This document shows, piece after piece, positions 1-64,000 of a stretch of DNA of 64,000 nt. Below the pieces are notes generated by a model. It was not told where the DNA came from and did no database searches. It worked only from the letters and a program-made list of their open reading frames with translations. The translations under genes and the position numbers were made by a program. Source of the stretch: Acheta domesticus (Eukaryota; Arthropoda; Insecta; Orthoptera; Gryllidae); contig JAHLJT010009419.1 of the NCBI GenBank assembly GCA_031308135.1, positions 34,086,540 through 34,150,539 of the forward strand, read 5' to 3'. How positions within the stretch are numbered: the first letter of the stretch is position 1; each line of letters begins with the position of its first letter.

Positions 1-480
1 GCTATTATCTTAAAACTGTGTAATTTACTCATTATAGAAATATTTTTGTCCCATAATATATTGTTAAACATTTTTATTAAACCTCTTTCTTTATTGATTC
101 TTTTACGAATATCCAAAACTTGTGATGCATTATTTGAAATAATTACCTAAAAATACAAAATTCTTACAATGTCTAATTGTTCCAAAATCAGATTCATTAA
201 AAGAGACTTATATGAGATGCAAAATCTTTTATTTATATTAATTTTGAGTCTTCATTGTTCATTTTCCTTCATTAATTTTCTGTACATAAATTCAATGTCA
301 TCTACATCTTGTGCTAATTATATTTTATCCTCCCCAAAAAATAAAGTGTATAAAAACCCATAATTTATAGGAATTCCGATGTAATCTTAACTACGGTTCA
401 ATGCTTTTGAACGTAACAATGCTTTCTCCACTGTATTATAGATTTTGTTGGTACATTTTAAATAATATCGGCAACAACCT
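1..480. other. AT-rich sequence, no gene seen
   Basis: Low-complexity AT-rich sequence. The only open frame (169-363) has a composition expected of random AT-rich DNA and no recognisable motif. Confidence 0.5.
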
Positions 481-484
481 TGTC

Positions 485-766
485 TTAATCCAACAGAAAG
501 GTAAGTTTTTTCGACAAAAACATTCCAATTAGAACTTGAGAATAAGTTCCATCATATAGTTGTCTAATTGAATATTTAATCTTGTCATTAATGTGATATG
601 CATTCAATAGTTCCCATAACTTTTTCAACGATTTAAAGCTATCATATGCCTTTTCTAGATCTATGAAGACAATGTGAAGTTGTTGTCGATAAGCATTAAC
701 TTTCTCGGTCAATTGTTTTAAAATAAATATATTATCCTCAGTCGAACGCCCCACTCTAGAACCCAT
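485..766 (-). pseudogene. Non-LTR retrotransposon reverse transcriptase fragment
   Basis: The minus-strand translation carries the central fingers/palm part of a LINE reverse transcriptase: a GSRVGRSTEDNIF block (the usual GFR.GRST.D.IF motif) followed by HIVFIDLEKAYDS, the motif A region with its first catalytic aspartate. About 93 residues survive out of a domain usually longer than 250, with no YADD box or endonuclease, so this is a dead 5'- and 3'-truncated piece. The wording is closest to the RTE-like endonuclease/reverse-transcriptase elements common in arthropods; the clade is inferred from memory of the motif. A C-terminal scrap of a similar element lies at 9182-9412 in the opposite orientation. 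Confidence 0.8.
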
Positions 767-837
767 TTGAATTTCATCTCAACCTTTCTTTTATTTGGTG
801 TTATATAGAATTTATCTGGCTCGTGTTGTGTGAAATC

Positions 838-1250
838 CTTTCGAAATTTAAAACTAGTGATGCTACAGAATGGCACATATTTTCTTGTACTAGTTAATTT
901 TCGAATTTATTTGGTCTGGGCTAGCTTTTCGTTCTTGCCCTATCCTCTTGCCAGCTGCCAACTATCGCCACCCAAAGTACATGTTTTAAATTTTGTAATT
1001 GTAACCGAAATGTTACTTTAAGAAAATTACGGTAGAGTACATATTCCTCCTACATGGAAGTTTTTTCTGAAAAATTCGGAACCGTTTTAATGAAAAGTCA
1101 TTTAAGCATTACTGTAAATGTGAAATTTGAAGCTCTTTTTCACAGAAAAACTTTTGAGTTTTCGAGAAACTTCCTTTGAAATAATTTGAAGCACTTCTAC
1201 TCACAAATGCAATAATTATACAAATTGCAATAAGCATTCCTCGTTGCAAG
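838..1250 (+). repeat. Family A interspersed repeat, copy 1 (5' part)
   Basis: Begins with the family's start block (ACTAGTGATGCTACAGAATG) and continues through the GGTCT...GGCTAGC and CTATCGCC blocks into the first internal unit (gagccgtttt..., gtgaaatttgaagctc..., acttttgagttttcgaga...). It stops near 1250. Related copies are at 12020, 22785, 35364 (-), 37155, 39110, 41269 (-) and 43925. Confidence 0.75.
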
Positions 1251-1399
1251 ATGGTTAACCTACTGGTTGTTAAACCCCTTGAGTTCACGTAGGATCCATG
1301 CTAGATACCAGTGGCGTTGGCTCAATGTATGCGAGTGATGTGTTACATCCCCTAGTTTTCCATCACTTAAAAATATTTTCAGTAAAGTATTTTATTTTC

Positions 1400-2380
1400 T
1401 TCTGTAGGTATCTCCGTCTGTTTCTCTATTACCTCTCGCCATTTACGTGCGCGGTCCAATAGGCATTAGTCCCTTTCGCTGGATGTGTTGGGCCGGGAAA
1501 CATCCCTTGAACGACCTCACTTCGTTGGCGAGGTCATTGAACTCACGGCCATGCGCTGTGTGCAAGCTACGTAGTTTCAACTGCCGGTGATGTGACATAG
1601 CTGATCACATCAAAGGCTTCTTATTGGCTTTTGTGTATCCCCTCCCAATAACCTTCCATACCCCCTCCTCTGAGGCATTCATAATTCGGTAGCCACGCCA
1701 GGAACTTGTGCGCAAAGATCGAAGCCCGCACCACACTTATCAAACCGCTCCTTTGCTCTTCCGAACTACGACTGGCTCAAAAGCGCCGATTGCTCACCGC
1801 CTGCATTGGCTCCTTATGGACGTAAGCTTGCAAAGTATTCGCGGCCGCTCCGGTATCCGCGCTTCGCCCGATTTGAGTGTCAAAGAACCGCGCGGCGTGC
1901 ATGGCAGCGCTGCCACATCACCGGACCCCATGCCGCTATCTCACCGGACTCCATACCGAACAGAGACATCTACGATATCCTAGGTATCGAATGCCGGTTT
2001 CCTGAAGAACTCGCCAGACACGCCAAAACGGCGTTGAGACGGACGCTGGGCCCAAAAGCGCCTCAGGTTCTCCGCGACACCGGCCGGTCGGCGATCAGCG
2101 AGGTGCACCGGGCGTATTTTATTCTAAAGGGCCCTAATAGCATCGCCTTCACGTTCCGTGCGCCACCGCATCGGTAGTTCGCAAGGCTTTGCGATAACCC
2201 GACGCGATGTCCGCGATTGGAGCCGATGCCCAGTCCGCGGTGCTGCAGAATGTCGGCGCGCCCTTCGGCCCCACCGAAGGGCGCATACGCCACGGACACT
2301 GAGCTCAGTCGGTGCCGTGGCGACAAAGTGCAAGTGTAAACAGAGTGCATAATGTAAATAAAGTGATAAAGCATAAATGA
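1400..2380. other. GC-rich island in AT-rich DNA, origin unknown
   Basis: Base composition rises sharply here. The longest frame, 1806-2177 (+, 123 codons), has arginine/alanine-rich GC-driven composition and no motif I recognise; overlapping frames are open on both strands, as expected when TA-rich stop codons are scarce. A 28-base imperfect palindrome (acgacctcactt...cgaggtcatt) lies near 1513-1540. Candidates are a degraded retroelement gag or LTR, or a CpG-rich promoter; I cannot choose between them. Confidence 0.35.
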
Positions 2381-2865
2381 GTGATTGGATTCACTGCGAG
2401 ATCAGTGTAAATAGTGTGAATCAGTGCGAGAATTGGATTGAAAATGAGAATAAAAATAAGAAAAAGTTCAAACTAAAACGTGACATTTGAAAGATAACAT
2501 TTTTTTCTAGACCTAAGGAAATGGCCAAAGCCACATTCTGAAAAAAGGTTAGTTAAGGAATGGTAGCTATACGTTAGTTATAAGATTAGCTTTAGCTAGA
2601 TTATAAGTACTCCGCCCTTCTGCCGCAAAAGCCAAGTAGGGCTACGACGCGACACAATGCCAAATACATTCCTTGCAACGTAAGATCTATCAAGAGTGTA
2701 TCAAAAGGCTCTCTTTGAAGAGCTCGGGCATTGAAAACTTTTTTTAAACGGGGAATATTGTTTCTTAATCGCTGAATTCTTCAAAGAGTATGGTGCGTCA
2801 CATCATCAACGGCCCATCGCAGAAGGTCCACAAAGTTAGCATAGCAAAGTTTAAAAAAATATGGA
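2381..2865. other. Non-coding stretch, no gene seen
   Basis: Short repeats of GTGTAAA/GTGAAT type near 2330-2440, then unremarkable sequence. No open frame of note. Confidence 0.4.
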
Positions 2866-2867
2866 AA

Positions 2868-3290
2868 TTAAACTCAAACTTAGTCGCTTTTTTGTTGCTA
2901 ATTTGTTAGGATTTTTTTGTCGCTCTTCATTTGACTCTGCCATACACATTCGGTTCATTTTACATCAAGTTAGCACCGCAATTACAAGAAAACCAAGAAA
3001 TTATAGAGATAAATAAAAAGTAATTACTTGGGAATTTGTGGCTTTTTTGTTGCTCAATAGTTCCCGAAAAAGAAATTTTGTTGCTCTTCAACTATACCGG
3101 AAATGTGAAATTTTGCCAAGTTCATAGCAGAAAAATCAACAATTACAAGAAAACCATGAGTTTCAGAGGTAAATCAATAACTACATAGGAAATTGTAGCT
3201 TATGTGTTGCTCAATAGATCCCATAAAAGAAATGTTGATGCTCTTTAAATAACGAATACAATTTTTCGCAAATACGGTGCTAACTTATCA
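2868..3290 (+). repeat. Tandem repeat, ~161-bp unit, about 2.5 copies
   Basis: The block caattacaagaaaacca occurs at 2979 and 3140 (161 bases apart), followed each time by the same series (attac.tgggaattgt.gct, tgttgctcaatag.tccc, gaaa.gttg.tgctctt). A third, partial unit precedes it from about 2868. The copies are strongly diverged from each other. Confidence 0.7.
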
Positions 3291-3589
3291 AGTTCACCGA
3301 ATGTAAATGATCTTGGATGTCTGCCAGACGCCGCGTCGAAGGCTGTGTTGCCGACGTCTTGACCATTGTGGTCTTCCTCCGGACTGCTCTGCCTTGAGGA
3401 AGCTCTGGACAGCTAAGCTTATTCACATGACTCCGGCCGCGTAAGCCTACGACTTCAAATTCAAATTAGACTTCAAATTAGCCGAATGTTTCAGTATTGG
3501 CAAATGAAAAGCGTCTTTTTTTGCGTAACATGTTAGCAACAAAAAAGCGACAAATTTCTAGTTTAATTTCAATAATTTTTGAAATCTTT

Positions 3590-3875
3590 GCTCGGCTATC
3601 TTTACCGACCTCACGGCCGGGCGCGTCGGCTTCCGCTCCTTCCACTCCGCTTCCGCCCCCGCGGCGCGCACGTGCAAGGGCGGGGCGGCGGTCGAGCGCC
3701 GAGAGATTGACGAGAAGCTGCTGCTGCTGCGGCCGCCGCTGCGCTTTTGTCCCGGGGAGGAAACTGACCTCCGGCTCTCGTCGCCTTTGTCGCGTCCTCC
3801 ACCCCCGCGGAGCGCCAACAGTCGCGCCCATTTGTCTACTGGAGAGCCCCGTCAGGGCCTCCTGCGCTCCGGCTA
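3590..3875. promoter_or_regulatory. CpG-rich island, possible promoter or first exon
   Basis: Abruptly GC- and CpG-rich (gcgcgtc, cccccgcggcgcgcacgtg, a CTG triplet run near 3717-3729) inside AT-rich DNA. Frames are open on both strands over the island, including 3497-3898 and 3787-4152 on plus, but none has a recognisable domain. The function call rests on composition alone. Confidence 0.3.
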
Positions 3876-4324
3876 CTCGTTTCCGAGATTTCTGGTAGCC
3901 CCAAACAGGACGAACAAAAGGAAGAAAGGAAATTATTGCGCGCCACGTCGTGAAAAGGATGCGCTTAGTGACCGCTTAGAACGTCGAGTGTTCTCTGTCA
4001 AGGGTCGACGAGTCACCGAAGTTCCGTTTAACCCGAGTTTAGTTCCTTTGTTGGATGATGTTTACAAATGGATTTACCGTCTTCTTCGAAGGAAAACACT
4101 CATGAATTTGAACGTCCTACACTCCAAGAAAAAGAAGAGCCTTTCTTGTTAGTTCTGTAGAGCTAATGCGATTAACGAAACTGTCAAATTTTGAGACTAG
4201 AGATATTTCGGTTTAACTTGGTTCTAGTTGGAAAGTTTATGTAGGCTACGGTGAGGTCTGTTAATTATGAATGTTAGTTAAATGCAATGTGGTTTATATT
4301 ATACACTGGATAAATATACGATAT
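3876..4324. other. Flank between CpG island and Harbinger element
   Basis: The 3' part of a 121-codon plus frame (3787-4152) runs into this stretch; its last residues are lysine-rich and unmatched to any family I know. No other feature seen. Confidence 0.3.
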
Positions 4325-4687
4325 TTAGGGCCTGTTTCACCGGTGTCTGATAAAGTTCCGAATACTAATCCGACAGATAACCTATCTGTCAGATAAAAGT
4401 GCCGGATATCAATTTTTCGTTTCACCAAGGTCTTTCCTGTTAAAATATCTGACATATCTTTCTGATAAATAATCTTGCTGATTGCTTTTTTCATCACCGG
4501 CAACGCCGCATTTTCGACTCAAATGTGCTCTGTACGCGCGAATTCGAATTTGTTTTGGTAAAGAAATGTGAGGTGTTTTTCGCCTCATTCTCTGTTATTT
4601 TGTGATATGGTTTACTTCGGCTGTGGGCGAGTTCGATGTAAAAGTTTTATTTATTGCTTCATACTTTGTACGTGTAGGAATTGCAAA

Positions 4688-4855
4688 ATGGAAAGGGAAA
4701 AGAAGCATGAAAGTGTTAATTTCACATGCGAAGAAAGACTCGTATCCCTCGATGCAGAGAGGAAAAATATTATGGAATGAAAAATAAATGGCTCTACCAT
4801 GTGACAGAATATGGCATGGATAGCTATTGAAAAGGCTTGCAATAGCTCAGTGGGG
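4688..4855 (+). pseudogene. Myb/SANT-like accessory protein of the Harbinger element (remnant)
   Basis: The frame from the ATG at 4688 reads NFTCEERLVSLDAERKNIME, which aligns by eye with the first helix of the Myb/SANT DNA-binding domain of Harbinger accessory proteins (typical pattern FT.EE...L..LV.KYK.IIE). After a frame change near 4780 the pattern resumes with a WHGIAIEKACNSS-like stretch matching the second helix (W..I...FN). In this family the Myb-like protein brings the transposase to the transposon ends. Only about 55 residues remain, with at least one frameshift. Confidence 0.6.
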
Positions 4856-5466
4856 GATGGTTTTTGTGAAGGGAAACATCTTAAATAAAAGTATTAAGTC
4901 CTGAAGAAAGATTAAGAAAATTTGATTAAAGCTGTTCAATTTTTTTGTTGTTGAAAACAAAATTATGATCGAAATGAAGCTTCCAAAAAATGAGATTTTG
5001 AATGTGGAGTAAGGCAAAGAAATCCATTACAAATTTTGACATGATTGTGGAGGATATCTTTGAAAACATATTTTTAAATTATATTGCATATTTCTCATAA
5101 ATTACAAAATATTGAGACTTTTCTCTGATAACCAGCCTACTATATATTTTAAATATAAATTTCTAAATACCATTCACTCCATGAACAGAATTTTTACTGT
5201 ATAATTTACAATTAAATTAAGAAAATAAAAAAGTCAGAGAAAATAGACTTAAACATCTCAACAGAACGAAGTCCAGAACTTCTTGATTAAAATCCCACAG
5301 AGAGGAGAGTGGGATGCTCCATGAAATAAGAAAACAACCTATTTTAAATACTGACAACACTAATACAAATTGTAGGATTTAATCTCCAAAGTTTAGACAA
5401 TTTTAAGCAGATAAAAGTGTGAGAAAACTGATTGACACTTGAATAACAAGAACAAGAATAATAAAA

Positions 5467-6222
5467 CAAAAGTATTCTTTTGTTTTTTAACAATCAATAA
5501 AAATGTATTTCGTACAAAGACAAATTTTTTATGGTATTTTTATTTTAGAAAGAACATTATCATAAATATTTGTGAAAAGATTTGATTCCAACGTGGTATT
5601 AATCCATTCTATCATGCAATTAATACCATGCTAAGTTCTATTTACCTTTATACGTTTATTGCTGTACTTATGTTTAGATTTGTTCCTTCCACCTTACATT
5701 ATTCTTTTTTATTTGCTTTCATAGTTGTCTATTCAAAATAATAATTATTTTTTTATGCTGAATTGCTCTCTCCTTTCCCCCATGCTTGCCTCTGTCTCCT
5801 GAAAGTGAGGATGTATAAGTATGTTCTCACAATGGGAATTTTTCCTTCTTTTATGATTGGATTTATCCTTTTTGATAATGTTTTTATATAGTTCTGTTTT
5901 TCTTTTATAAAAATGTGTGTTTAATTTAACATGTTTTGGTAAGTACTCTCCCATATATTTTTATACTTTGTACTTACTCCTTATATATTTTTTCGCTTAT
6001 ACTTGATTTATTAATGAATTTCCTTTCTAATTTCTATATAACTTTTATTTTTGATTATTTTATTTTATTCACTATCTTCAAAATTTGTTATTTTTTTTTA
6101 TTTTCCTGTCAATTATATGTATTTGTATACTTCTGAAGATGCCTGTAATTGACACGTGAAACATGGTGTTGGACAATAGATTTTTTTTAAGAAAAAAATT
6201 TCATTGATTGTTAAAAAGAAGG
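5467..6222. mobile_element. Penelope-like terminal segment nested in Harbinger element
   Basis: Bounded by a short inverted repeat: ttttttaacaatcaat near 5479 and attgattgttaaaaag near 6203. A CTGAAGATG...GTGAAACATG block at 6134-6166 resembles the CTGANGA...GAAACGT motif found at the ends of the clearer Penelope-like pieces in this window (21230, 24650, 26370). No reverse-transcriptase coding is visible; the frame at 5745-5954 (-) is unrecognised. Assignment is tentative. Confidence 0.35.
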
Positions 6223-6474
6223 GAAACTTATGTTTAATTATTTTATTAGAAAAAATGTCATTAAGATAGTTCACCAGACAGTCAGTATGTAGAGTAGAAC
6301 ACTACATACTAAATTGGCTCCACGCAGCAATAACTCATTCTCCTGCAAATGATATTTCTGATACTTGAATGTTCCTGATACTTGTATCTCCTGCAAATGA
6401 TACTTCTCTTAAACATCAACGAAATTTATGTATGTTACATATTACCATATAATTCCTTTGAAACTATTTATTTT

Positions 6475-6840
6475 AGGTTGCTTTAAAAATAGCTAAAGTC
6501 ATTAGCTACCACTACTGATTTACAACAGAGATACATTTGATAATTTAGAATAAACAGAAATATTAAAGACAATAAATGTTACAATAATTCAGTTCATATT
6601 ATCAAGACCAGGAATATTAAGATAATTTAAAATTGATGTGCAATCTTCAATTGAATTAAATATTTCCTAACTTTTGTTTTTGATGCCAAAGGAGTTTCTT
6701 AGATATGGAGGCTTAAACATTCAAGGATAATGTGAGACGTTGGTAACATTCACATTAAAGGTGGTAACACGTTAGGTGGCTGGATCAGTTTTTTTATTAG
6801 ATGGGAGTGGGTGAAGGAAGAATGGCCAAAACTTCCTTCA
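6475..6840 (-). mobile_element. 3' end of jockey-like LINE, second copy
   Basis: Runs parallel to 26823-27175: shared blocks include gctaaagtcattag, accactaatgattta, gagatacattt, agataatttaaaattga and gaagaatggccaa. The other copy belongs to a much longer minus-strand LINE, so this is a 5'-truncated insertion of the same family. It lies inside the Harbinger element and is therefore younger than it. Confidence 0.75.
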
Positions 6841-7244
6841 ATATTGTTCTTGAACAGGTGATTATATGTGGACATGTGTGCAATCTATTGCTGTGAGAAC
6901 TCTGGAAAATCTGGCAATTTCATAAAAAATCTACTTTAGAGGTTTCTATATTCCTTGGAAACTTCACAAACACTATAGATCTCATTTTTGCAACGGCACT
7001 GGACACTTCACTTACTACACTTGAAGCAGCAAATTTGTTCACCCCTCTGAAGTCTATAATTACGATAAAGAATTATCCCGTTGCAAAATAATGCAGAGTA
7101 TGAAGACGTTGGTTCACTGGTGATATCTCTGAATTGCTAACAAAACACGAAGTATATATTTCATTATCTTGATATAAAATGAATTTAGCAGGACCATTAC
7201 GTGCAGACACATAATATAAGTCGGTATTTACAAATCAGTGGTTT

Positions 7245-7425
7245 TTATTTTCTGTTCTATCAAAGACACAACTTTGCCAGCCGACGGCTTCGTTAACCTA
7301 AAACGGGATCGGAAATACTGTATGTTCGTCAAGGATCACAAAATATTCTGACCGACATGCCGTCTACGCGGACGCTCTAATCGACAAAAGAATTCCTCGT
7401 CTATCATTTCTATTACGTCGTCCAT
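7245..7425 (-). pseudogene. PIF/Harbinger transposase N-terminal fragment
   Basis: From a methionine codon at 7425 the minus strand reads MDDVIEMIDEEFFCRLERPR and, after an in-frame TGA, SLTNIQYFRSRFRLTKPSAG. The F..RFRLTK pattern followed by a VVSLIE helix is the usual N-terminal helical region ahead of the DDE domain of HARBI1-like transposases. It stops near 7245; no DDE catalytic residues are found downstream, which reads into inserted and decayed sequence. Its place just inside the right inverted repeat matches the expected layout. Confidence 0.65.
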
Positions 7426-7670
7426 CACCGAAATACCACAGATATTCCTTGAAAAACGCAGCAAGTTCACACACAAATTCTGTTATTTTGGAGTTATCTA
7501 CCAGATAAACATTTAACAGCCTCCCGAACCTCCAGATTATTTACCGTTAACTTTAACCACTGGATAGATTTATCAGACACTCGTAAAACCCATATTTTCA
7601 ACATATCCGTCAGATAAAGTGTCTGCTGGTCTATCCAGAAGTTATCAGGTACTGGTGAAACAGGCCCTTA

Positions 7671-8950
7671 AGGAGCATAATATACAGTGTCGGAACTTTA
7701 TCCGATGGCATCTCTGACAAGGGAGAAACGTAGTTAAATTTACAATTTTTATTTCGTTAAAATTAGCTTGATATTAGAAATATTTAATATAAATTTCTCC
7801 ACATTTTTAACTGTCACGAATACAGCAGTCTATTGGCTAATCAATAACCAATTCGCTTAATAGTCAGAAATTTAACTAGACAAAATGTCATCTTGGAAAA
7901 ACCATTTTCACACAAAACAAAATCTAAGATATTTTAATATTGTAAAACTCTTCTTTCAAAATTCGACAAACGCTGAAATATTTCAAGAATACTGTAAAAA
8001 TTTTCTTTCAAAATTCAACTGCGGAGTAATTCTGTTCAAATCTCTAAATACATCGTCGCTTACTTATACACGCACTGTATGAGGAGGCATAGCAGGCACT
8101 CATAAATATAAGTTTTAAATAATACAAAACCAATTACGAGGGTCATTAAAGGTATTTGCTTCATTACCAGCTTTCAAATAAAAAAAGTCATGCCTGATTA
8201 AAACTAACATGAATAACCTGCTGACTAAAAAATAACAGTTAACACGCTAAGCTACACCTCCACCTGAGTTGTAATATGCTTACATAATGTTACCACATGT
8301 ATAAATGGGTAATAGTCTGGTCAATAATTTTACATTGATATTTCATTTCTTCCGATCATCCCCTCGTTATATTATTTAAAAAAATAGAGTTCATATTTAC
8401 AAGGTCATTGTATTAAACTTTGCCATCTTGCAATTGCATTTTAGAGCGCAAGAAAAAAAGTCTGAATTGATGATCGTGTAAACGAATATGAAATGAGTTC
8501 ACCCTGAGAGTTGAGAATTGAGACTTTTTCGGGCATAAATAATATTAAAAAAACTGAATGTGAACTGCATTGATACATAATCCGTATAGTTGTACGACAC
8601 TTAAAAAAATTGAAAAAAATGTGAATGATGATTTGGAAGTGGGAAGAATTTTCTTGACAATCAAAATGATTTCGTGTTCACTCAACAATGCACTAACATC
8701 ACGTGAATCAATACAGCATAGACCAGGATTGTTTTTCACACAATAAACGCAGAAAAAACAAAATGCTATAAGTATAAAAACAAGTAGAAAAAGAGACAAA
8801 TGAGCATTAATTTGCTTGTGGGTTTTGAATACCATTAAAAAGTAAAATTTGCATTCAAGCAAACCTATCCGTCACTTCTTGAACAATAAAAAAATGTTAC
8901 CAATTATTTTTTATTAATTTTTAATCTGTCAATTTTTAATCTGTTATTGG
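7671..8950. other. AT-rich intergenic stretch, no gene seen
   Basis: AT-rich with short frames only (7885-8082 +, 8545-8862 -), neither with recognisable motifs. A small direct repeat (aatttttaatctgt) occurs twice near 8919-8945. Confidence 0.4.
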
Positions 8951-9181
8951 TAAATTAATAATCTTTTATTGGTAATATTTCGGAATAACCAATGTAGAGA
9001 CCTAGAAGAATGTTTTTGCAAACAATTCATATTATTCTGAACATTATTAGTGATAAAAGGTAAAAACATGTGGCATGATGAGATCAAATGCACTGGCGAG
9101 GATATAGCTGAAATATAAAATACAAACACAGCTGAAACCCGGGCTGATTCGAAGAAAACAAAACAACTATGCCGATCAGTA

Positions 9182-9412
9182 GAAATGAACACACTACTAT
9201 CGATAGTAGGAAAGTCCAGAAATAACAGGGAAGAAATCAGGATGTAAGAAAACCGTGTAAAATGACTGACAACAAAATTTGTGAAAAGAAGGAAAAAAGA
9301 ATGGGATAACCATATTACACGAAGGAGCGGTGATAGACTGGTGAAGATAGCCGGGGATATAATACCATTCGGAAGGAGAAACCCTCGAAGACCGCAGAAA
9401 AGATAGATCTGC
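9182..9412 (+). pseudogene. RTE-like LINE reverse transcriptase C-terminal scrap
   Basis: With several internal stops the plus strand reads MNTLLSIVGKSRNNREEIRM, then WDNHITRRSGDRLVKIAGD and GRRNPRRPQKR. This is the familiar C-terminus of RTE-like elements (R.I.GK.R.DR.RN..IR..., then W..H..RM...RL.K.A.......GRPR.RW). The 201-codon minus frame at 8944-9549 is its antisense shadow, with a low-complexity Phe/Ser/Leu-rich composition. Confidence 0.65.
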
Positions 9413-9599
9413 AGTAAACATCTAGTGAATCCCAGGGATGAAGCGTGAAGAAAAACATGTGTATAACCTACATAAAAGGAGAAGAAGAAACACAGTATGT
9501 AAATGAAGTAAATATGTGAATGTAATGTGAAATGAAGGAAAATGCTCATGTTGAATATTCTCCGTTAAACAATGAGACACTTTGAGAGTCTCTAACTAC

Positions 9600-9992
9600 T
9601 ACTGCAGCCGCCCTGCACGCGAGTGCCAACGCGAACGATTTAGCGCTCGCTCGCGAAACACTGTTTTGAGGCGCGTGAGTTGGCTCCATTAGCGAGTGGC
9701 AGGCGCGCGTCTCGGCCGAACGGAGGCGGCGCGGCGCCGCCCGCCGCCCGTGGGCCATTCATGCCCACGCCTCAATCGCCGCTCCGCGCGCGGGCCATCT
9801 GGGCGGCCATTACGCTCGGTAAACAGTGCGAAGGCCAGGGGAGGAGGCACGGCGGGCGGGGGCGGGGGCGGCCGCCCGCGAAGCGAAGCGATCGCCCAAA
9901 CACCCGAGCTGTGTTTGCGTTGGCCGCATGAATGGAGCGAGGGCCGGTTTATTCACGAGCCCCTCGCAGGCGGTGGGGGGCGGCGGCGATGA
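9600..9992. promoter_or_regulatory. CpG-rich island leading into GC-rich minisatellite
   Basis: Sharp rise in GC and CpG content (gcggcgcggcgccgcccgcc, gggcgggggcgggggcggccg). Frames are open in most phases because stop codons are rare; none has a domain. GC-box-like GGGCGGG strings occur around 9853-9870. May be a promoter or simply the edge of the adjoining repeat. Confidence 0.3.
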
Positions 9993-10640
9993 TGGGAGGC
10001 GAGGGCGGGGGTGAGGGCGGCGGCATGGGTGGGGGTGAGGGCGGGGGTGAGGGCTGTGGCGAGGGTGACCGGGGTAGTGGCATGGGCGGCGACGAGAACA
10101 ACGACGAAGGCGGTGGCGAGAGTGGAAGCAAGCGGGGCGAGGGCAGCAAGGGGGGCGACGGCGAGGGCGACGGTGAGGGCGATGGTGAGAGCGGCGGCAT
10201 GGGTGGGGGTGAGGGCCGTGTTGAGGACGGCGGTGAGGGCGGGGGCGTGGGTAACTGGGATAGTGGCGAGGGCAGTGAGGGCGGCGACGAGAGCAGCGAC
10301 GAAGGCGGTTGCGAGAGTGGAAGCGTGGAGGGCGAGGGCAGCAAGAGGGGCGACGGCGAGGGCGACGGTGAGGGCGGGGGTGAGGGCGGCGGTGAGGGCG
10401 ACAGTGACGGCGGTGGTGAGGGCGGCTGTGAGGGCGGTGGCGAGGGTAACTGGGGTAGTGGCGAGGGCGGTGAGGGCGGCGACGAGAGCAGCGACGAAGG
10501 CGGTGGCGAGAGTGGAAGCGAGGGGGGCGAGGGCAGCAAGGGGGACGGCGGCGAGGGCGAGGGCGAGAGCGGTGAGGGCGGCGGCGTCAGCGGTGTCGAG
10601 GGTGGCGGGGGCGGCAGCGGGAGCTGAGGGCGGCGACGAG
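9993..10640 (+). repeat. GC-rich minisatellite: 9-bp subunit inside ~195-bp higher-order unit
   Basis: Built from variants of GGCGGTGAG/GGCGAGGGC. A longer block starting gacgag.acagcgacgaagg recurs at about 10090, 10285 and 10478, giving a higher-order period near 195 bases. Long frames result in several phases: Gly/Glu-rich (9932-10627, +), Ala/Arg/Val-rich (10011-10889, +), Ser/Pro-rich (9949-10848, -) and Ala-rich (9953-10753, -). Simultaneous openness in several frames is explained by absence of stop-forming triplets in the unit, not by coding selection. Confidence 0.9.
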
Positions 10641-12015
10641 GCTGGCGGCGGTGAGATCGGTGGCGAGGGTGGCAAGGATAGCGAATGCGGAGACGATGGC
10701 GAGGGGAAGGTGACGAGGAGGGCGTCGATGGCGAGGCGGTTGATGAGGGCCATGGCGGCAAGGACGGGGGCCGGGTCGGCGAAGGATTGCGGCTGGGATA
10801 ACGCCGGAAATGGTGAGGTCTATTTGGACCGGTATGAATCGAAATCATCCCAGATATTGCCGAAACAATTTTTTTTCAGATTATTGTAATGCAATTTGAG
10901 GAGATGGTATAACATATGAAAAATTTCATATTTTCTTTTATAAAAGTTAAATCAATAATACAATCTTTAGAAACAGGCGACATTTTAAAAGGTGGGTGGC
11001 AATATGTAGAGCTATGTAAAAGAAAAACTTAACGATAGATTAGCAACAAAAATTATAAAAGAAATAAACTAATAAAAGAAAAACTACATATAATTAATGG
11101 TTTAAAAACAATGTCATTTGTGATGTGTGGTAAGTTACAAAACTATTTTGGACGCAGTGCTGTGGAGCATTTTTTACAATTACATTTCTTGAGACACAGA
11201 CCACTTCGTATTTGTTTGTCTTGATGAAACAAGATGATCAATTCCAACAAATATTGAATATTCGTGTAGAATTGCAGATGATCCGCTAGGTCTTCTTTCT
11301 GAATGCTTTTAAAATGCCAACAACAACCACCACTCCGTAACGACAGGTGTTTTATTTTACCTTCGTCTTATCGATATAATTGCTAATCATTTTGGGTAGC
11401 CATATCAATAGAATGATTGACGAGTAGAAGAAAAAAAGCACTTTTTTCCACGTAAAGATACCTCCCATATTTTTATTGTTTTTCTTTACAATATTTGGTT
11501 GTTGAACATTTATGTTCTTTACCTTTTGGGAAAACAGCTTTACCTGAAATGTGGGCAAAACTTGATCGTCATTGGACGCAAATGAAACATTTGTTTCACC
11601 CCGTTTACATATTTCTTTTTCGACTTATGACAACACATAATCATAGAACGCTGTTTCTTTTTTTTCTTTTTTTAGGTCATCTGACCGAATCAGTTTTTTA
11701 CCACCCCTGTTTTCTCGTATGGCTCCTGTTCCCTTACAATATTTGTATGTCGTTGCCTCAAGTAGATGCAGAGAGGTAAAAAAGTTATCAATCTAAATAA
11801 ATAAGGCAAATTTACACAGTTTGATAGAAGCAAATATACAAGTTGTAACGCAACACTTGACTCTCCAAGTCCAAGATTTGTGTAATGTTTGGGTGTAGTA
11901 TAGTACCTCGATAAGTATCACACCGTTCTATGAAGTCTAGTCGTGTAGCACAGGTCCATAATTTATAACTCCATCTGATGGGCTTATTCTTTATGAATTG
12001 TTTCGCGCCATATTG
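10641..12015. other. GC tail of minisatellite then AT-rich DNA, no gene seen
   Basis: To about 10780 the composition is still GC-rich and similar to the array; beyond it, AT-rich DNA with short frames (11352-11558 -, 11495-11779 +, 11812-12054 -) that I do not recognise. Confidence 0.4.
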
Positions 12016-12019
12016 CCCT

Positions 12020-13535
12020 AAGTAAAACGATTTCTGGACATTCGGACTTGCCACATACTCTTGCTAGCTTCCATTTATCGCCCCCATACTACATTAATTT
12101 TTACATTTTCTTAATTTTTCGGTTTCCTAATAGTAGAAGAAATATTATTATAAGAATGTTAATGAACAGTAAAACCTCGTCCTAAATGGCAATTTCCCAT
12201 GAACAATGTGGAGCCGTTTTTAAGAAAATCGCGTTTAAGCGCTTCTATAAATTCGAATTTGAAGCCCTTTTCACAGAAAATTTTTGAGTTTTCAAACAAC
12301 TTCATTAAAAGTCATTTGAAGCACATTAACTCACAAATACGATAGTGTTTACAAATTGCTGGAAATGTGCATATTAACGCATGAGAGATCTTTCAACAAA
12401 ATTAGATTTGTGTAGTTTTTGAAAATAAAAATGAAACTTTGAACTCATATTAAAGAGTGCAATTGGCACTTCCCGTTCGAAAAGTTCCAAGAAAAAAATT
12501 TGAACCATTTATGAGAAAATTGCATTTGACCGTTTCTGAAAATACGGAATTTTGAGCTAGTTTTCACTGAAAACGGTTGAGTTTTTGAAAAACTTAATAG
12601 GACATTATTCAAAGCACATGTGCTCATACATATAATAATGTCAAGAAATTGCCGCTAGTGAAAATATTAACGACGTGAGAGATAAGTCAAAAAATTACAT
12701 TTTTGTAATTAAAAAAAATGAAAGGATAGAACAGGCGGCGTATATGTTATTTCAGAATGTACATTTATCACTACCCCAACCAAATGTTTAAAGAAAAAAA
12801 TTGGAGTCGTGTTTGAGAAAATCTTGTTTTTGTAAATGTTTAAAATTGCACATATTGCGCGAAAATTGTTAATTCTTTTAAAGAAATGTACATGACATTA
12901 ATGAAAGAACTCTCTCTGGAGAAGAAATTTTATTGGAAGCTAAAATCTCTATCTTCAATTCTGTAATAGTAGGAAGACGCCGAATAAAATTCAAACATTT
13001 GCAATTTTTGAAAATTCACAGTGAACCGTGAAATTCTGACCTATACCACCTTAATAAGTGTATTTTACTCTATTCTTCCAAGAAAAATTTAAAGAAAAAA
13101 TTTACAGCCGTTTTTGAGAAAATTTTGAAAATGTCCGTGGGGCTTCATATCCAAAATTAATTAATGTTTTTCAAAATCGCAGAGCTTCAACTCAGGTCAG
13201 ATGAACAAAGTTTTCCATCAATTTGGATAAAATCCTACGCATGGTTTAAGCGCTAGTGGTGTGCACATACACCGCACAGACGGACGGACGGGCGGACGTT
13301 TTGCGTCAATTAGTTTTTCGGTATCAAGGACCCGCAAAACAGGGATTCTGGCTACACGTGTTAGAGGATTTTTTCTGAATTTATCAACTGGATTTGTCCA
13401 CTTTTTCGTTATCAGGATGAAGCAATGAAATTTTTATGCTGAAAATCCGCCGTTTTTTCGCGCAGCATTGTATAACTTACCCTACACTACGTGTATTACT
13501 CCGTATATACGTATGCATACGAGAAAGTAAAAAGT
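12020..13535 (+). repeat. Family A interspersed repeat, copy 2 (near full length)
   Basis: Carries the GGACTTGCCACATACTCTTG and ATCGCCC start blocks (the first ~40 bases are poorly conserved), then successive degenerate internal units in which a block of the form GAGTTTT.GAAAAACTT...ATTTGAAGCACAT recurs at about 12285 and 12568 (~285 bp). The distal part holds a GACGGACGGACGGGCGG run (13279-13297), the AAGGACCCGCAAAACA block and the terminal CGAGAAAGTAAAA at 13521-13533. It is one of two copies with both the start region and the end. No coding potential beyond short frames. Confidence 0.75.
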
Positions 13536-13574
13536 AGATTAATCCATAATAAATGGGATAAGCAATTTGAAGAA

Positions 13575-13900
13575 ACGCATATCAAATACAGCGACTTCTA
13601 ACACAGCCTGGTGGAGCGAAGAATGAGAACGGAGTAGGTGCTGACATATACCCTTCGGATAGGAGAGAAAATCAAGACCGAAATCCAATAACCTCAGTGA
13701 AGACATCTGAGTTGTACGCCATATTAATTGCTATGAGACAAATAACGAACTCAGGAATTATGATGCATATTATAGTGGGGGCTAGTGCCCCAACAGAATG
13801 GAGGTTGCACCTCAATCGTATGACGGAAATGTTATTTCCAAACTTCAGAACACTGATATATAATAAAATGAAAGCAATTCATGCAAATTAATTAAAACTA
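13575..13900 (+). pseudogene. LINE RNase H-like domain fragment, first half
   Basis: Plus-strand reading with gaps gives NENGVGADIYPSD followed by TSELYAILIAMRQI. This is the pattern of a type I RNase H domain in LINEs (G.GVG..., then a.ELyAI..A), with the second acidic residue in SELYAI. The strand and frame fit the RNase H second half near 14940, implying one element split by about 1 kb of other sequence (including the CA repeat). Confidence 0.55.
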
Positions 13901-14210
13901 AGTTAAATAACAGTCTACACTGAAACATTTCTTACATAATTTTATGCGAGTGTGTGTCAGGTGTGTGTGTGTCAGTGTCTGTGTCAGGTCATCTTCCGCG
14001 CACGAAGTTCTGGCTTTGATTTCCACTGGAGACTAAAGTTTTGCATTAGTTCTGTGATGAGACAATTGAGGGTAATAGAATTCATACCAAACAAAAAAGA
14101 TAGAAAATACAGAGATGACAATCCAACACTTTGCAACAAGCGCTATTGTTTAGACACGTTTTCACAAAATATTTTATTTTGAAAATTTCACTTTCTTGAT
14201 ATGTCATGTA
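13901..14210. other. Insert between the two LINE RNase H pieces, left part
   Basis: Contains a GTGTGTGTCAGTGTCTGTGT tract near 13962-13985. No gene seen. This stretch, the CA repeat and 14268-14859 together separate two parts of one RNase H domain. Confidence 0.4.
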
Positions 14211-14212
<2 letters not shown>

Positions 14213-14266
<54 letters not shown>

Positions 14267-14267
14267 A
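14213..14267 (+). repeat. (AC)n microsatellite
   Basis: About 27 uninterrupted AC dinucleotides with one AT interruption close to the right end. Confidence 0.97.
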
Positions 14268-14859
14268 CAACATCGCTTGCAGCTGTAACTGCAGCCGAAC
14301 ATACGCACCCGCCGTGAGGGGCAGAAAGGAACTTCCTTCCAGAACTGCCAACTTTACAGAACAGAATCGTAATCAAATTTACATTTTGAATCAAAAAACT
14401 AACATCAAAAGAAAATAAATTCTCCAAAAATCATAAATAATGCATTCAATACCGTCAAAAATTGACTGAACTTGTGTACTTTCAATAACAGGCGAAATTC
14501 ATAAAATTAAGGTACCGCAAATGTCAGACGAAGACAGAAAATTGAGAATCCCTCGAGACAACGTGCCGCGCTCGGCAATCAAACCCATTGGTTGCTGCAC
14601 CGAAGGCCGTTGAAAGGCATTAAAGCGTAGGGACAGAGTAAATGCAGTAATAGAGGTGAGAGGCAAGAGCCAAGAGCGTGATGCAATACCTAGGAGAGCA
14701 CCAGACGCCGGAGAGAGCACCAGATGGACGCTCTGATTTCAAAATTATTTCACATACATAAATAATACTTCAATATCTTGAGTATTGAATATCATTAAAA
14801 CGAGAATGTATATTCCTAACATATTACAAAATATTTTTCGATTATCTGGGGGTTGTGCA

Positions 14860-15370
14860 ATCCTGCGACCTAAGCACGAGCCGCCACTGATATTATATTC
14901 ATTGACTCACTATCTGAAATATTATATCATTTACGAGAAATTCGTTTTAACGCATCAAAATCAGAAAAGAAAATTGTAATTGCATGGATACCAGCACATC
15001 AAGAAATCTTAGTAAATGAGATTTCCAACCTTGAAGCTAAAAGAGCAAATGTGAGTGTTTTTCAAAGTTATCCATCGAAGACCAATATATTTCAAGATAT
15101 ACGGAAGTGTGTGAATGATTTTACTCAGTGGAACATTGTATGGCGAGGCATCAAATCTAACAATATCTGCAATACTACATATATGACGATGGTGGGCTTA
15201 TTACAAGTCCCATACTGAATCATAAAGAACAGGCGTATCTAGAGGATTAGAACAGGCCCCGTACATCTTGTAAACAAAACCCCACAATCCTTATTATTGC
15301 CCATGAATATTGTAACACAAATCTATCTGTGTGCCATTACTTAATGATTGTGTAAATTGCAGCCAAAAGG
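14860..15370 (+). pseudogene. LINE RNase H-like domain, second half, and C-terminal tail
   Basis: After a frame change near 14970 the plus strand reads KIVIAWIPAHQEILVNE, the diagnostic W.P.H.GI.GNE.AD motif of LINE RNase H domains (here with HQEIL for HxGI), followed by NLEAKRANVSVF. Downstream an NHLLNDCVNC-like stretch resembles the C-terminal zinc-knuckle region after the RNase H. Internal stops and shifts mark it as dead. Confidence 0.65.
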
Positions 15371-17285
15371 GGGGAAGGGAACATTTTACATAGGGGAAGA
15401 AGATTTCAAGACTTTTCTAGTGTCATCAAGTTTTCAGAGTTTTCAAGAATGTCATTCAATCAGAATGTCAAAAGTGTGAATATTTTAATGTCATTTTACT
15501 TAATATCACAACTTAACACTTGTCCTTTAGACATATCAACTGTACTGGATAAAATAGGGTTAGTAAATAACGAACAAATTGTCCAAGTACTGTTACGAAA
15601 TGTAAAATGATTAATGATATACGCGATTATCAGTAGTAATAATAATGTAAAAGTGCAGTGTTGAACAATTTTCAACTGTAAAATGTAAATATGCAATGTA
15701 AAATAAATATGTATATATGTAAAGCCAGTAGCTCATGACTATGTTGTTAAAGCGGCTTAAAATAAAATTAATTTAAAGTGCTCTTATGTCGTAAGCCAAT
15801 AAAACAAAACATCATAGATAATCTGCTAGTGAAGTTGATGTTACTATAAATAAAAAAATGGTGATGAATATTTGGACCTTTAATACCTGACGAACCCATG
15901 ACTCAATCGATCGGGGAATATGTATTTCGGTGAAAATCATGAACGGTTTAACGGCTTTTCACACACCGAGGGACGGACCGGTGCTTAAGAAACTATTTTC
16001 CGGCAACAGTGCCACCCAAAACGTGTATGTACTTCCGTTAAAATCTTTGCTTCATTTTTCAGTATTTCACTACTTTCTCCTGGAAAGGTTTCCTTATTTA
16101 TATTTACCCTTCATTGCTTACGAAGAACAGAATAGAACAGACTCTTCTGATCGGTCAATCTATGAAGGTTGATTTGACTGACGATACCCAGACACCCCTA
16201 ATTCGTCCTCGAGGAATGATACTTGCTGACTGATGTCTCATACGGACTGACGTCTATCCATTTTCCTCCCCGCGTTTGTCGTAAAGGAAAAGACGAACAT
16301 GCATTTGTACACTGGTAATCCCAAAGGTAAAACTGCAACAAATGAGACAATGACTTCAGTCTTTTTTTCATAATTCGGTCTCTTGGCTCGCTGTAGGAAA
16401 CTTGAATATAAATGAATTTTTCCTTTTAGGTGACCAGTTTCGTTGCAAGTGATTATATGTTTTTTCAGGATAAAAAAGAATGCATTACTGAAATTACATT
16501 AAGCGATGCTTATCCATTTTGTAACTATTCTTTACAAGAGTGATTATTTCTTGGATGGATTTTGATGAGGGCAATGATCATGCAGTTTTAATACACGGGA
16601 GGGAGAATCACGTAGTTTAAATACACAATTAGGGGCGAGGGTAATGGAGACATCAAGAAAAACGTCCACCACAAATTCCATACGAAGGCATAATAAAGTA
16701 TTTTGAAATACGGTGATCAGAGAAAAGAAAAACAAGGATAAAAAAACACCGCATTTAACGCCGCGTTTTGGACACATAATGTTACGAGAAGTAGAATATG
16801 ATAAGCGTTCCGTCTAAAATGTTTTGTCCTGATTGCGAACATAGTTTCCTCAAAACCCAGTTCAAAACCCAGGACGAGAATGACGCATAACATCCCTGGT
16901 TATGTGCAGCCCAATATTCCATGCTTTAGCTAAAAGTGATCAAACCCCAGAGAAAACTGAAATTAGGATCACGAGCGAATTCGCCTCTTCCAAAAAGTGA
17001 CACGTCCATTGAGTACTTCACAACCACATTGTGAAGTGAAAAAGGGAGTTGGCTTGTAGGGAAAAACACTGTCTAAAAGTCAGGAAAAGGAGTTGGAAGT
17101 ACGTACACTCGCAAATCATTATTTTCTCGAAAATTAAAATCACGAACGCTCGAACAGGAACTCAGTTTCAGACCAGAATATGGAGAATGTGGCACAATGT
17201 CTTACATGGAATTTGTAACTCCGTGCATTGTAAAATTAATCAAAATAATGTTAGAATTGTCATTTACAAATGTAAGATATAAAAG
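15371..17285. other. Probable LINE 3' region then unassigned DNA
   Basis: 15371-15800 is AT-rich and may be the LINE 3' untranslated part. 15880-17285 contains short frames (15930-16172 +, 16544-16777 -, 17049-17282 +) with no motif I recognise. Confidence 0.35.
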
Positions 17286-17289
17286 TAAT

Positions 17290-17690
17290 AAGAATAAATA
17301 CATTCGTTACAGTTATATTGTATTTTGCTTTCGTAGTTTTAAATGTTCAGACACAGACCAGGGAATTTAGCCAGGCTGTTACACAAATTCTGCGGGACAA
17401 AACCCAGAGCTCCGATAACCATCGGGATGACGTATTCATTGACACCCGACATTCGGATGATCTCGATTTCCAAACTTTTGTATTTAAGACGGTTCTCTGC
17501 CTCCTTGGTTACGTTTTGATCGCCCGGCACAGCCACATCTATCCTATAAGTAGATACGATTTTTTATCCAAATCCCGGATAACAATATCCGGCTTGTTTG
17601 CCACTATCGTGCGATCAGTTTGAATTTGTTGTTCGTGCAGTAGTGTATACAGTGCAATAGACGTCACCGGTTTTGTATCACTTGGAGTGT
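17290..17690 (-). mobile_element. LINE C-terminal fragment with restriction-like endonuclease, copy 1
   Basis: Minus-strand reading contains TKEAENRLKYKSLEIEIIRM and VIGALGFVPQNL, matching the same segment of the longer copy at 17790-18568. Upstream, in another frame, KPDIVIRDLDKKSYLL-like sequence corresponds to the PD...D..K core of the restriction-like nuclease. 5'-truncated and frameshifted. Confidence 0.7.
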
Positions 17691-17713
17691 TCATAACCCT
17701 TGGAGCATGTGTT

Positions 17714-17729
17714 TGGATATTATTATTAA

Positions 17730-17777
<48 letters not shown>
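17714..17777 (+). repeat. (ATT)n microsatellite between LINE fragments 1 and 2
   Basis: About 20 ATT units with minor interruptions. On the minus strand it directly follows the 3' end of copy 2 and precedes the 5' truncation point of copy 1, so it may be a copied 3' tail or the insertion target. Confidence 0.95.
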
Positions 17778-17779
<2 letters not shown>

Positions 17780-17789
17780 CATTACATCA

Positions 17790-18568
17790 CGACTAAAGAT
17801 CTTATGAGTCGGCTGAATATAAAATCTACTCCAGGTTGCAACCAGCTACCTAAGGAGCAGATTCGGTGAATATCAGTGCCTCTACAATACTTTACGCAAA
17901 ATGTGGGCTGTTCCAAATAAAGCAATTTCTTGCACTTCCCAGTCTTTTGAATGACCTGGGAGTTTAGACAATTTCTTACTCAAATTTTGCGGAACAAATC
18001 CCAGAGCTCCGATAACTATCGGGACGACCTGTGCTTTTACGCCCCACATTCGGCTTATCTCGATTTCCGAACTCTTGTATTTAAGACGTTTCTCTGCCTC
18101 CTTGGTAACGACGTTTTGATCGCAAGGTACAGCAACGTCGATAAGTAAACACGATTTTTTCGCCAAATCCCGGATAACTATATCCGCTTTGTTTGCCGTT
18201 ATCGTGCGATCAGTTTGAATTTGTTGGTCGTACAATATCGTACACAATCCAACAGACGTCACCGGTTTCGGTGAGTGTTCGTACCACTTGGGGCATGTGT
18301 TTGGAACTTCGAGGGCGGTACAGATCTGCCAGTGGAGGTAGCTACACACCCTGTCATGTCTTTTAAGGTATTCAGTCTTTGCTAGGATTGGACAAGCTGA
18401 GACAATATGATCAATGGTTTCTACTTGCTCCAGGCAAATGCGGCATTTATCATCTTGGGAAATTTTGAGAACCGCTTTATCATAATGTCGTGTTCTCAAG
18501 GCCTGATCTTGGGCAGCTATTACAAGTGCTTCCGATTCTGGCTTCATTCTTCCCCTTTTAAGCCACAT
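17790..18568 (-). mobile_element. LINE C-terminal region: zinc knuckle plus restriction-like endonuclease, copy 2
   Basis: An unbroken 228-codon frame (17882-18568) gives the C-terminus of a site-selective type of non-LTR retrotransposon. In order: WLKRGRMKPESEA and AAQDQALRTRHY (post-RT region), a CRICLEQVETIDHIVSACP zinc knuckle (CCHC), a KRHD helix, then the nuclease core RTITANKADIVIRDL with KKSCLLIDVAVP (PD...D...K pattern; the proline of PD is replaced here by Ala), and the end RKVL. The reverse transcriptase proper is missing (5' truncation). The downstream 3' region (17790-17881) leads into (ATT)n. R2/R4/NeSL-type placement is inference. Confidence 0.85.
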
Positions 18569-18569
18569 A

Positions 18570-18572
18570 AAA

Positions 18573-18612
<40 letters not shown>

Positions 18613-18710
18613 TTTATTATTATTATTAATTTTATTATTATTATTAATTTTATTGTTATTAGTAGTATCAGTATATAATAATAATAGTTATTATTATTAT
18701 TATTATTCGT
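18570..18710 (+). repeat. (ATT)n-type microsatellite between LINE fragments 2 and 3
   Basis: Degenerate ATT/TTA array with GTT and AGT variants. It abuts the truncated start of copy 2 and the 3' end of copy 3. Confidence 0.93.
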
Positions 18711-19150
18711 TTATCTCCCTCTCTCACGGCGAATGATCTTGAGTTCCGGCAGTACATCAAAATCCACGTCAGGTTGCACCCAGCTTCCTACGGTGTAGAT
18801 TCGTTGATCTGATTGGTTTTCCAATTCCTTGCGCAAAATGTGCGTCGTACCATACAGCACAATATCCTGGATTTCGTAGTGCTTACTGCAGCTTGGGATC
18901 TTTGTCAAGTGCTTCGTAAAATCTTTAGGAACCCATTATTACTGGCACTGTATCACCTAGTCCTATCACCTAATCCAGTGCACCTATTATTACTGGCACT
19001 ATAACTGCTCTATCACTACACATTCGACCGATCTGGATTGCAAGATCTTTATATTTTAGATATTTCTCAGCAGACTTTGCTGTTGCATTTCCATCTCATG
19101 GGACATATACATCAATGTAGAGATGTTTTTTCTATTGTACTTCTAATCAC
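18711..19150 (-). mobile_element. LINE C-terminal fragment, copy 3
   Basis: Minus-strand reading gives QDIVLYGTTHILRKEL at the C-terminal end, parallel to QEIALFGTAHILRKVL of copy 2; VPVIIGALD-like sequence lies upstream in another frame. It is followed on the minus strand by a short 3' region and the (ATT)n array at 18570-18710. Confidence 0.75.
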
Positions 19151-19228
19151 TATACCTGGTTGTTGTTATTGTTGTTGTTATTATTATCAGTATCATTAAG
19201 ACAACTTGGCACAAAGAATAATGATCAT

Positions 19229-19658
19229 TTAATAGCTGACATCTTCACGCCGCTCACAAAAATTGATTCGATTACGTGTGAAGCACGGTGTAAGATATAT
19301 AGGTGTGTCAACTAGCCGCCTTTTGGACAAAATTTTTGAAGCCAGTTTGAGACTAGTTTCTCGCTTATCCGTACGGTGGGCACGATCGAGTTGGGCATTC
19401 ATGATGGCGTCTTGCGATTTAGTGACTTCCACCAGAGAGTATGGTTTCCACAGTGCAGCATTTTTGTCATAATCGTAGAAACCGTAATGTAAATATCTTG
19501 TAATGTAATCGTCTTGTCTCAATTTTCTTTTCTTCTGAGGAACAATTTCAACCCATTTCTGTCGTAAATCTTCTCGCTTCGGAACACGAAATAAAGTCCT
19601 GCGAATGACATTTTTCACTGTTGCTATCACAGTGTTTTATAAAACACCTTCTACCCAT
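19229..19658 (-). pseudogene. THAP-type zinc finger domain, frameshifted
   Basis: From the ATG at 19658 the minus strand starts MGRRCFIKHCDSNSEK (a C-x4-C pair near the N-terminus as in THAP domains), then changes frame near 19630 and continues RTLFRVPKREDLRQKWVEIV, the conserved F.FP......R..W block. The later C..H pair has decayed (DDYITRYLHY where a CxxHF is expected). THAP domains bind DNA and occur in P-element transposases and genes derived from them. About 120 further residues (to 19229) are unmatched. The frameshift and lost ligands argue for a dead copy of a transposase-related gene. Confidence 0.55.
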
Positions 19659-19869
19659 TTTTTTTAAACTATTCACTCCAGCCGACTAAAAATTCCACCG
19701 CGAAATGACTATTAACTGCGTTGAAACCAATGGTTACAAAGCTATTAAATGGATCACCATCTCGTCCCAAAAATGCCCAAGTCGTTCGCAGCGCTTATCT
19801 AGCGAGAACTGTGAGAACTAGCCTCACATTAGCTTCAGTTTTAGACCGGGAGTGAACCCACCTATATCT

Positions 19870-20240
19870 CTCACACCGTGGTGTGAACCCATGCAGACGG
19901 TGGTGGTTCGCGGGCGTGGGAAGCGCGCAGTGCGGAGTCGGGCAGCCGCGGCGGCGGCGGCGCGGGGCGCGGCGGTGCGGGGCGGGCGAGTGTGAGCGCG
20001 GGGCGCGCGCGCGTGTTTTTGTTCCGCTGACACCGAGGCGCGCTAAAAATGTCCGGCGCAGGAAGCGGCGCGGCGGACGCGTATTTATAGTGCGCCGCGC
20101 CGCCGCCAGGGGGTGAGGGTGGGGCGGGAGCGGGCCGCTGACGGTGGAGGCGGATTCGCGAGGCACCCTCGGGCCGGCGAGCCCTCGTCCCGGACGCACG
20201 GAAGAACCCCTTTGAGGCGGATTTACGCGTAAGCGCAGGA
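19870..20240 (-). promoter_or_regulatory. CpG-rich island with minus-strand TATA box
   Basis: GC-rich block (gcggcggcggcgcggggcgc and similar). Near 20081-20090 the minus strand reads CTATAAATAC, a good TATA element embedded in GC-rich DNA; a start site would be expected about 30 bases downstream on minus, near 20050. The minus frames through the block (e.g. 19795-20292) have Arg/Pro/Ala composition and no domain. Promoter function is inferred from composition and the TATA match only. Confidence 0.35.
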
Positions 20241-21195
20241 GGCATGTGCCTACGGCGGCAAAAATTTTAGGGGTGGCGAAAATTGTGAACACAAATTGAG
20301 TTTAAAGATCCTCTTCTTCGTCGCATGCGATTTTTCTTTTGTATTTTACGAGTTTTTGAACAAAATTATTAAATACTCGCAAATTAAATTAGCTAGAAGC
20401 CTTTTTAATTATAATATTTTGTATATTTATAGCACGAAAATAAATTATTCATATTATAAATTTTAGAACTTACGCATATTTGTATACATATAAATTTGAA
20501 GATGACTTATTTCGCTCGTATATGAGTGTCCAATTTTTAAACATATTTTAAAATTCTTTTTATATGTAACTTTTTTCCTGGGTTATTTGAAAAAAAAATA
20601 CGCGGCAGTTTTTGGCGTGCCTATTGGCGACGAAGTTGTTAATTCGTCTCTGCCCTTAGAAGCGAACGATCGGCAAGTTTGAGGGACAGTCCCAAGAGCG
20701 ATTGGTCTCCGAGATGGTCATTGAAATAAAGATGTCACAATACAAGAAATTGTAAGTTTTTTTCACTTAAATTTTCAGCACACAAAGCACATTTGGGGGA
20801 AAATTTCACGTAATACTGTATTACAATTTCTCGTAAGACTTATTTTATTTTTTCTTGATTCGTTCAAATCACATATTTTTACCTTTTTCGCTCCATCTTG
20901 TAATATTTTCAATTACCATAATTTCCTTTCAATATTTTCCTTATTTATTACTCTAATGTCCTTTCGATACTTTCATTACTCTATAGTCCTGAAAATTCGT
21001 ATTTTTGTAGCTTATACAGTGGCCCCACAAGTATGTTGATCTACAAACCTATCAATGTAACGTTATAACCTGTTTTAATAGTAGGTAACAATCTTCCAGG
21101 TTTATTAATATACACTTGTTTAAATGACAAATGTATGAAGTATACAGAAATGAGTGTTATAAATCAGAGAATAGATGTATGAATGACAATTATAT
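20241..21195. other. AT-rich intergenic DNA, no gene seen
   Basis: Nothing recognisable apart from a short less AT-rich patch near 20620-20720. Confidence 0.4.
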
Positions 21196-21300
21196 ATTAA
21201 TATATGAAATTTATATAAGTTCACACTGGCTGAAGAAGGAGCAAAGTACAACTCCGAAACGTCGCAAAAGTAATAGTTCAATAAAACAATGTTAAAATAC
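21196..21300 (+). mobile_element. Penelope-like terminal repeat fragment
   Basis: Contains CTGAAGA (21231), a GGAG/CTCC stem closing a ten-base loop, then GAAACGTC (to 21263), then an AATAAA-containing end. The same arrangement, with compensating stem changes, appears at the ends of the two Penelope-like elements with GIY-YIG domains in this window. No coding part is attached here. Confidence 0.5.
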
Positions 21301-22261
21301 CTTTCAATCTGTTTTCTTTTTTAGTAATCTCTTAGTAATCTTAGTAGTTTCTTCCTCTCATTTCACTCTATCCTATTCCACCACCCGTTATCAATCGCCA
21401 ACCCTTCCTAATACCCTCAAAACTTCTTCATTCACATAACACTCTTTCCCCGTTCCTACAGTACATCTCTCCTTCTTAACGCCTCTTTCTCATTCTATTG
21501 CGTTTTTTACCAACATCGCTCTAAAACTCAACATCCCATTCCTCTACTACAAAGATATCTTCTGCAAATAATATTCCTCTCTAGGTGTTATTAAAGGATA
21601 TTTCACAATACGAGTTCTGGTCGATTGTACTCTGAATGCCTGTGTCTCTAAACCTACATCACATAGTTTTGTTAAACTTCTGAATATGTTGTTCCATTAA
21701 GAACGAGACGCGATAAACTGGGATGGGCATCAACCCCTTATTTCGATCATGTTTCGGCGCTTTAAGTTAAAACTTCCTTTAGTCTGATTTGATGAAGACA
21801 ACCAGTACTTAGCGATTCAGTTACCTCTGCGAGAAGAGTGGCGGATTCAAATTCCTGAGCGTGGATATTTGAACGGTTGCACGGTGCTCGTATGGAGGGA
21901 TGGTAGTGCTAGTGAGAACAGATTCCCACCGCCGATTTTCCTACTCGTTTAACATAAACAGTGAACTCAGATGATTTCAACCTTCTTGTAAGGCTTTTGT
22001 GCCAGTGTTTGCTGGAGCTATTCCTTAATATACCCTTCAGCTTTCAATTTATTAATAAAAATTCATTTTATCACTAGAACTAACATTTTTTTTCGGTTAA
22101 TACATTTTGTATAACAAGAAAAAGAACGGTTTGAGTTTACTGAGTGTAAACAAAAATCAACGCTTCTCTTAAATTATAGAAGTGTCCAGGTTATGACGAT
22201 GAAGGAGGTGACACAAATGACTGCCACTTAAGGCAGAAGTATGCTAGCATTGCGAAAGCGT
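21301..22261. other. Unassigned intergenic DNA
   Basis: C/T-rich patch near 21340-21560; otherwise unremarkable. No gene seen. Confidence 0.4.
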
Positions 22262-22765
22262 GACTGGGAGACATGGCTCAGGGCATTGACTGATGGCACT
22301 GCAATTCTTCTAACCGGGAGGTCCCAGGTTTGAGTCCGGATGGTGGCAGGATTTTCAACACTAGCTACATAGCTAGGTCGAATTCAGCCGAGCGCTGTCT
22401 GGAGGAGAGTTCTAGCGGCAGGCAGCTCTGATCCGTAGTTTTCTGTGGTTTCTCCGACCAACACCAGGTTATTGCCGCAGAAGTGCCCTAACAAACGGGC
22501 CACGGACCACGCACGATCTTTCCTTCCTCTTCCTTCTTGTCTCCTCACTCCTTACTTACACTAACAGTTAGATGGACTACATACAACTGGTGCCGGGAGA
22601 TCGGTCGGGGACATAGAGATGTCCCGGTTGGGGCGGTGTCCCGATGGTGGCAGATACCTAGTTGGGGAAAACCCCGCAAGCTAACAGGTAGGTTGGCGCT
22701 AGATCTCGCCAGCGAGGGTGGGAAGATCACGCCACCTCCCGTGGAAAACATGCACTGCGCCCGGA
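22262..22765 (+). mobile_element. tRNA-derived SINE, copy 1
   Basis: The head carries RNA polymerase III-like boxes: A-box-like TGGCTCAGGGC at about 22274 and B box GGTTTGAGTCC at about 22328. The body has a conserved GTCTGGAGGAGA...TAGCGGC block, the GCTCTGATC..TAGTTTTC block, and a tail with GATACCTAGTTGGGGAAA. Minus-strand copies at 38391-38812 and 54175-54656 share head, body and tail, and all differ by scattered substitutions. The tRNA parent is not obvious. Confidence 0.85.
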
Positions 22766-22784
22766 ATCACTAATCAAACTAGTG

Positions 22785-23665
22785 GGGCTAAAACAGCACA
22801 TACTTTCTCGCCCGTATTTTCACGCAAAATTACACGAAGATTACTCGAAAAATGTACATGGTCTTATTTCAAAATCTATTTTTAAGGAACAGATTTCATT
22901 AAGAAAAAATCTATATGTTAAATATTTTAGTTGTTGGAAGACGCCAAAAACTTTTGAACTTTTGCAATTATCGAAAACCCAGTGTTTTCAAAGAACATGA
23001 GACCTGCACCATTCTTTTAAATGTCCTTTACACTATCCAACAACAAAATTTAATCAAAAACGATGAAGCCATTTTTTGAAAATTTGGGAAATGTTCCTGG
23101 GGTTTCATGTAAAGTACCTCCCAAAATTAAAATATAAGTTCCAATCAATTCAAGGAACCGCGACGTCAGTCAGATCGATTGGAGAAAATCAATTTTGTAT
23201 AAAATCGGTTGAACGGTTCAGCCTCTAGCGTTTTTCATAGACAGACAGATAGACAGAAGGGCAGACGGACAGCCGGACAGCCATACAGCTCGACAGCCGG
23301 ACAGACAGATGTTTTGCAGTCATTCAGTTTTTAGGCAAGGACCCACAAAACATGGAGCAACTGAATTTATCCACATTTTTATTTATTTATTTACATCAAA
23401 AAATGTGTGTGACGAGCTATGGAGAGAAGTGAATTCTGTGCACGTTTTCATAATTCTGTGATCTCTATCTTAAGCCATATTCTGGTCCAATTTTGAATAC
23501 AAAAAAAATGCGTTTTTTTCACGTTTTGTTGACAAAATATTCGCTCCTTTATAATATAATTTTCGTTCTCAGGGTCCGGCAATGAGAGTTTTTCTGTCGA
23601 AAATTCGCCGTTTTTCCCGCAGCATTACGTAACTTTCAACTCCTTACGAGAAAGTAAAAGCGAAT
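22785..23665 (+). repeat. Family A interspersed repeat, copy 3 (variant start), split by a LINE tail
   Basis: Starts with the variant block ACATACTTTCTCGCCCGTAT (also at 39800) and ends CGAGAAAGTAAAAG, so these two ends carry an inverted ACTTTCTCG/CGAGAAAGT. The distal part has the GACAGACGGACAGCCGGACA-type run near 23230-23310. Between 23382 and about 23560 the copy is interrupted by a (TTTA)n-bearing LINE tail; family A sequence resumes with TTCGTTCTCAGGGTC. Confidence 0.7.
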
Positions 23666-23802
23666 GAGCCAACCAGGGGCCACGCTCTAACCCGATAAGT
23701 TCATTACTGAAGGCTTATGTTTGGTCTCAAAATTCCTACAGAGTGTGGGCAACCGATTGTAGTTGGAAGAAAGTTGTAATAAAAAACAATGGCTGAAGTC
23801 TA

Positions 23803-24186
23803 GTGTACGGTACCACTTAAGGAAGTCGTTCAAATCGGCATTTCGCACATCTTCGTGTGTTTGCAACTGCGCAGTTTAAATACTAGAGGCATTCTTATAA
23901 AGTTCTTACTTAAGTGATTTCTTATAAAAGTGTATTGGTAATTATGCGGTGGATAGACTCAAGGTTGTTTATAGTGAACCCGAGGGCCGAAGCCCCGAGC
24001 CTCGCCGTGATTTGGATCCCGGCGAGCGAAGCGAGAAATCTTGCCTTTGAAAGTAATTTGGCATTATAATGCGGCGGAGACAAAGCGTATGAGTGCGACT
24101 AAAACGTTTATGAGCCATGAAAATCGCCTATTGGTAAGTTTTATTCATTTCGCATCGCTTCTATAAGGGTGTACCGTACACCCTAC
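23803..24186. mobile_element. MITE-like element with GTGTACGGTAC ends (candidate)
   Basis: Inverted ends: AGTGTACGGTACCACTT near 23808 and AAGGGTGTACCGTACACCCT near 24164. The ~385-bp interior holds a GC-rich palindromic patch (gagggccgaagccccgagcctcg, ggcgagcgaagcgag) near 23980-24032. No coding. Confidence 0.45.
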
Positions 24187-24584
24187 TTTAACCAAAACAA
24201 TATTCGTACCACTGAGTTTCTGATTTTACCAAGAAATTAGAAATTAATGAAGCACTGTAGGCTTCTGCGGCGGGCGTCTTCGTCAGTCACCTGCGAGCTG
24301 TCTGGAAGGAAATTTCGTCCGCGACCACTTCACCCCAGATGTCTGCCGCAGATACAGACGAAATGTATGGAAGTATGATTTCCCTTAGACCACGGTCATC
24401 CAGTCCGGGAAGCTAATTCGAAATAGGAATTGTACCTCTATTTCGTATTATACATTCCATGACTCAAAGAGGAAAGTAAGTTATCTAGTACTACATTATC
24501 AACTATTATACAAAACATACAAATTAACTAAATAAAACTTGTAGACCAACTGAAAAATTGTTCCTGATTGTCAGTATATGCTTC
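24187..24584. other. Unassigned intergenic DNA
   Basis: A moderately GC-rich patch near 24260-24410, no gene seen. Confidence 0.35.
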
Positions 24585-25525
24585 TTAATGATAAAACTTA
24601 TCCAATTTTATTGATGACAATCCTTTATTGTTCACATTTACACACGGAAAACAACGTTTCGTAACGTGTTTTGTTACATCATCAGGCTCCTAAATTACGG
24701 ATACAGAAATCAATATTCGTTCACCATGTCAAATTAGTTATTTCACGTAATCACTTAATTAAAAGTTAATAGAACTGAGTTAAAATGTTTCATGTCAATT
24801 GAGTAAAATGAATCTTAATAGCAACTAAGTCGACTACCTAAAAGTAAATAGTTCTTCAAAACTTGTTGAAATATTAAAATACTAAAATGATAAAATTAGA
24901 TTATAATAAAAGACAAAACATACAAAACACAAACAGAATAAACAATATATTTCAATGAGACACTCACCTTAATAAGGGAACTGTTGTCCCATTTTGTTAT
25001 CTGGCAGTTTTACCGGTAATTCACTCGAGGACACACAGTGAACTCAACAGCAACCTCCCCCAGTGGACTCAAGAATATAAACTGTCCCGAGGATGACTAA
25101 CGTAACGTAGGCATGGCGCATGAATATGCAGTGTGGCAACTTAACAAATTAGGCATTACTCTTGGTATTTCTTAATTTTGTACAACACATTATCATATGC
25201 ATTGGTAAAAAATTCATTTCTACGTTGGCATTAAGAGTGTGATTTAATTCAATTTGAAGGGGTTCTAAAATAAGTCGAAGGAATCTCCTGACCTCGCTGT
25301 CCAAAATAAGTCTCAAAATAAAATTCGTGTGACAAATTCAGTCTGTGTCTCGATAAAGAATTGAGTCGAGGAAAGGATTCTTTAATATTTCTAGAATGTT
25401 CTTTCATTCGTTGTTTAATTGGCTGCTTAGTTTGTCCTACATATGTTAGATTGCAATCAATTTGTCTGCAATTGGTTAGTTTGTTAACTAACTAATTTGA
25501 CATGGTGAATAATATTGATTTTTCT
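24585..25525 (-). mobile_element. Penelope-like element remnant with GIY-YIG domain (element 2)
   Basis: With minor interruptions the minus strand from about 25490 reads TNCRQIDCNLTYVGQTKQPI and QRMKEHSRNIKE, the GIY-YIG nuclease core of Penelope-like elements (C..C...YVGQT...R..EH). Downstream in the same sense (24650-24690) is the terminal CTGATGA, GTAAC/GTTAC stem and GAAACGTT. An inverted copy of this end lies at 26364-26485. A second internal inverted repeat pairs 24710-24742 with 25489-25521 (AATTTGACATGGTGAA). Reverse transcriptase was not found, so the piece is 5'-truncated. Confidence 0.7.
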
Positions 25526-26217
25526 ACTCCCGTTGTATAATGCTGTCATTGGATGGCTGCAACCAGTTGCATAATGATAGCTATTTCGATACAGTTTTCA
25601 TTATGATACAGATTCTTGACCAATCACAGAGACACTTACACACCAAGTATTAGCACTTCATTAATCATTGAGAAACGTTGCAGTAAATGTTTCGTTCGAA
25701 TGTGTATATTAAAGTTGCATTTAATATTATATTATGCTTCTCAATTTTAATTTCTTTTATTAGTAATAAATTTTACGTGGAATAATATTTAAAATAAATT
25801 GGAACGTAATTTCACTTTGATCCTATTTGACTAGCACATTTGTAGTTATTACGGAGAACATTTGAGTGACGTTAAGATCTGAACGCAAGTCATTTTGTAT
25901 TATTTGCTGCTGCCGTATGGTTGTCCTTAAAAAAATTGCCCAATTCTTTAGTTTAAAATATTTAGTGAATGGTAGTTATTTCTGGTGGTGTTGAAGTTCC
26001 CAGAAATGAGAGAAAATGCGAAAATGGTGACGTCGGAATATTATTGCCGCAACTTTTGTAGTTCTTCGCAGGCGCTCTGGTAAAACAAAGCCAGCTGCAG
26101 TTGTAGGGAAGAGAGGTGTCCGCTAGGTGGCCTTGGCTGAATCTTGCATGTCGACTGCCACGAAATGATTCAGTGGAGAAGTTTAACTTATAAAAGTTAC
26201 CATAAGTCGTAGAAAAA

Positions 26218-26352
26218 GTACCGTATGAAACTCGATGTAATGGGTATTAATACACTCGTGTGAAGTTTACGATACTTGCTCGTTCCTCGCTCGTATCGTA
26301 ATTTCACACTCATGTATTAATGCCCATCATTACATCATCGTTTCATAATGTA
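26218..26352. repeat. Foldback hairpin, ~65-bp arms
   Basis: Left arm begins gtaccgtatgaaactcgatg and the right arm ends with its near-complement (catcgtttcataatgtac); the arms continue through aatacactcgtgtgaa and tacgata with a few mismatches. The loop is short (ttgctcgttcctcgctcg). May be a minimal foldback transposon. Confidence 0.75.
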
Positions 26353-26363
26353 CTATTCTGTAC

Positions 26364-26485
26364 CCGTAATTTAGAAGCCTAATAATGCAACAAAACACGT
26401 TACGAAACGTTGTGTTGTGTGTGTAAATGTGAACAATAAAGGATTGTCATAAATAAAATTGGATAAGTTTTATTATTAAGATACC
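26364..26485 (+). repeat. Inverted partner of Penelope-like terminal repeat (element 2)
   Basis: Nearly the reverse complement of 24585-24702: GTAATTTAGAAGCCTAATAA, GTTACGAAACGTT, AATGTGAACAATAAAGGATT and TAAAATTGGATAAGTTTTAT are shared with a few substitutions. The motif core has CTAATAA where the partner has CTGATGA. Confidence 0.75.
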
Positions 26486-28353
26486 AATTAAGTAACTGGA
26501 TAATAATGCGCGTTTTCGAATAAGTAGGTATCATTTTAGGGAAATAAATACAAGGCAATAACAGCATTTTCATTTTATTGAATAAGAGCTAGCAATGATA
26601 AGGGTGACTTTAATTCATTCTTCGAAAATATCACTTTTGCGATATGAATTTTCACTTATTTCTTAAACCTGGTATAACTCTAGACTTCATTGAAATTTGA
26701 TTCTTCCTTTTATTTTTTTATACATAGGTAACCAATGAAACAGACACTGTTGTTGCAGCTACAAATGCGGCACCATCTACTTTCTTCACTTCGAACACTG
26801 CTTTTATTTATTTATTTTATATCGCTTTAAAAACATCTAAGGTCATTAGCGACCACTAATGATTTACATCAGAGATACATTTTGCTAAATTAGAATAAGC
26901 AAAAATATTAATTACAATAAATTTTACAATAATTAAGATATTATTAAGACCAGCAATATTGAGATAATTTAAAATTGACTTGCAACTTTGAACTGAATTA
27001 AATATTTCATAAATTTCATTTTATGATACCTAGAGATTTTCTTAGATTTTGGAGCCTTAAACATTCAAGAATAATGTAAGACGTTGATAACATTTCGCCA
27101 CGTTTTGGACAGTGGCTGGGTCGTTTTTGTATTGGAAGTGGGTGAAGAAAGAATGGCCAATTCTTAATCTTGTAATAATAAATTGTTCCTTTCTTCTTAA
27201 TGTAGTGTTTGGGATATTTGAGTCTGGTACACATTTTCATACAACATCGAGTTTGGATGTTAAAGCTTTCTACTGGTGATCCAATACTTTAATAATACAC
27301 TTTTTTAGATATAAAATAATTTAAATAACCATGTATAAGTTGGTCAATATTCAGTAAATGGATTGCGTTTTTAGCAGCTACGTCAGCTTTTTCATTTCCA
27401 ATGATTCCCTTACAGGAAGGGAGCCATGACAGTACATAGATACAATTTATTTTTTTTTGTCGTAAAGAAGATTTTGAATGTTCTGAATGTTTGGAGAAAC
27501 TATTTTGGATAGCTCTTGAGTGTTGACATGGAGTCAGAAAAAATGGCAATGCGGGTATTTTCTACATTTTGGGGGCTGTATTCAATGGCTTTGAATCCAT
27601 CCTAGACCTCACAGGAAAAAATAGGAAGTCTGGAAGACAGCATGATATGTTTGAGGATGTTGTAGAAACGTAGCACATCCGGATCCACCAGTACGTTTTG
27701 ATCCATCAGTAAAACATTTTTAATACTCTTCGTATTTCTCATTAATATATCTGTTCAGAGTATGTGATGTAAATATTGGAATTGAATCTTAATTTAAATT
27801 CCATATCTATGTTCGGAGTGAAGGGTTCCCATGGAGGAATCGGGTGATGATGTCTTGGGAGGAGAGATGATTTTTCAATTTCAAAATTTTTTTCATAGTC
27901 AAGGAGTCTTTCTAGAAGGGGTCTTCGAAATTTGGACGAGACTGATATATTTCTGTTTTAGAATGACTGCTGATGTATTAATTTGATGGGATGTTGGTAG
28001 AACAAAGTCTTGAGTACGCATATTTTAGGCACAATAGTTTATTTCTCATGTTCAGCGGCATTAGACCAGCTCCCACTAAAATAATACGCAGGAGCTAGAT
28101 ATAAAAGCGCCGAGGCTAACATGCTAAAAGCGCCGAAGCTGCATGTCGTCTAACATGCAGTGTTGATAATTGTGTTTAATTGTGGCAGTAAATATCTAGG
28201 AGCTGCACTGTATCCAACTGAACCATAACCGAGTTTAGATTGGATCGAGACTGCGTAAGTTCTTAAGAGACAGTTTGATTCAGCACCTCCCTTTTAGATG
28301 ATATTTTTATAATATTTAATCTTGATTTGCAAGTGATTTTGAGATTGATGATC

Positions 28354-28904
28354 CATTAAGTGATCAAAAGTATTCGGACACGTGGCTAAAAGTGACTCAC
28401 CAGTTCGTGGCGCACTCCATCGGTAATGCCTGAATTCAATAGGGTGTTGGTCCACCCTTAGACTTGATGACAGCTTCCACTGTCGCAGGCATACTTTCAA
28501 TCAGATGCTGAAAGATTTCTTGGGGAGTGGCAGCCCATTCTTCACGGAGTGCTGCACTGAGGAGAGTTATCAATGTAAGTCGGTGAGGCCTGGCACGAAG
28601 TCGGCGTTCCAAAACATCCCAAAGGTGTTCGATAGGATTCAAGTCAGGACTCTGTGCAGGCCAGTCCATTACAGGGATGTCATTATCGGCCACAAGCAGT
28701 GCAATATAAATAGGTGCTCGATAATGTTGAAAAATGCAATCGCCATCCTCGAATTGCTCTTCAACAGTGGGAAGCAAGAAGGTGTTTAAAACATGAACGT
28801 AGGCCTGTGCCGTGATAGTGCTACAAGGGGTGCCACCATGAAAAATACGACCACACCATAACACCACTGCCTCCGTGTCCGGATACTTTTGATCACAGAG
28901 TGTA
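28354..28904 (-). mobile_element. Tc1-like DNA transposon, internally deleted
   Basis: Both ends carry the inverted block TGATCAAAAGTAT.CGGACAC (left from 28361; right, complemented, from 28875), with weaker match outwards (CATTAA versus CACTCT). TA follows the right end (28903-28904). At about 550 bp it is a third of an autonomous Tc1 element. It splits LINE A between the codons for IFDHKHS-K and the next helix, so it is younger than the LINE. Confidence 0.9.
28436..28867 (-). pseudogene. Tc1-like transposase, C-terminal DDE half
   Basis: 143 codons with no internal stop. In order: LWCGRIFHGG (central catalytic core strand), FQHYRAPIYIA, where the family has FQQDNAPxHxA, then DWPAQSPDLNPIEHLWDVLE with the third catalytic acid, and a C-terminal helix ending with IKSKGGPTPY. 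The DNA-binding N-terminus and first catalytic aspartate are gone through the internal deletion, and the second aspartate is His, so it cannot cut DNA. The frame was probably open at the time of insertion and has decayed by substitution only. Confidence 0.9.
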
Positions 28905-29860
28905 TATTTTCATGAATGTTTATGGTCAAATATCATTCTGAGGATTTTACAAGTATTAGTTCTGTGCAATTTATGCCCGCCAATTTTTAATGAAATATAT
29001 TTGTGTTCATAACATGATGATTTCTGAAGAATACAATAAATTCAGGGGTTTTTTTGTTATGATGAAACCTGAGGAGTTTGCCCAATCATATATCTTGTTA
29101 AACTTATTTTGAATGACATTGTTGGTTAGTTGTAGATTTTTCCCGCTGGTTCGTACTTGGAAATATCTATGTGCTAGGAAATTCAAGATAAAAGCAAATA
29201 GATTACCCCTAATTGGTATTTTGGAGATAATGGGTAATAATCTTTTCCTGCGTACCATTTTATGTCTTTTCAATGTACAATGAAACAGTGATCACATGTT
29301 GGTTCACGACTAGTGAATCACATATTTCTGTATCTTTACTTCTTTACTAGGTCATTGGTAGAACAAAGTTACTTTGGTAACGTGATAAGATATTTCTCGA
29401 TTCCAGAATCCATCTAAGGCGTTTACAAACTACTTTCTTTAAGATTTTGCATTGTTTACAAGTTAAAGATATAGGGCGGAAGTAAGTTGGTTTTGAATGG
29501 TCCTTGTTAGCTTTGGGGATCGGGATAACGACGGCTTCTCTCCATGAATCAGGGAAAGAATTGGGAAGTCCAGGTAAGGTTGTATAATTGGAGGAGATAA
29601 ACAAGGCCATTCTCTGGGAGATTCTTAATGAAGCTATTAGGGAATATCATCAGGTGCTGGTGAAGATCTAACACGGTTTGTTCTTGAGTCTCTTCAGGAA
29701 GCTCAATTTGTTTTTGAGACGTTGTAAGCGTTGAAGAATGCTTGTCTTTCTTTTTCTCCCGATCATCTGTTCCTTGATGTGTTCGCTTCCGAGAGAGGTG
29801 ATTCGTTCTTTTGAAGTGTTACTTTTGTTACTTTATAAAATTTTGCTGTGATTATAAACT

Positions 29861-30679
29861 GAGGCGTTTTATCCCATATTGATCAGTCCAAGTAACTAAT
29901 CCAGTTTTATTACAAATATAGGAAGGGCCTCTCTTGGAAGACTTATGAAGTACTACGACTTCTGAAGTCATCTGATTTCAAGAAGTACTATAACCTTGAT
30001 TATCATTGTTTAGACAGAAAGCATTTCAGACTTCAAAAATCGCCACATCATAAGCCCCGTTATCTCACTCATGTCACAAATCATCAGTAATAACTCCTAA
30101 GCGCCTCACCCTGATCTCCCATTAAAAGAGCCCAGAGGGATCATCTTCCTTCTTATTTTTGCTACGAATTGTTGTGTACATATGTATCAAATATAAACTA
30201 AACAGTTCTGTAAAGTGGATATGTACGCTGTATCAGAAAAGTATTTTATTAAAAAAATTCAAAACACAGACAAAACCACGAACGTTATGCAAAAAATTAC
30301 GAAGTCTGAATCCGCAACAGCTTTAGTAGACATTTCAAATATACCATTAGGCATTGGGAATGGGAGTTGGAGTAGCGGCGAAAGCTGAGATGAAATAACG
30401 GCTAAATCGGGAAGACGGGAGCCGTGAAATTATTGAAGCATAGTACGGAAATATTTTATTAAAAATAGTCGTAGAAACCTATTAAGTTAATTTAAAAATA
30501 AATGAGAGAAGTGGATCCTATGTAGATGAGCTGAAATTAATGTAACATTGAAGGAAAAAATTTCTTCACATAACTAAGAACAAGAGGAATTAAAAAAATA
30601 GTATTTTAATAAATATATACATCTGTTGTATAGCTTATTATTGGTTATAGTTTAATGGCCTTAATAAAAACAGACATAG
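29861..30679. other. AT-rich intergenic DNA, no gene seen
   Basis: Nothing recognisable. Confidence 0.4.
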
Positions 30680-30868
30680 TAATTTTATAACAATTTCGTG
30701 ATTGTTACGCAACTCATTAACGTTTCGACACTGTTTGAGGTATTTTTCAAAATGTGGTGTCCAGAGTTCGTTGACATCAAACTCTGGACACTAGATTTTG
30801 AAAAAGACCCCAAACAGGGTCGAAACGTTAATGAGATGCATAACAATCACGAAATTGTTATAAAATTA
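30680..30868. repeat. Long hairpin, two 89-bp arms, 11-base loop
   Basis: Arms 30680-30768 and 30780-30868 are reverse complements with 7 mismatches by eye (about 92%). Each arm contains a stem (GACCC/GGGTC in the right arm) next to GAAACGTT, the same arrangement as at the Penelope-like ends at 21231, 24655 and 26390. No coding. Confidence 0.9.
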
Positions 30869-30924
30869 TTATGTTCGTTTCCATTGTCATTAAACTTAAC
30901 AAAAAAAATAGTGTTATTGCAGAT

Positions 30925-31240
30925 GGAGGTGGAGCGATAGGAGTGTGCGCTGGGGGGCAAGGGGGAGGGAGAGCGAGTAGGAGTGAAACGGGGTGAAGCG
31001 CGTATGAGGGCAGGGGTGGGGGCGGGAGCGGTGTCGGCGGGCGGCCAAACGCTCTCATTAGGGCGGGGGCGGGACGGCTGCTGCCGCCGCCCTGTGATGA
31101 ATGCGTTCGACGCTCGGCCGCCGCCGATGCTCCTCACCCCCCCCCTCCCACCAACATTCCCTTCCCCGCCCCTTCGGCAGCCCGGCGCCCTCGCGGCACT
31201 GTGCAGCGAAGACTCTACACAGGCAGCCGCTGTATCTAGG
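30925..31240. other. GC-rich purine/pyrimidine-biased block beside the minisatellite
   Basis: GGGGGA/GGGCGG strings on plus in the first half and CCCCC strings in the second. It extends the minus-strand frame that runs through the minisatellite, but has low-complexity Pro/Ala/Arg composition there. No domain. Confidence 0.4.
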
Positions 31241-31332
31241 GTAGTGTCCCTAGATACAGAGACTAGCGCATTCCATTGTTCCACCAATCCCGCCATTTTA
31301 TATCCAGTTGTCTGGAGAATTGGAACTGTGCG

Positions 31333-32454
31333 GTATTCTGTGTGTTGAGAACCATAAATCCATTTCAAACTAATGTTAATATTCTTAAAAATCTCCATCC
31401 AGTTTGTGTGTTGAGAACCATAAACCCATTTCAAACTAATGTTAATATTCTTAAAAATCTCCATCCAGTCTGTGTGTTGAGAACCATAAACCCATTTCAA
31501 ACTAATGTTAATATTCTTAAAAATCTCCATCCAGTCTGTGTGTTGAGAACCATAAACCCATTTCAAACTAATGTCAATATTCTTAAAAATCTCCATCCAG
31601 TCTGTGTGTTGAGAACCATAAACCCATTTGAAACTAATGTTAATATTCTTAAAAATCTCCATCCAGTCTGTGTGTTGAGAACCATAAATCCATTTCAAAC
31701 TAATGTTAATATTCTTAAAAATCTCCATCCATTCTGTGTGTTGAGAACCATAAACCCATTTCAAACTAATGTTAATATTCTTAAAAATCTCCATCCAGTC
31801 TGTGTGTTGAGAACCATAAACCCATTTCAAACTAATGTTAATATTCTTAAAAATCTCCATCCATTCTGTGTGTTGAGAACCATAAATCCATTTCAAACTA
31901 ATGTTAATATTCTTAAAAATCTCCATCCAGTCTGTGTGTTGAGAACCATAAACACATTTCAAACTAATGTCAATATTCTTAAAAATCTCCATCCAGTCTG
32001 TGTGTTGAGAACCATAAACCCATTTCAAACTAATGTTAATATTCTTAAAAATTTCCATCCAGTCTGTGCGTTGAGAACCATAAATCCATTTCAAACTAAT
32101 GTTAATATTCTTAAAAATCTCCATCCATTCTGTGTGTTGAGAACCATAAACCCATTTCAAACTAATGTTAATATTCTTAAAAATCTCCATCCAGTCTGTG
32201 TGTTGAGAACCATAAATCCATTTCAAACTAATGTTAATATTCTTAAAAATCTCCATCCATTCTGTGTGTTGAGAACCATAAACCCATTTCAAACTAATGT
32301 TAATATTCTTAAAAATCTCCATCCATTCTGTGTGTTGAGAACCATAAATCCATTTCAAACTAATGTTAATATTCTTAAAAATCTCCATCCAGTCTGTGTG
32401 TTGAGAACCATAAACCCATTTCAAACTAATGTTAATATTCTTAAAAATCTCCAT
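31333..32454 (+). repeat. 66-bp minisatellite, 17 copies
   Basis: Unit starts TCTGTGTGTTGAGAACCATA and ends ATCTCCATCCAG. Copies differ at a few diagnostic sites (aaaCcc/aaaTcc, ccaG/ccaT, gTtaat/gTcaat). Because 66 is divisible by 3 and the unit lacks stops in one frame of each strand, long frames appear on both: plus 31276-32523 (22-residue period with NPFQTNVNILKNLHP) and minus 30847-32472 (period MEIFKNINISLKWVYGSQHT). Substitutions include silent and amino-acid-changing ones in both. I treat it as non-coding. Confidence 0.95.
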
Positions 32455-33300
32455 GTCACCAATTGTTATCATTTCTGTTCAACTTCTGAATTCAGCTTGA
32501 TGGGCTATCGGGCTATCGGGTGAGAAGATATTACATGGCGCCGGTTGCGCTACTGTCTGCATCTAGGGACTCTAAAGACGGGAAACATATTATGCTCCGA
32601 AGACGCTGCGTGGCTATGAGAATGACGCAATGGAAGGACTTGGGCAGTAACGAGATTAACCACATCAGCCTCCGCAAGCTTCCTGCTATTCGTAAATGTG
32701 AATATTTCCATATTTGTCGAAATTGTCATAGTTAACTTGTAACTATTTGTCTTGTTCACATTTATGAAACGCTTGGGGGCAGAAACATGATGAAACACAC
32801 TTCGATCAAATTCGAGATAATGACATTTACGAAAAGCGAGAGGCTTGTTGTAGCTGGTGTGCCTTCGTGCCGCTAGCCCTTCATGATGAGACACTATTAG
32901 TGCAAAGGTTAGAATGTAATACAATCAGCGAAACTTTGCTGGAGAAAATTCGAAACTGAAATACAGAAGCGGTCCCATGCATATGTTCCAATTTCGATGG
33001 AAATAAAGTCCTTTATTAGAACTATTGAAATATTGAGTGGACTTATACAAGAAACCTGAGAGTAAGAAGTTCACAAAAAAGCAGAAGATATGAGAAATTA
33101 GGCTATTATAATATGAGATGCTGCAATATAATAAAAGACAGAAGAATGATAAGAGAAGAAGAAGAATTTCCGGAATTTTGATATTGAACTTTCAATGCAT
33201 TATTCAGTGGGGCTCGCGCTTTTTTATAGGATAAAAGGAGGCAATTTTATAAACTTTAAGTGAAACGTACAATAAAGTAGTTAAAATAACGTCGACTGGG
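32455..33300. other. Unassigned intergenic DNA
   Basis: Frames at 32520-32735 (+) and 32550-32924 (-) overlap antiparallel and lack motifs. A nine-base direct duplication gggctatcg lies at about 32501-32518. Confidence 0.35.
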
Positions 33301-33302
33301 GA

Positions 33303-33361
<59 letters not shown>
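33303..33361 (+). repeat. (GA)n microsatellite
   Basis: Uninterrupted GA dinucleotides over about 54 bases. The Arg/Glu frame starting at 33302 is produced by it. Confidence 0.97.
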
Positions 33362-33364
<3 letters not shown>

Positions 33365-33625
33365 ATCGATTCAGTTTGCTCATCCTTCCGGAATTCTGCC
33401 AGCCCGCGGGGTTTAAGATTATTCCGTTCTTCAGCCTCTGGCCAGTGTGTATGTCACAAATGCGAGGGTGCTTACGTGAGGTGGCAGAACGCTACTCCTG
33501 TGATTCGTTGGTTTATTGGAAAAACGTCTGCCGTAGGCAGTTCAAGGGAGGAGCTCCTCCTCCCGAGCCGAAAGGCAGAAAACGTTTTTCTGGATGCAGA
33601 AGAGCTGTGGGATATGGGTGTAAGG

Positions 33626-34962
33626 CAGGGGTTTTCAAACTTTTTTCGTCCCGTGCTCCCGTGACCTAAACGAAACTTCCTGCAGCTCCCCTGGTAACAA
33701 TAAGTTTCAAATTTACAAGGTTAATATCAGTGGTGTAGCGTCAGGGGACGCTGAGATGCTGAGCATCCCCGTATATGAGAACCTTAAATACTGTATTGAT
33801 AATCTTACAAGTGGTCTGTTGAGCGAAACACGTTTTGTATTAATTTTAAATTGATTTCCTATGATTGAATTCGGCGGGCTGTTGAAGCTGGCCTCTGATT
33901 GCTTGGAAGCTAAAATACTTCAGCGTCTGCCGCCAGATTGCGACGAGCAATGACGCATGCGCAGATGGCGAGGTTCCCCTCTCCCCTCTTCACCCCTGGC
34001 CCAGAGAAACCCGACTGCTTTACGCTAGCGTCTACTGCGGAAAGAAGCTCGTTTGTGCACGAGAGCGCAGCACACTTCAGGCGGTCAGTAAATTATCTTT
34101 CTCTCTCTCACTCGGGAGTCCCCGCTTGGTCATGGGTACAAACTGTAGAAATAGTGCCTGACTACTATTTCTTAATTAATATCCAAGAAATTGTATTATC
34201 TCTTAAATAGATTACATATTATTTAAGTCTGCAATGTACGTGTATAAATTAACAAATGGTCTTATTGTCATTCGCGTATAAGAATTAAAGCTGAGCCATT
34301 GTATAATTTGCTTTCAAGACATCGGCAGCCCTGACTGGTGTGAGGATTTTGTGGGAAGCGCCTACACCGTCGTAAGCAATCGAGATCGTGGAAGTAGTCC
34401 CAGTGTATCTGCCTAGTGTTGCGTTCGCCTGTTAGATGAAGTAGTTGATAGTGACATTTTGTGTGTTATTGTTGAGCATCCCCAAACGTGTGAGTCACGC
34501 TACGCCACTGGTTAATATAGACCTATTAAAGATTCATCACAAATGAGTAAGCGATATAATAGGCCATTTTATTTCTCCGTTCTAATTAGAAATGAAAATA
34601 ACACACAACCCTTGGGTCGCAGCCGTGCTCTCGTCTGAGCAGGTGAACTCGTGATCTACATGGGTAAAAAGATTAAATATCCCATACCGCTAAGCTCGCT
34701 AGGGATGTACGACGATGCTAAAGGAGATTCAGAAGTTTATTGGTTCTTTCTAGGTTCAATTAACCCACAATTAAGAAGAAAAATTAATCATCTGTTACAA
34801 ATAACATATAGTATGATAGTAGAAAATTATTTTGTAGACATAAATGACACAAGGATTAAAGAAAATAAAATCTAAAGATCATTTTTAATAAATCACCGCG
34901 ATGCCCCTACAATAAGGCCGCGACACCCCTGGGAACAGCGACGCACAGTTTGAAAACCCCTG
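33626..34962. mobile_element. Outer hAT-type element with 8-bp duplication
   Basis: Ends are CAGGGGTTTTCAAACT (33626) and its complement AGTTTGAAAACCCCTG (to 34962). The flanking 8 bases are GTGTAAGG (33618-33625) and GTGTAAAG (34963-34970), one mismatch. CAGGG ends plus an 8-bp duplication are the hAT signature. Without the nested insertion it is about 546 bp and has no transposase: a non-autonomous copy. Confidence 0.92.
33728..34510. mobile_element. Inner hAT-type element nested in the outer one
   Basis: Starts CAGTGGTGTAGCGT and ends with the complement of CAGTGGCGTAGCGT; the inner parts of the ends share GAGCATCCCC. The flanking 8-bp duplication GTTAATAT is perfect (33720-33727 and 34511-34518). 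783 bp, no transposase; the frame at 33938-34210 is unrecognised. Confidence 0.94.
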
Positions 34963-34970
34963 GTGTAAAG

Positions 34971-35360
34971 AGATTACAGGAGAGCCGTAGGATACGAAAG
35001 GAAGAAACTTTGACAGGTCCACCTCCGAGGGATTTCGTTTTGTTTTTGTTTCGGTTAAAAGCCTTCATATTTTGAAATTCTACGAAAGTCAATTTAGCTA
35101 CGCACTAAAAAAAATTATTTTGGATTCAGACTCCAAAACTGATTTGATTAGGTAATTAAATTGAAAAAGTGAAAGTGTTTGAGAACATTCCTCCGTTCGT
35201 TCTCTATAGAAACCGACAAATACTGCCCTAGGATAACTCGGTATTTTGAAAAGTTTTCTTATATTTTCTGCTGAGTTAAGCCCCCAGCCATATAGGTGAC
35301 AACCTTTCATTTGTTTTACCCACAATCCTTATCCCTGCCGGTTAGTTCGCTTACTATTTC
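34971..35360. other. Unassigned DNA between hAT and family A copy 4
   Basis: Short frames only, no motif. Confidence 0.35.
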
Positions 35361-35363
35361 ACG

Positions 35364-36968
35364 ACAATTTTTACTTTCCCGTATACGTACGTATACACGG
35401 AGTGATATACGTAGTATAGGGAAAGTTATGTAATGCTGCGCGAAAAAATGGACAATTTTCGGCGGAAAAAAATTAATTGCCGGGCAGTGTAAAAGAATAA
35501 GTGGATAAAACCAGTTGCTAAATTAAGAAAAAAAATCCTCTATCTCGTGGTGTGGTCAAAATCCATGATTTGTTGCTTCTTTATACTTAAAAATCGATTG
35601 ACGGCATTCCGTCCGTCTGTCCGTCTGTGGTCAACGCTAGCGCCTAAACCGTTCGGTCTATTTTCTTCAAAATTGATATTCCCCAGTCGATCTGATTCTA
35701 GTCGAAGCTTTGTGATTTTGAAAAATATTCCTTAAAATTTGGGGGTACTTTAAGTGAAGCCCCCCGGGGATTTTCAACATTTTCTCAAAAACGGCTCCAA
35801 AATTTTTCTTTAAATTTCTTGTATGAATAGAGGAAAATACATTTTTAACATGGCATAGGTCCGATTTTCACGTACAGCTCTAAATTTTCGAAAATTGTGA
35901 AAGTTTGAATTTTTTTCGGCGTCTTTCTCCAACTACAAAATTGAAGATAGAGATTTTTTCTTCAAATAAAATTTGTTCTGCATATTAAGTTCTTTAATAA
36001 AGGTCATGTAAATGTTTTTCACAATTTTGGTAGTTTTCGTGCAATATTGCGTGCAATATGTGCAATTTTAAAAAATTACAAAAACAAAATTTTCTCAAAA
36101 ACGGCTCCAAATTTTTTCTTTAAACTTTTGGTAGGGATAGTGGTAAATGTACTCTATCAATGACACAAAAGCCATTTTGGTCTATCGGTTGGTTTTTTTC
36201 AAAAATTACAAAAATGTAAATTTTTTTACTTGTCTCTCACGTCGTTAATATTTACATTATCGGCGATTTTTTTACATTATTATATTTACGAGTATATATG
36301 CTTTAAATAATGTCAAGTAAAGTTTCTCGAAAACACTACCGTTTTCTGTGAAAAGTAGCTCAAATTTCGGCATTTTCAGAAATGCTCAAACGTCATTTTC
36401 TCGTATATGGCTGCAATTTTTTTCTTTAAACTTTTGTAAGGATAGTGCTAATTACACTCTTTAGTATAGCGTGAAGTTTATTTTGAGTTTTTTTTGTTTT
36501 TTTCAAAAATTATATAAATGTAAATTTTTTGAAAGATCTCTCACATCTTTAATATGCACATTTTCCGCAATTTGTAAAGATGATTATATTTGTGAGTGTA
36601 AGTGCTTCAAATAACTTCGAATAAAGTATTTTGAAAACTCAAAAATTTTCTGTGAAAATGAGCTTCAAATTTCGCATTTTTAGTAGTGCTAAAACGCCAT
36701 TTTCTCTTAAACGGCACATAATTTTTAAAAGAAAATTGCCATTTACGGCTAGGTTTTTGTGTTCTTTAATATTCTAAAATTAATGTTTCTGTTCTACCAA
36801 TAGGAAACCGAAAAATTAAGAGAATGACAAAAAAATGTACTTTTGGCGATGATAGATGGTAGCTGGCAAGAAAGAGTATGTGGCAATTCCGAATAGCTAG
36901 CGAAGACCCAGGAAAATAGAAAACTAATACAGGAAAGTCTGTGCCATTCTGTAGCACTACTAGTTTTT
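35364..36968 (-). repeat. Family A interspersed repeat, copy 4 (full length)
   Basis: Antisense copy: the right edge is the complement of the ACTAGTAGTGCTACAGAATG start, the left edge the complement of the CGTATACGGGAAAGTAAA end. Internal blocks (complement of AACGACGTGAGAGA-type and AAGATGTGAGAGAT-type) recur at about 36240 and 36537 (297 bp). The GACGGACAGACGGACGGAAT-type run is near 35610. Confidence 0.8.
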
Positions 36969-37154
36969 TTTGATATCTTGCTCCATTGCTTGGATGATTT
37001 CAGTGCTCGAGTTGGAGTTACGAGAACCTTCCCCCAGAATTGTTCCTTCTGTCCCGTAGCAACCTCGGGCGGCCGTCTACCATTCCCAAGAGTTTTCCTT
37101 GAATATTTTACCCGCAGTTTTTAGTATGTCACAGTATATGCATAGACCTACGTA

Positions 37155-38390
37155 TACGAGACAGTAACTAGTGTTGCAACAGAATGGCACAGACTTTCTC
37201 GTACTAGTTAGTTTTGTATTATCTTTGGTCTGAAGTAGCTTTTCGGACTTGCCAGATCCTTCTCTCAGCTTCCATCTATCGTTGCCCAAAATATATTTTT
37301 GAAATTTTCTCAACTTTTCGATTTCTTAACGGTAGAACCGTTGTATTATGTTAAGAATATTACAGAAGAGTAAAACGTGGCTTATATGAAAATTTTTGTT
37401 GAAAAATTTGGAGCCGTTTAAAAAAAAAGTCTTTTAAGAGTTGCAGTAAATGCGAAATATGAAGCTCTTTATCACAAACAACTTTTGAGTTTTCGAAAAA
37501 CTTCCTTGAAAGCCATTTCTAACACATTCACTTACAAATCAAGAATAAAAAACAATTTGCTAGAAACGTGCATATTAACGGAGTGAAATATTAAAAAAAT
37601 ATATATTTGAGTAATTTGCGAAAAAAAAATGAAAAAAGCAAAATGGCATCGTATACAGTGCAAAAATAAAACAAATTAATGGTACTCCAGAATGGCACAG
37701 ACTTTCCCGTATTATTTTTCTATTTCCTTTGGTCTCGGCTAGCAATTCGGACTTCACACATGCTCTTGCCAGCTTCCATCTATCGTCGCCCAAATTACTT
37801 TTTTTAACATTTTCTTAATTTTTCGGTTTCTGAATAGTAGAACGGAAATATTTTTTTAAGAAAATAAAGAACCTCGTCCTAAATGACAATTTTTTTTTGA
37901 AAAATTTAAAGCCGTTTTTAATAGAATGGGGTTTCATCGCTACTGTAAATGCGAAACTTTTTCAGAGGAATCTTTTGTGATTTCGAAAAACTTCATCTGA
38001 AGCCATTTGAAGCACTTTAACTCACAAATACAATAGTGTTTACAAATTGTAGAAAACGTGCGTATTAACGGGGAAATCTTTCAAAAAATTACGTTAGTGT
38101 AATTTTTGAAAAATCTCCAAATCGAACTTAACGTCATATTATAGAGTGCAATTAGCACTATCCGTTCGAAAAGTTTGAAGAAAACATTTGGAGCCATTTT
38201 TGTGAAAACGGCGTTTGAACGTTTCTGAAAAAGCGGAATTTTGAGCTACTTTTCACAGAAAACAGTTGAGTTTACGAGAAACTTTATTTGACATTATTTG
38301 AAGCACATGTACTCATAAATATAATGTCAACAAAGCGCCGCTAATATAGTTATTAACGACGTGAGCGTTAAGTTTAAAAAATAACGGCGT
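37155..38390 (+). repeat. Family A copies 5a and 5b, head to tail
   Basis: The start block occurs twice: at about 37160 (GTTGCAACAGAATGGCACAG) and again at about 37683 (CTCCAGAATGGCACAGACTT), each followed by its own GGTCT and CTATCG.CGCCCAA blocks. The second continues through internal units to AACGACGTGAGCG at about 38355 and lacks the distal end. A nested or tandem duplication of the element. Confidence 0.75.
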
Positions 38391-38812
38391 CGACCTAAAT
38401 GTCAGCTAGAAGGTTTCCCCAACAACATATCTCCCACTCACGAAGTTACTACCCTAGTCCTTGATCGGTCTCCCGTCATTTTCTGAAGTGGGGTGCATGT
38501 AAGTTTACCTGTGTGTAAGTAAGGGGTGAAGATATGCCAAGAAAGAGAAAGGAAAAATCCAGTGCGGCCGTGGCCCGATTGTAAGGTTACTGCACCGGCA
38601 TTAGCCTAGCCTTCATCGGAAAAACCACGGAAAATTACCCATCAGAGCAGCCGACCGCAAGAATTCTCCTCCAGAAAACGTCTGAATTCGTCCAAGCTAA
38701 GTAGCTAGTGTCGAAAATCCTGCCATTTCAGGACTCGAATCCTAGAACCGCCCGTTCAGAGGCACTGCAGTAACATCAATTGAAGCACTGTCCACCTCAG
38801 CCGGTCGTTTCT
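38391..38812 (-). mobile_element. tRNA-derived SINE, copy 2
   Basis: Reverse orientation. The complement gives B box GGATTCGAGTCCTG (near 38740), the CTGGAGGAGAATTCT body block and GGTTTTTCCGATGAAGGCTA, as in copies 1 and 3. The tail (TTGGGGAAACCTTC) is joined directly to family A copy 5b. Confidence 0.8.
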
Positions 38813-38965
38813 TGATGTCTTACCCACCCCGTAATATTCCACTATACTCGTTCTCACTCCGCCCATTGACTCTCATTCGCTTTCGATGAAACTTACCCCG
38901 GTTCCCCAATGTGTGTCGAGACCTTGTGAAAAGCCCTGCCATTACGGGGACTCGAACTCAAAAGT
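38813..38965 (-). mobile_element. Second tRNA-derived SINE piece
   Basis: The complement contains GAGTTCGAGTCCCCGTAATG (a clean B box), then GCTTTTCACAAGGTCTCGAC and GGGGAACCGGGG. The body differs from the SINE next to it, so it is either a related family or a heavily diverged copy. Confidence 0.5.
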
Positions 38966-39109
38966 TTTAACCATAATAACAATATAAAGTTTAATCATAA
39001 ACCTTTGTAACACAAATGTTAATTTTTAGACCAGGGGATAAGTTCAATATTGTCAAATAATGCGTTGAAATATAGGAATTAAGTGTGAGCGGTATCACAG
39101 ATCGCCAAT

Positions 39110-39570
39110 ACCAATGAAAGGTTTTGAAAAGCGATGCCAGTTAAAGGTTAATCAAAATCAATGGAGCCTTTTTTTTTCAACTTTGAGAATGTCCCATGGA
39201 CTTCATGCAAATTACCCCTCAAAATTAAAATATCGGTTTAATATTCAAGGGGCTACGACATCAGCCAGATCGATTGGGGAATATCAATTTTGGAGAAAAA
39301 CGGCTGAATGGTTTAGTCGTTGGCGTTGTTCACAGACTGACGGACAGACGGACAGGCGTTTGGCGGTCAATCGATTTTTCAGAATCAAGGGTCCACAAAA
39401 CATGGATTCTGGCTACACCACGTGTCAAAGGATTTTTTTCTAAATTTAGCATCCGGCTTTGCTCACTTTTTCGTTACCAGGGTCCTGTAATGAAAGTTAT
39501 TGTGCCGAAAATTCTCTGCTTTTCGCGCAGCGTTACATTACTTTCTCTCTACCGTAGTAGCGACTAGCGA
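39110..39570 (+). repeat. Family A interspersed repeat, copy 6 (3' part)
   Basis: Holds only the distal blocks: ATCAAAATCAATGGAGCC, GCCAGATCGATTGGGGAATA, GACGGACAGACGGACAGGCG, ATGGATTCTGGCTACACCA and the terminal GCGAGAAAGTAAAA (39555-39568). Confidence 0.75.
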
Positions 39571-39880
39571 GAAAGTAAAATTGATCGCAGTTTTGTAAAT
39601 ATGATTTTTAATTGTAATTACTTCTAGTTTTCTGTGAATCTGAAAATTTAGCATAAACCATGGGGCTTGAACATTTTTTGAAAGGCATTTGTTTTATACC
39701 TGGTGTTTATCTATTGTTGATGCAGCATTACCCCAGACTAGGCATGCATAAGTAAGAGATGGTAGGATTACAGATTTATCTGTGTGTGTGTGTGTAGTGT
39801 TGCTAATATTGCACATACTTTCTCGTTCGTATTTTTACGCAAGATTACGCGAATAGTACTAAAATTTTCTAAACATTGTA
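39571..39880. other. LINE vestige and variant family A start
   Basis: 39700-39760 (minus sense LMHAWSGVMLHQQ) resembles a decayed LINE C-terminus. GCACATACTTTCTCGTTCGT at about 39812 matches the variant family A start seen at 22797 and runs up to the pogo-like element. Confidence 0.4.
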
Positions 39881-41268
39881 GGGGAGACCGGGGCTAGTTG
39901 TGACAGGGGCAAGTTGTGACATCGTTTTTACTGTCCAATCCAATTGAGCTCAGCTCGTGAATGTTTACATGAAAGTTTCTAAACTTTGCGTAAGTGTGCT
40001 CTTTGAGTTGCGGGAACCGTTGCTTGATTTGCTTATTTACGAACATTTTGTGTTTTACACATAGTGAAGTAAAAGTCTGTCGGATTGTTCCAGTTCAGCA
40101 ACAATAAATCGGAGGTATGATCAACTACTTAGTATCATTGAAAAACTTACTGTTTAAGCTATAATTCGATGAGCTTTTATTTCATATGAATGGCAAAATA
40201 ACATGAAATAAAAACGGAAGTTCATTTTAGTGTCTCGGGGCTAGTTGTAACAGGTTCTAAGGGGCACGTTGTGGCAGTGTACTACTGGATCCAATATTGT
40301 TTGAGAGAATAATTTTAATTCCAGGAAATGTAGTGAGGAATTACGAAGCTTAGCATATGATTTTGCCGTGGAAAACAAAACTCAAAGGCCAGAAAATTGG
40401 ATAACAAAGAAGTCTGCAAGTGTTGATTGGATGACGAAGTGCATGCAGCGACACTAAAATTTATCTTTATGTTCCTGAAGCTACTACGTATAATTTGAAT
40501 AAAAACACAGGTTTCAGTGAACACAATGTTGACATTTTCTTCAATCATTTAGCCTCTGTTTTCTAGAAATATGGTTTTAATGCAAATGACATAATTGGAA
40601 CATAGGTGAAAGTGGGGTAGGAACAGTACAAAAGCAACAGTTAATGACAAAGAATGCAATATTGCTGTTTCTGTTGTAAAAGATGGGTTATCCCCATCAG
40701 CGGTTAGGCCTTAGGAAATCAGACCTCTTCCTAACGCAGGACCTCGAGTAATAACCGTAAGAGAACAAAGACTTTGAAATTTACCATTTTCACTAGCACT
40801 CGTTTAAAGAAGGAATTCGATTACAGCAACAAAGAAGATTAGGAAAAATATCTATTCTAAAACAAAAGAAGAAAAACAAAAATACTTGTCAAAAAGCTAT
40901 ATTTCTAAGCAAAGATGTAGATCTAATATATCCAGAAACGACAGAAGACATATCCGAAAGCTCCGAAAATGAGGAAAAGTGTTCATGCCTTGTTTGCTTA
41001 GAACCATTTTAAACATCAAAGGGTAGAGAGAACTGGGTGCAGTGTATAACTTGTAAGAAATGGGCTCATGTAAACTGCACTAAAAATGTGGTATATTACC
41101 TTTATATTCACTGCCATTCGGATGTTGAGAACAATGAAGGTTAAATAAAAGTTGGAGTATAAATGAATCAGTATTGTAGAGGCGTCTATTAGACAACAAT
41201 ATTCCAGTTTCTTTTACATGTGCCACAAAATGCTCCAGTCCAGTCACAACTTGCCCCGCAGAGGGCAA
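39881..41268 (+). mobile_element. Pogo-like (Tc1/mariner superfamily) DNA transposon, degenerate
   Basis: Inverted ends share GGGGC(T/A)AGTTGTGAC: left at 39890, right complemented at 41237-41257. The left end repeats GGGGC.AGTTGTGAC twice in 30 bases, and GGGGCTAGTTGTAAC recurs at 40238, suggesting multiple transposase-binding sites. Encloses a pogo/jerky-type transposase remnant. The outermost bases and the target duplication cannot be fixed by eye. It separates family A sequence at 39800-39880 and 41269 onward. Confidence 0.75.
40300..41085 (+). pseudogene. Pogo/jerky-type transposase remnant with C-terminal zinc-finger-like tail
   Basis: Plus-strand reading across frames: a short NWITKKSASVDWMT stretch (normally NW..K.AG.DW...F..R in pogo-type DNA-binding domains), SPEATSYNLNKNTGFSEHNV, NHLASVF, then YGFNANDI and a GTVQKQQLMTKNAI-like stretch just ahead of where the DDE core should begin. 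The catalytic core is largely missing. Near 40985-41083 CLVCLEPF and WVQCITCKKWAHVNCT resemble the zinc-binding (PHD-like) tail present on some insect pogo transposases. Many stops. Confidence 0.7.
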
Positions 41269-42085
41269 GATTTTCTCAAAACGGATCCAATTTTTTTCTT
41301 GAAACTTTTGGTAAGGATAGTACCTAATTCACTCTAAGAGATGACATCAACGCCTTATTACTCTCTTCTTTTTTTCCAAAAACTACAAAAATGTATTTTT
41401 TTTAATATTCTCTCACGTCGTTAATATTTACACTAGCGGCAATTTATTCACATTTTTACATTTATGAATACATGTGCTTTAAATAATGCCAGATAAAGTT
41501 TATCGAAAACTCAACCGTTTTCTGTGAAAACAAGCTAAAATTCTCAAAAATGGCTCCAATTTTTTTCTTTTAACTTTTCGAACGGATAGTGCAAATTGCA
41601 CTCTTTAATATGCCATTAAGTAATTTTTGGCATGCCACAAATGTAATTTTTTTGAAAGATCACTCACATCTTTAATATGCACATTACCAGCAATTTGTAA
41701 ACATTATTGTATTTGTGGGTGTATGTGCTTTAAATGACTTCAAATGAAGTTCCTTGAAAACTGAAAAATTTTCTGTGAAAAAGAGATTCAAATTTCGCAT
41801 TTACAGTAGCGGTAAAGAGCCATGTTCTTAGAAACGTCTCTAAATTTTTAAAAGAGAACTGCCATTTAGGACAAGGTTTTTGTGTTCTTTAACATTCGTA
41901 AAATAATATTCCCGTTCTACTATTAGCAACCCGAAAAATTAACAAAATGTCAAAAAAATGTACTTGGGCGGCGATAGATGGCAGTTGGCAAGAGTATGTG
42001 TCAAGTCCGAATAGCTAGCCGAGACCAAAGGTAATAGAAAGTTAATACGGGAAAGTCTGTGCCATTCTGTAGCACCACTAGTTAA
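41269..42085 (-). repeat. Family A interspersed repeat, copy 7 (5' part)
   Basis: Antisense. Its right edge is the complement of AACTAGTGGTGCTACAGAAT, the best-preserved start block, followed by complements of GGTCTCGGCTAGCTATTCGG and CATCTATCGCCGCCCAAGTA. Internal blocks recur at about 41416 and 41667. It stops at the pogo-like element. Confidence 0.8.
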
Positions 42086-42503
42086 TTCTGTCCCATGTCG
42101 TAGATTTGCTGCGTGTTAAAGTTCCTCAAGCCTAAAAGATACCTCTGAGCCAAATTAAAAATCGCCAGTTTCGTCGCCCAAGTGATACCTCCTTTCTCTG
42201 TTATCCGGTGAAAGAAGCGTAGCAGAATTAACGTAGTCAGGTGGAAGAGCAGGTCTGATGACCTGAGTCTCGCCAAGGCAAATAAGTCCTTAATTGAACT
42301 GAATTGAATTGAATTCTGTCTTGGGCAATGACAACATTCCTGATTTGTCTAATTCACCTATAATCCTGAAACCATGGAAACATTTAATATAATATGTTGC
42401 TAAGCAGCAGCGTGAGGCACAAATCAATTATAGTATTTCGTTGCAGCGTTACGTGGCCAAGGACTGTATTTATCATTACCGCTTTGATGTCTGAAGGTGT
42501 GTG
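42086..42503. other. Upstream region of the ATP synthase gamma-like gene
   Basis: The minus frame 42082-42276 has no motif I recognise. GAATTGAATTGAATT is a small direct repeat near 42299-42315. If the gene is expressed, its promoter should lie here; no clear TATA box is seen. Confidence 0.35.
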
Positions 42504-42582
42504 GTGAGTTTCTTTTTTTTTGTACTTGTAAAACTAAAATTACAAACATCTGGGCTATTACCAACATTGTTTCTTCAATCAG
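42504..42582 (+). other. Candidate 79-bp intron in the 5' UTR
   Basis: A good donor (GTGAGT at 42504) and a pyrimidine-tract acceptor (TTTCTTCAATCAG ending 42582) lie just before the start codon. An in-frame TAA at 42584-42586 stays upstream of the ATG after splicing, so splicing would not add a presequence. Confidence 0.4.
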
Positions 42583-42598
42583 ATAATCCACAAGAGAA

Positions 42599-43423
42599 AT
42601 GTCTACTGTGAAGATGATTTCCCTTCAAGTGAAATCAATGAAGAATATACAAAAGATAGTGAAAACTATGAAAGTAGTGTCGGCAGCCAAGTATGCAAAA
42701 GCGAAAAAAGATCTTCTTGTTGCCCGACCTTACGGAAACAGCACTAAAGTGTTTTACGACAAACTTGATCTAAAAGATCCGCAAGAACAGACTCTGTTAA
42801 TTGCTATTACATCTGACAGAGGATTGTGTGGCGCTCTTCACAAAAATGTCTCCGTTAAAGTCAAGGAGGAATTTGCGAAACGTCCAGAAAATTCCAAGAT
42901 AATTTGTGTGGGAGAAAAATCTCGGGGTTTACTGCAGGGGCAGTACGGTAGAAGTTTCCTGGGCGTTGCTGACCAAATTGGTCGCAAACCTCCGACCTTT
43001 CTTGATGCATCAAGAATAGCAAACATACTATTCTCATCTCCTTACAAATATACTTCGGGCAAAATAATATTCAACGAGTCAAAATCTGTGGTTTCATATT
43101 TAACTAGTGTTGTGCCTGTGTTCTCTTTGCGCACTCTAAACGCGGCTCCTGGGTTGCAAGTGTATGATTCTTTAGACGACGAAATTCTGCAAAGTTACTT
43201 AGAATTTTCAGTAACGTCCCTTCTGTTTTATGCCTTGAAAGAGGCAGCCACCAGCGAGCAGTCGTCTCGAGTGAATGCAATGGAGCAAGCCACCAAAACA
43301 TCAGGGAACATGATCCACTCGCTGACGATGACTCTCAACAAAAAACGACAGGCAGCCATCACGACAGAGTTGATTGAGATCATCTCCGGAGCAACGGCTG
43401 CCAAGCCAGACTCAGGAGTTTGA
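42599..43423 (+). CDS. ATPsyngamma: ATP synthase F1 gamma subunit-like protein, uninterrupted, no presequence
   Basis: 274 codons, no stop or shift. The gamma subunit is the rotating central stalk of mitochondrial ATP synthase, coupling proton flow to the catalytic hexamer. Visible hallmarks: the N-terminal coiled-coil helix (MKNIQKIVKTMKVVSAAKYA, residues about 14-33), the central AITSDRGLCGALH (about 69-81), PPTFLDASRIANI (about 129-141), VYDSLDDEILQSYLEF (about 187-202), and the C-terminal helix (SSRVNAMEQATKTSGNMI, then RQAAITTELIEIISGA). Both long helices of the rotor are present. The ATG corresponds to the start of the mature protein: the usual ~25-residue mitochondrial presequence is absent, and an in-frame stop sits 5 codons upstream. 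A single reading frame and divergence from the common insect sequence fit a retrocopy kept open by selection. Neighbours are only repeats. Poly(A) signals follow at 43725 and 43749. Confidence 0.9.
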   Translation: MSTVKMISLQVKSMKNIQKIVKTMKVVSAAKYAKAKKDLLVARPYGNSTKVFYDKLDLKDPQEQTLLIAITSDRGLCGALHKNVSVKVKEEFAKRPENSKIICVGEKSRGLLQGQYGRSFLGVADQIGRKPPTFLDASRIANILFSSPYKYTSGKIIFNESKSVVSYLTSVVPVFSLRTLNAAPGLQVYDSLDDEILQSYLEFSVTSLLFYALKEAATSEQSSRVNAMEQATKTSGNMIHSLTMTLNKKRQAAITTELIEIISGATAAKPDSGV

Positions 43424-43724
43424 ACTACGTACGCTTATCCAAGTCATGAAGATTTTGGTGTGCCAGAAACTCAAGGTTTTCTTCAGATAGCTTTTCTTTA
43501 CAATGCATTACCTTTTCTTCTCACATTCGTACGACTAAAATAGGACAATTATTATTTTCTAGTTGGTTGTAAAAATATCGACTATAACATTTATTTGTAA
43601 ATCTCTACCAACGTGTAAAGATCATTCTGAATTTACAAAAAATTTCATTGGGATTTAAAGTCTATTCCTGAACACGCACAGTTATCAAAAATAATCGATG
43701 GGAAGATGATGAACATCATTTTAC

Positions 43725-43754
43725 AATAAAATACAATGTTTTTGCTTCAATAAA
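43725..43754 (+). terminator. Polyadenylation signals of the ATP synthase gamma-like gene
   Basis: AATAAA at 43725-43730 and again at 43749-43754, about 300-330 bases after the stop codon. The A-rich AATAAAAATAAAT that follows might be the decayed poly(A) tail of a retrocopy. Confidence 0.5.
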
Positions 43755-43785
43755 GGTTGAATTTTAATAAAAATAAATGTATCTA

Positions 43786-43872
43786 ATAAGTCAATAACCT
43801 CCTCTAACCCTAAGCAGGATAATCCTGCAGCACTAAAGTGCAAAGGGTAAATTAATTAATAAGTCAATAACT
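43786..43872. repeat. Short insertion flanked by a 14-bp direct repeat
   Basis: AATAAGTCAATAAC occurs at 43786-43799 and 43859-43872, bracketing 59 bases that include CAGGATAATCCTG, a small palindrome. It looks like a target-site duplication around a truncated retro-insertion. Confidence 0.5.
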
Positions 43873-43924
43873 TCCAAATTCGATCAATGAACAACATCTT
43901 TCAATTTTAATTTATGCAAATTAA

Positions 43925-44525
43925 ATGTAACATCCTTAAATATCTTTGCACTATCCGACAACAAAATTTAATCAAAAACGAATTAGCCATTTTTTAAAAA
44001 TTTGGACAATATCCCTGGAGCTCCATGTAAAGTATCCACCACAATTAACCCAGATAGTGCTGAATTTTTTTTCTTGGAAATTGAGTTATATGATATTAGA
44101 AATCTGCAATGAGATTATAAGGAAGAAAGTAAAAACAATTTTAAGTTTGTATTGTTGTTAGTATTGATATAATTTTTTAATGTATTTATTCTAGCTTGGC
44201 CATTGGCCCTCTGCAGTCGCATGAGGTAAATATATTAGTATTAGATATATACATAGATAATATTCTAGTTTTAGATATTAATATCGTGCTTATACGATTT
44301 ATAATGAGAAAAGACTAATCAGTTCTAGTCTATGGGGGATCGAAAAATTCTCTTGGTAGCCTTCTTTTTAATCTTCTGCGATGAGGATTTTGCAATGACA
44401 GTGAATGGCGGAAGGGATCTTTTGGGATAGAATTTTGCGACTAAGAGTTTTTCTGCTGAAAATTCGCCTTTTTTTCTGCTCACCATTACATAACTTCCTC
44501 TCTACTCTGTGGCGAGAAAGTAAAA
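43925..44525 (+). repeat. Family A interspersed repeat, copy 8 (3' part, interrupted)
   Basis: Shares ATCCGACAACAAAATTTAAT and AAAACGAATTAGCCATTTTT with copy 3 (23035-23080) and ends GGCGAGAAAGTAAAAAG. From about 44070 to 44440 the sequence does not match and contains a LINE-type 3' end (CTAGCTTGGCCATTGGCCCT). Confidence 0.6.
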
Positions 44526-45175
44526 AGTAGTGCTAAAAATGAAAATATCTTAATGATATCCGGAACGAGAACGCCACAAATAGATCTTACTTCTGAAGTA
44601 TTTACCGGGTTTCAGTTGAAATGTTTCTAATCTGAGAAAGTTATGCGTAGCACAAAGATACTTCCATCCATTCAAACATTTGGGTAATTAGGTGCAAATT
44701 GCGTGTACCTCCTTGCACTTGAACCAAATTTAACCATTTTGGAGTAATATCGATAACAGAACTTAAGGCTGAGGCTTGTGCGAATTTATAGCTAAAAGAA
44801 CCTTAAACGCGGATTTTACGACCGAAAATTTGAAACCTTTTCGATGTGGTGATTCTAATATTTTCCCCCCATATATTATAGTACAGTTTTCTTACCTAAA
44901 ACAATAAATAGTACTATAGCATAGGGAGGAAAGTAGAAAAATATTTAAAACTTCTCGTTAATTTTTTGGCGTGACATTGTCTTACAACTGGGCGCTTTTG
45001 TTCAATAAGAAAGCGAAAGGTTTAGGTCACCGGTAATTTCTTGTTGAGAGAGGGAGGATGTTTAAATGTAACTTTACAATAGTATATGACTGACTCTCTG
45101 CTTTGCTCAAAAACATGATTTTGACGTCATCAGGAGGCGTGGAAATTGCACTGCAAGTGTCTGCTTCTGATCTAC
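44526..45175. other. Unassigned intergenic DNA
   Basis: No gene or repeat seen. Confidence 0.35.
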
Positions 45176-45179
45176 TTAA

Positions 45180-45966
45180 CCTTTCGGGTGCGCCGACAGC
45201 ACCAGCATTCCGTGCTGCCTTTGCGCTTTTATTATTCTAAAATGGAGTAAGGCTGTTTGACATGTCAGAGGGCTTCAGTATTCTCACTTTGCATTATTAT
45301 AAACGAAACGCGGTAATCTCTGTTTCGTTGCCCTCTTTCTTTCAGTCGTAAAGAAGATTTGAAAATACAAAATTCTGACTGCAGAACTCCGTGCTATACC
45401 GCGCCCACTCGTGTGGGTATTTTTGGTATTCCAAACGAATATTTGACTTATTCGGATTGTTCGTTTGCATATATTTTCGATCACTGTGAGCAAAATCAAA
45501 GATGTTGAAAATTGTTTTTTTGTTGATTTGTTCCTATTACTTAGAGTCTTATATTTTTTCTTTGCTGAAGGGCTGAAACAGACTAAGAAATGGGACATCT
45601 TTTTGAGTTACTGGAAACGGCTTGACGAAAACCAATTGTTTTTCTAAAATTTAAGGACAGTGAACTGTTTCATTTAATTAATTTGTCTATGTAATAACAA
45701 TTTTCTAGTTAATTTTTTTCTTTGCTATATTTGGTTTTATAAGGTTTTCAGAAACAGTTTTATATTATTCTATAACTAAAACTAGCCACATTTTTGTGAT
45801 TTATAAACTGTATTAACTTTAAAAATGTAACGAATAATTGTCAGTTTTTATTCTTCCTTCAATTAAATTGAAGTTTTGAGGATTAAAAAGAATGTTTTTT
45901 CTAGGCAGCATACAGTGCTCCTATACACCCACTTTTGTGAGTAAAAAAGGCGCGCCCACCGGAAGG
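45180..45966. mobile_element. piggyBac-like non-autonomous element
   Basis: Left end CCTTTCGGGTGCGCC follows TTAA (45176-45179); the right end is the complement of CCTTCCGGTGGGCGCGCC followed by CTAA (45967-45970), a TTAA with one change. TTAA targeting and CC(T)TT ends fit piggyBac. 787 bp; the frame 45284-45598 (-) has no transposase motif. Confidence 0.75.
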
Positions 45967-45970
45967 CTAA

Positions 45971-46925
45971 TGCAATTAACACAGCCTTATCAAACAGATT
46001 AATTATCACGAGGGCGTGGAATTTAAAAACAGTATTCAATGGCGGCCTTGGTCACCAATTTATAAGAGCTATTGATACTTAAATAAACATAAATATATAA
46101 ATAATGTCTTTTTCATAGTCAACCTTCGAAGTACTTTAATAGCGAAAATATCCTGTGAACCTACCTTGTAGGTACCTTGGTGTGAACCTATGTATTTACT
46201 AATTGTATAATCGTAAAAGCTTTCAGTAACAATTTATTTATTTATTTATTTACGTCAAAAACAGTTAAAAACTGCGTGTGACGAGCTATGGGGAGAAGTG
46301 AATGGGGAAAATTTATTGGAATATTATTGAAATATTTATAAATCTTTAACGTGTTTCTAATTTTCATTTTTCACAAGAAATGAAGAGAAAATTCATTACC
46401 AGAAGTCATATTTTTGCTTCGTCCACATCTTCTGAATTTAACGTACACCTGTCCACGGTTCTCGCACGTACGTCAAAACATCATGTATTCTCACGCAGAT
46501 GGAAACGTCCTGACTAATAACTCAAACCACATAAATTCTCAGAAATATAACGTTAACACACTTTCATAAATTGCTTGAAATTGAACAACAAACAGCTTTC
46601 AAATTTCAAATAATGTTAACTGTCACGCACTCGACTGCCTTGGAAGAACCTGAAAACAAACTTCGCAACTCACTTGACTTGTATAACTGTTTCGAGAGTC
46701 GTGCGGGGCAGGTGGCAAGTGGAGCGCTCTGCCAATTAACGGGCGTGTTTGGGGTTAAAATACAAATATTTGCGAACCCCCGAGAGTTCCACGCGGATGA
46801 GATGATGCACACACTCATGCAATGACTCACTTGGAATGGACGCTCCAAATATTTTACAACATTTCAAGAATTCAAATTCCCCCGTCACCAAGTAAATCAG
46901 CGCTACGCTCACTGAATTTACCTCA
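45971..46925. other. Unassigned DNA with a LINE tail at 46231-46330
   Basis: 46231-46330 contains (TTTA)n, then CGTCAAAAACAGTTAAAAAC and GTGTGACGAGCTATGG, which also occur at 23385-23430: two 5'-truncated tails of one LINE family. The frame 46571-46825 (+) is unrecognised. Confidence 0.4.
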
Positions 46926-46928
46926 AAC

Positions 46929-47533
46929 TATACTAGGGTTTTTATTTCTTGGCGCGTGTCATCACGATGGAATATCGCACGGTATTTCGCGTCGTTCTCG
47001 ATCGTGCCGCATGATCACGACTGTATCGAGCAGTGCTAATTGAACTAATTCATTATATATCTTTGTTTTGTTACATTAAACATTATTTTTCTTTTTCACG
47101 ATCAGTATTGTCTCTAATTGTATAGAAACAGTTTTGCAGCAGAAAAGATAATTATTTTAGAAAAATAAAAATATTTGAAAAATGTTTTTTCCCGAGTTAT
47201 AGAAAATCGATTTCAACGGTAAATGAACTACAAGCAAAAGGAGTGCTCAACAAAATGTGCGCACAGTGAAGCTACATTTACGTCCAGAAGCAAAACAAGG
47301 AGCCATCTCAGCAATTTTTTTTTAAATTCTGGCCCTCAAGAAAATGTGCGCAGATAAATTTCTTTCCCCACACGTCATATACAGTTTTTACTGTTTTTTG
47401 ACAAATAAATAAACATCGTGCTGGCGATCATGCGACTCCTAGCGGCACAACCGAGAACGACGCGAAATACCATGTGCGATATTCCATCTTGATGACACGC
47501 CCCCACGTGCGAAGAAATAAAAACCCAAGTATA
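46929..47533. mobile_element. Foldback element with a LINE piece in its loop
   Basis: Arms 46929-47019 and about 47425-47533 are inverted repeats sharing TATACT.GGGTTTTTATTT, GCGTGTCATCA.GATGGAAT and GTATTTCGCGTCGTTCTCG; the right arm has small extra segments. The loop is largely a LINE 3' piece (47045-47415) related to LINE B, ending in GACAAATAAATAAA. Confidence 0.75.
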
Positions 47534-47726
47534 CTACAGACATCTGACTTATTTTCCTAAAGAGCGCTTTGAAGTTGGACAAAAATGATTAGCTGATTAT
47601 ATTTGATTGAAACAAGTATGTTTAAATATGATCAAGAACGGGTTTTCTACACTGTCATAAATGTCCGGATTACTTCAATGCAATGTACGTAAATGTAATT
47701 GCAATGAACGTACATAAAATTTAATG

Positions 47727-47958
47727 TATATAAATTTATTTCACTTATAATCAATAAGGTAAGCTTCCTAATTTAGTCCCTTCTGCTTGCTTGGCAAATT
47801 TTCTCATGTACAACATCTAAATAGTTTTATATTTCAATATTTAATTGCCTTGTAATTTTATCTTATTGTAGTTATGTATTACTCACTTGATGGAGACACA
47901 AGAGTTCTCCGAAACGTCCTCCTAATGTATTACTCGTTCACTTTACATTTGCAGACGG
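47727..47958 (+). repeat. Left arm of a perfect 232-bp inverted repeat
   Basis: Base-for-base reverse complement of 48374-48605 as far as I can read. Contains TTGATGGAGA...TCTCCGAAACGTCC at 47888-47923, the stem-plus-GAAACGT(C/T) motif of Penelope-like ends. The 415-base spacer shows no gene. Confidence 0.95.
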
Positions 47959-48373
47959 AGCGCTGCGATTTGTTTACATGAGGTCACCGCCGACTGAGAA
48001 ACGCGCGTCTGCAGTATATAGGCCTACTGACCGTTTAATATGATATAGATGGCGGTGAGCAGCACACAGAATCCCGGCAGAGCAAGAACATAACCATTAA
48101 GCAGTACATAAGTGCAAAGAAGAAATAAAAGTTTTGTACGTGAATGTTGTGAAGCTTGTGGTGTGATCCATTTTATTGTATATTATCTTAATCATTTAAG
48201 AGCGCGACTCCAGCTCACTGTCAGAAAGGCATAATTCGTCAGCTGTGTCCATAGCGTTTGTGCTGCCTTCAGAAACAGCTGATTGGTCAGATGCTGATTG
48301 ACATCGGGGCTATTCGAGTATTCTCGGTTGTGTGTTCGGGTCTTCACTTTCAAAATAACAGTTCCTAATTCTG

Positions 48374-48605
48374 CCGTCTGCAAATGTAAAGTGAACGAGT
48401 AATACATTAGGAGGACGTTTCGGAGAACTCTTGTGTCTCCATCAAGTGAGTAATACATAACTACAATAAGATAAAATTACAAGGCAATTAAATATTGAAA
48501 TATAAAACTATTTAGATGTTGTACATGAGAAAATTTGCCAAGCAAGCAGAAGGGACTAAATTAGGAAGCTTACCTTATTGATTATAAGTGAAATAAATTT
48601 ATATA
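48374..48605 (-). repeat. Right arm of the perfect 232-bp inverted repeat
   Basis: In minus sense this arm lies directly downstream of the GIY-YIG region of Penelope-like element 1 (48700-50230), so it is probably that element's terminal repeat, and the left arm its inverted partner. Perfect identity suggests a recent event or conversion between the arms. Confidence 0.95.
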
Positions 48606-48699
48606 AATAATGTGAGACCTAATGTTACGTATTATATACATTATAATATTATGAATATAATGCGTAGCATGAGACCTAACGTATTAGTGAAATAATTAC

Positions 48700-49398
48700 T
48701 TTCTACCATAGTGTTCATAGATTAATATAACTTTATATGTAGAGTTTCAGAAACCATTCGGGGAAATTTTCTGTTTTCAACATCTACACTATTGACATTA
48801 TCAAAATTCCGTTTTTATTCTGTGACTCGTGGCAGAATTCTGTCTGTTCGGAGTTTTCCTATATTCCTCATATGTTTTTTAATTCTTGTAAATAACTTCC
48901 TTTTGTTCTGTCCTACGTAACATTCATCACAATTCTGACAAGCAATTTTATAAACAATGTTTTCTTTTTCCTTATAAAGTATGCCATCTTTACATTTAAT
49001 AACATTTATTTTATTTAAAATCTTATATCTAACCTAGAATTTATCATTGAATCTCTTTTTTATGTCTCTTTGGATTCTATTAGTAATTTCCAGTTCATAG
49101 GGAATCACTAAATTCGAAATGTCATTATTAGAACCATTATTCCTAATTGTATCATTATCTACCAAAATTTGGTTATTAACTTTCTTACAGTAATTTGACC
49201 TTTTTTAATAAACTTCTTAATAATTTTTCTAGGGTAATCATTGGTTGGTTCTCAATGATATCCAGATTACTTTTATGATTCTCCTCCTGCGAAATGTACA
49301 TTATTCTATCAATCATCCCATAAATATGTCCAATTTTCATCGCGGTCGGGTGTCCAGATTTGTAATTCAAGGTATGGCTAGTAGTCTTCTCCTTTTTT

Positions 49399-49431
<33 letters not shown>

Positions 49432-50230
49432 TTAAATTCTGGCCCTCAAGAAAATGTGCGCAGATAAATTTTTTCCCCACACGTCATATACAGTTTTTAC
49501 TGTTTTTTGACAAATAAATAAATAAATAGAAATAAATTTTTGTTAACAGTCTTTATTGCATTATCTTCTCCAGTGATTTTTATATCCAAATAATTTAATT
49601 GAAAATTGTTTTCTAGTTCAATAGTGAATTGAATTTTTGTTTCATATTTATTGCATTTTTCCAAAATCTCATTCGTTTTATCTTTATGTATTATCATGAA
49701 TATGTCAACAATCTGTAAAAATATGTCTGTTTGGGGTAAAACAGATCTTTCCATTTCCCTGATGACAATCCCTGGTACCATCTACTTGGCGAAAAATTAA
49801 ATTATTGAATGTAAATCCAATGCTCGACAAAATACAACAAACAATGGTAATAATTTCATGTTTGGGGATGGAAATCAAATCATTTCCTTCGAGAGCTTCA
49901 CTTAAACTCTCAATGATACTGGGAAACATTCCAATGATATCTAAGGACGCTAAAATATGATTAGCAGGTATTCTTATTCCATTAATTTGAGTTACTAATT
50001 CCCTTCTATTAAGAACCACATGTTGTGAATTTAATTTAAGTAATGGTTTTAAAACTATTTTTAAGTATTTACACACTTCGTATTGAGGCATCCCAATACT
50101 AGAAACCACCGGCCTCATCGGTAAGTCAGGTTTGTGAGCCTTGATAAGCCCATTCGCTCTGGAGACATTACCAGTTGTAGGGTATATTTTGTAATATGAG
50201 TCATTATCAATAAAAAGAAGGCAGTGTTTT
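48700..50230 (-). mobile_element. Penelope-like element 1: reverse transcriptase plus GIY-YIG nuclease, degenerate
   Basis: In minus order: ANGLIKAHKPDLPMRPVVSS (reverse transcriptase entry, about 50160-50100), SLDIIGMFPSI (motif A with its aspartate), FTFNNLIFRQVDGT, a shortened stretch where the next conserved block should be, DIFMIIHKDKTNEILEKC (the YVDD box reduced to IVDI), QFTIELENNFQLNYLDIKI, then after a LINE insertion NYKSGHPTAMKIGHIYGMID and VYKIACQNCDECYVGQNKRK with RIKKHMRNIGKL, the GIY-YIG nuclease. Damaged catalytic box and shifts make it inactive. The 5' end is truncated near 50230. Confidence 0.88.
49396..49530 (+). mobile_element. LINE tail inserted into Penelope-like element 1, preceded by (TC)n
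   Basis: A (TC)n run (49398-49424) and T-tract precede AATTCTGGCCCTCAAGAAAA, CACACGTCATATACAGTTTT and GACAAATAAATAAATAAA. The same segment occurs at 47333-47415 (+) and in minus sense at 56155-56250 (end of LINE B). It separates the Penelope-like pieces LDIKI...NKNLF and NYKSGHP. Confidence 0.8.
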
Positions 50231-50560
50231 ATAGGTCTTAGTGAAGTGCAGTGCAGTGTGATCCTAATTGTATAAACATTCAGTGCGGAGTTAGACTATA
50301 GAACTTTTTTTTTCTCTTAATGTAATTTAATGTTTTTCGTCAGTCAGTTTTTATTATAATCATTATTTTACCATTATTATTAGTATTATTATATAAAATG
50401 TTAGTTATATTACCTTATTATTATTATTAGTAGTAGTAGTAGTAGTAGCATTATTAGTATTATATGTTACTGAGAGACTGTGTTTTTCCATGTTTTTGTA
50501 ATTAACTGCCATCGGGTTATACCCAATTGCAGTTTAAATAAATTTACCTTATTTTATATT
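50231..50560. repeat. TTA/TAG-rich microsatellite and LINE 3' end
   Basis: ATT/TTA units near 50371-50430, then (TAG)n at 50429-50450. GCCATCGGGTTATACCCAAT followed by TTTAAATAAATTTACC at 50508-50548 is typical of a LINE 3' hairpin and tail. Confidence 0.5.
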
Positions 50561-53090
50561 TGTACTTTTTCCATATTTTTATGGTCTCTTGTAGTTCTTG
50601 AATAAAAAGAAAACAACAATGATGACCGAGATAAAATAATATTTCAGTCCCAATTGAAAATATTCATTATATATCATCCAACTTCGACTTGACTCGACTT
50701 TTGTCGAGTATGTAGTACTATGTTATTTGCGTTCCTGGCAGTGACAAATTGTTTGGAGCTCAAAAAGCAATAATTGTCACCAATACCGAACGCGTGACGA
50801 TACCGCTTTGAACGATGTTTATTAAGTTGCAGGACGGTAGCCGTTAACTGAAGAGGGAGAAACAATACTCAAAAAGAACCTCAGAGTTTGTATAGTAAAA
50901 TGTTTATTCAATCACATTTAACTATTCCAATATCAGCAAAACAAATATAATACGAAGGGGAAAAATAACTTCGTTCAATTTCGACACGTAGTTTTTAATA
51001 TTTATACTTACAAGACAGTGTATAGTTTTAATACATACAACTGTTTAATCCCTTGTTGTAAACTATATTTGTATGTTCCTTGTTGTAAATAAAATATTTC
51101 TCTCACTATTCTCAATTTTAATAATATATGATGAATGAAGAAAGACAATGGACTTCGATAGTCGGCATACATAGATCACTGTTAGGTTGCACCAAGAATA
51201 AGTCAGACTTAATTCATTCAAGTGCTTCATCGACGAAGACCACCATCCCGACGATATACACTCACCAGATCCGGAATATAAAGAAAGAAAAGAAACTGGA
51301 TTTTGGGTGGGGGGAAATCCAAGTCGCACGAATATTATTTGTCTCTCTTAAAGGATCCCCCAAAATATATGGTCTGCCACAGACATGGTGTGTCATGTGA
51401 AATGGAAAAATATTACCATAATTTTACCAAAATAGTACCATAGCTTTCTCAATTAGGATAAACGCACCAATAATTAACATGAACATTTTGGAACATTTTA
51501 ATTATTATTAAAACCATGAAAACTCCAAAAATGTGAGACTGTTCCTTATAAAACATTCCAATTTTATCATGTTTCTTTTATTTAATACATACTTTTAAAT
51601 TAAATTTGTAGAGTTTGATAGGATGAAGCATCAGTGGTAGACAGGCAAATAAAATATCTTTTGATTGTTATTAACAATTTATTTCATATTTCAACTTATA
51701 TAATATAGTTCAAAAAGTACAAATATTACAAACATAATATACCCTAGACTTGGTTAATATGAAATCTATTTTTTTATGACAGAAAGGTTTAAATAACTGA
51801 TCCATGTAAAAAACCTACAATTGCGTTTAGAACTTTATAAGTAACTTTCACAATAATCTTTATGTATGAGTATCCCGTCGTACGTGCGTATTGAGTATAT
51901 AGGAAACGAACACCTCGCAATTTTTTTAAAGTGTGAACTTCAACGCCTGATATATAAAAATAGAATTGCTACACAATAAAAATATCTAAAAGAAAAAGCA
52001 TGCAGATTCAAATTCTTGAATGTCAGTAGTTGAGATAACTTTTGAATAATGAATCGCTTCGAGAATCATTATGTCTTTTCCATTCTTCGCAAACATGTTC
52101 CGATGCATGTTTAAAGAATTCTGGGATTGTTGTTTAGGATGATCATTCTGAAAGCTGACGATTTCCAATGTTTACTTGCAACACAGTTAAGTGTTTTTTT
52201 TTCGGAAATACTGCTAAAATAGAGTTTTTCTATTTTTGAGTATCCATGGTAGAAAAACGTCAGGCGGTGACTTTTCAAAATTATACCTCGATATTCTGAA
52301 CCTTTCAAATTATTCTTCCTGTGCCAACACTTCAATGGAGAAACTGTAAGGAGTTCATCATTTAGAGCTCCTTGAGGTAATTCTGGTGAGGCAGGTTTCA
52401 TTTATCCTGGAAGGAGGATCATTGAATTACCACTAACATTTCGTTGTAAAGTAAAGTTTCCCTAAGTCTTTGCTTAGTCGTTCAAGTCGGAATTCCGCCC
52501 TAAGCTCTATTCTTCCTTCCAAGTATCTGACGAAAAATGTTTCTTTCTTTCGTTCTTTCATTCATTCTTTCTTTTCTAGCATTTTTCGTGGTGATGCCTC
52601 CTTCTCGTGTCTTTTTATTTTTCAGCTCTTCTCGTTCTTTCTTATTTTGCTGTTGTAGGGTGCTGATCCTCCAAGATTCGCGTTTTCTGAGCTTTGCTTC
52701 CATTATACGCCTTCCAGGTACTATCCGATATCACAAAACCAAAATCTTTCCTGATTTTTTAAAATTCCTAGACAGTGTTTCTGCCTAAAGGAAACTTTTT
52801 TGAAGGGACTAGGAATATTGACAAAAATATCAAGAGAAAGTAAAAAAAATAAAAGCAAATACAAACTCAATGCTAAAACGGGGTTTGTTGAAATAGTGTC
52901 ATTTACTGCATGTTTCAGTACTTGACATTGCTTGAGAACTTGACACACTCAGTCAGCCACTGGACCTTCTTGAATGTGGAACTCTGGTGACTTCCTAAGA
53001 AATGTCCGAATCATCTATAAAAATTAAACAACAAAACACTCGAAGTTGATAAGTTAGTTTCGGGTAGTAAATAGTTTATAATAAACTACT
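50561..53090. other. Unassigned intergenic DNA
   Basis: Several frames of 60-96 codons (e.g. 51128-51400 +, 52111-52401 -, 52537-52788 +) without recognisable motifs and without support from one another. 52530-52660 is a TTTC-rich tract. I see no gene here. Confidence 0.35.
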
Positions 53091-53590
53091 GTGTGTGCTG
53101 GCTTCACGTGTCAAGAAAGCTCACACCCGATTTTGCCACGAAAACACGTGGCAATTAATTAGCAATAAATCATTTGAGGGTTTCCGTCGGGCGGCAGACC
53201 GAATTTAACTTATGCGTGTGCTGACGCCCAGTTCACACCTCTTTTCGCCACGAGAATACGTGGCAATTAATTCCAAATTGTAGCAATTAATTAGCAATAA
53301 ATCGGTTGAGGGTATTCGTCGAGCTACGTCCCGAATCCAACTTGTGTATGCTGACACCCAGCTCACACAGGTTTTCGCCCCGAAAATACGTGGCAATTAA
53401 CTCCAAGTTGCGGCAATTAATTAAGAATAAATCATTTGAGGATTTCCATCGAGTGGACCCGACTTCAACTTCTGTGTGTGCTGGCTTGACACGTCGAGCC
53501 AGCGCACACCTAATTTCGCCCCGAAAGTACCTGACAATGCTAAATTGTGGTAATGAATGAGTAATTAATGGCAATAAATCATTTGACACA
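53091..53590 (+). repeat. Tandem repeat, ~131-bp unit, four copies
   Basis: Units begin at the GTGTGCTGGC/GTGCTGACGCCCAG block at about 53091, 53214, 53345 and 53477. Each contains AGCTCACAC...TTTCGCC.CGAAAATACG, TGGCAATTAA.T and AATAAATCATTTGAGG. The copies are diverged, with the third and second most similar. Confidence 0.85.
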
Positions 53591-54174
53591 TTTCATTATG
53601 GTGAGCTTACATGGCTGTTACAGCTTGACGCACCTTTTACATTACATTGCTGTCGCTGTTCACAAACGCCGCTAAAGAACTCTCAAGTTTATAACAGCGC
53701 TTCAAGCACACGTAACACGAAGCACACGTAAAATTACGGTTACACACAGGCTGCGAAAAATGAATTTTCTTAAGGAATTTTTATTTCTAGGTCAAAACGC
53801 TAACTGGAATTGGGAGTAGGTGAAAAGAATTAGGTCAATATGCTAAAATGGGAATTGTTTATTACTGTTATGAGAAACAAGCTGGTGTTTTTCCCAACCA
53901 GAAATGTCTGACCTGTATACTCGTGTACATACTTTTATACATCACAATTGCGACGTATAAGTAAATTTACAATACATCAACTCAACTTTCAATAACGTAA
54001 TATTACAATTAGTCGCGCTTGGTAAATGATTAATTTATTACCAAGTCATTATGTTACTATTTAGTTTGGAAACAAGTTATTTTACTTTCACCCCCTAGGT
54101 AGTTGATTAATTAATTGAATTGTGATTACGGGCGCGTCAACTACTGAAGTCATTATTCCCGTAAGTGTAGTGCG
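53591..54174. other. Unassigned intergenic DNA
   Basis: No gene or repeat seen. Confidence 0.35.
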
Positions 54175-54656
54175 TGGTTTTTCATCGAGAGGTGGCGGTG
54201 ATCTTTCCCCGCTGGATAGCAAGATCCGGCGCCGACCTACCGTCGACTAGTGGAGTTTCCCCAATCAGGTATTTCCACCCAGCGGGGAACCGCCCCTGCC
54301 GGAACAGACTCTAAGCTCCCGGCCGGTCTCCCGGCACGTGTGGTAGTGTAGTATATGTTAGTATACATGTGCGTCAGGGGTGAAGATAGAGCAAGGAAGA
54401 GGAAGGAAAGATCGCGCGCGGTCCGTGGCCCGTTTTTTAGGGTACTGCTCCGTCATTCGCCTGGTGTTGACCGGAGAAACCACGGAAAACTACCGATCAG
54501 AGCAGCCGGCCGCTAGAATTCTCCTCCAGACAGCGACTGAATTCGACGTAGCTGACACGCCAGGTATCCTTGCTGACGTTGCGGCTCGAACATAGGACCT
54601 CCCGATCAGAGAGATTGCAGTGACATCAGTTGATGCACTAAGCCTTCTCTCCCAGT
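54175..54656 (-). mobile_element. tRNA-derived SINE, copy 3
   Basis: The complement starts ACTGGGAGAGAAGGCTTAGT, has GTTCGAGCCGC in B-box position, the CTGTCTGGAGGAGAATTCTA body block, and ends with the GATTGGGGAAACTCC and CCGCTGG tail. Nearly the full length of copy 1; lies about 110 bases from the receptor's last exon. Confidence 0.85.
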
Positions 54657-54768
54657 GAAGTTGCTTTGAAGCCCTTCAGTGATTTCACTTGAGTCACTTT
54701 AGCATCGTAAAACTTGTGCTAACAGTGCACCTACAGCGCATGAAAAAAAATCTAAAGTTCTTTTCCAA

Positions 54769-55158
54769 CTAAAACGCCGGACGACCGCTCGCCCCACCTC
54801 GGAATTCGAGGCATTCTGTAACCACCAGTGCCCGAACGTTCGAGGCACCCTGTAACCACCGCTCGGCCACGAAGCTGAGCGTGGCCGCGGCCGCGCCGCT
54901 GCCCCACGCGACCAGCAGCGGCGTGAGGTTGACGAGCGACAAGCGCTGGTAGGCGGAGCCGGGCGCGGGCTCGCGCTGGCCCGCCGCCCTCGTGCCGTTG
55001 TTCTCGTGGGCGATGCGCGCCAGGTTGTCCGCGCACCACTTGTCCACCAGGCCGGCCTCCACCAGGCGCTGCAGCAGGCCGCTCCAGCGATCGCGCAGCC
55101 GCCAGCGCGCGCGCACCGGGAACACGTAGAAGGCCGGCGACAGCACGCACTCGCGCAC
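54769..55158 (-). CDS. Ionotropic receptor, last exon (partial gene)
   Basis: Chemosensory ionotropic receptors are divergent ionotropic glutamate receptors of protostomes that form ligand-gated channels in sensory dendrites. This exon encodes the end of the S2 ligand-binding half (VRECVLSPAFYVFPVRARWR, then LLQRLVEAGLVDKWCADNLA, the usual 'rl.e.Glv..W' helix), the final membrane segment (LSLVNLTPLLVAWGSGAAAA to FVAERW) and a short cytoplasmic tail ending GGASGRPAF. The acceptor is a CTGCTGCTGCAG ending at 55159. The exon is GC-rich (third positions mostly G/C) unlike its introns. The frame is intact, so the gene may be active. Exon length and TM4 position match the family; the ligand is unknown. 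Confidence 0.82.
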   Translation of the reverse strand: MRECVLSPAFYVFPVRARWRLRDRWSGLLQRLVEAGLVDKWCADNLARIAHENNGTRAAGQREPAPGSAYQRLSLVNLTPLLVAWGSGAAAATLSFVAERWLQGASNVRALVVTECLEFRGGASGRPAF

Positions 55159-55189
55159 CTGCAGCAGCAGCACCGCCCCCGCTCACATG

Positions 55190-56120
55190 TCGTTCGTGCA
55201 CGTTCGGAATGACCTGGGGCAGTAAACCCGCTTCCTGGTTCAAACGCCGCTCATACACAATCGGGATTACAGATTCACTTGGGGCACTAGACACGCGCCC
55301 CTGCTCAAACGCCGCTCATACAAAATCGATTACAGACTCACTTGGGACACTAGACCCGCGCCCCTGCTCAAACGCCGTTCATACACGTTCGGGATTATAA
55401 ATTTACCTGAGGCACTAGACCTGCGCTCCGTGTCAAATGCCGTTCATACACATTCCGGATTAGCGGCAGATTCACCTGGGGCCGTAGACCCTCGCCCCGG
55501 CTCAAAAGCCGTTCATACACATTCGGGATCACAGATTCACCTGGAGCAGAAAACCCGCTTCCCGTCTCAAATGCCGCTCATATACAATCGGAATTACAGA
55601 TTCACTTGGGACACTAGATACGCGTCCCGAGAAAATTCAAATGTTCATTCACTTTAGGAATTACAGATTCACCTAAAGCACTAGACCCGCTCTCGGAGTC
55701 AAATGCCCTTCATGAACGTTCGGGATTAACGGCAGATGCATCTAGGGCAGTAGGCCCGTGGTCCCGGCTCAAATGACGTACACGTACATGTTCGTACACG
55801 TTTGAGTTTAGAGATTGCCCTGGAGTACTGGACCCGCGCTCCGCTTTAAAGGCTGTTTATACACGTCATTCCACACATGTTCGAAATCAGTGGCAGATTT
55901 ACCCGAAGCAGTAGGCTCGCGCCCTGGGTCAAATGCCGTTCACACACGTCCGTCCATGCACTACGGGATTACAGTTTCACCCCGGCAAATTCCATTCATT
56001 AGGTATTCAATGAGTTCTCACAAAATCGAGATACACGAGTATTTTATTCTGGGCAATAGGCCCCATCACGCCGGTTCAAAATATGATCACTAGGCATTCA
56101 AGGGATCTATGCACATTCAG
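55190..56120 (+). repeat. Degenerate ~65-bp tandem array in receptor intron, part 1
   Basis: Successive units share CTCAAACGCCG.TCATACAC, TTCGGGATTACAGATTCAC and TGGGGCACTAGACCCGCGCC; unit starts are at about 55216, 55281, 55343 and 55409, spacing 62-66. Copies become more diverged to the right. The array starts within about 30 bases of the last exon's acceptor and resumes at 58376 beyond LINE B. Confidence 0.85.
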
Positions 56121-56146
56121 AATATGTGAGTGCTTTTTTCTGAAAG

Positions 56147-58375
56147 TAGTATTTACTTTTATTTATTTATTTGTCAAAAAAGATTAAAAATTGTATATGA
56201 CGTGTGGAGAAAGAGATTTATCTGCGCACATTTTCTTGAGGCCCAGAATTAAAAAAAAATGAAAAACTAGAAACAAGAATTTAGAAAATAATTATTATTT
56301 TAGAAAAATAAAAATATTTTAAAAATGTTTGTTCCCCAATTATAGAAAATCAATTTCAACTGTAAATGAACTACAAGCAAAAGGAGTGCTCAACAAAACG
56401 TGCGCTCAGTGAAGCTACATTTACGTCCAGAAGTAATACAAGAGGCCATCTCAGCATTTGCTCAATGAATCAGGAAAACTGGACAAAAACCTGATCGAGA
56501 TGGCGGTCATTGACCCGGAAGCTGAAGTACATTACTTGTTACAGGCGTATTAAATATGTTTTAAAAATATATACAATACAAATGTAAACTAATTCATTAT
56601 ATATCTTTGTTTTGTTACAATAACCATTATTTTTCTTTTTCACGATCAGTATAGTCTCTAATTGTATAGAAACAGTTTTGCAGCAGAAAAGATTTTACTT
56701 TAAACTTAAATTTGTGCACCGACTTTAATTGTTTAATGTCATCTGGCAATGCGTTGTATAGTAACGTACATGTATTGTATGTTGATTTCTGGTATTGAGC
56801 TGTTGATACTGACACTTGATGCACGTGATCTCTACGGCGTGTGTTGTAATTATAAATATCAATATTGCATGAAAATATGTTCCCTCCGTTAAGTAGGTCA
56901 TTTTTGACAAATATTACAGATTCGTAAATAAATAGACAAGACAATGGTAAAATTCCCAGTTCAATGAAAAGAGACTTGCAGGGATCACTTGGAAGGCATT
57001 TTTTCATTATTCGAATAATTTTCTTTTGCAATCTGAAGGTCTGAGTACTACAAACTTCCCCAGAATATTATGCCATATCTCAGGCAGGAATGTACATTTG
57101 CAAAATAAACGCAACGAGTTGCATGAAGGCGGACAGAATTTGAATGAATTCTGAATGCTTAACATAATGAATTTAATTTAGTGTTTAATTCTGTTACATG
57201 TACATTCCATCTGAGGTTTGATTGAATTGAGAGACCTAAAAATATTGTTACCTCAACATCAGCTAATTGCATATTGTTCATTTTCAATGGAACATGCGAT
57301 TTCCGAGTTGAAATCCAAAAATGCATTGAAACAGTTTTTCTTTCGTTAACAATTAATTTGTTATTATTAAACCAATTTGAAACTTCTGACATCGTACTAT
57401 TTACTGCTTCTTTTTTGCAAAGAACATTCGTGTCATCGGCAAACAGAACCGTTCTTCCATTTTTAATAGACGAGGGCACATCGTTTACATATAACAGAAA
57501 GAAAATAGGACCTAATATCGAACTTTGCGGGACCCTATGCCCAATTGGCAAAGAATTGGAAACATAAGTATGTAATGTCCTTTCGTGCCAGTATGGTATT
57601 TCTACTCTTTGAGTCCGATGTTAAAGGTACGAAGTTATGCAATCTAGGGCAATACCACGAATTCCATACGAAGGTAATTTTGAGAGCAAGATGTTATGGT
57701 CAATAATGTCAAAAGCTTTCGAAAGATCTAAGAATATTCCAATGGGTACTTCATTTTGGTCTATTGATGAAGCAACATATTTGAGAAAAGAAAAAATGGC
57801 AGTTTTCGTAGATTTTGATTTTCTAAAACCGTGTTGTGGGTCTGAAAACGCTTTGTTTTTCCTGAGAAAAGTTTCCATTCATAAGCAGAAAAGCCTCTCT
57901 AATATTTTTGAGAAAACTAACAAAAGAGAAATCGGCCGGTAATTTTGAATATAATTTTTGTTCCCTATTTTAAAAAGTGGCTTAATTTTTGCTGTTTTGA
58001 AAATATCTGGAAATATTCCTGTACATAAAGAAGCATTGAAAATGTGAGTTAACGGATGTATAAAGGCACGTGCACAAGTTTTTAATAAACAATCTGGAAA
58101 TTCATCTAAACCAGATGAATATTTATTTTTTAGTTTACTGACTATTCTGAGGATTTCTTTGGGAGAAGTTTCGGAAATAAACATCGTATCGGAAATTTTT
58201 TGGGAAGTGTAAGATTTGAATTTTGTGGTTTTAGTCCCTTCCTGAGATCAGACGCAATTATAGAAAAGTGTTTGTTGAAGAGATTGGCAACTTTTTCCGG
58301 ATTACTCGTTTCTCTTTCATTTTCCTTTAACATAACATTCTCTACAAGGTATCGAGATGATGTGGTTGTATTTTA
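56147..58375 (-). mobile_element. CR1/jockey-group LINE (LINE B) inserted in the tandem array
   Basis: Minus order: NPEKVANLFNKHFSIIASDL (58142-58333), EILRIVSKLKNKYSSGLDEF and NYRPISLLLVFSKILERLF (57879-58184), QHGFRKSKSTKTAIFSFLKY and GIFLDLSKAFDIIDHNILLS (57621-57878), ILGPIFFLLYVNDVPSSIKN with LFADDTNVLCK (57159-57551), and a C-terminal QKKIIRIMKKCLPSDPCKSL to LLYNALPDDIKQLKS (56627-57031). The FADD catalytic box is intact but the frame is broken at least three times. The endonuclease half is missing (5' truncation near 58375). It ends in a (TTTA)n tail at 56155. Confidence 0.9.
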
Positions 58376-58985
58376 TATTAGTGCGTCCGGACTCGGGCAA
58401 AATTCCGTTAATCTGGTGTGTAAGGGGTCCACATACAATCGAGTTTATGCAAGTGTCTTACTCGAGGCAACAGGCCCAGGCCCTGAGACAAATGTCCTTC
58501 ATTTGGCGTTGAAGAAGTCAGTACAGAATTGGAATATCAGAGTGTTTTACTGGCGGCAGTAGGCCCGATTTCAGATTCACATTCTATTCATACAAGTCCG
58601 ACCATGCACGTTCGGGAAAGGGACAAATTTATCTAGACCGGTAGGCTTGATCGTTATTTAAAATTCCATCCATACACGTCAAATCTTATACGTTCTGTTT
58701 TAGCAACAAATTCACCCGGGCCAGCAGACCGTAACCCGATTTCAATTTTCTATTAAGGGGTCAATATGCGTTTTCAGGAAAAGTTTTCAGAGAACGTGAA
58801 ATTTTAACCGGGGCAGCACACCCGGATACCATTTCAGTTTCCATACATTTACGAATTCGTTTCATGTATATGAAATGGAAGATGTTCAATGTACATGAAG
58901 CTTTTATCCAGCAGTGACGCACGGCCGGACCCCATTTCATATTGCATTCATTCAGGGTCTCTTCATCTATACCAGCGTTTGCAAA
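58376..58985 (+). repeat. Degenerate ~65-bp tandem array in receptor intron, part 2
   Basis: Resumes after LINE B with units such as GTAGGCCCGATTTCAGATTC, CATTCATACA and CACGTTCGGGA. More decayed than part 1. Confidence 0.65.
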
Positions 58986-58996
58986 CTGGAGAATAA

Positions 58997-59344
58997 ATGA
59001 CGTCAAAACACTGCTTCCCCTCCGCAAGTAGGCCCTCGGAGAAGCAGTGCGAGCAAATGGGGAAAGGAGGAAGGGGCAGACGGCGGTCGCCGGTAACTAA
59101 AACCTTGGCTGTCAGGCAACATGAATGGGAAACCATCTACACCCGTCAATTTTCTATGTGGGAAGAAAGATTTCCTTTTGTAGATACTGGAACAATGGCG
59201 ACGTGTTTAGTATGTTCGAAAGAATTGCAATATGTTAAAAAGTCCAACCTGCAGATGCATTACGTAGCTTTGCGACCCACAGGACCTTGCGAGATAAAAA
59301 TAAATTCTGAGAATTGGCATAGTCCGCAATCATGGGATGAGTAA
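58997..59344 (+). pseudogene. BED-like zinc-finger fragment of a hAT-type transposase or derivative
   Basis: 116 codons. The second half reads TRQFSMWEERFPFVDTGTMA and CLVCSKELQYVKKSNLQMHY, the pattern W...F.F.......CL.C.......K..NL..H found at the N-terminus of hAT transposases and of host genes derived from them. The first Cys pair and first His are present; the second His is not evident. The first 40 residues are basic (GRGRRRSPVTK). No catalytic domain follows before stops at about 59342. It lies inside the receptor intron on the opposite strand. Confidence 0.5.
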
Positions 59345-59717
59345 AGAAACATGCGGATTGAAGATTATGGAAAAGATACTGAAAATCACGAGGATTTACA
59401 ACATTCTCAAATAAAACTACATCAAAAATAATCAAGGCTGGGATCGAAATTCTCTCACGTGACCTCTACCGGGTATCTATTTGTTGTCTATTTGTTAACA
59501 TCATTTTTTCTGAATGACTGATGCGTTATATTGTAAACCATTGTATAAAACATTGTTCTAAAATGTTACAACTATCTTTTCCAAAAATGTTATCTAATAG
59601 ATGAATGGAAGTGGAATTTCAGTACCGATTATGATAAAGAATCGGATATTGCTTTGAGTTACTATGTAATAATGTATGTTTTATTATATATTTCTTCATA
59701 TTGTTATTAATTATAAC

Positions 59718-59783
59718 AATAATATTACCACTTAAAAGACGTAATTACCTAAATAATATTACCACTTAAAAGACGTAATTACC
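59718..59783 (+). repeat. 32-bp tandem duplication
   Basis: AATAATATTACCACTTAAAA plus the next 12 bases occurs at 59718-59749 and 59752-59783, two bases apart. Confidence 0.95.
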
Positions 59784-59829
59784 GATTTTCCAAGCAAACC
59801 TTTTCCCCTCATTTCCGTAGCTTCATTGG

Positions 59830-60010
59830 AACATTGTGCGCCCGCCGTCGCGTCGGGCTTTGCCTTTGCTCCGCGGCTACGTGCGGAGGAGATTGCAGGG
59901 ACGCCACAGAGCATTGAGTTGGCAGGCACTGATCTACGCGCTCAGGATTCGTGAACGTGTTAGCCAGGGACGCGGGTCTGGCGAAAGTTTTTTTCCCACG
60001 ACAGTAAGCT
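59830..60010. other. GC-rich patch in receptor intron
   Basis: GC content stands out as in the receptor exons, but no minus frame resembles the receptor family. Possibly a decayed element. Confidence 0.3.
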
Positions 60011-60152
60011 CGGTCCCACAATTACCTACAGCTCATTATGATTGAGCTGATTCAGCTGATTTTTTATTGAGATGATTTTGACGTTGAGAATTAACCATCA
60101 ATTTAATAATTATTGTACATAACCGATATTTTGCAAATGCTTCCTTGCAAAC

Positions 60153-60235
60153 CTTGTGGAAGAGTGGCACTCCGCCTGCTGAAGCGTTGGGGTAGCTGCG
60201 GAAGATGTCGAGCCCGGTCTCCGTGGAGAGGACGG
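60153..60235 (-). CDS. Ionotropic receptor, internal exon (candidate)
   Basis: A short GC-rich exon: acceptor CCGCAG ending at 60236, then VLSTETGLDIFRSYPNASAG and GVPLFHK, and a donor-like AAG|GTTTGC at 60152. The STETG and FRSYPNAS stretches fit the S2 half of the ligand-binding domain between membrane segments 3 and 4. It starts with two bases of a split codon, which matches the exon at 63197-63457 if that exon ends at its T|GTTTCA site, and ends in phase 0, matching the last exon. The combined segment is a little shorter than usual, so a further small exon may be missing between here and 55158. Confidence 0.55.
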
Positions 60236-60985
60236 CTGCGGGGGGCGGAGCCCGAGGCGGCGGCGCTGATCGCCTGGCGCCACTGCGACTGCTTAAGAGA
60301 CCGCACCTTGCATTAAAAAAAAGTAGGTACGTTTCCTTCAATATATCGCTGCATGAAAATAGAAAATACATTTGGATATTTTTTTCAATGTTTTTTTGTT
60401 GTAAAATATATGGGTACTGTCGTGAGTCTAATTGTTTGTAAATAAACCGTATTAAAAACACTGCAAGTACTGTCTGTTTGCTTTCATTCCACCTCCTACT
60501 AAAGACCTCCCTTACATTTAATTGCAACTAATGTATAGTGAATTCTGATGAAATGTTGAAGAGGTCACTTCTATTAACGGACATTTGCGTGAAACCGATT
60601 GTTTTATCCACAAGAAATTTTCCAGAAGTTAATTATTTTGTTTTACAAATGAAACATTCAGAAGTTTTAAATGATATTCGAAGAAAATAATTTTACAAAA
60701 CAGACACAATTACGTTTTTCATGCACTACAATAAATTAAACATAAGATATTATTTATTAGATACTTTTAACTCCAAAACAAGAAGTTAAGAGACATGCGA
60801 GAAAAATCTATTAATCCTGTTATTAGAATTACAAAATGGTCCGCGTCCAATCTACAATACAGGCGTTTAATTTTATTCTATTGATGCCATGTAAAGCGTG
60901 TTTCCTCTAAAAGTGGAGTAAAACACGATTATAGAGAACTTCAAGAATGAACGTACAAAAGTGAGTCAAATGAAAATGAAACAAG
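60236..60985. other. Receptor intron, AT-rich
   Basis: No element seen. Confidence 0.4.
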
Positions 60986-60989
60986 TGCT

Positions 60990-61600
60990 CAGAAAATGGT
61001 ATGAACCATGTTTAATGAAGCACCATCCCCATGGCTACAGGCACTTTTCGCTTTTGCTGTACTACACGTTGAATGCTCCACACATAGAACTCTTATGGCT
61101 GTGATCTGAACCAATTTCTTGTCGTGTGGAGACCTCGCAGCTTTTTAGGCAACCAAAGACTTGAAAGTTACACAGTGACATCTCGGGACTAGGGGGACGT
61201 TCGAACACTCTAACTATGTCAAGGTGATCTGGGTTACCGCTGCCGTATGTTGTAATGCATCGTCATGCAGGAAGACCGCCCCAGAAGACAGGAGAGTAGG
61301 TCTTTTCGATCTGATTGCATTGAGCAAACGTTTCAAGGTACTGCAGTAACGAGAACAGCAATAATGAGAACGCATTGATTCTTGAACCTGGTGGGAGGAA
61401 ATCAATCAACAGTGGGTCTTCATGGTCGAAAAAGTGCGGTAGTGGAAAGCCTTGATATTTTTATTCCTGGCATAATATTTCGCTTTCTTGTTGGAAACGA
61501 CAGCGCCATGGTTCATCGCCTGCCTCACGCGTTTTGAAAAAGAATGTCATAGTTTCGAGAACGCAAAAGACACTGCAATGGCAATCTCATCTGGAGGCCC
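60990..61600 (-). pseudogene. Mariner-type transposase remnant
   Basis: Minus-strand reading with shifts: HCLIDFLPPGSRINAFS (mariner: G...vDF.P.G.TIN....), YCSTLKRLLNAIRSKRPTLL, SSGAVFLHDDALQHTAAVTQ, where an active enzyme has HDNARPHTA, then FKSLVA/FGCLK pieces where the LFGPLK helix follows the third acid. No terminal inverted repeats recognised. Dead copy within the receptor intron. Confidence 0.75.
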
Positions 61601-63190
61601 TTCTGAACCGCTGTGACACTATCACAACTTCTTCATAATGCTTACATTCGTACAAAGTACAGTTCGATGTCTACAACTCAGGGTATTCCTTTTCACATGA
61701 TCATGTCTGTAACTGGCTAAAAATTAGATGGATTAGATTTTTCAAACAGAAGTCTTTTATAAATAAGTACAAGTAAACCTTAAATCAAGACATTGGTTTC
61801 TATACAGTAAACTTCCTAACCTTCAGTGGATGAGGAAGAACTAGGATTTTCAAGAACGTATATATGCTGGTTATTCTCAACAACGGAAGGTTAATGAGAA
61901 GACACAGGATATGCTTGATTTCTTTCCATCCATTTTAAACATTAATCAAGCATATTTCACTGATCTGCTGGTAGGAACCTGAGGATTTCAAGAAGATGAA
62001 GAAAACTGAATGTGTCTCAACAATAACATTAAATTTAATATTTAATCTGTTTTAATAAATCGATATTGGTATTTTCAACTTTTCTTAGAACGACATCTAT
62101 CGATTTAGCTCACCAACCGCATTTTTACGATGGTATAACTCCTTTACACTCCCAATATTCTGCTAAGCACACAGTATGCTTATATCTTCAGACACAAGTA
62201 AATATCTTATTGGAGAAAACACACACAATTATTTGTCTAACCCCATCCCCGATTTTTTTACAATAATTTAACTTTAGAGCTCAATATCTCAAAACTGGTG
62301 TCAATGGAGGTGTACCATTATTAAAATAATGCCTCCATTGTAAACGGTTTTCGGAATTCATTGTTCTCACAGTTATTACTTTTGAGCAATTTTATTTTGT
62401 AGCATACAGAAGTAGTGCTTACGAGTGATTTTCATTCAGTTGAGTAAAATATTTGCATACATTCATTCACAGCATAACATTTATTCCATGAAAATTCTAT
62501 TTATAATTACATTATTAATTTAAATACAAAAATTTCAATATTTTATTTGAAATTACAAAAGAAAGAAAGCCAGAAAAAGTAATTTAGGTCATTTATATTA
62601 TTTTAGTTCAGAAATAAACAAATGAAAAACATTATCGAATTACCGGTATATTTTATATCAAAGCATCAAACTGTTTTAAATAAAATTTAAAATACTAACA
62701 TTTCAATTTTAGATAGGTACCAAACGATTTGGTTAGTTTTTGACTTTGCAATGGTCTGACATTTATTCAACCACATAATGTTTTTATTTACTTCTTTGTT
62801 TGAAATACATATATTATTCAAGTAAATGACAGTTCAGTTTCTACAGGAACTACCAGGGTAATTTTCAATTTTAAAAATAAATTTTGTATCTTCTCTTTGA
62901 AGCTTCCGATAAAGCCAAAGAAAATATTTTACCTTTCAGGAGTATTTTAAAAACGACCGGAAACTCATTGTTGTTGAAACAATGAGTCACTTGCCAAAAC
63001 ATTAACCCAACGTAACAAGTTACACCCTAAGATGAAGGTCATTTAAAAAACCGGAACCGAGGCATTTAGCACAATATATAACGAAATAAAAGCGTTACAA
63101 AGGTTTTCATTGTTACCTTTTCGGTTTTGTGTACTGTTTAGTTCGTTTTGTTTCAAATATTGCTTTTTAATTCGTGTCAATGCACCGGAA
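61601..63190. other. Receptor intron, AT-rich
   Basis: No gene. Small hairpins: AATGGAGG/CCTCCATT around 62304-62340 and ACTCATTGTT/AACAATGAGT around 62966-62990. Confidence 0.4.
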
Positions 63191-63196
63191 TGAAAC

Positions 63197-63457
63197 ATGT
63201 GCTATTCCAAACCTTGCGCGCCAGGGCGTAGGCCACCGGATCTTCGTGTTGCCCGATGTGGGAGATCGCCTCCGCCGTCACTCTGGTGGAGTACACCACG
63301 TCATACAGGGCGTTCACCTGAGCTAGTGTGTCCACCTGCGCCTCCTGGGTCGGCGCCACCAGCGACCCCACCAGCGACCCGCTGAACGCGTTCATCACCA
63401 CGAAGCTGAACACGCTCAGCCACACCATCAGCCGGCGCTGAGCGGTCGCGAAGCCTC
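63197..63457 (-). CDS. Ionotropic receptor exon with third membrane segment (partial gene)
   Basis: Acceptor TAATCACAG ending at 63458; the exon begins with two bases of a split codon and reads GFATAQRRLMVWLSVFSFVV, the third channel helix following the conserved R/W, then MNAFSGSLVGSLVAPTQEAQ and VDTLAQVNALYDVVYST, the classic start of S2 ('Y.g.L.s.L..p....pi.tl..l'), and DPVAYALARKVWNST. The donor is either AAG|GTTTGG (63213, phase 0) or T|GTTTCA (63197, phase 1); only the second joins in frame to the exon at 60153-60235. GC-rich like the last exon. Exons for the N-terminus, pore loop and first two membrane helices should lie beyond 64000. Confidence 0.8.
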
Positions 63458-63771
63458 CTGTGATTAGGGATGGCAACGATGGAAATTGTTTCAAACACCG
63501 GTACTTTTCTTTGGAATTACGACTACAAATTACAGTTCTTATGAATGTTGTTTTCTTACGAAATTTTACATATTTTGAAAAACTAAAAACACTTGAAAAA
63601 ATATGATTACTACTGTAGTTGCCGTTTTTCTTTCTACGCGACTGTCAAAAAAAATTAATGGGATAATGTACTATATGTTTTCTTTTGCGTTTGTGTCATT
63701 TTGCACATTCTGAGTCTCTCATCACCTTCTATCCTTAATACTCTCCAAATCCCTCGGCCTATCTGATAATT
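63458..63771. other. Receptor intron, AT-rich
   Basis: No feature seen. Confidence 0.4.
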
Positions 63772-64000
63772 ATGTCGTGTGCTAAAGAGATATTGTGCGC
63801 ACAGAGGAACTGGCTCCCTAAGAGAAAAATTATACAAGCTACGAATGTGCTCACGGACGACCTCGGGCAATGTATGTTATATACTACAGCACTAAGATGG
63901 ACTAAGGCCCGCAACAGACTACACCGAGGAATGCGTTGCGAGAAATGTGGAAAGAGGCCGGCGAGGCTGCGTCCACCCACTACAAAGAGGTTATTCGATG
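63772..64000 (+). other. Open frame running off the right edge
   Basis: From the ATG at 63772 the plus strand stays open for 76 codons to the window end. It includes RGMRCEKCGKRPARLRPPTT, with a C..C pair and basic surroundings, and KEILCAQRNWLPKR. I do not recognise it; a zinc-knuckle end of a retroelement is possible. Confidence 0.3.

Follow-up and report, generated by a model that had tools for sequence, protein, structure and literature searches.

An intact, divergent second gene for the gamma subunit of mitochondrial F1-ATPase in crickets, with no presequence in its readable frame

Can a frame that lacks the presequence usual in its family still be a working gene for the shaft of the mitochondrial F1-ATPase? 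The question is raised by a 64,000-nucleotide stretch of the Acheta domesticus genome (the window), in which a 274-codon frame closed by TGA runs along the forward strand without a single internal stop. A preliminary description had taken this frame for a retrocopy of the ATP synthase gamma gene, intact, divergent and probably selected, starting exactly at the mature protein with a stop just upstream. The features of the locus are collected in Table 1.

Table 1. Features at and around the second gamma gene (positions within the window)
Feature	Position	Strand	Basis or remark
Second F1 gamma coding sequence	42599..43423	+	274 aa + TGA; profile matches; Gryllus bimaculatus counterpart; dN/dS ~0.10
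C-terminal extension, codons 270-274	43406..43420	+	five residues past the main protein end; low model confidence
Upstream in-frame TAA	42584..42586	+	-15 to -13 from the ATG; frame opens at 42587
Putative presequence-end remnant	42590..42598	+	TRE versus VRG in the main gene; 6/9 nt identical, binomial P = 0.015
Candidate 5' UTR intron, 79 nt	42504..42582	+	GTGAGT ... TTTCTTCAATCAG; donor/acceptor quality
Basic N-terminal helix, codons 1-40	42599..42718	+	residues 1-37 free of acidic side chains; putative uncleaved signal for import
Four AATAAA, candidate polyadenylation signals	43725, 43749, 43766, 43772 (43725..43777)	+	sequence
Start of dispersed repeat, bounding the single-copy 3' flank	43795..43862	+	begins 372 nt after the second gamma; 40 or more other copies at 92-100% identity

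The frame matches F1 gamma family profiles over its full length. The Pfam ATP-synt profile (PF00231) covers residues 4 to 267 with an E value of 1.4e-63 and 215.7 bits against a cut-off of 39.9, and the NCBIfam profile TIGR01146 gives 205 bits, above its cut-off of 194.45. The best match in a sequence search of the PDB is the Artemia gamma chain 9b0x_G (E = 2.5e-85), which is also the top Foldseek match (TM 0.85) of an AlphaFold prediction with a mean pLDDT of 86.8; the modelled protein has the layout of a gamma subunit, in which long helices (residues 2-56 and 194-262) flank an alpha/beta domain. Four residues, R250, Q251, T255 and E257, are invariant in 37 of 37 alignment rows, second copies included; by bovine numbering, they belong to the C-terminal helix that contacts beta. 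The protein is 59% identical to the main gamma of Acheta and co-linear with it except for one in-frame two-codon gap and the C-terminal extension. A counterpart model from Gryllus bimaculatus, itself partial, likewise extends three residues past the C-terminus of the main protein. With a frame open throughout, a family match and co-linearity with the main gene, the locus is indeed intact, and at 59% identity it is indeed divergent. The genome thus has a genuine second gene that encodes the central rotor shaft of the mitochondrial F1-ATPase.

Did this gene arise by retroposition? A genome search for gamma in Acheta domesticus returned three matches, namely the second gamma (scaffold C6147, of which the window spans 34086540-34150539), the main gene (C6096) and a bacterial-type gene (C2070). 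The main gene (C6096:78383785-78384594, reverse strand) and the second gamma are thus unlinked. The main product of 293 amino acids, which carries the presequence MLGRFGPVLPLLGQHQQQQVRG, is encoded in a single uninterrupted frame (open frame 318 aa), and a check of the main gene for introns found no interruption within its coding region. Because the parent is intronless there, the lack of introns in the second gamma tells nothing about its origin, and retroposition cannot be inferred from it. Around the second gamma, the longest word shared in a search for a target-site duplication had 9 nt (P = 0.62), 43401-44400 held no stretch of seven or more A, and similarity to the main gene in the 3' untranslated region was not significant (P = 0.13). 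Old retrocopies are expected to lose both the target-site duplication and the poly-A tract. Of the usual marks of a retrogene, the gene therefore has an unlinked position and purifying selection, and neither an intron-containing parent nor a target-site duplication or poly-A tract. The label of retrocopy, as it had been argued, is not supported, since the main coding region, presequence included, is likewise uninterrupted and no target-site duplication was found; the separate scaffold and the missing presequence would fit a 5'-truncated retrocopy without proving one. In Drosophila melanogaster, too, gamma is listed with one coding exon (PMC551531, Table 1).

The third match of the gamma search touches the assembly itself. 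Contig C2070 (1,452,284 bp) carries a bacterial-type atpA-atpG-atpD cluster (L003, 1-3684) within this insect assembly, so a symbiont or contaminant contig seems still to be present in it.

The preliminary description had called every neighbor of the second gamma decayed. Pfam scans of ten neighboring open reading frames, out of 36 of at least 120 amino acids listed, left six without a match; the other four had one at E <= 0.01, which passed the profile cut-off for RVT_1 and DDE_3 and fell short of it for zf-RVT and THAP. A 66-bp minisatellite at 31337-32454 (16.9 copies, 96%) has a 22-codon unit that keeps frames of 418 and 543 amino acids open, one per strand, and these frames are probably not genes. 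What looks like a young foldback element is formed by an inverted repeat at 47724-47958 and 48374-48608, whose 235-nt arms lie 415 nt apart and are 100% identical or differ by one mismatch. On the reverse strand, 48815-50295 holds reverse-transcriptase-like and GIY-YIG-like pieces, which we take to resemble a decayed Penelope-like element, and the upper piece (49708-50295) has no Pfam match. The central part of a reverse-strand frame at 63180-63644 presumably resembles insect ionotropic receptors in their pore region; this frame has no Pfam match and no protein match among candidates of similar length. When it was used to look for synteny with Gryllus, none of 31 candidates reached E <= 0.001.

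Is the gene found beyond Acheta? The G. bimaculatus counterpart (P0002, labelled partial, 272 aa) is 89% identical, begins at the same Met and aligns without gaps over 272 residues. The next-best protein match is the ordinary gamma of G. bimaculatus (P0003), at 59% identity. The protein search scored 7997 candidates, 7581 of them at E <= 0.001, and a second search with a 155-residue profile was aimed at fragments; among the best 120 of 7581 and the best 120 of 5100, respectively, there was no further member of the second-gamma group. On these alignments the gene occurs in two gryllids at the least, namely Acheta domesticus and Gryllus bimaculatus.

The two second copies group together (support 100/100) in a tree built from 37 of the 121 proteins. 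Their clade has a long stem and is placed with P0003 and P0004, both cricket-like main copies, at support 78/99; the tree of all 121 proteins again sets the pair beside P0003. Five alternative placements gave AU p values from 0.042 to 0.356, and of these just the lowest, that with the katydid pair, is weakly rejected. Site 218 points the same way: of the other homologues compared, 117 of 117 have C there; P0003, P0004, the main gamma of Acheta and the Gryllus second copy have A, and the Acheta second gamma has T. The seven rare residues that homologue P0081 has in common with the second-copy pair count against an origin in the cricket lineage. Given the placement next to P0003 and the state of site 218, the most likely source of the second gamma is a duplication of the main gene within the cricket lineage. 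The best reading of these data is that it would be an old paralogue that predates the divergence of Acheta and Gryllus.

We now have several lines of evidence that the gene is constrained. Over 269 codons, the second and main gammas of Acheta differ at 82, 51 and 152 first, second and third codon positions, with pN 0.239, pS 0.732, dN 0.287 and dS 2.78, the last being saturated, for a ratio of about 0.10. If the synonymous divergence is split equally and nearly all of the protein change lies on the second branch, that branch's own dN/dS would be roughly 0.2. The suspected selection is thus supported, and the ratio near 1 that would have spoken against it is absent. Neutral drift was also simulated down to 62% identity, with the main protein of Gryllus written in randomly chosen synonymous codons as the starting point; on average 6.1 stops accumulated, and 0 of 400 runs remained stop-free. 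The pattern of change between the two crickets agrees. In the protein comparison, 29 of 272 residues differ between the second copies, and these differences are conservative: their BLOSUM62 scores average 0.72, where 2000 neutral simulations gave -0.38 (sd 0.31; P = 0.001). They fall at family-invariant sites in 8 of 29 cases against 12.8 expected (P = 0.043), and in four cases two nucleotides must have changed, where 0.96 such cases would be expected (P = 0.017).

It is still fair to ask whether an unselected copy, pseudogenised or very young, could have stayed open by chance. For the tip divergence alone, the probability of meeting no stop under neutrality is 0.14, which makes the open frame weak evidence of constraint over that interval. 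However, such a copy would not show a dN/dS of 0.10 with an excess at third positions, no simulated run stayed open along the stem, and a second genus has an open, co-linear counterpart; we regard this explanation as extremely improbable. The second gamma is under long-term purifying selection and is not a pseudogene. Its rate of evolution is also about six times that of the main gene: between Acheta and Gryllus, the main products differ in 5 of their 271 mature residues, or in 6 of all 293 (29/272 versus 5/271, Fisher P = 2e-5). Faster protein evolution than the parent is a trait of testis-biased OXPHOS duplicates. Differences of the second gamma from the Gryllus main protein P0003 become more frequent as sites become more variable: they affect 26 of 118 columns that are at least 98% conserved, and then 20/37, 33/68 and, in the most variable columns, 31/46. 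Among the positions listed are 36 conserved columns at which the second copies of both crickets share a non-consensus residue.

How would such a protein reach the matrix? The cleavable presequence usual in animal gammas is absent from the readable frame of the second gamma. Its initiating Met falls on the Met of the conserved motif RG-M-ATLK and immediately precedes the mature protein; bovine mature gamma begins at the A after that Met, which agrees with the PDB chain numbering. With its Met removed, the second gamma would therefore begin at the mature start. Both the lack of a presequence, as far as the readable frame goes, and the in-frame stop just upstream are as first described. The statement that the gene starts exactly at the mature protein stands in part: translation would start at the -1 Met, but similarity in the DNA runs about three codons farther upstream, into the putative presequence-end remnant. 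Two wider reconstructions were rejected. Past the final 7 nt, an alignment to a longer decayed presequence was unconvincing (P = 0.16 with window segments and 0.045 with shuffles as the reference). A presequence deletion with an inherited 5' intron, in which the main leader is joined to the presequence end, gave what looked like a good match to the upstream DNA of the copy, but not a significant one (P = 0.16 against window pieces, 0.36 against shuffles and 0.125 with randomisation of the leader only; 400 each).

A presequence could instead come from a spliced upstream exon, which would give the second gamma a normal cleavable leader. The candidate intron in Table 1 ends directly upstream of the gene, and in the main gamma, too, a CAG that resembles an acceptor lies 13 nt ahead of the start. 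Donor/acceptor pairs of equal quality occur in 4.5% (forward) and 2.5% (reverse) of 290-nt stretches of the window, by criteria chosen post hoc. However, splicing to the acceptor at 42582 leaves the TAA between the junction and the Met, in the same reading frame, and this upstream exon could therefore only be non-coding; the two remaining AGs before the start are weak acceptors by eye; and the Gryllus model, though labelled partial, begins at the same Met. An upstream exon that supplies a presequence is thus the less likely course, and as a full account of this gene we consider it very unlikely.

Could the protein then work elsewhere? A functional second gamma might act outside the mitochondrion, or as a regulator, for want of a presequence; the readable frame without a cleavable leader, the in-frame TAA upstream and the 36 shared non-consensus residues would all suit this idea. 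Against it, the putative beta-contact residues are unchanged in all 37 rows, the N-terminus has become more basic rather than less, and a second beta gene has been retained too. We know of no established role for gamma outside F1, and altogether we think this reading unlikely. We favor instead a mature N-terminus that would itself direct import; the gamma fold does not need a cleavable presequence. The net charge of the first 40 residues is +9 in the Acheta second gamma and +10 in that of Gryllus, against 7 to 9 in 119 homologues (median 8; 114 have 8), and the hydrophobic moment is 0.52 and 0.43, respectively, against 0.31 to 0.45. The Gryllus copy thus exceeds the homologues by one unit of charge and lies within their range of hydrophobic moment. 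Charge and moment are compatible with an uncleaved matrix signal, the shift being modest, above all for Gryllus.

The structural partner of gamma offers a further view. A search of the Acheta genome for the alpha/beta family gave 26 matches, including bacterial ones and multi-exon loci. Among these, the main beta (L019) has at least seven coding blocks on C5460, and an intact, intronless second beta (L010, 844-2574) lies on C2357 at about 29.28 Mb with a frame of 589 amino acids, 577 from the first Met. The two betas differ at 25 residues over 387 of 577 codons (~94% identity), poorly matching ends and stops having been dropped, with pN 0.059, pS 0.76 (saturated) and 37, 17 and 212 differences by codon position. 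The second beta is a clear retrogene and is strongly constrained. Its parent sits on the putative X scaffold of 304 Mb (C5460), and the second gamma is on another scaffold; the assignment follows a published statement that the 304-Mb scaffold of Acheta domesticus may belong to the X (PMC10136058).

Is there a whole second F1? The single epsilon match in the genome and the single F1 alpha-like locus (L017) among seven loci examined give no sign of a complete one. On C6096, about 446 kb separate the main gamma (78.38 Mb) from the sole epsilon match (78.83 Mb). A second gamma together with a second beta makes a partly separate F1 possible, and we offer this as a hypothesis suggested by the gene content. 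In a more specific form, crickets would have a germline F1-ATPase with its own gamma, without presequence and older than the split of Acheta and Gryllus, and its own beta, an old retrogene with a parent on the putative X, the two having co-evolved at the interface of shaft and catalytic subunits; we hold this to be doubtful. If it is true, the Drosophila theme of a testis-specific ATP synthase would reach the central shaft.

It is tempting to look to regulation for the tissue in which the second gamma is used. The main gamma has a full NRG motif, ATTACATAAT, at -427 and a core match at -83, whereas none was found within 1.4 kb upstream of the second gamma. Each gene also has one full motif downstream (main +1058, second gamma +1886), and chance alone would give about 0.05 full and 0.16 core motifs per kb. 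In the part of the published survey available to us, 214 of 215 insect OXPHOS duplicates keep the NRG motif at one paralogue only, and gamma orthologues in the species covered carry merely a variant motif (PMC2241641). Because of this variant motif, the chance rate and the downstream motifs in both genes, the difference between the two cricket genes lends weak support to divergent regulation. The literature matches listed held no expression data for the cricket second gamma.

The Drosophila duplicates provide the closest guide. As reported in the accessible part of one study, 97 of 100 ESTs from OXPHOS duplicates of D. melanogaster came from testis libraries (PMC551531), and the testis-enriched ATP synthase paralogues named in the portion available of another are d (knon), F6, b, g, epsilon and beta (PMC5364652), with 0 occurrences of gamma in that text. 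By analogy, the second gamma is probably tissue-restricted and perhaps has a role in the testis (sperm). A general second gamma, used in all tissues for dosage or stress, would be in keeping with a sequence that itself demands no tissue restriction. However, 59% identity to the main gene and the lack of an upstream NRG motif fit divergent regulation, and the testis origin of the Drosophila ESTs likewise speaks against general use; we rate this option as quite unlikely.

Altogether, we favor an account in which the main gamma was duplicated, the copy came to lie on another scaffold and its cleavable presequence was lost, after which purifying selection has retained the copy, whose rate of evolution has been about six times that of the main gene. 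The protein would reach the matrix by means of its basic, amphipathic N-terminal helix, acting as an uncleaved signal, and would replace the ordinary gamma in a restricted tissue, the male germline if Drosophila is a guide; there it may pair with the second beta. Taken as a whole, this account seems to us slightly on the probable side.

How does the gene compare with known systems? Its nearest relatives are the main gammas of the crickets (L002 in Acheta, P0003 in Gryllus), with which it agrees in family, fold and, for Acheta, an uninterrupted coding region; it differs from them in the features given above, that is, 59% identity, no presequence, the two-codon gap, five extra C-terminal residues, a roughly sixfold rate and no upstream NRG motif. 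The second beta of Acheta is likewise an intact and constrained second copy, of the subunit that is gamma's direct structural partner. In contrast to gamma, the beta copy is a clear retrogene, about 94% identical to its parent over 387 codons, and has kept a long N-terminal part ahead of its conserved core. The testis-enriched ATP synthase paralogues of Drosophila are also diverged, faster-evolving and unlinked second copies. They differ in that the set, as given in the part of that paper available, comprises d, F6, b, g, epsilon and beta without gamma, and loss of a presequence is not mentioned there (PMC5364652). The insect nuclear OXPHOS duplicates, to judge from the available part of their survey, share with the cricket pair an intact frame and, more tentatively, an NRG motif upstream of one paralogue only, gamma orthologues being the exception with a variant motif (PMC2241641). 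None of the literature matches listed describes a second cricket gamma, in a search that most subscription papers lie outside.

The second gamma is best filed as a further member of the known group of diverged nuclear OXPHOS duplicates, unusual in that it concerns the rotor shaft and has lost the presequence. Some tissue-specific ATP synthase duplicates of Drosophila shape sperm mitochondria. A retained, fast-evolving second gamma puts duplication into the rotating shaft itself, in an insect order distant from Drosophila. It poses a clean test of whether the mature N-terminus of F1 gamma can direct import without a presequence, and the beta retrogene alongside it makes a specialised F1 an idea that can be tested in laboratory crickets.
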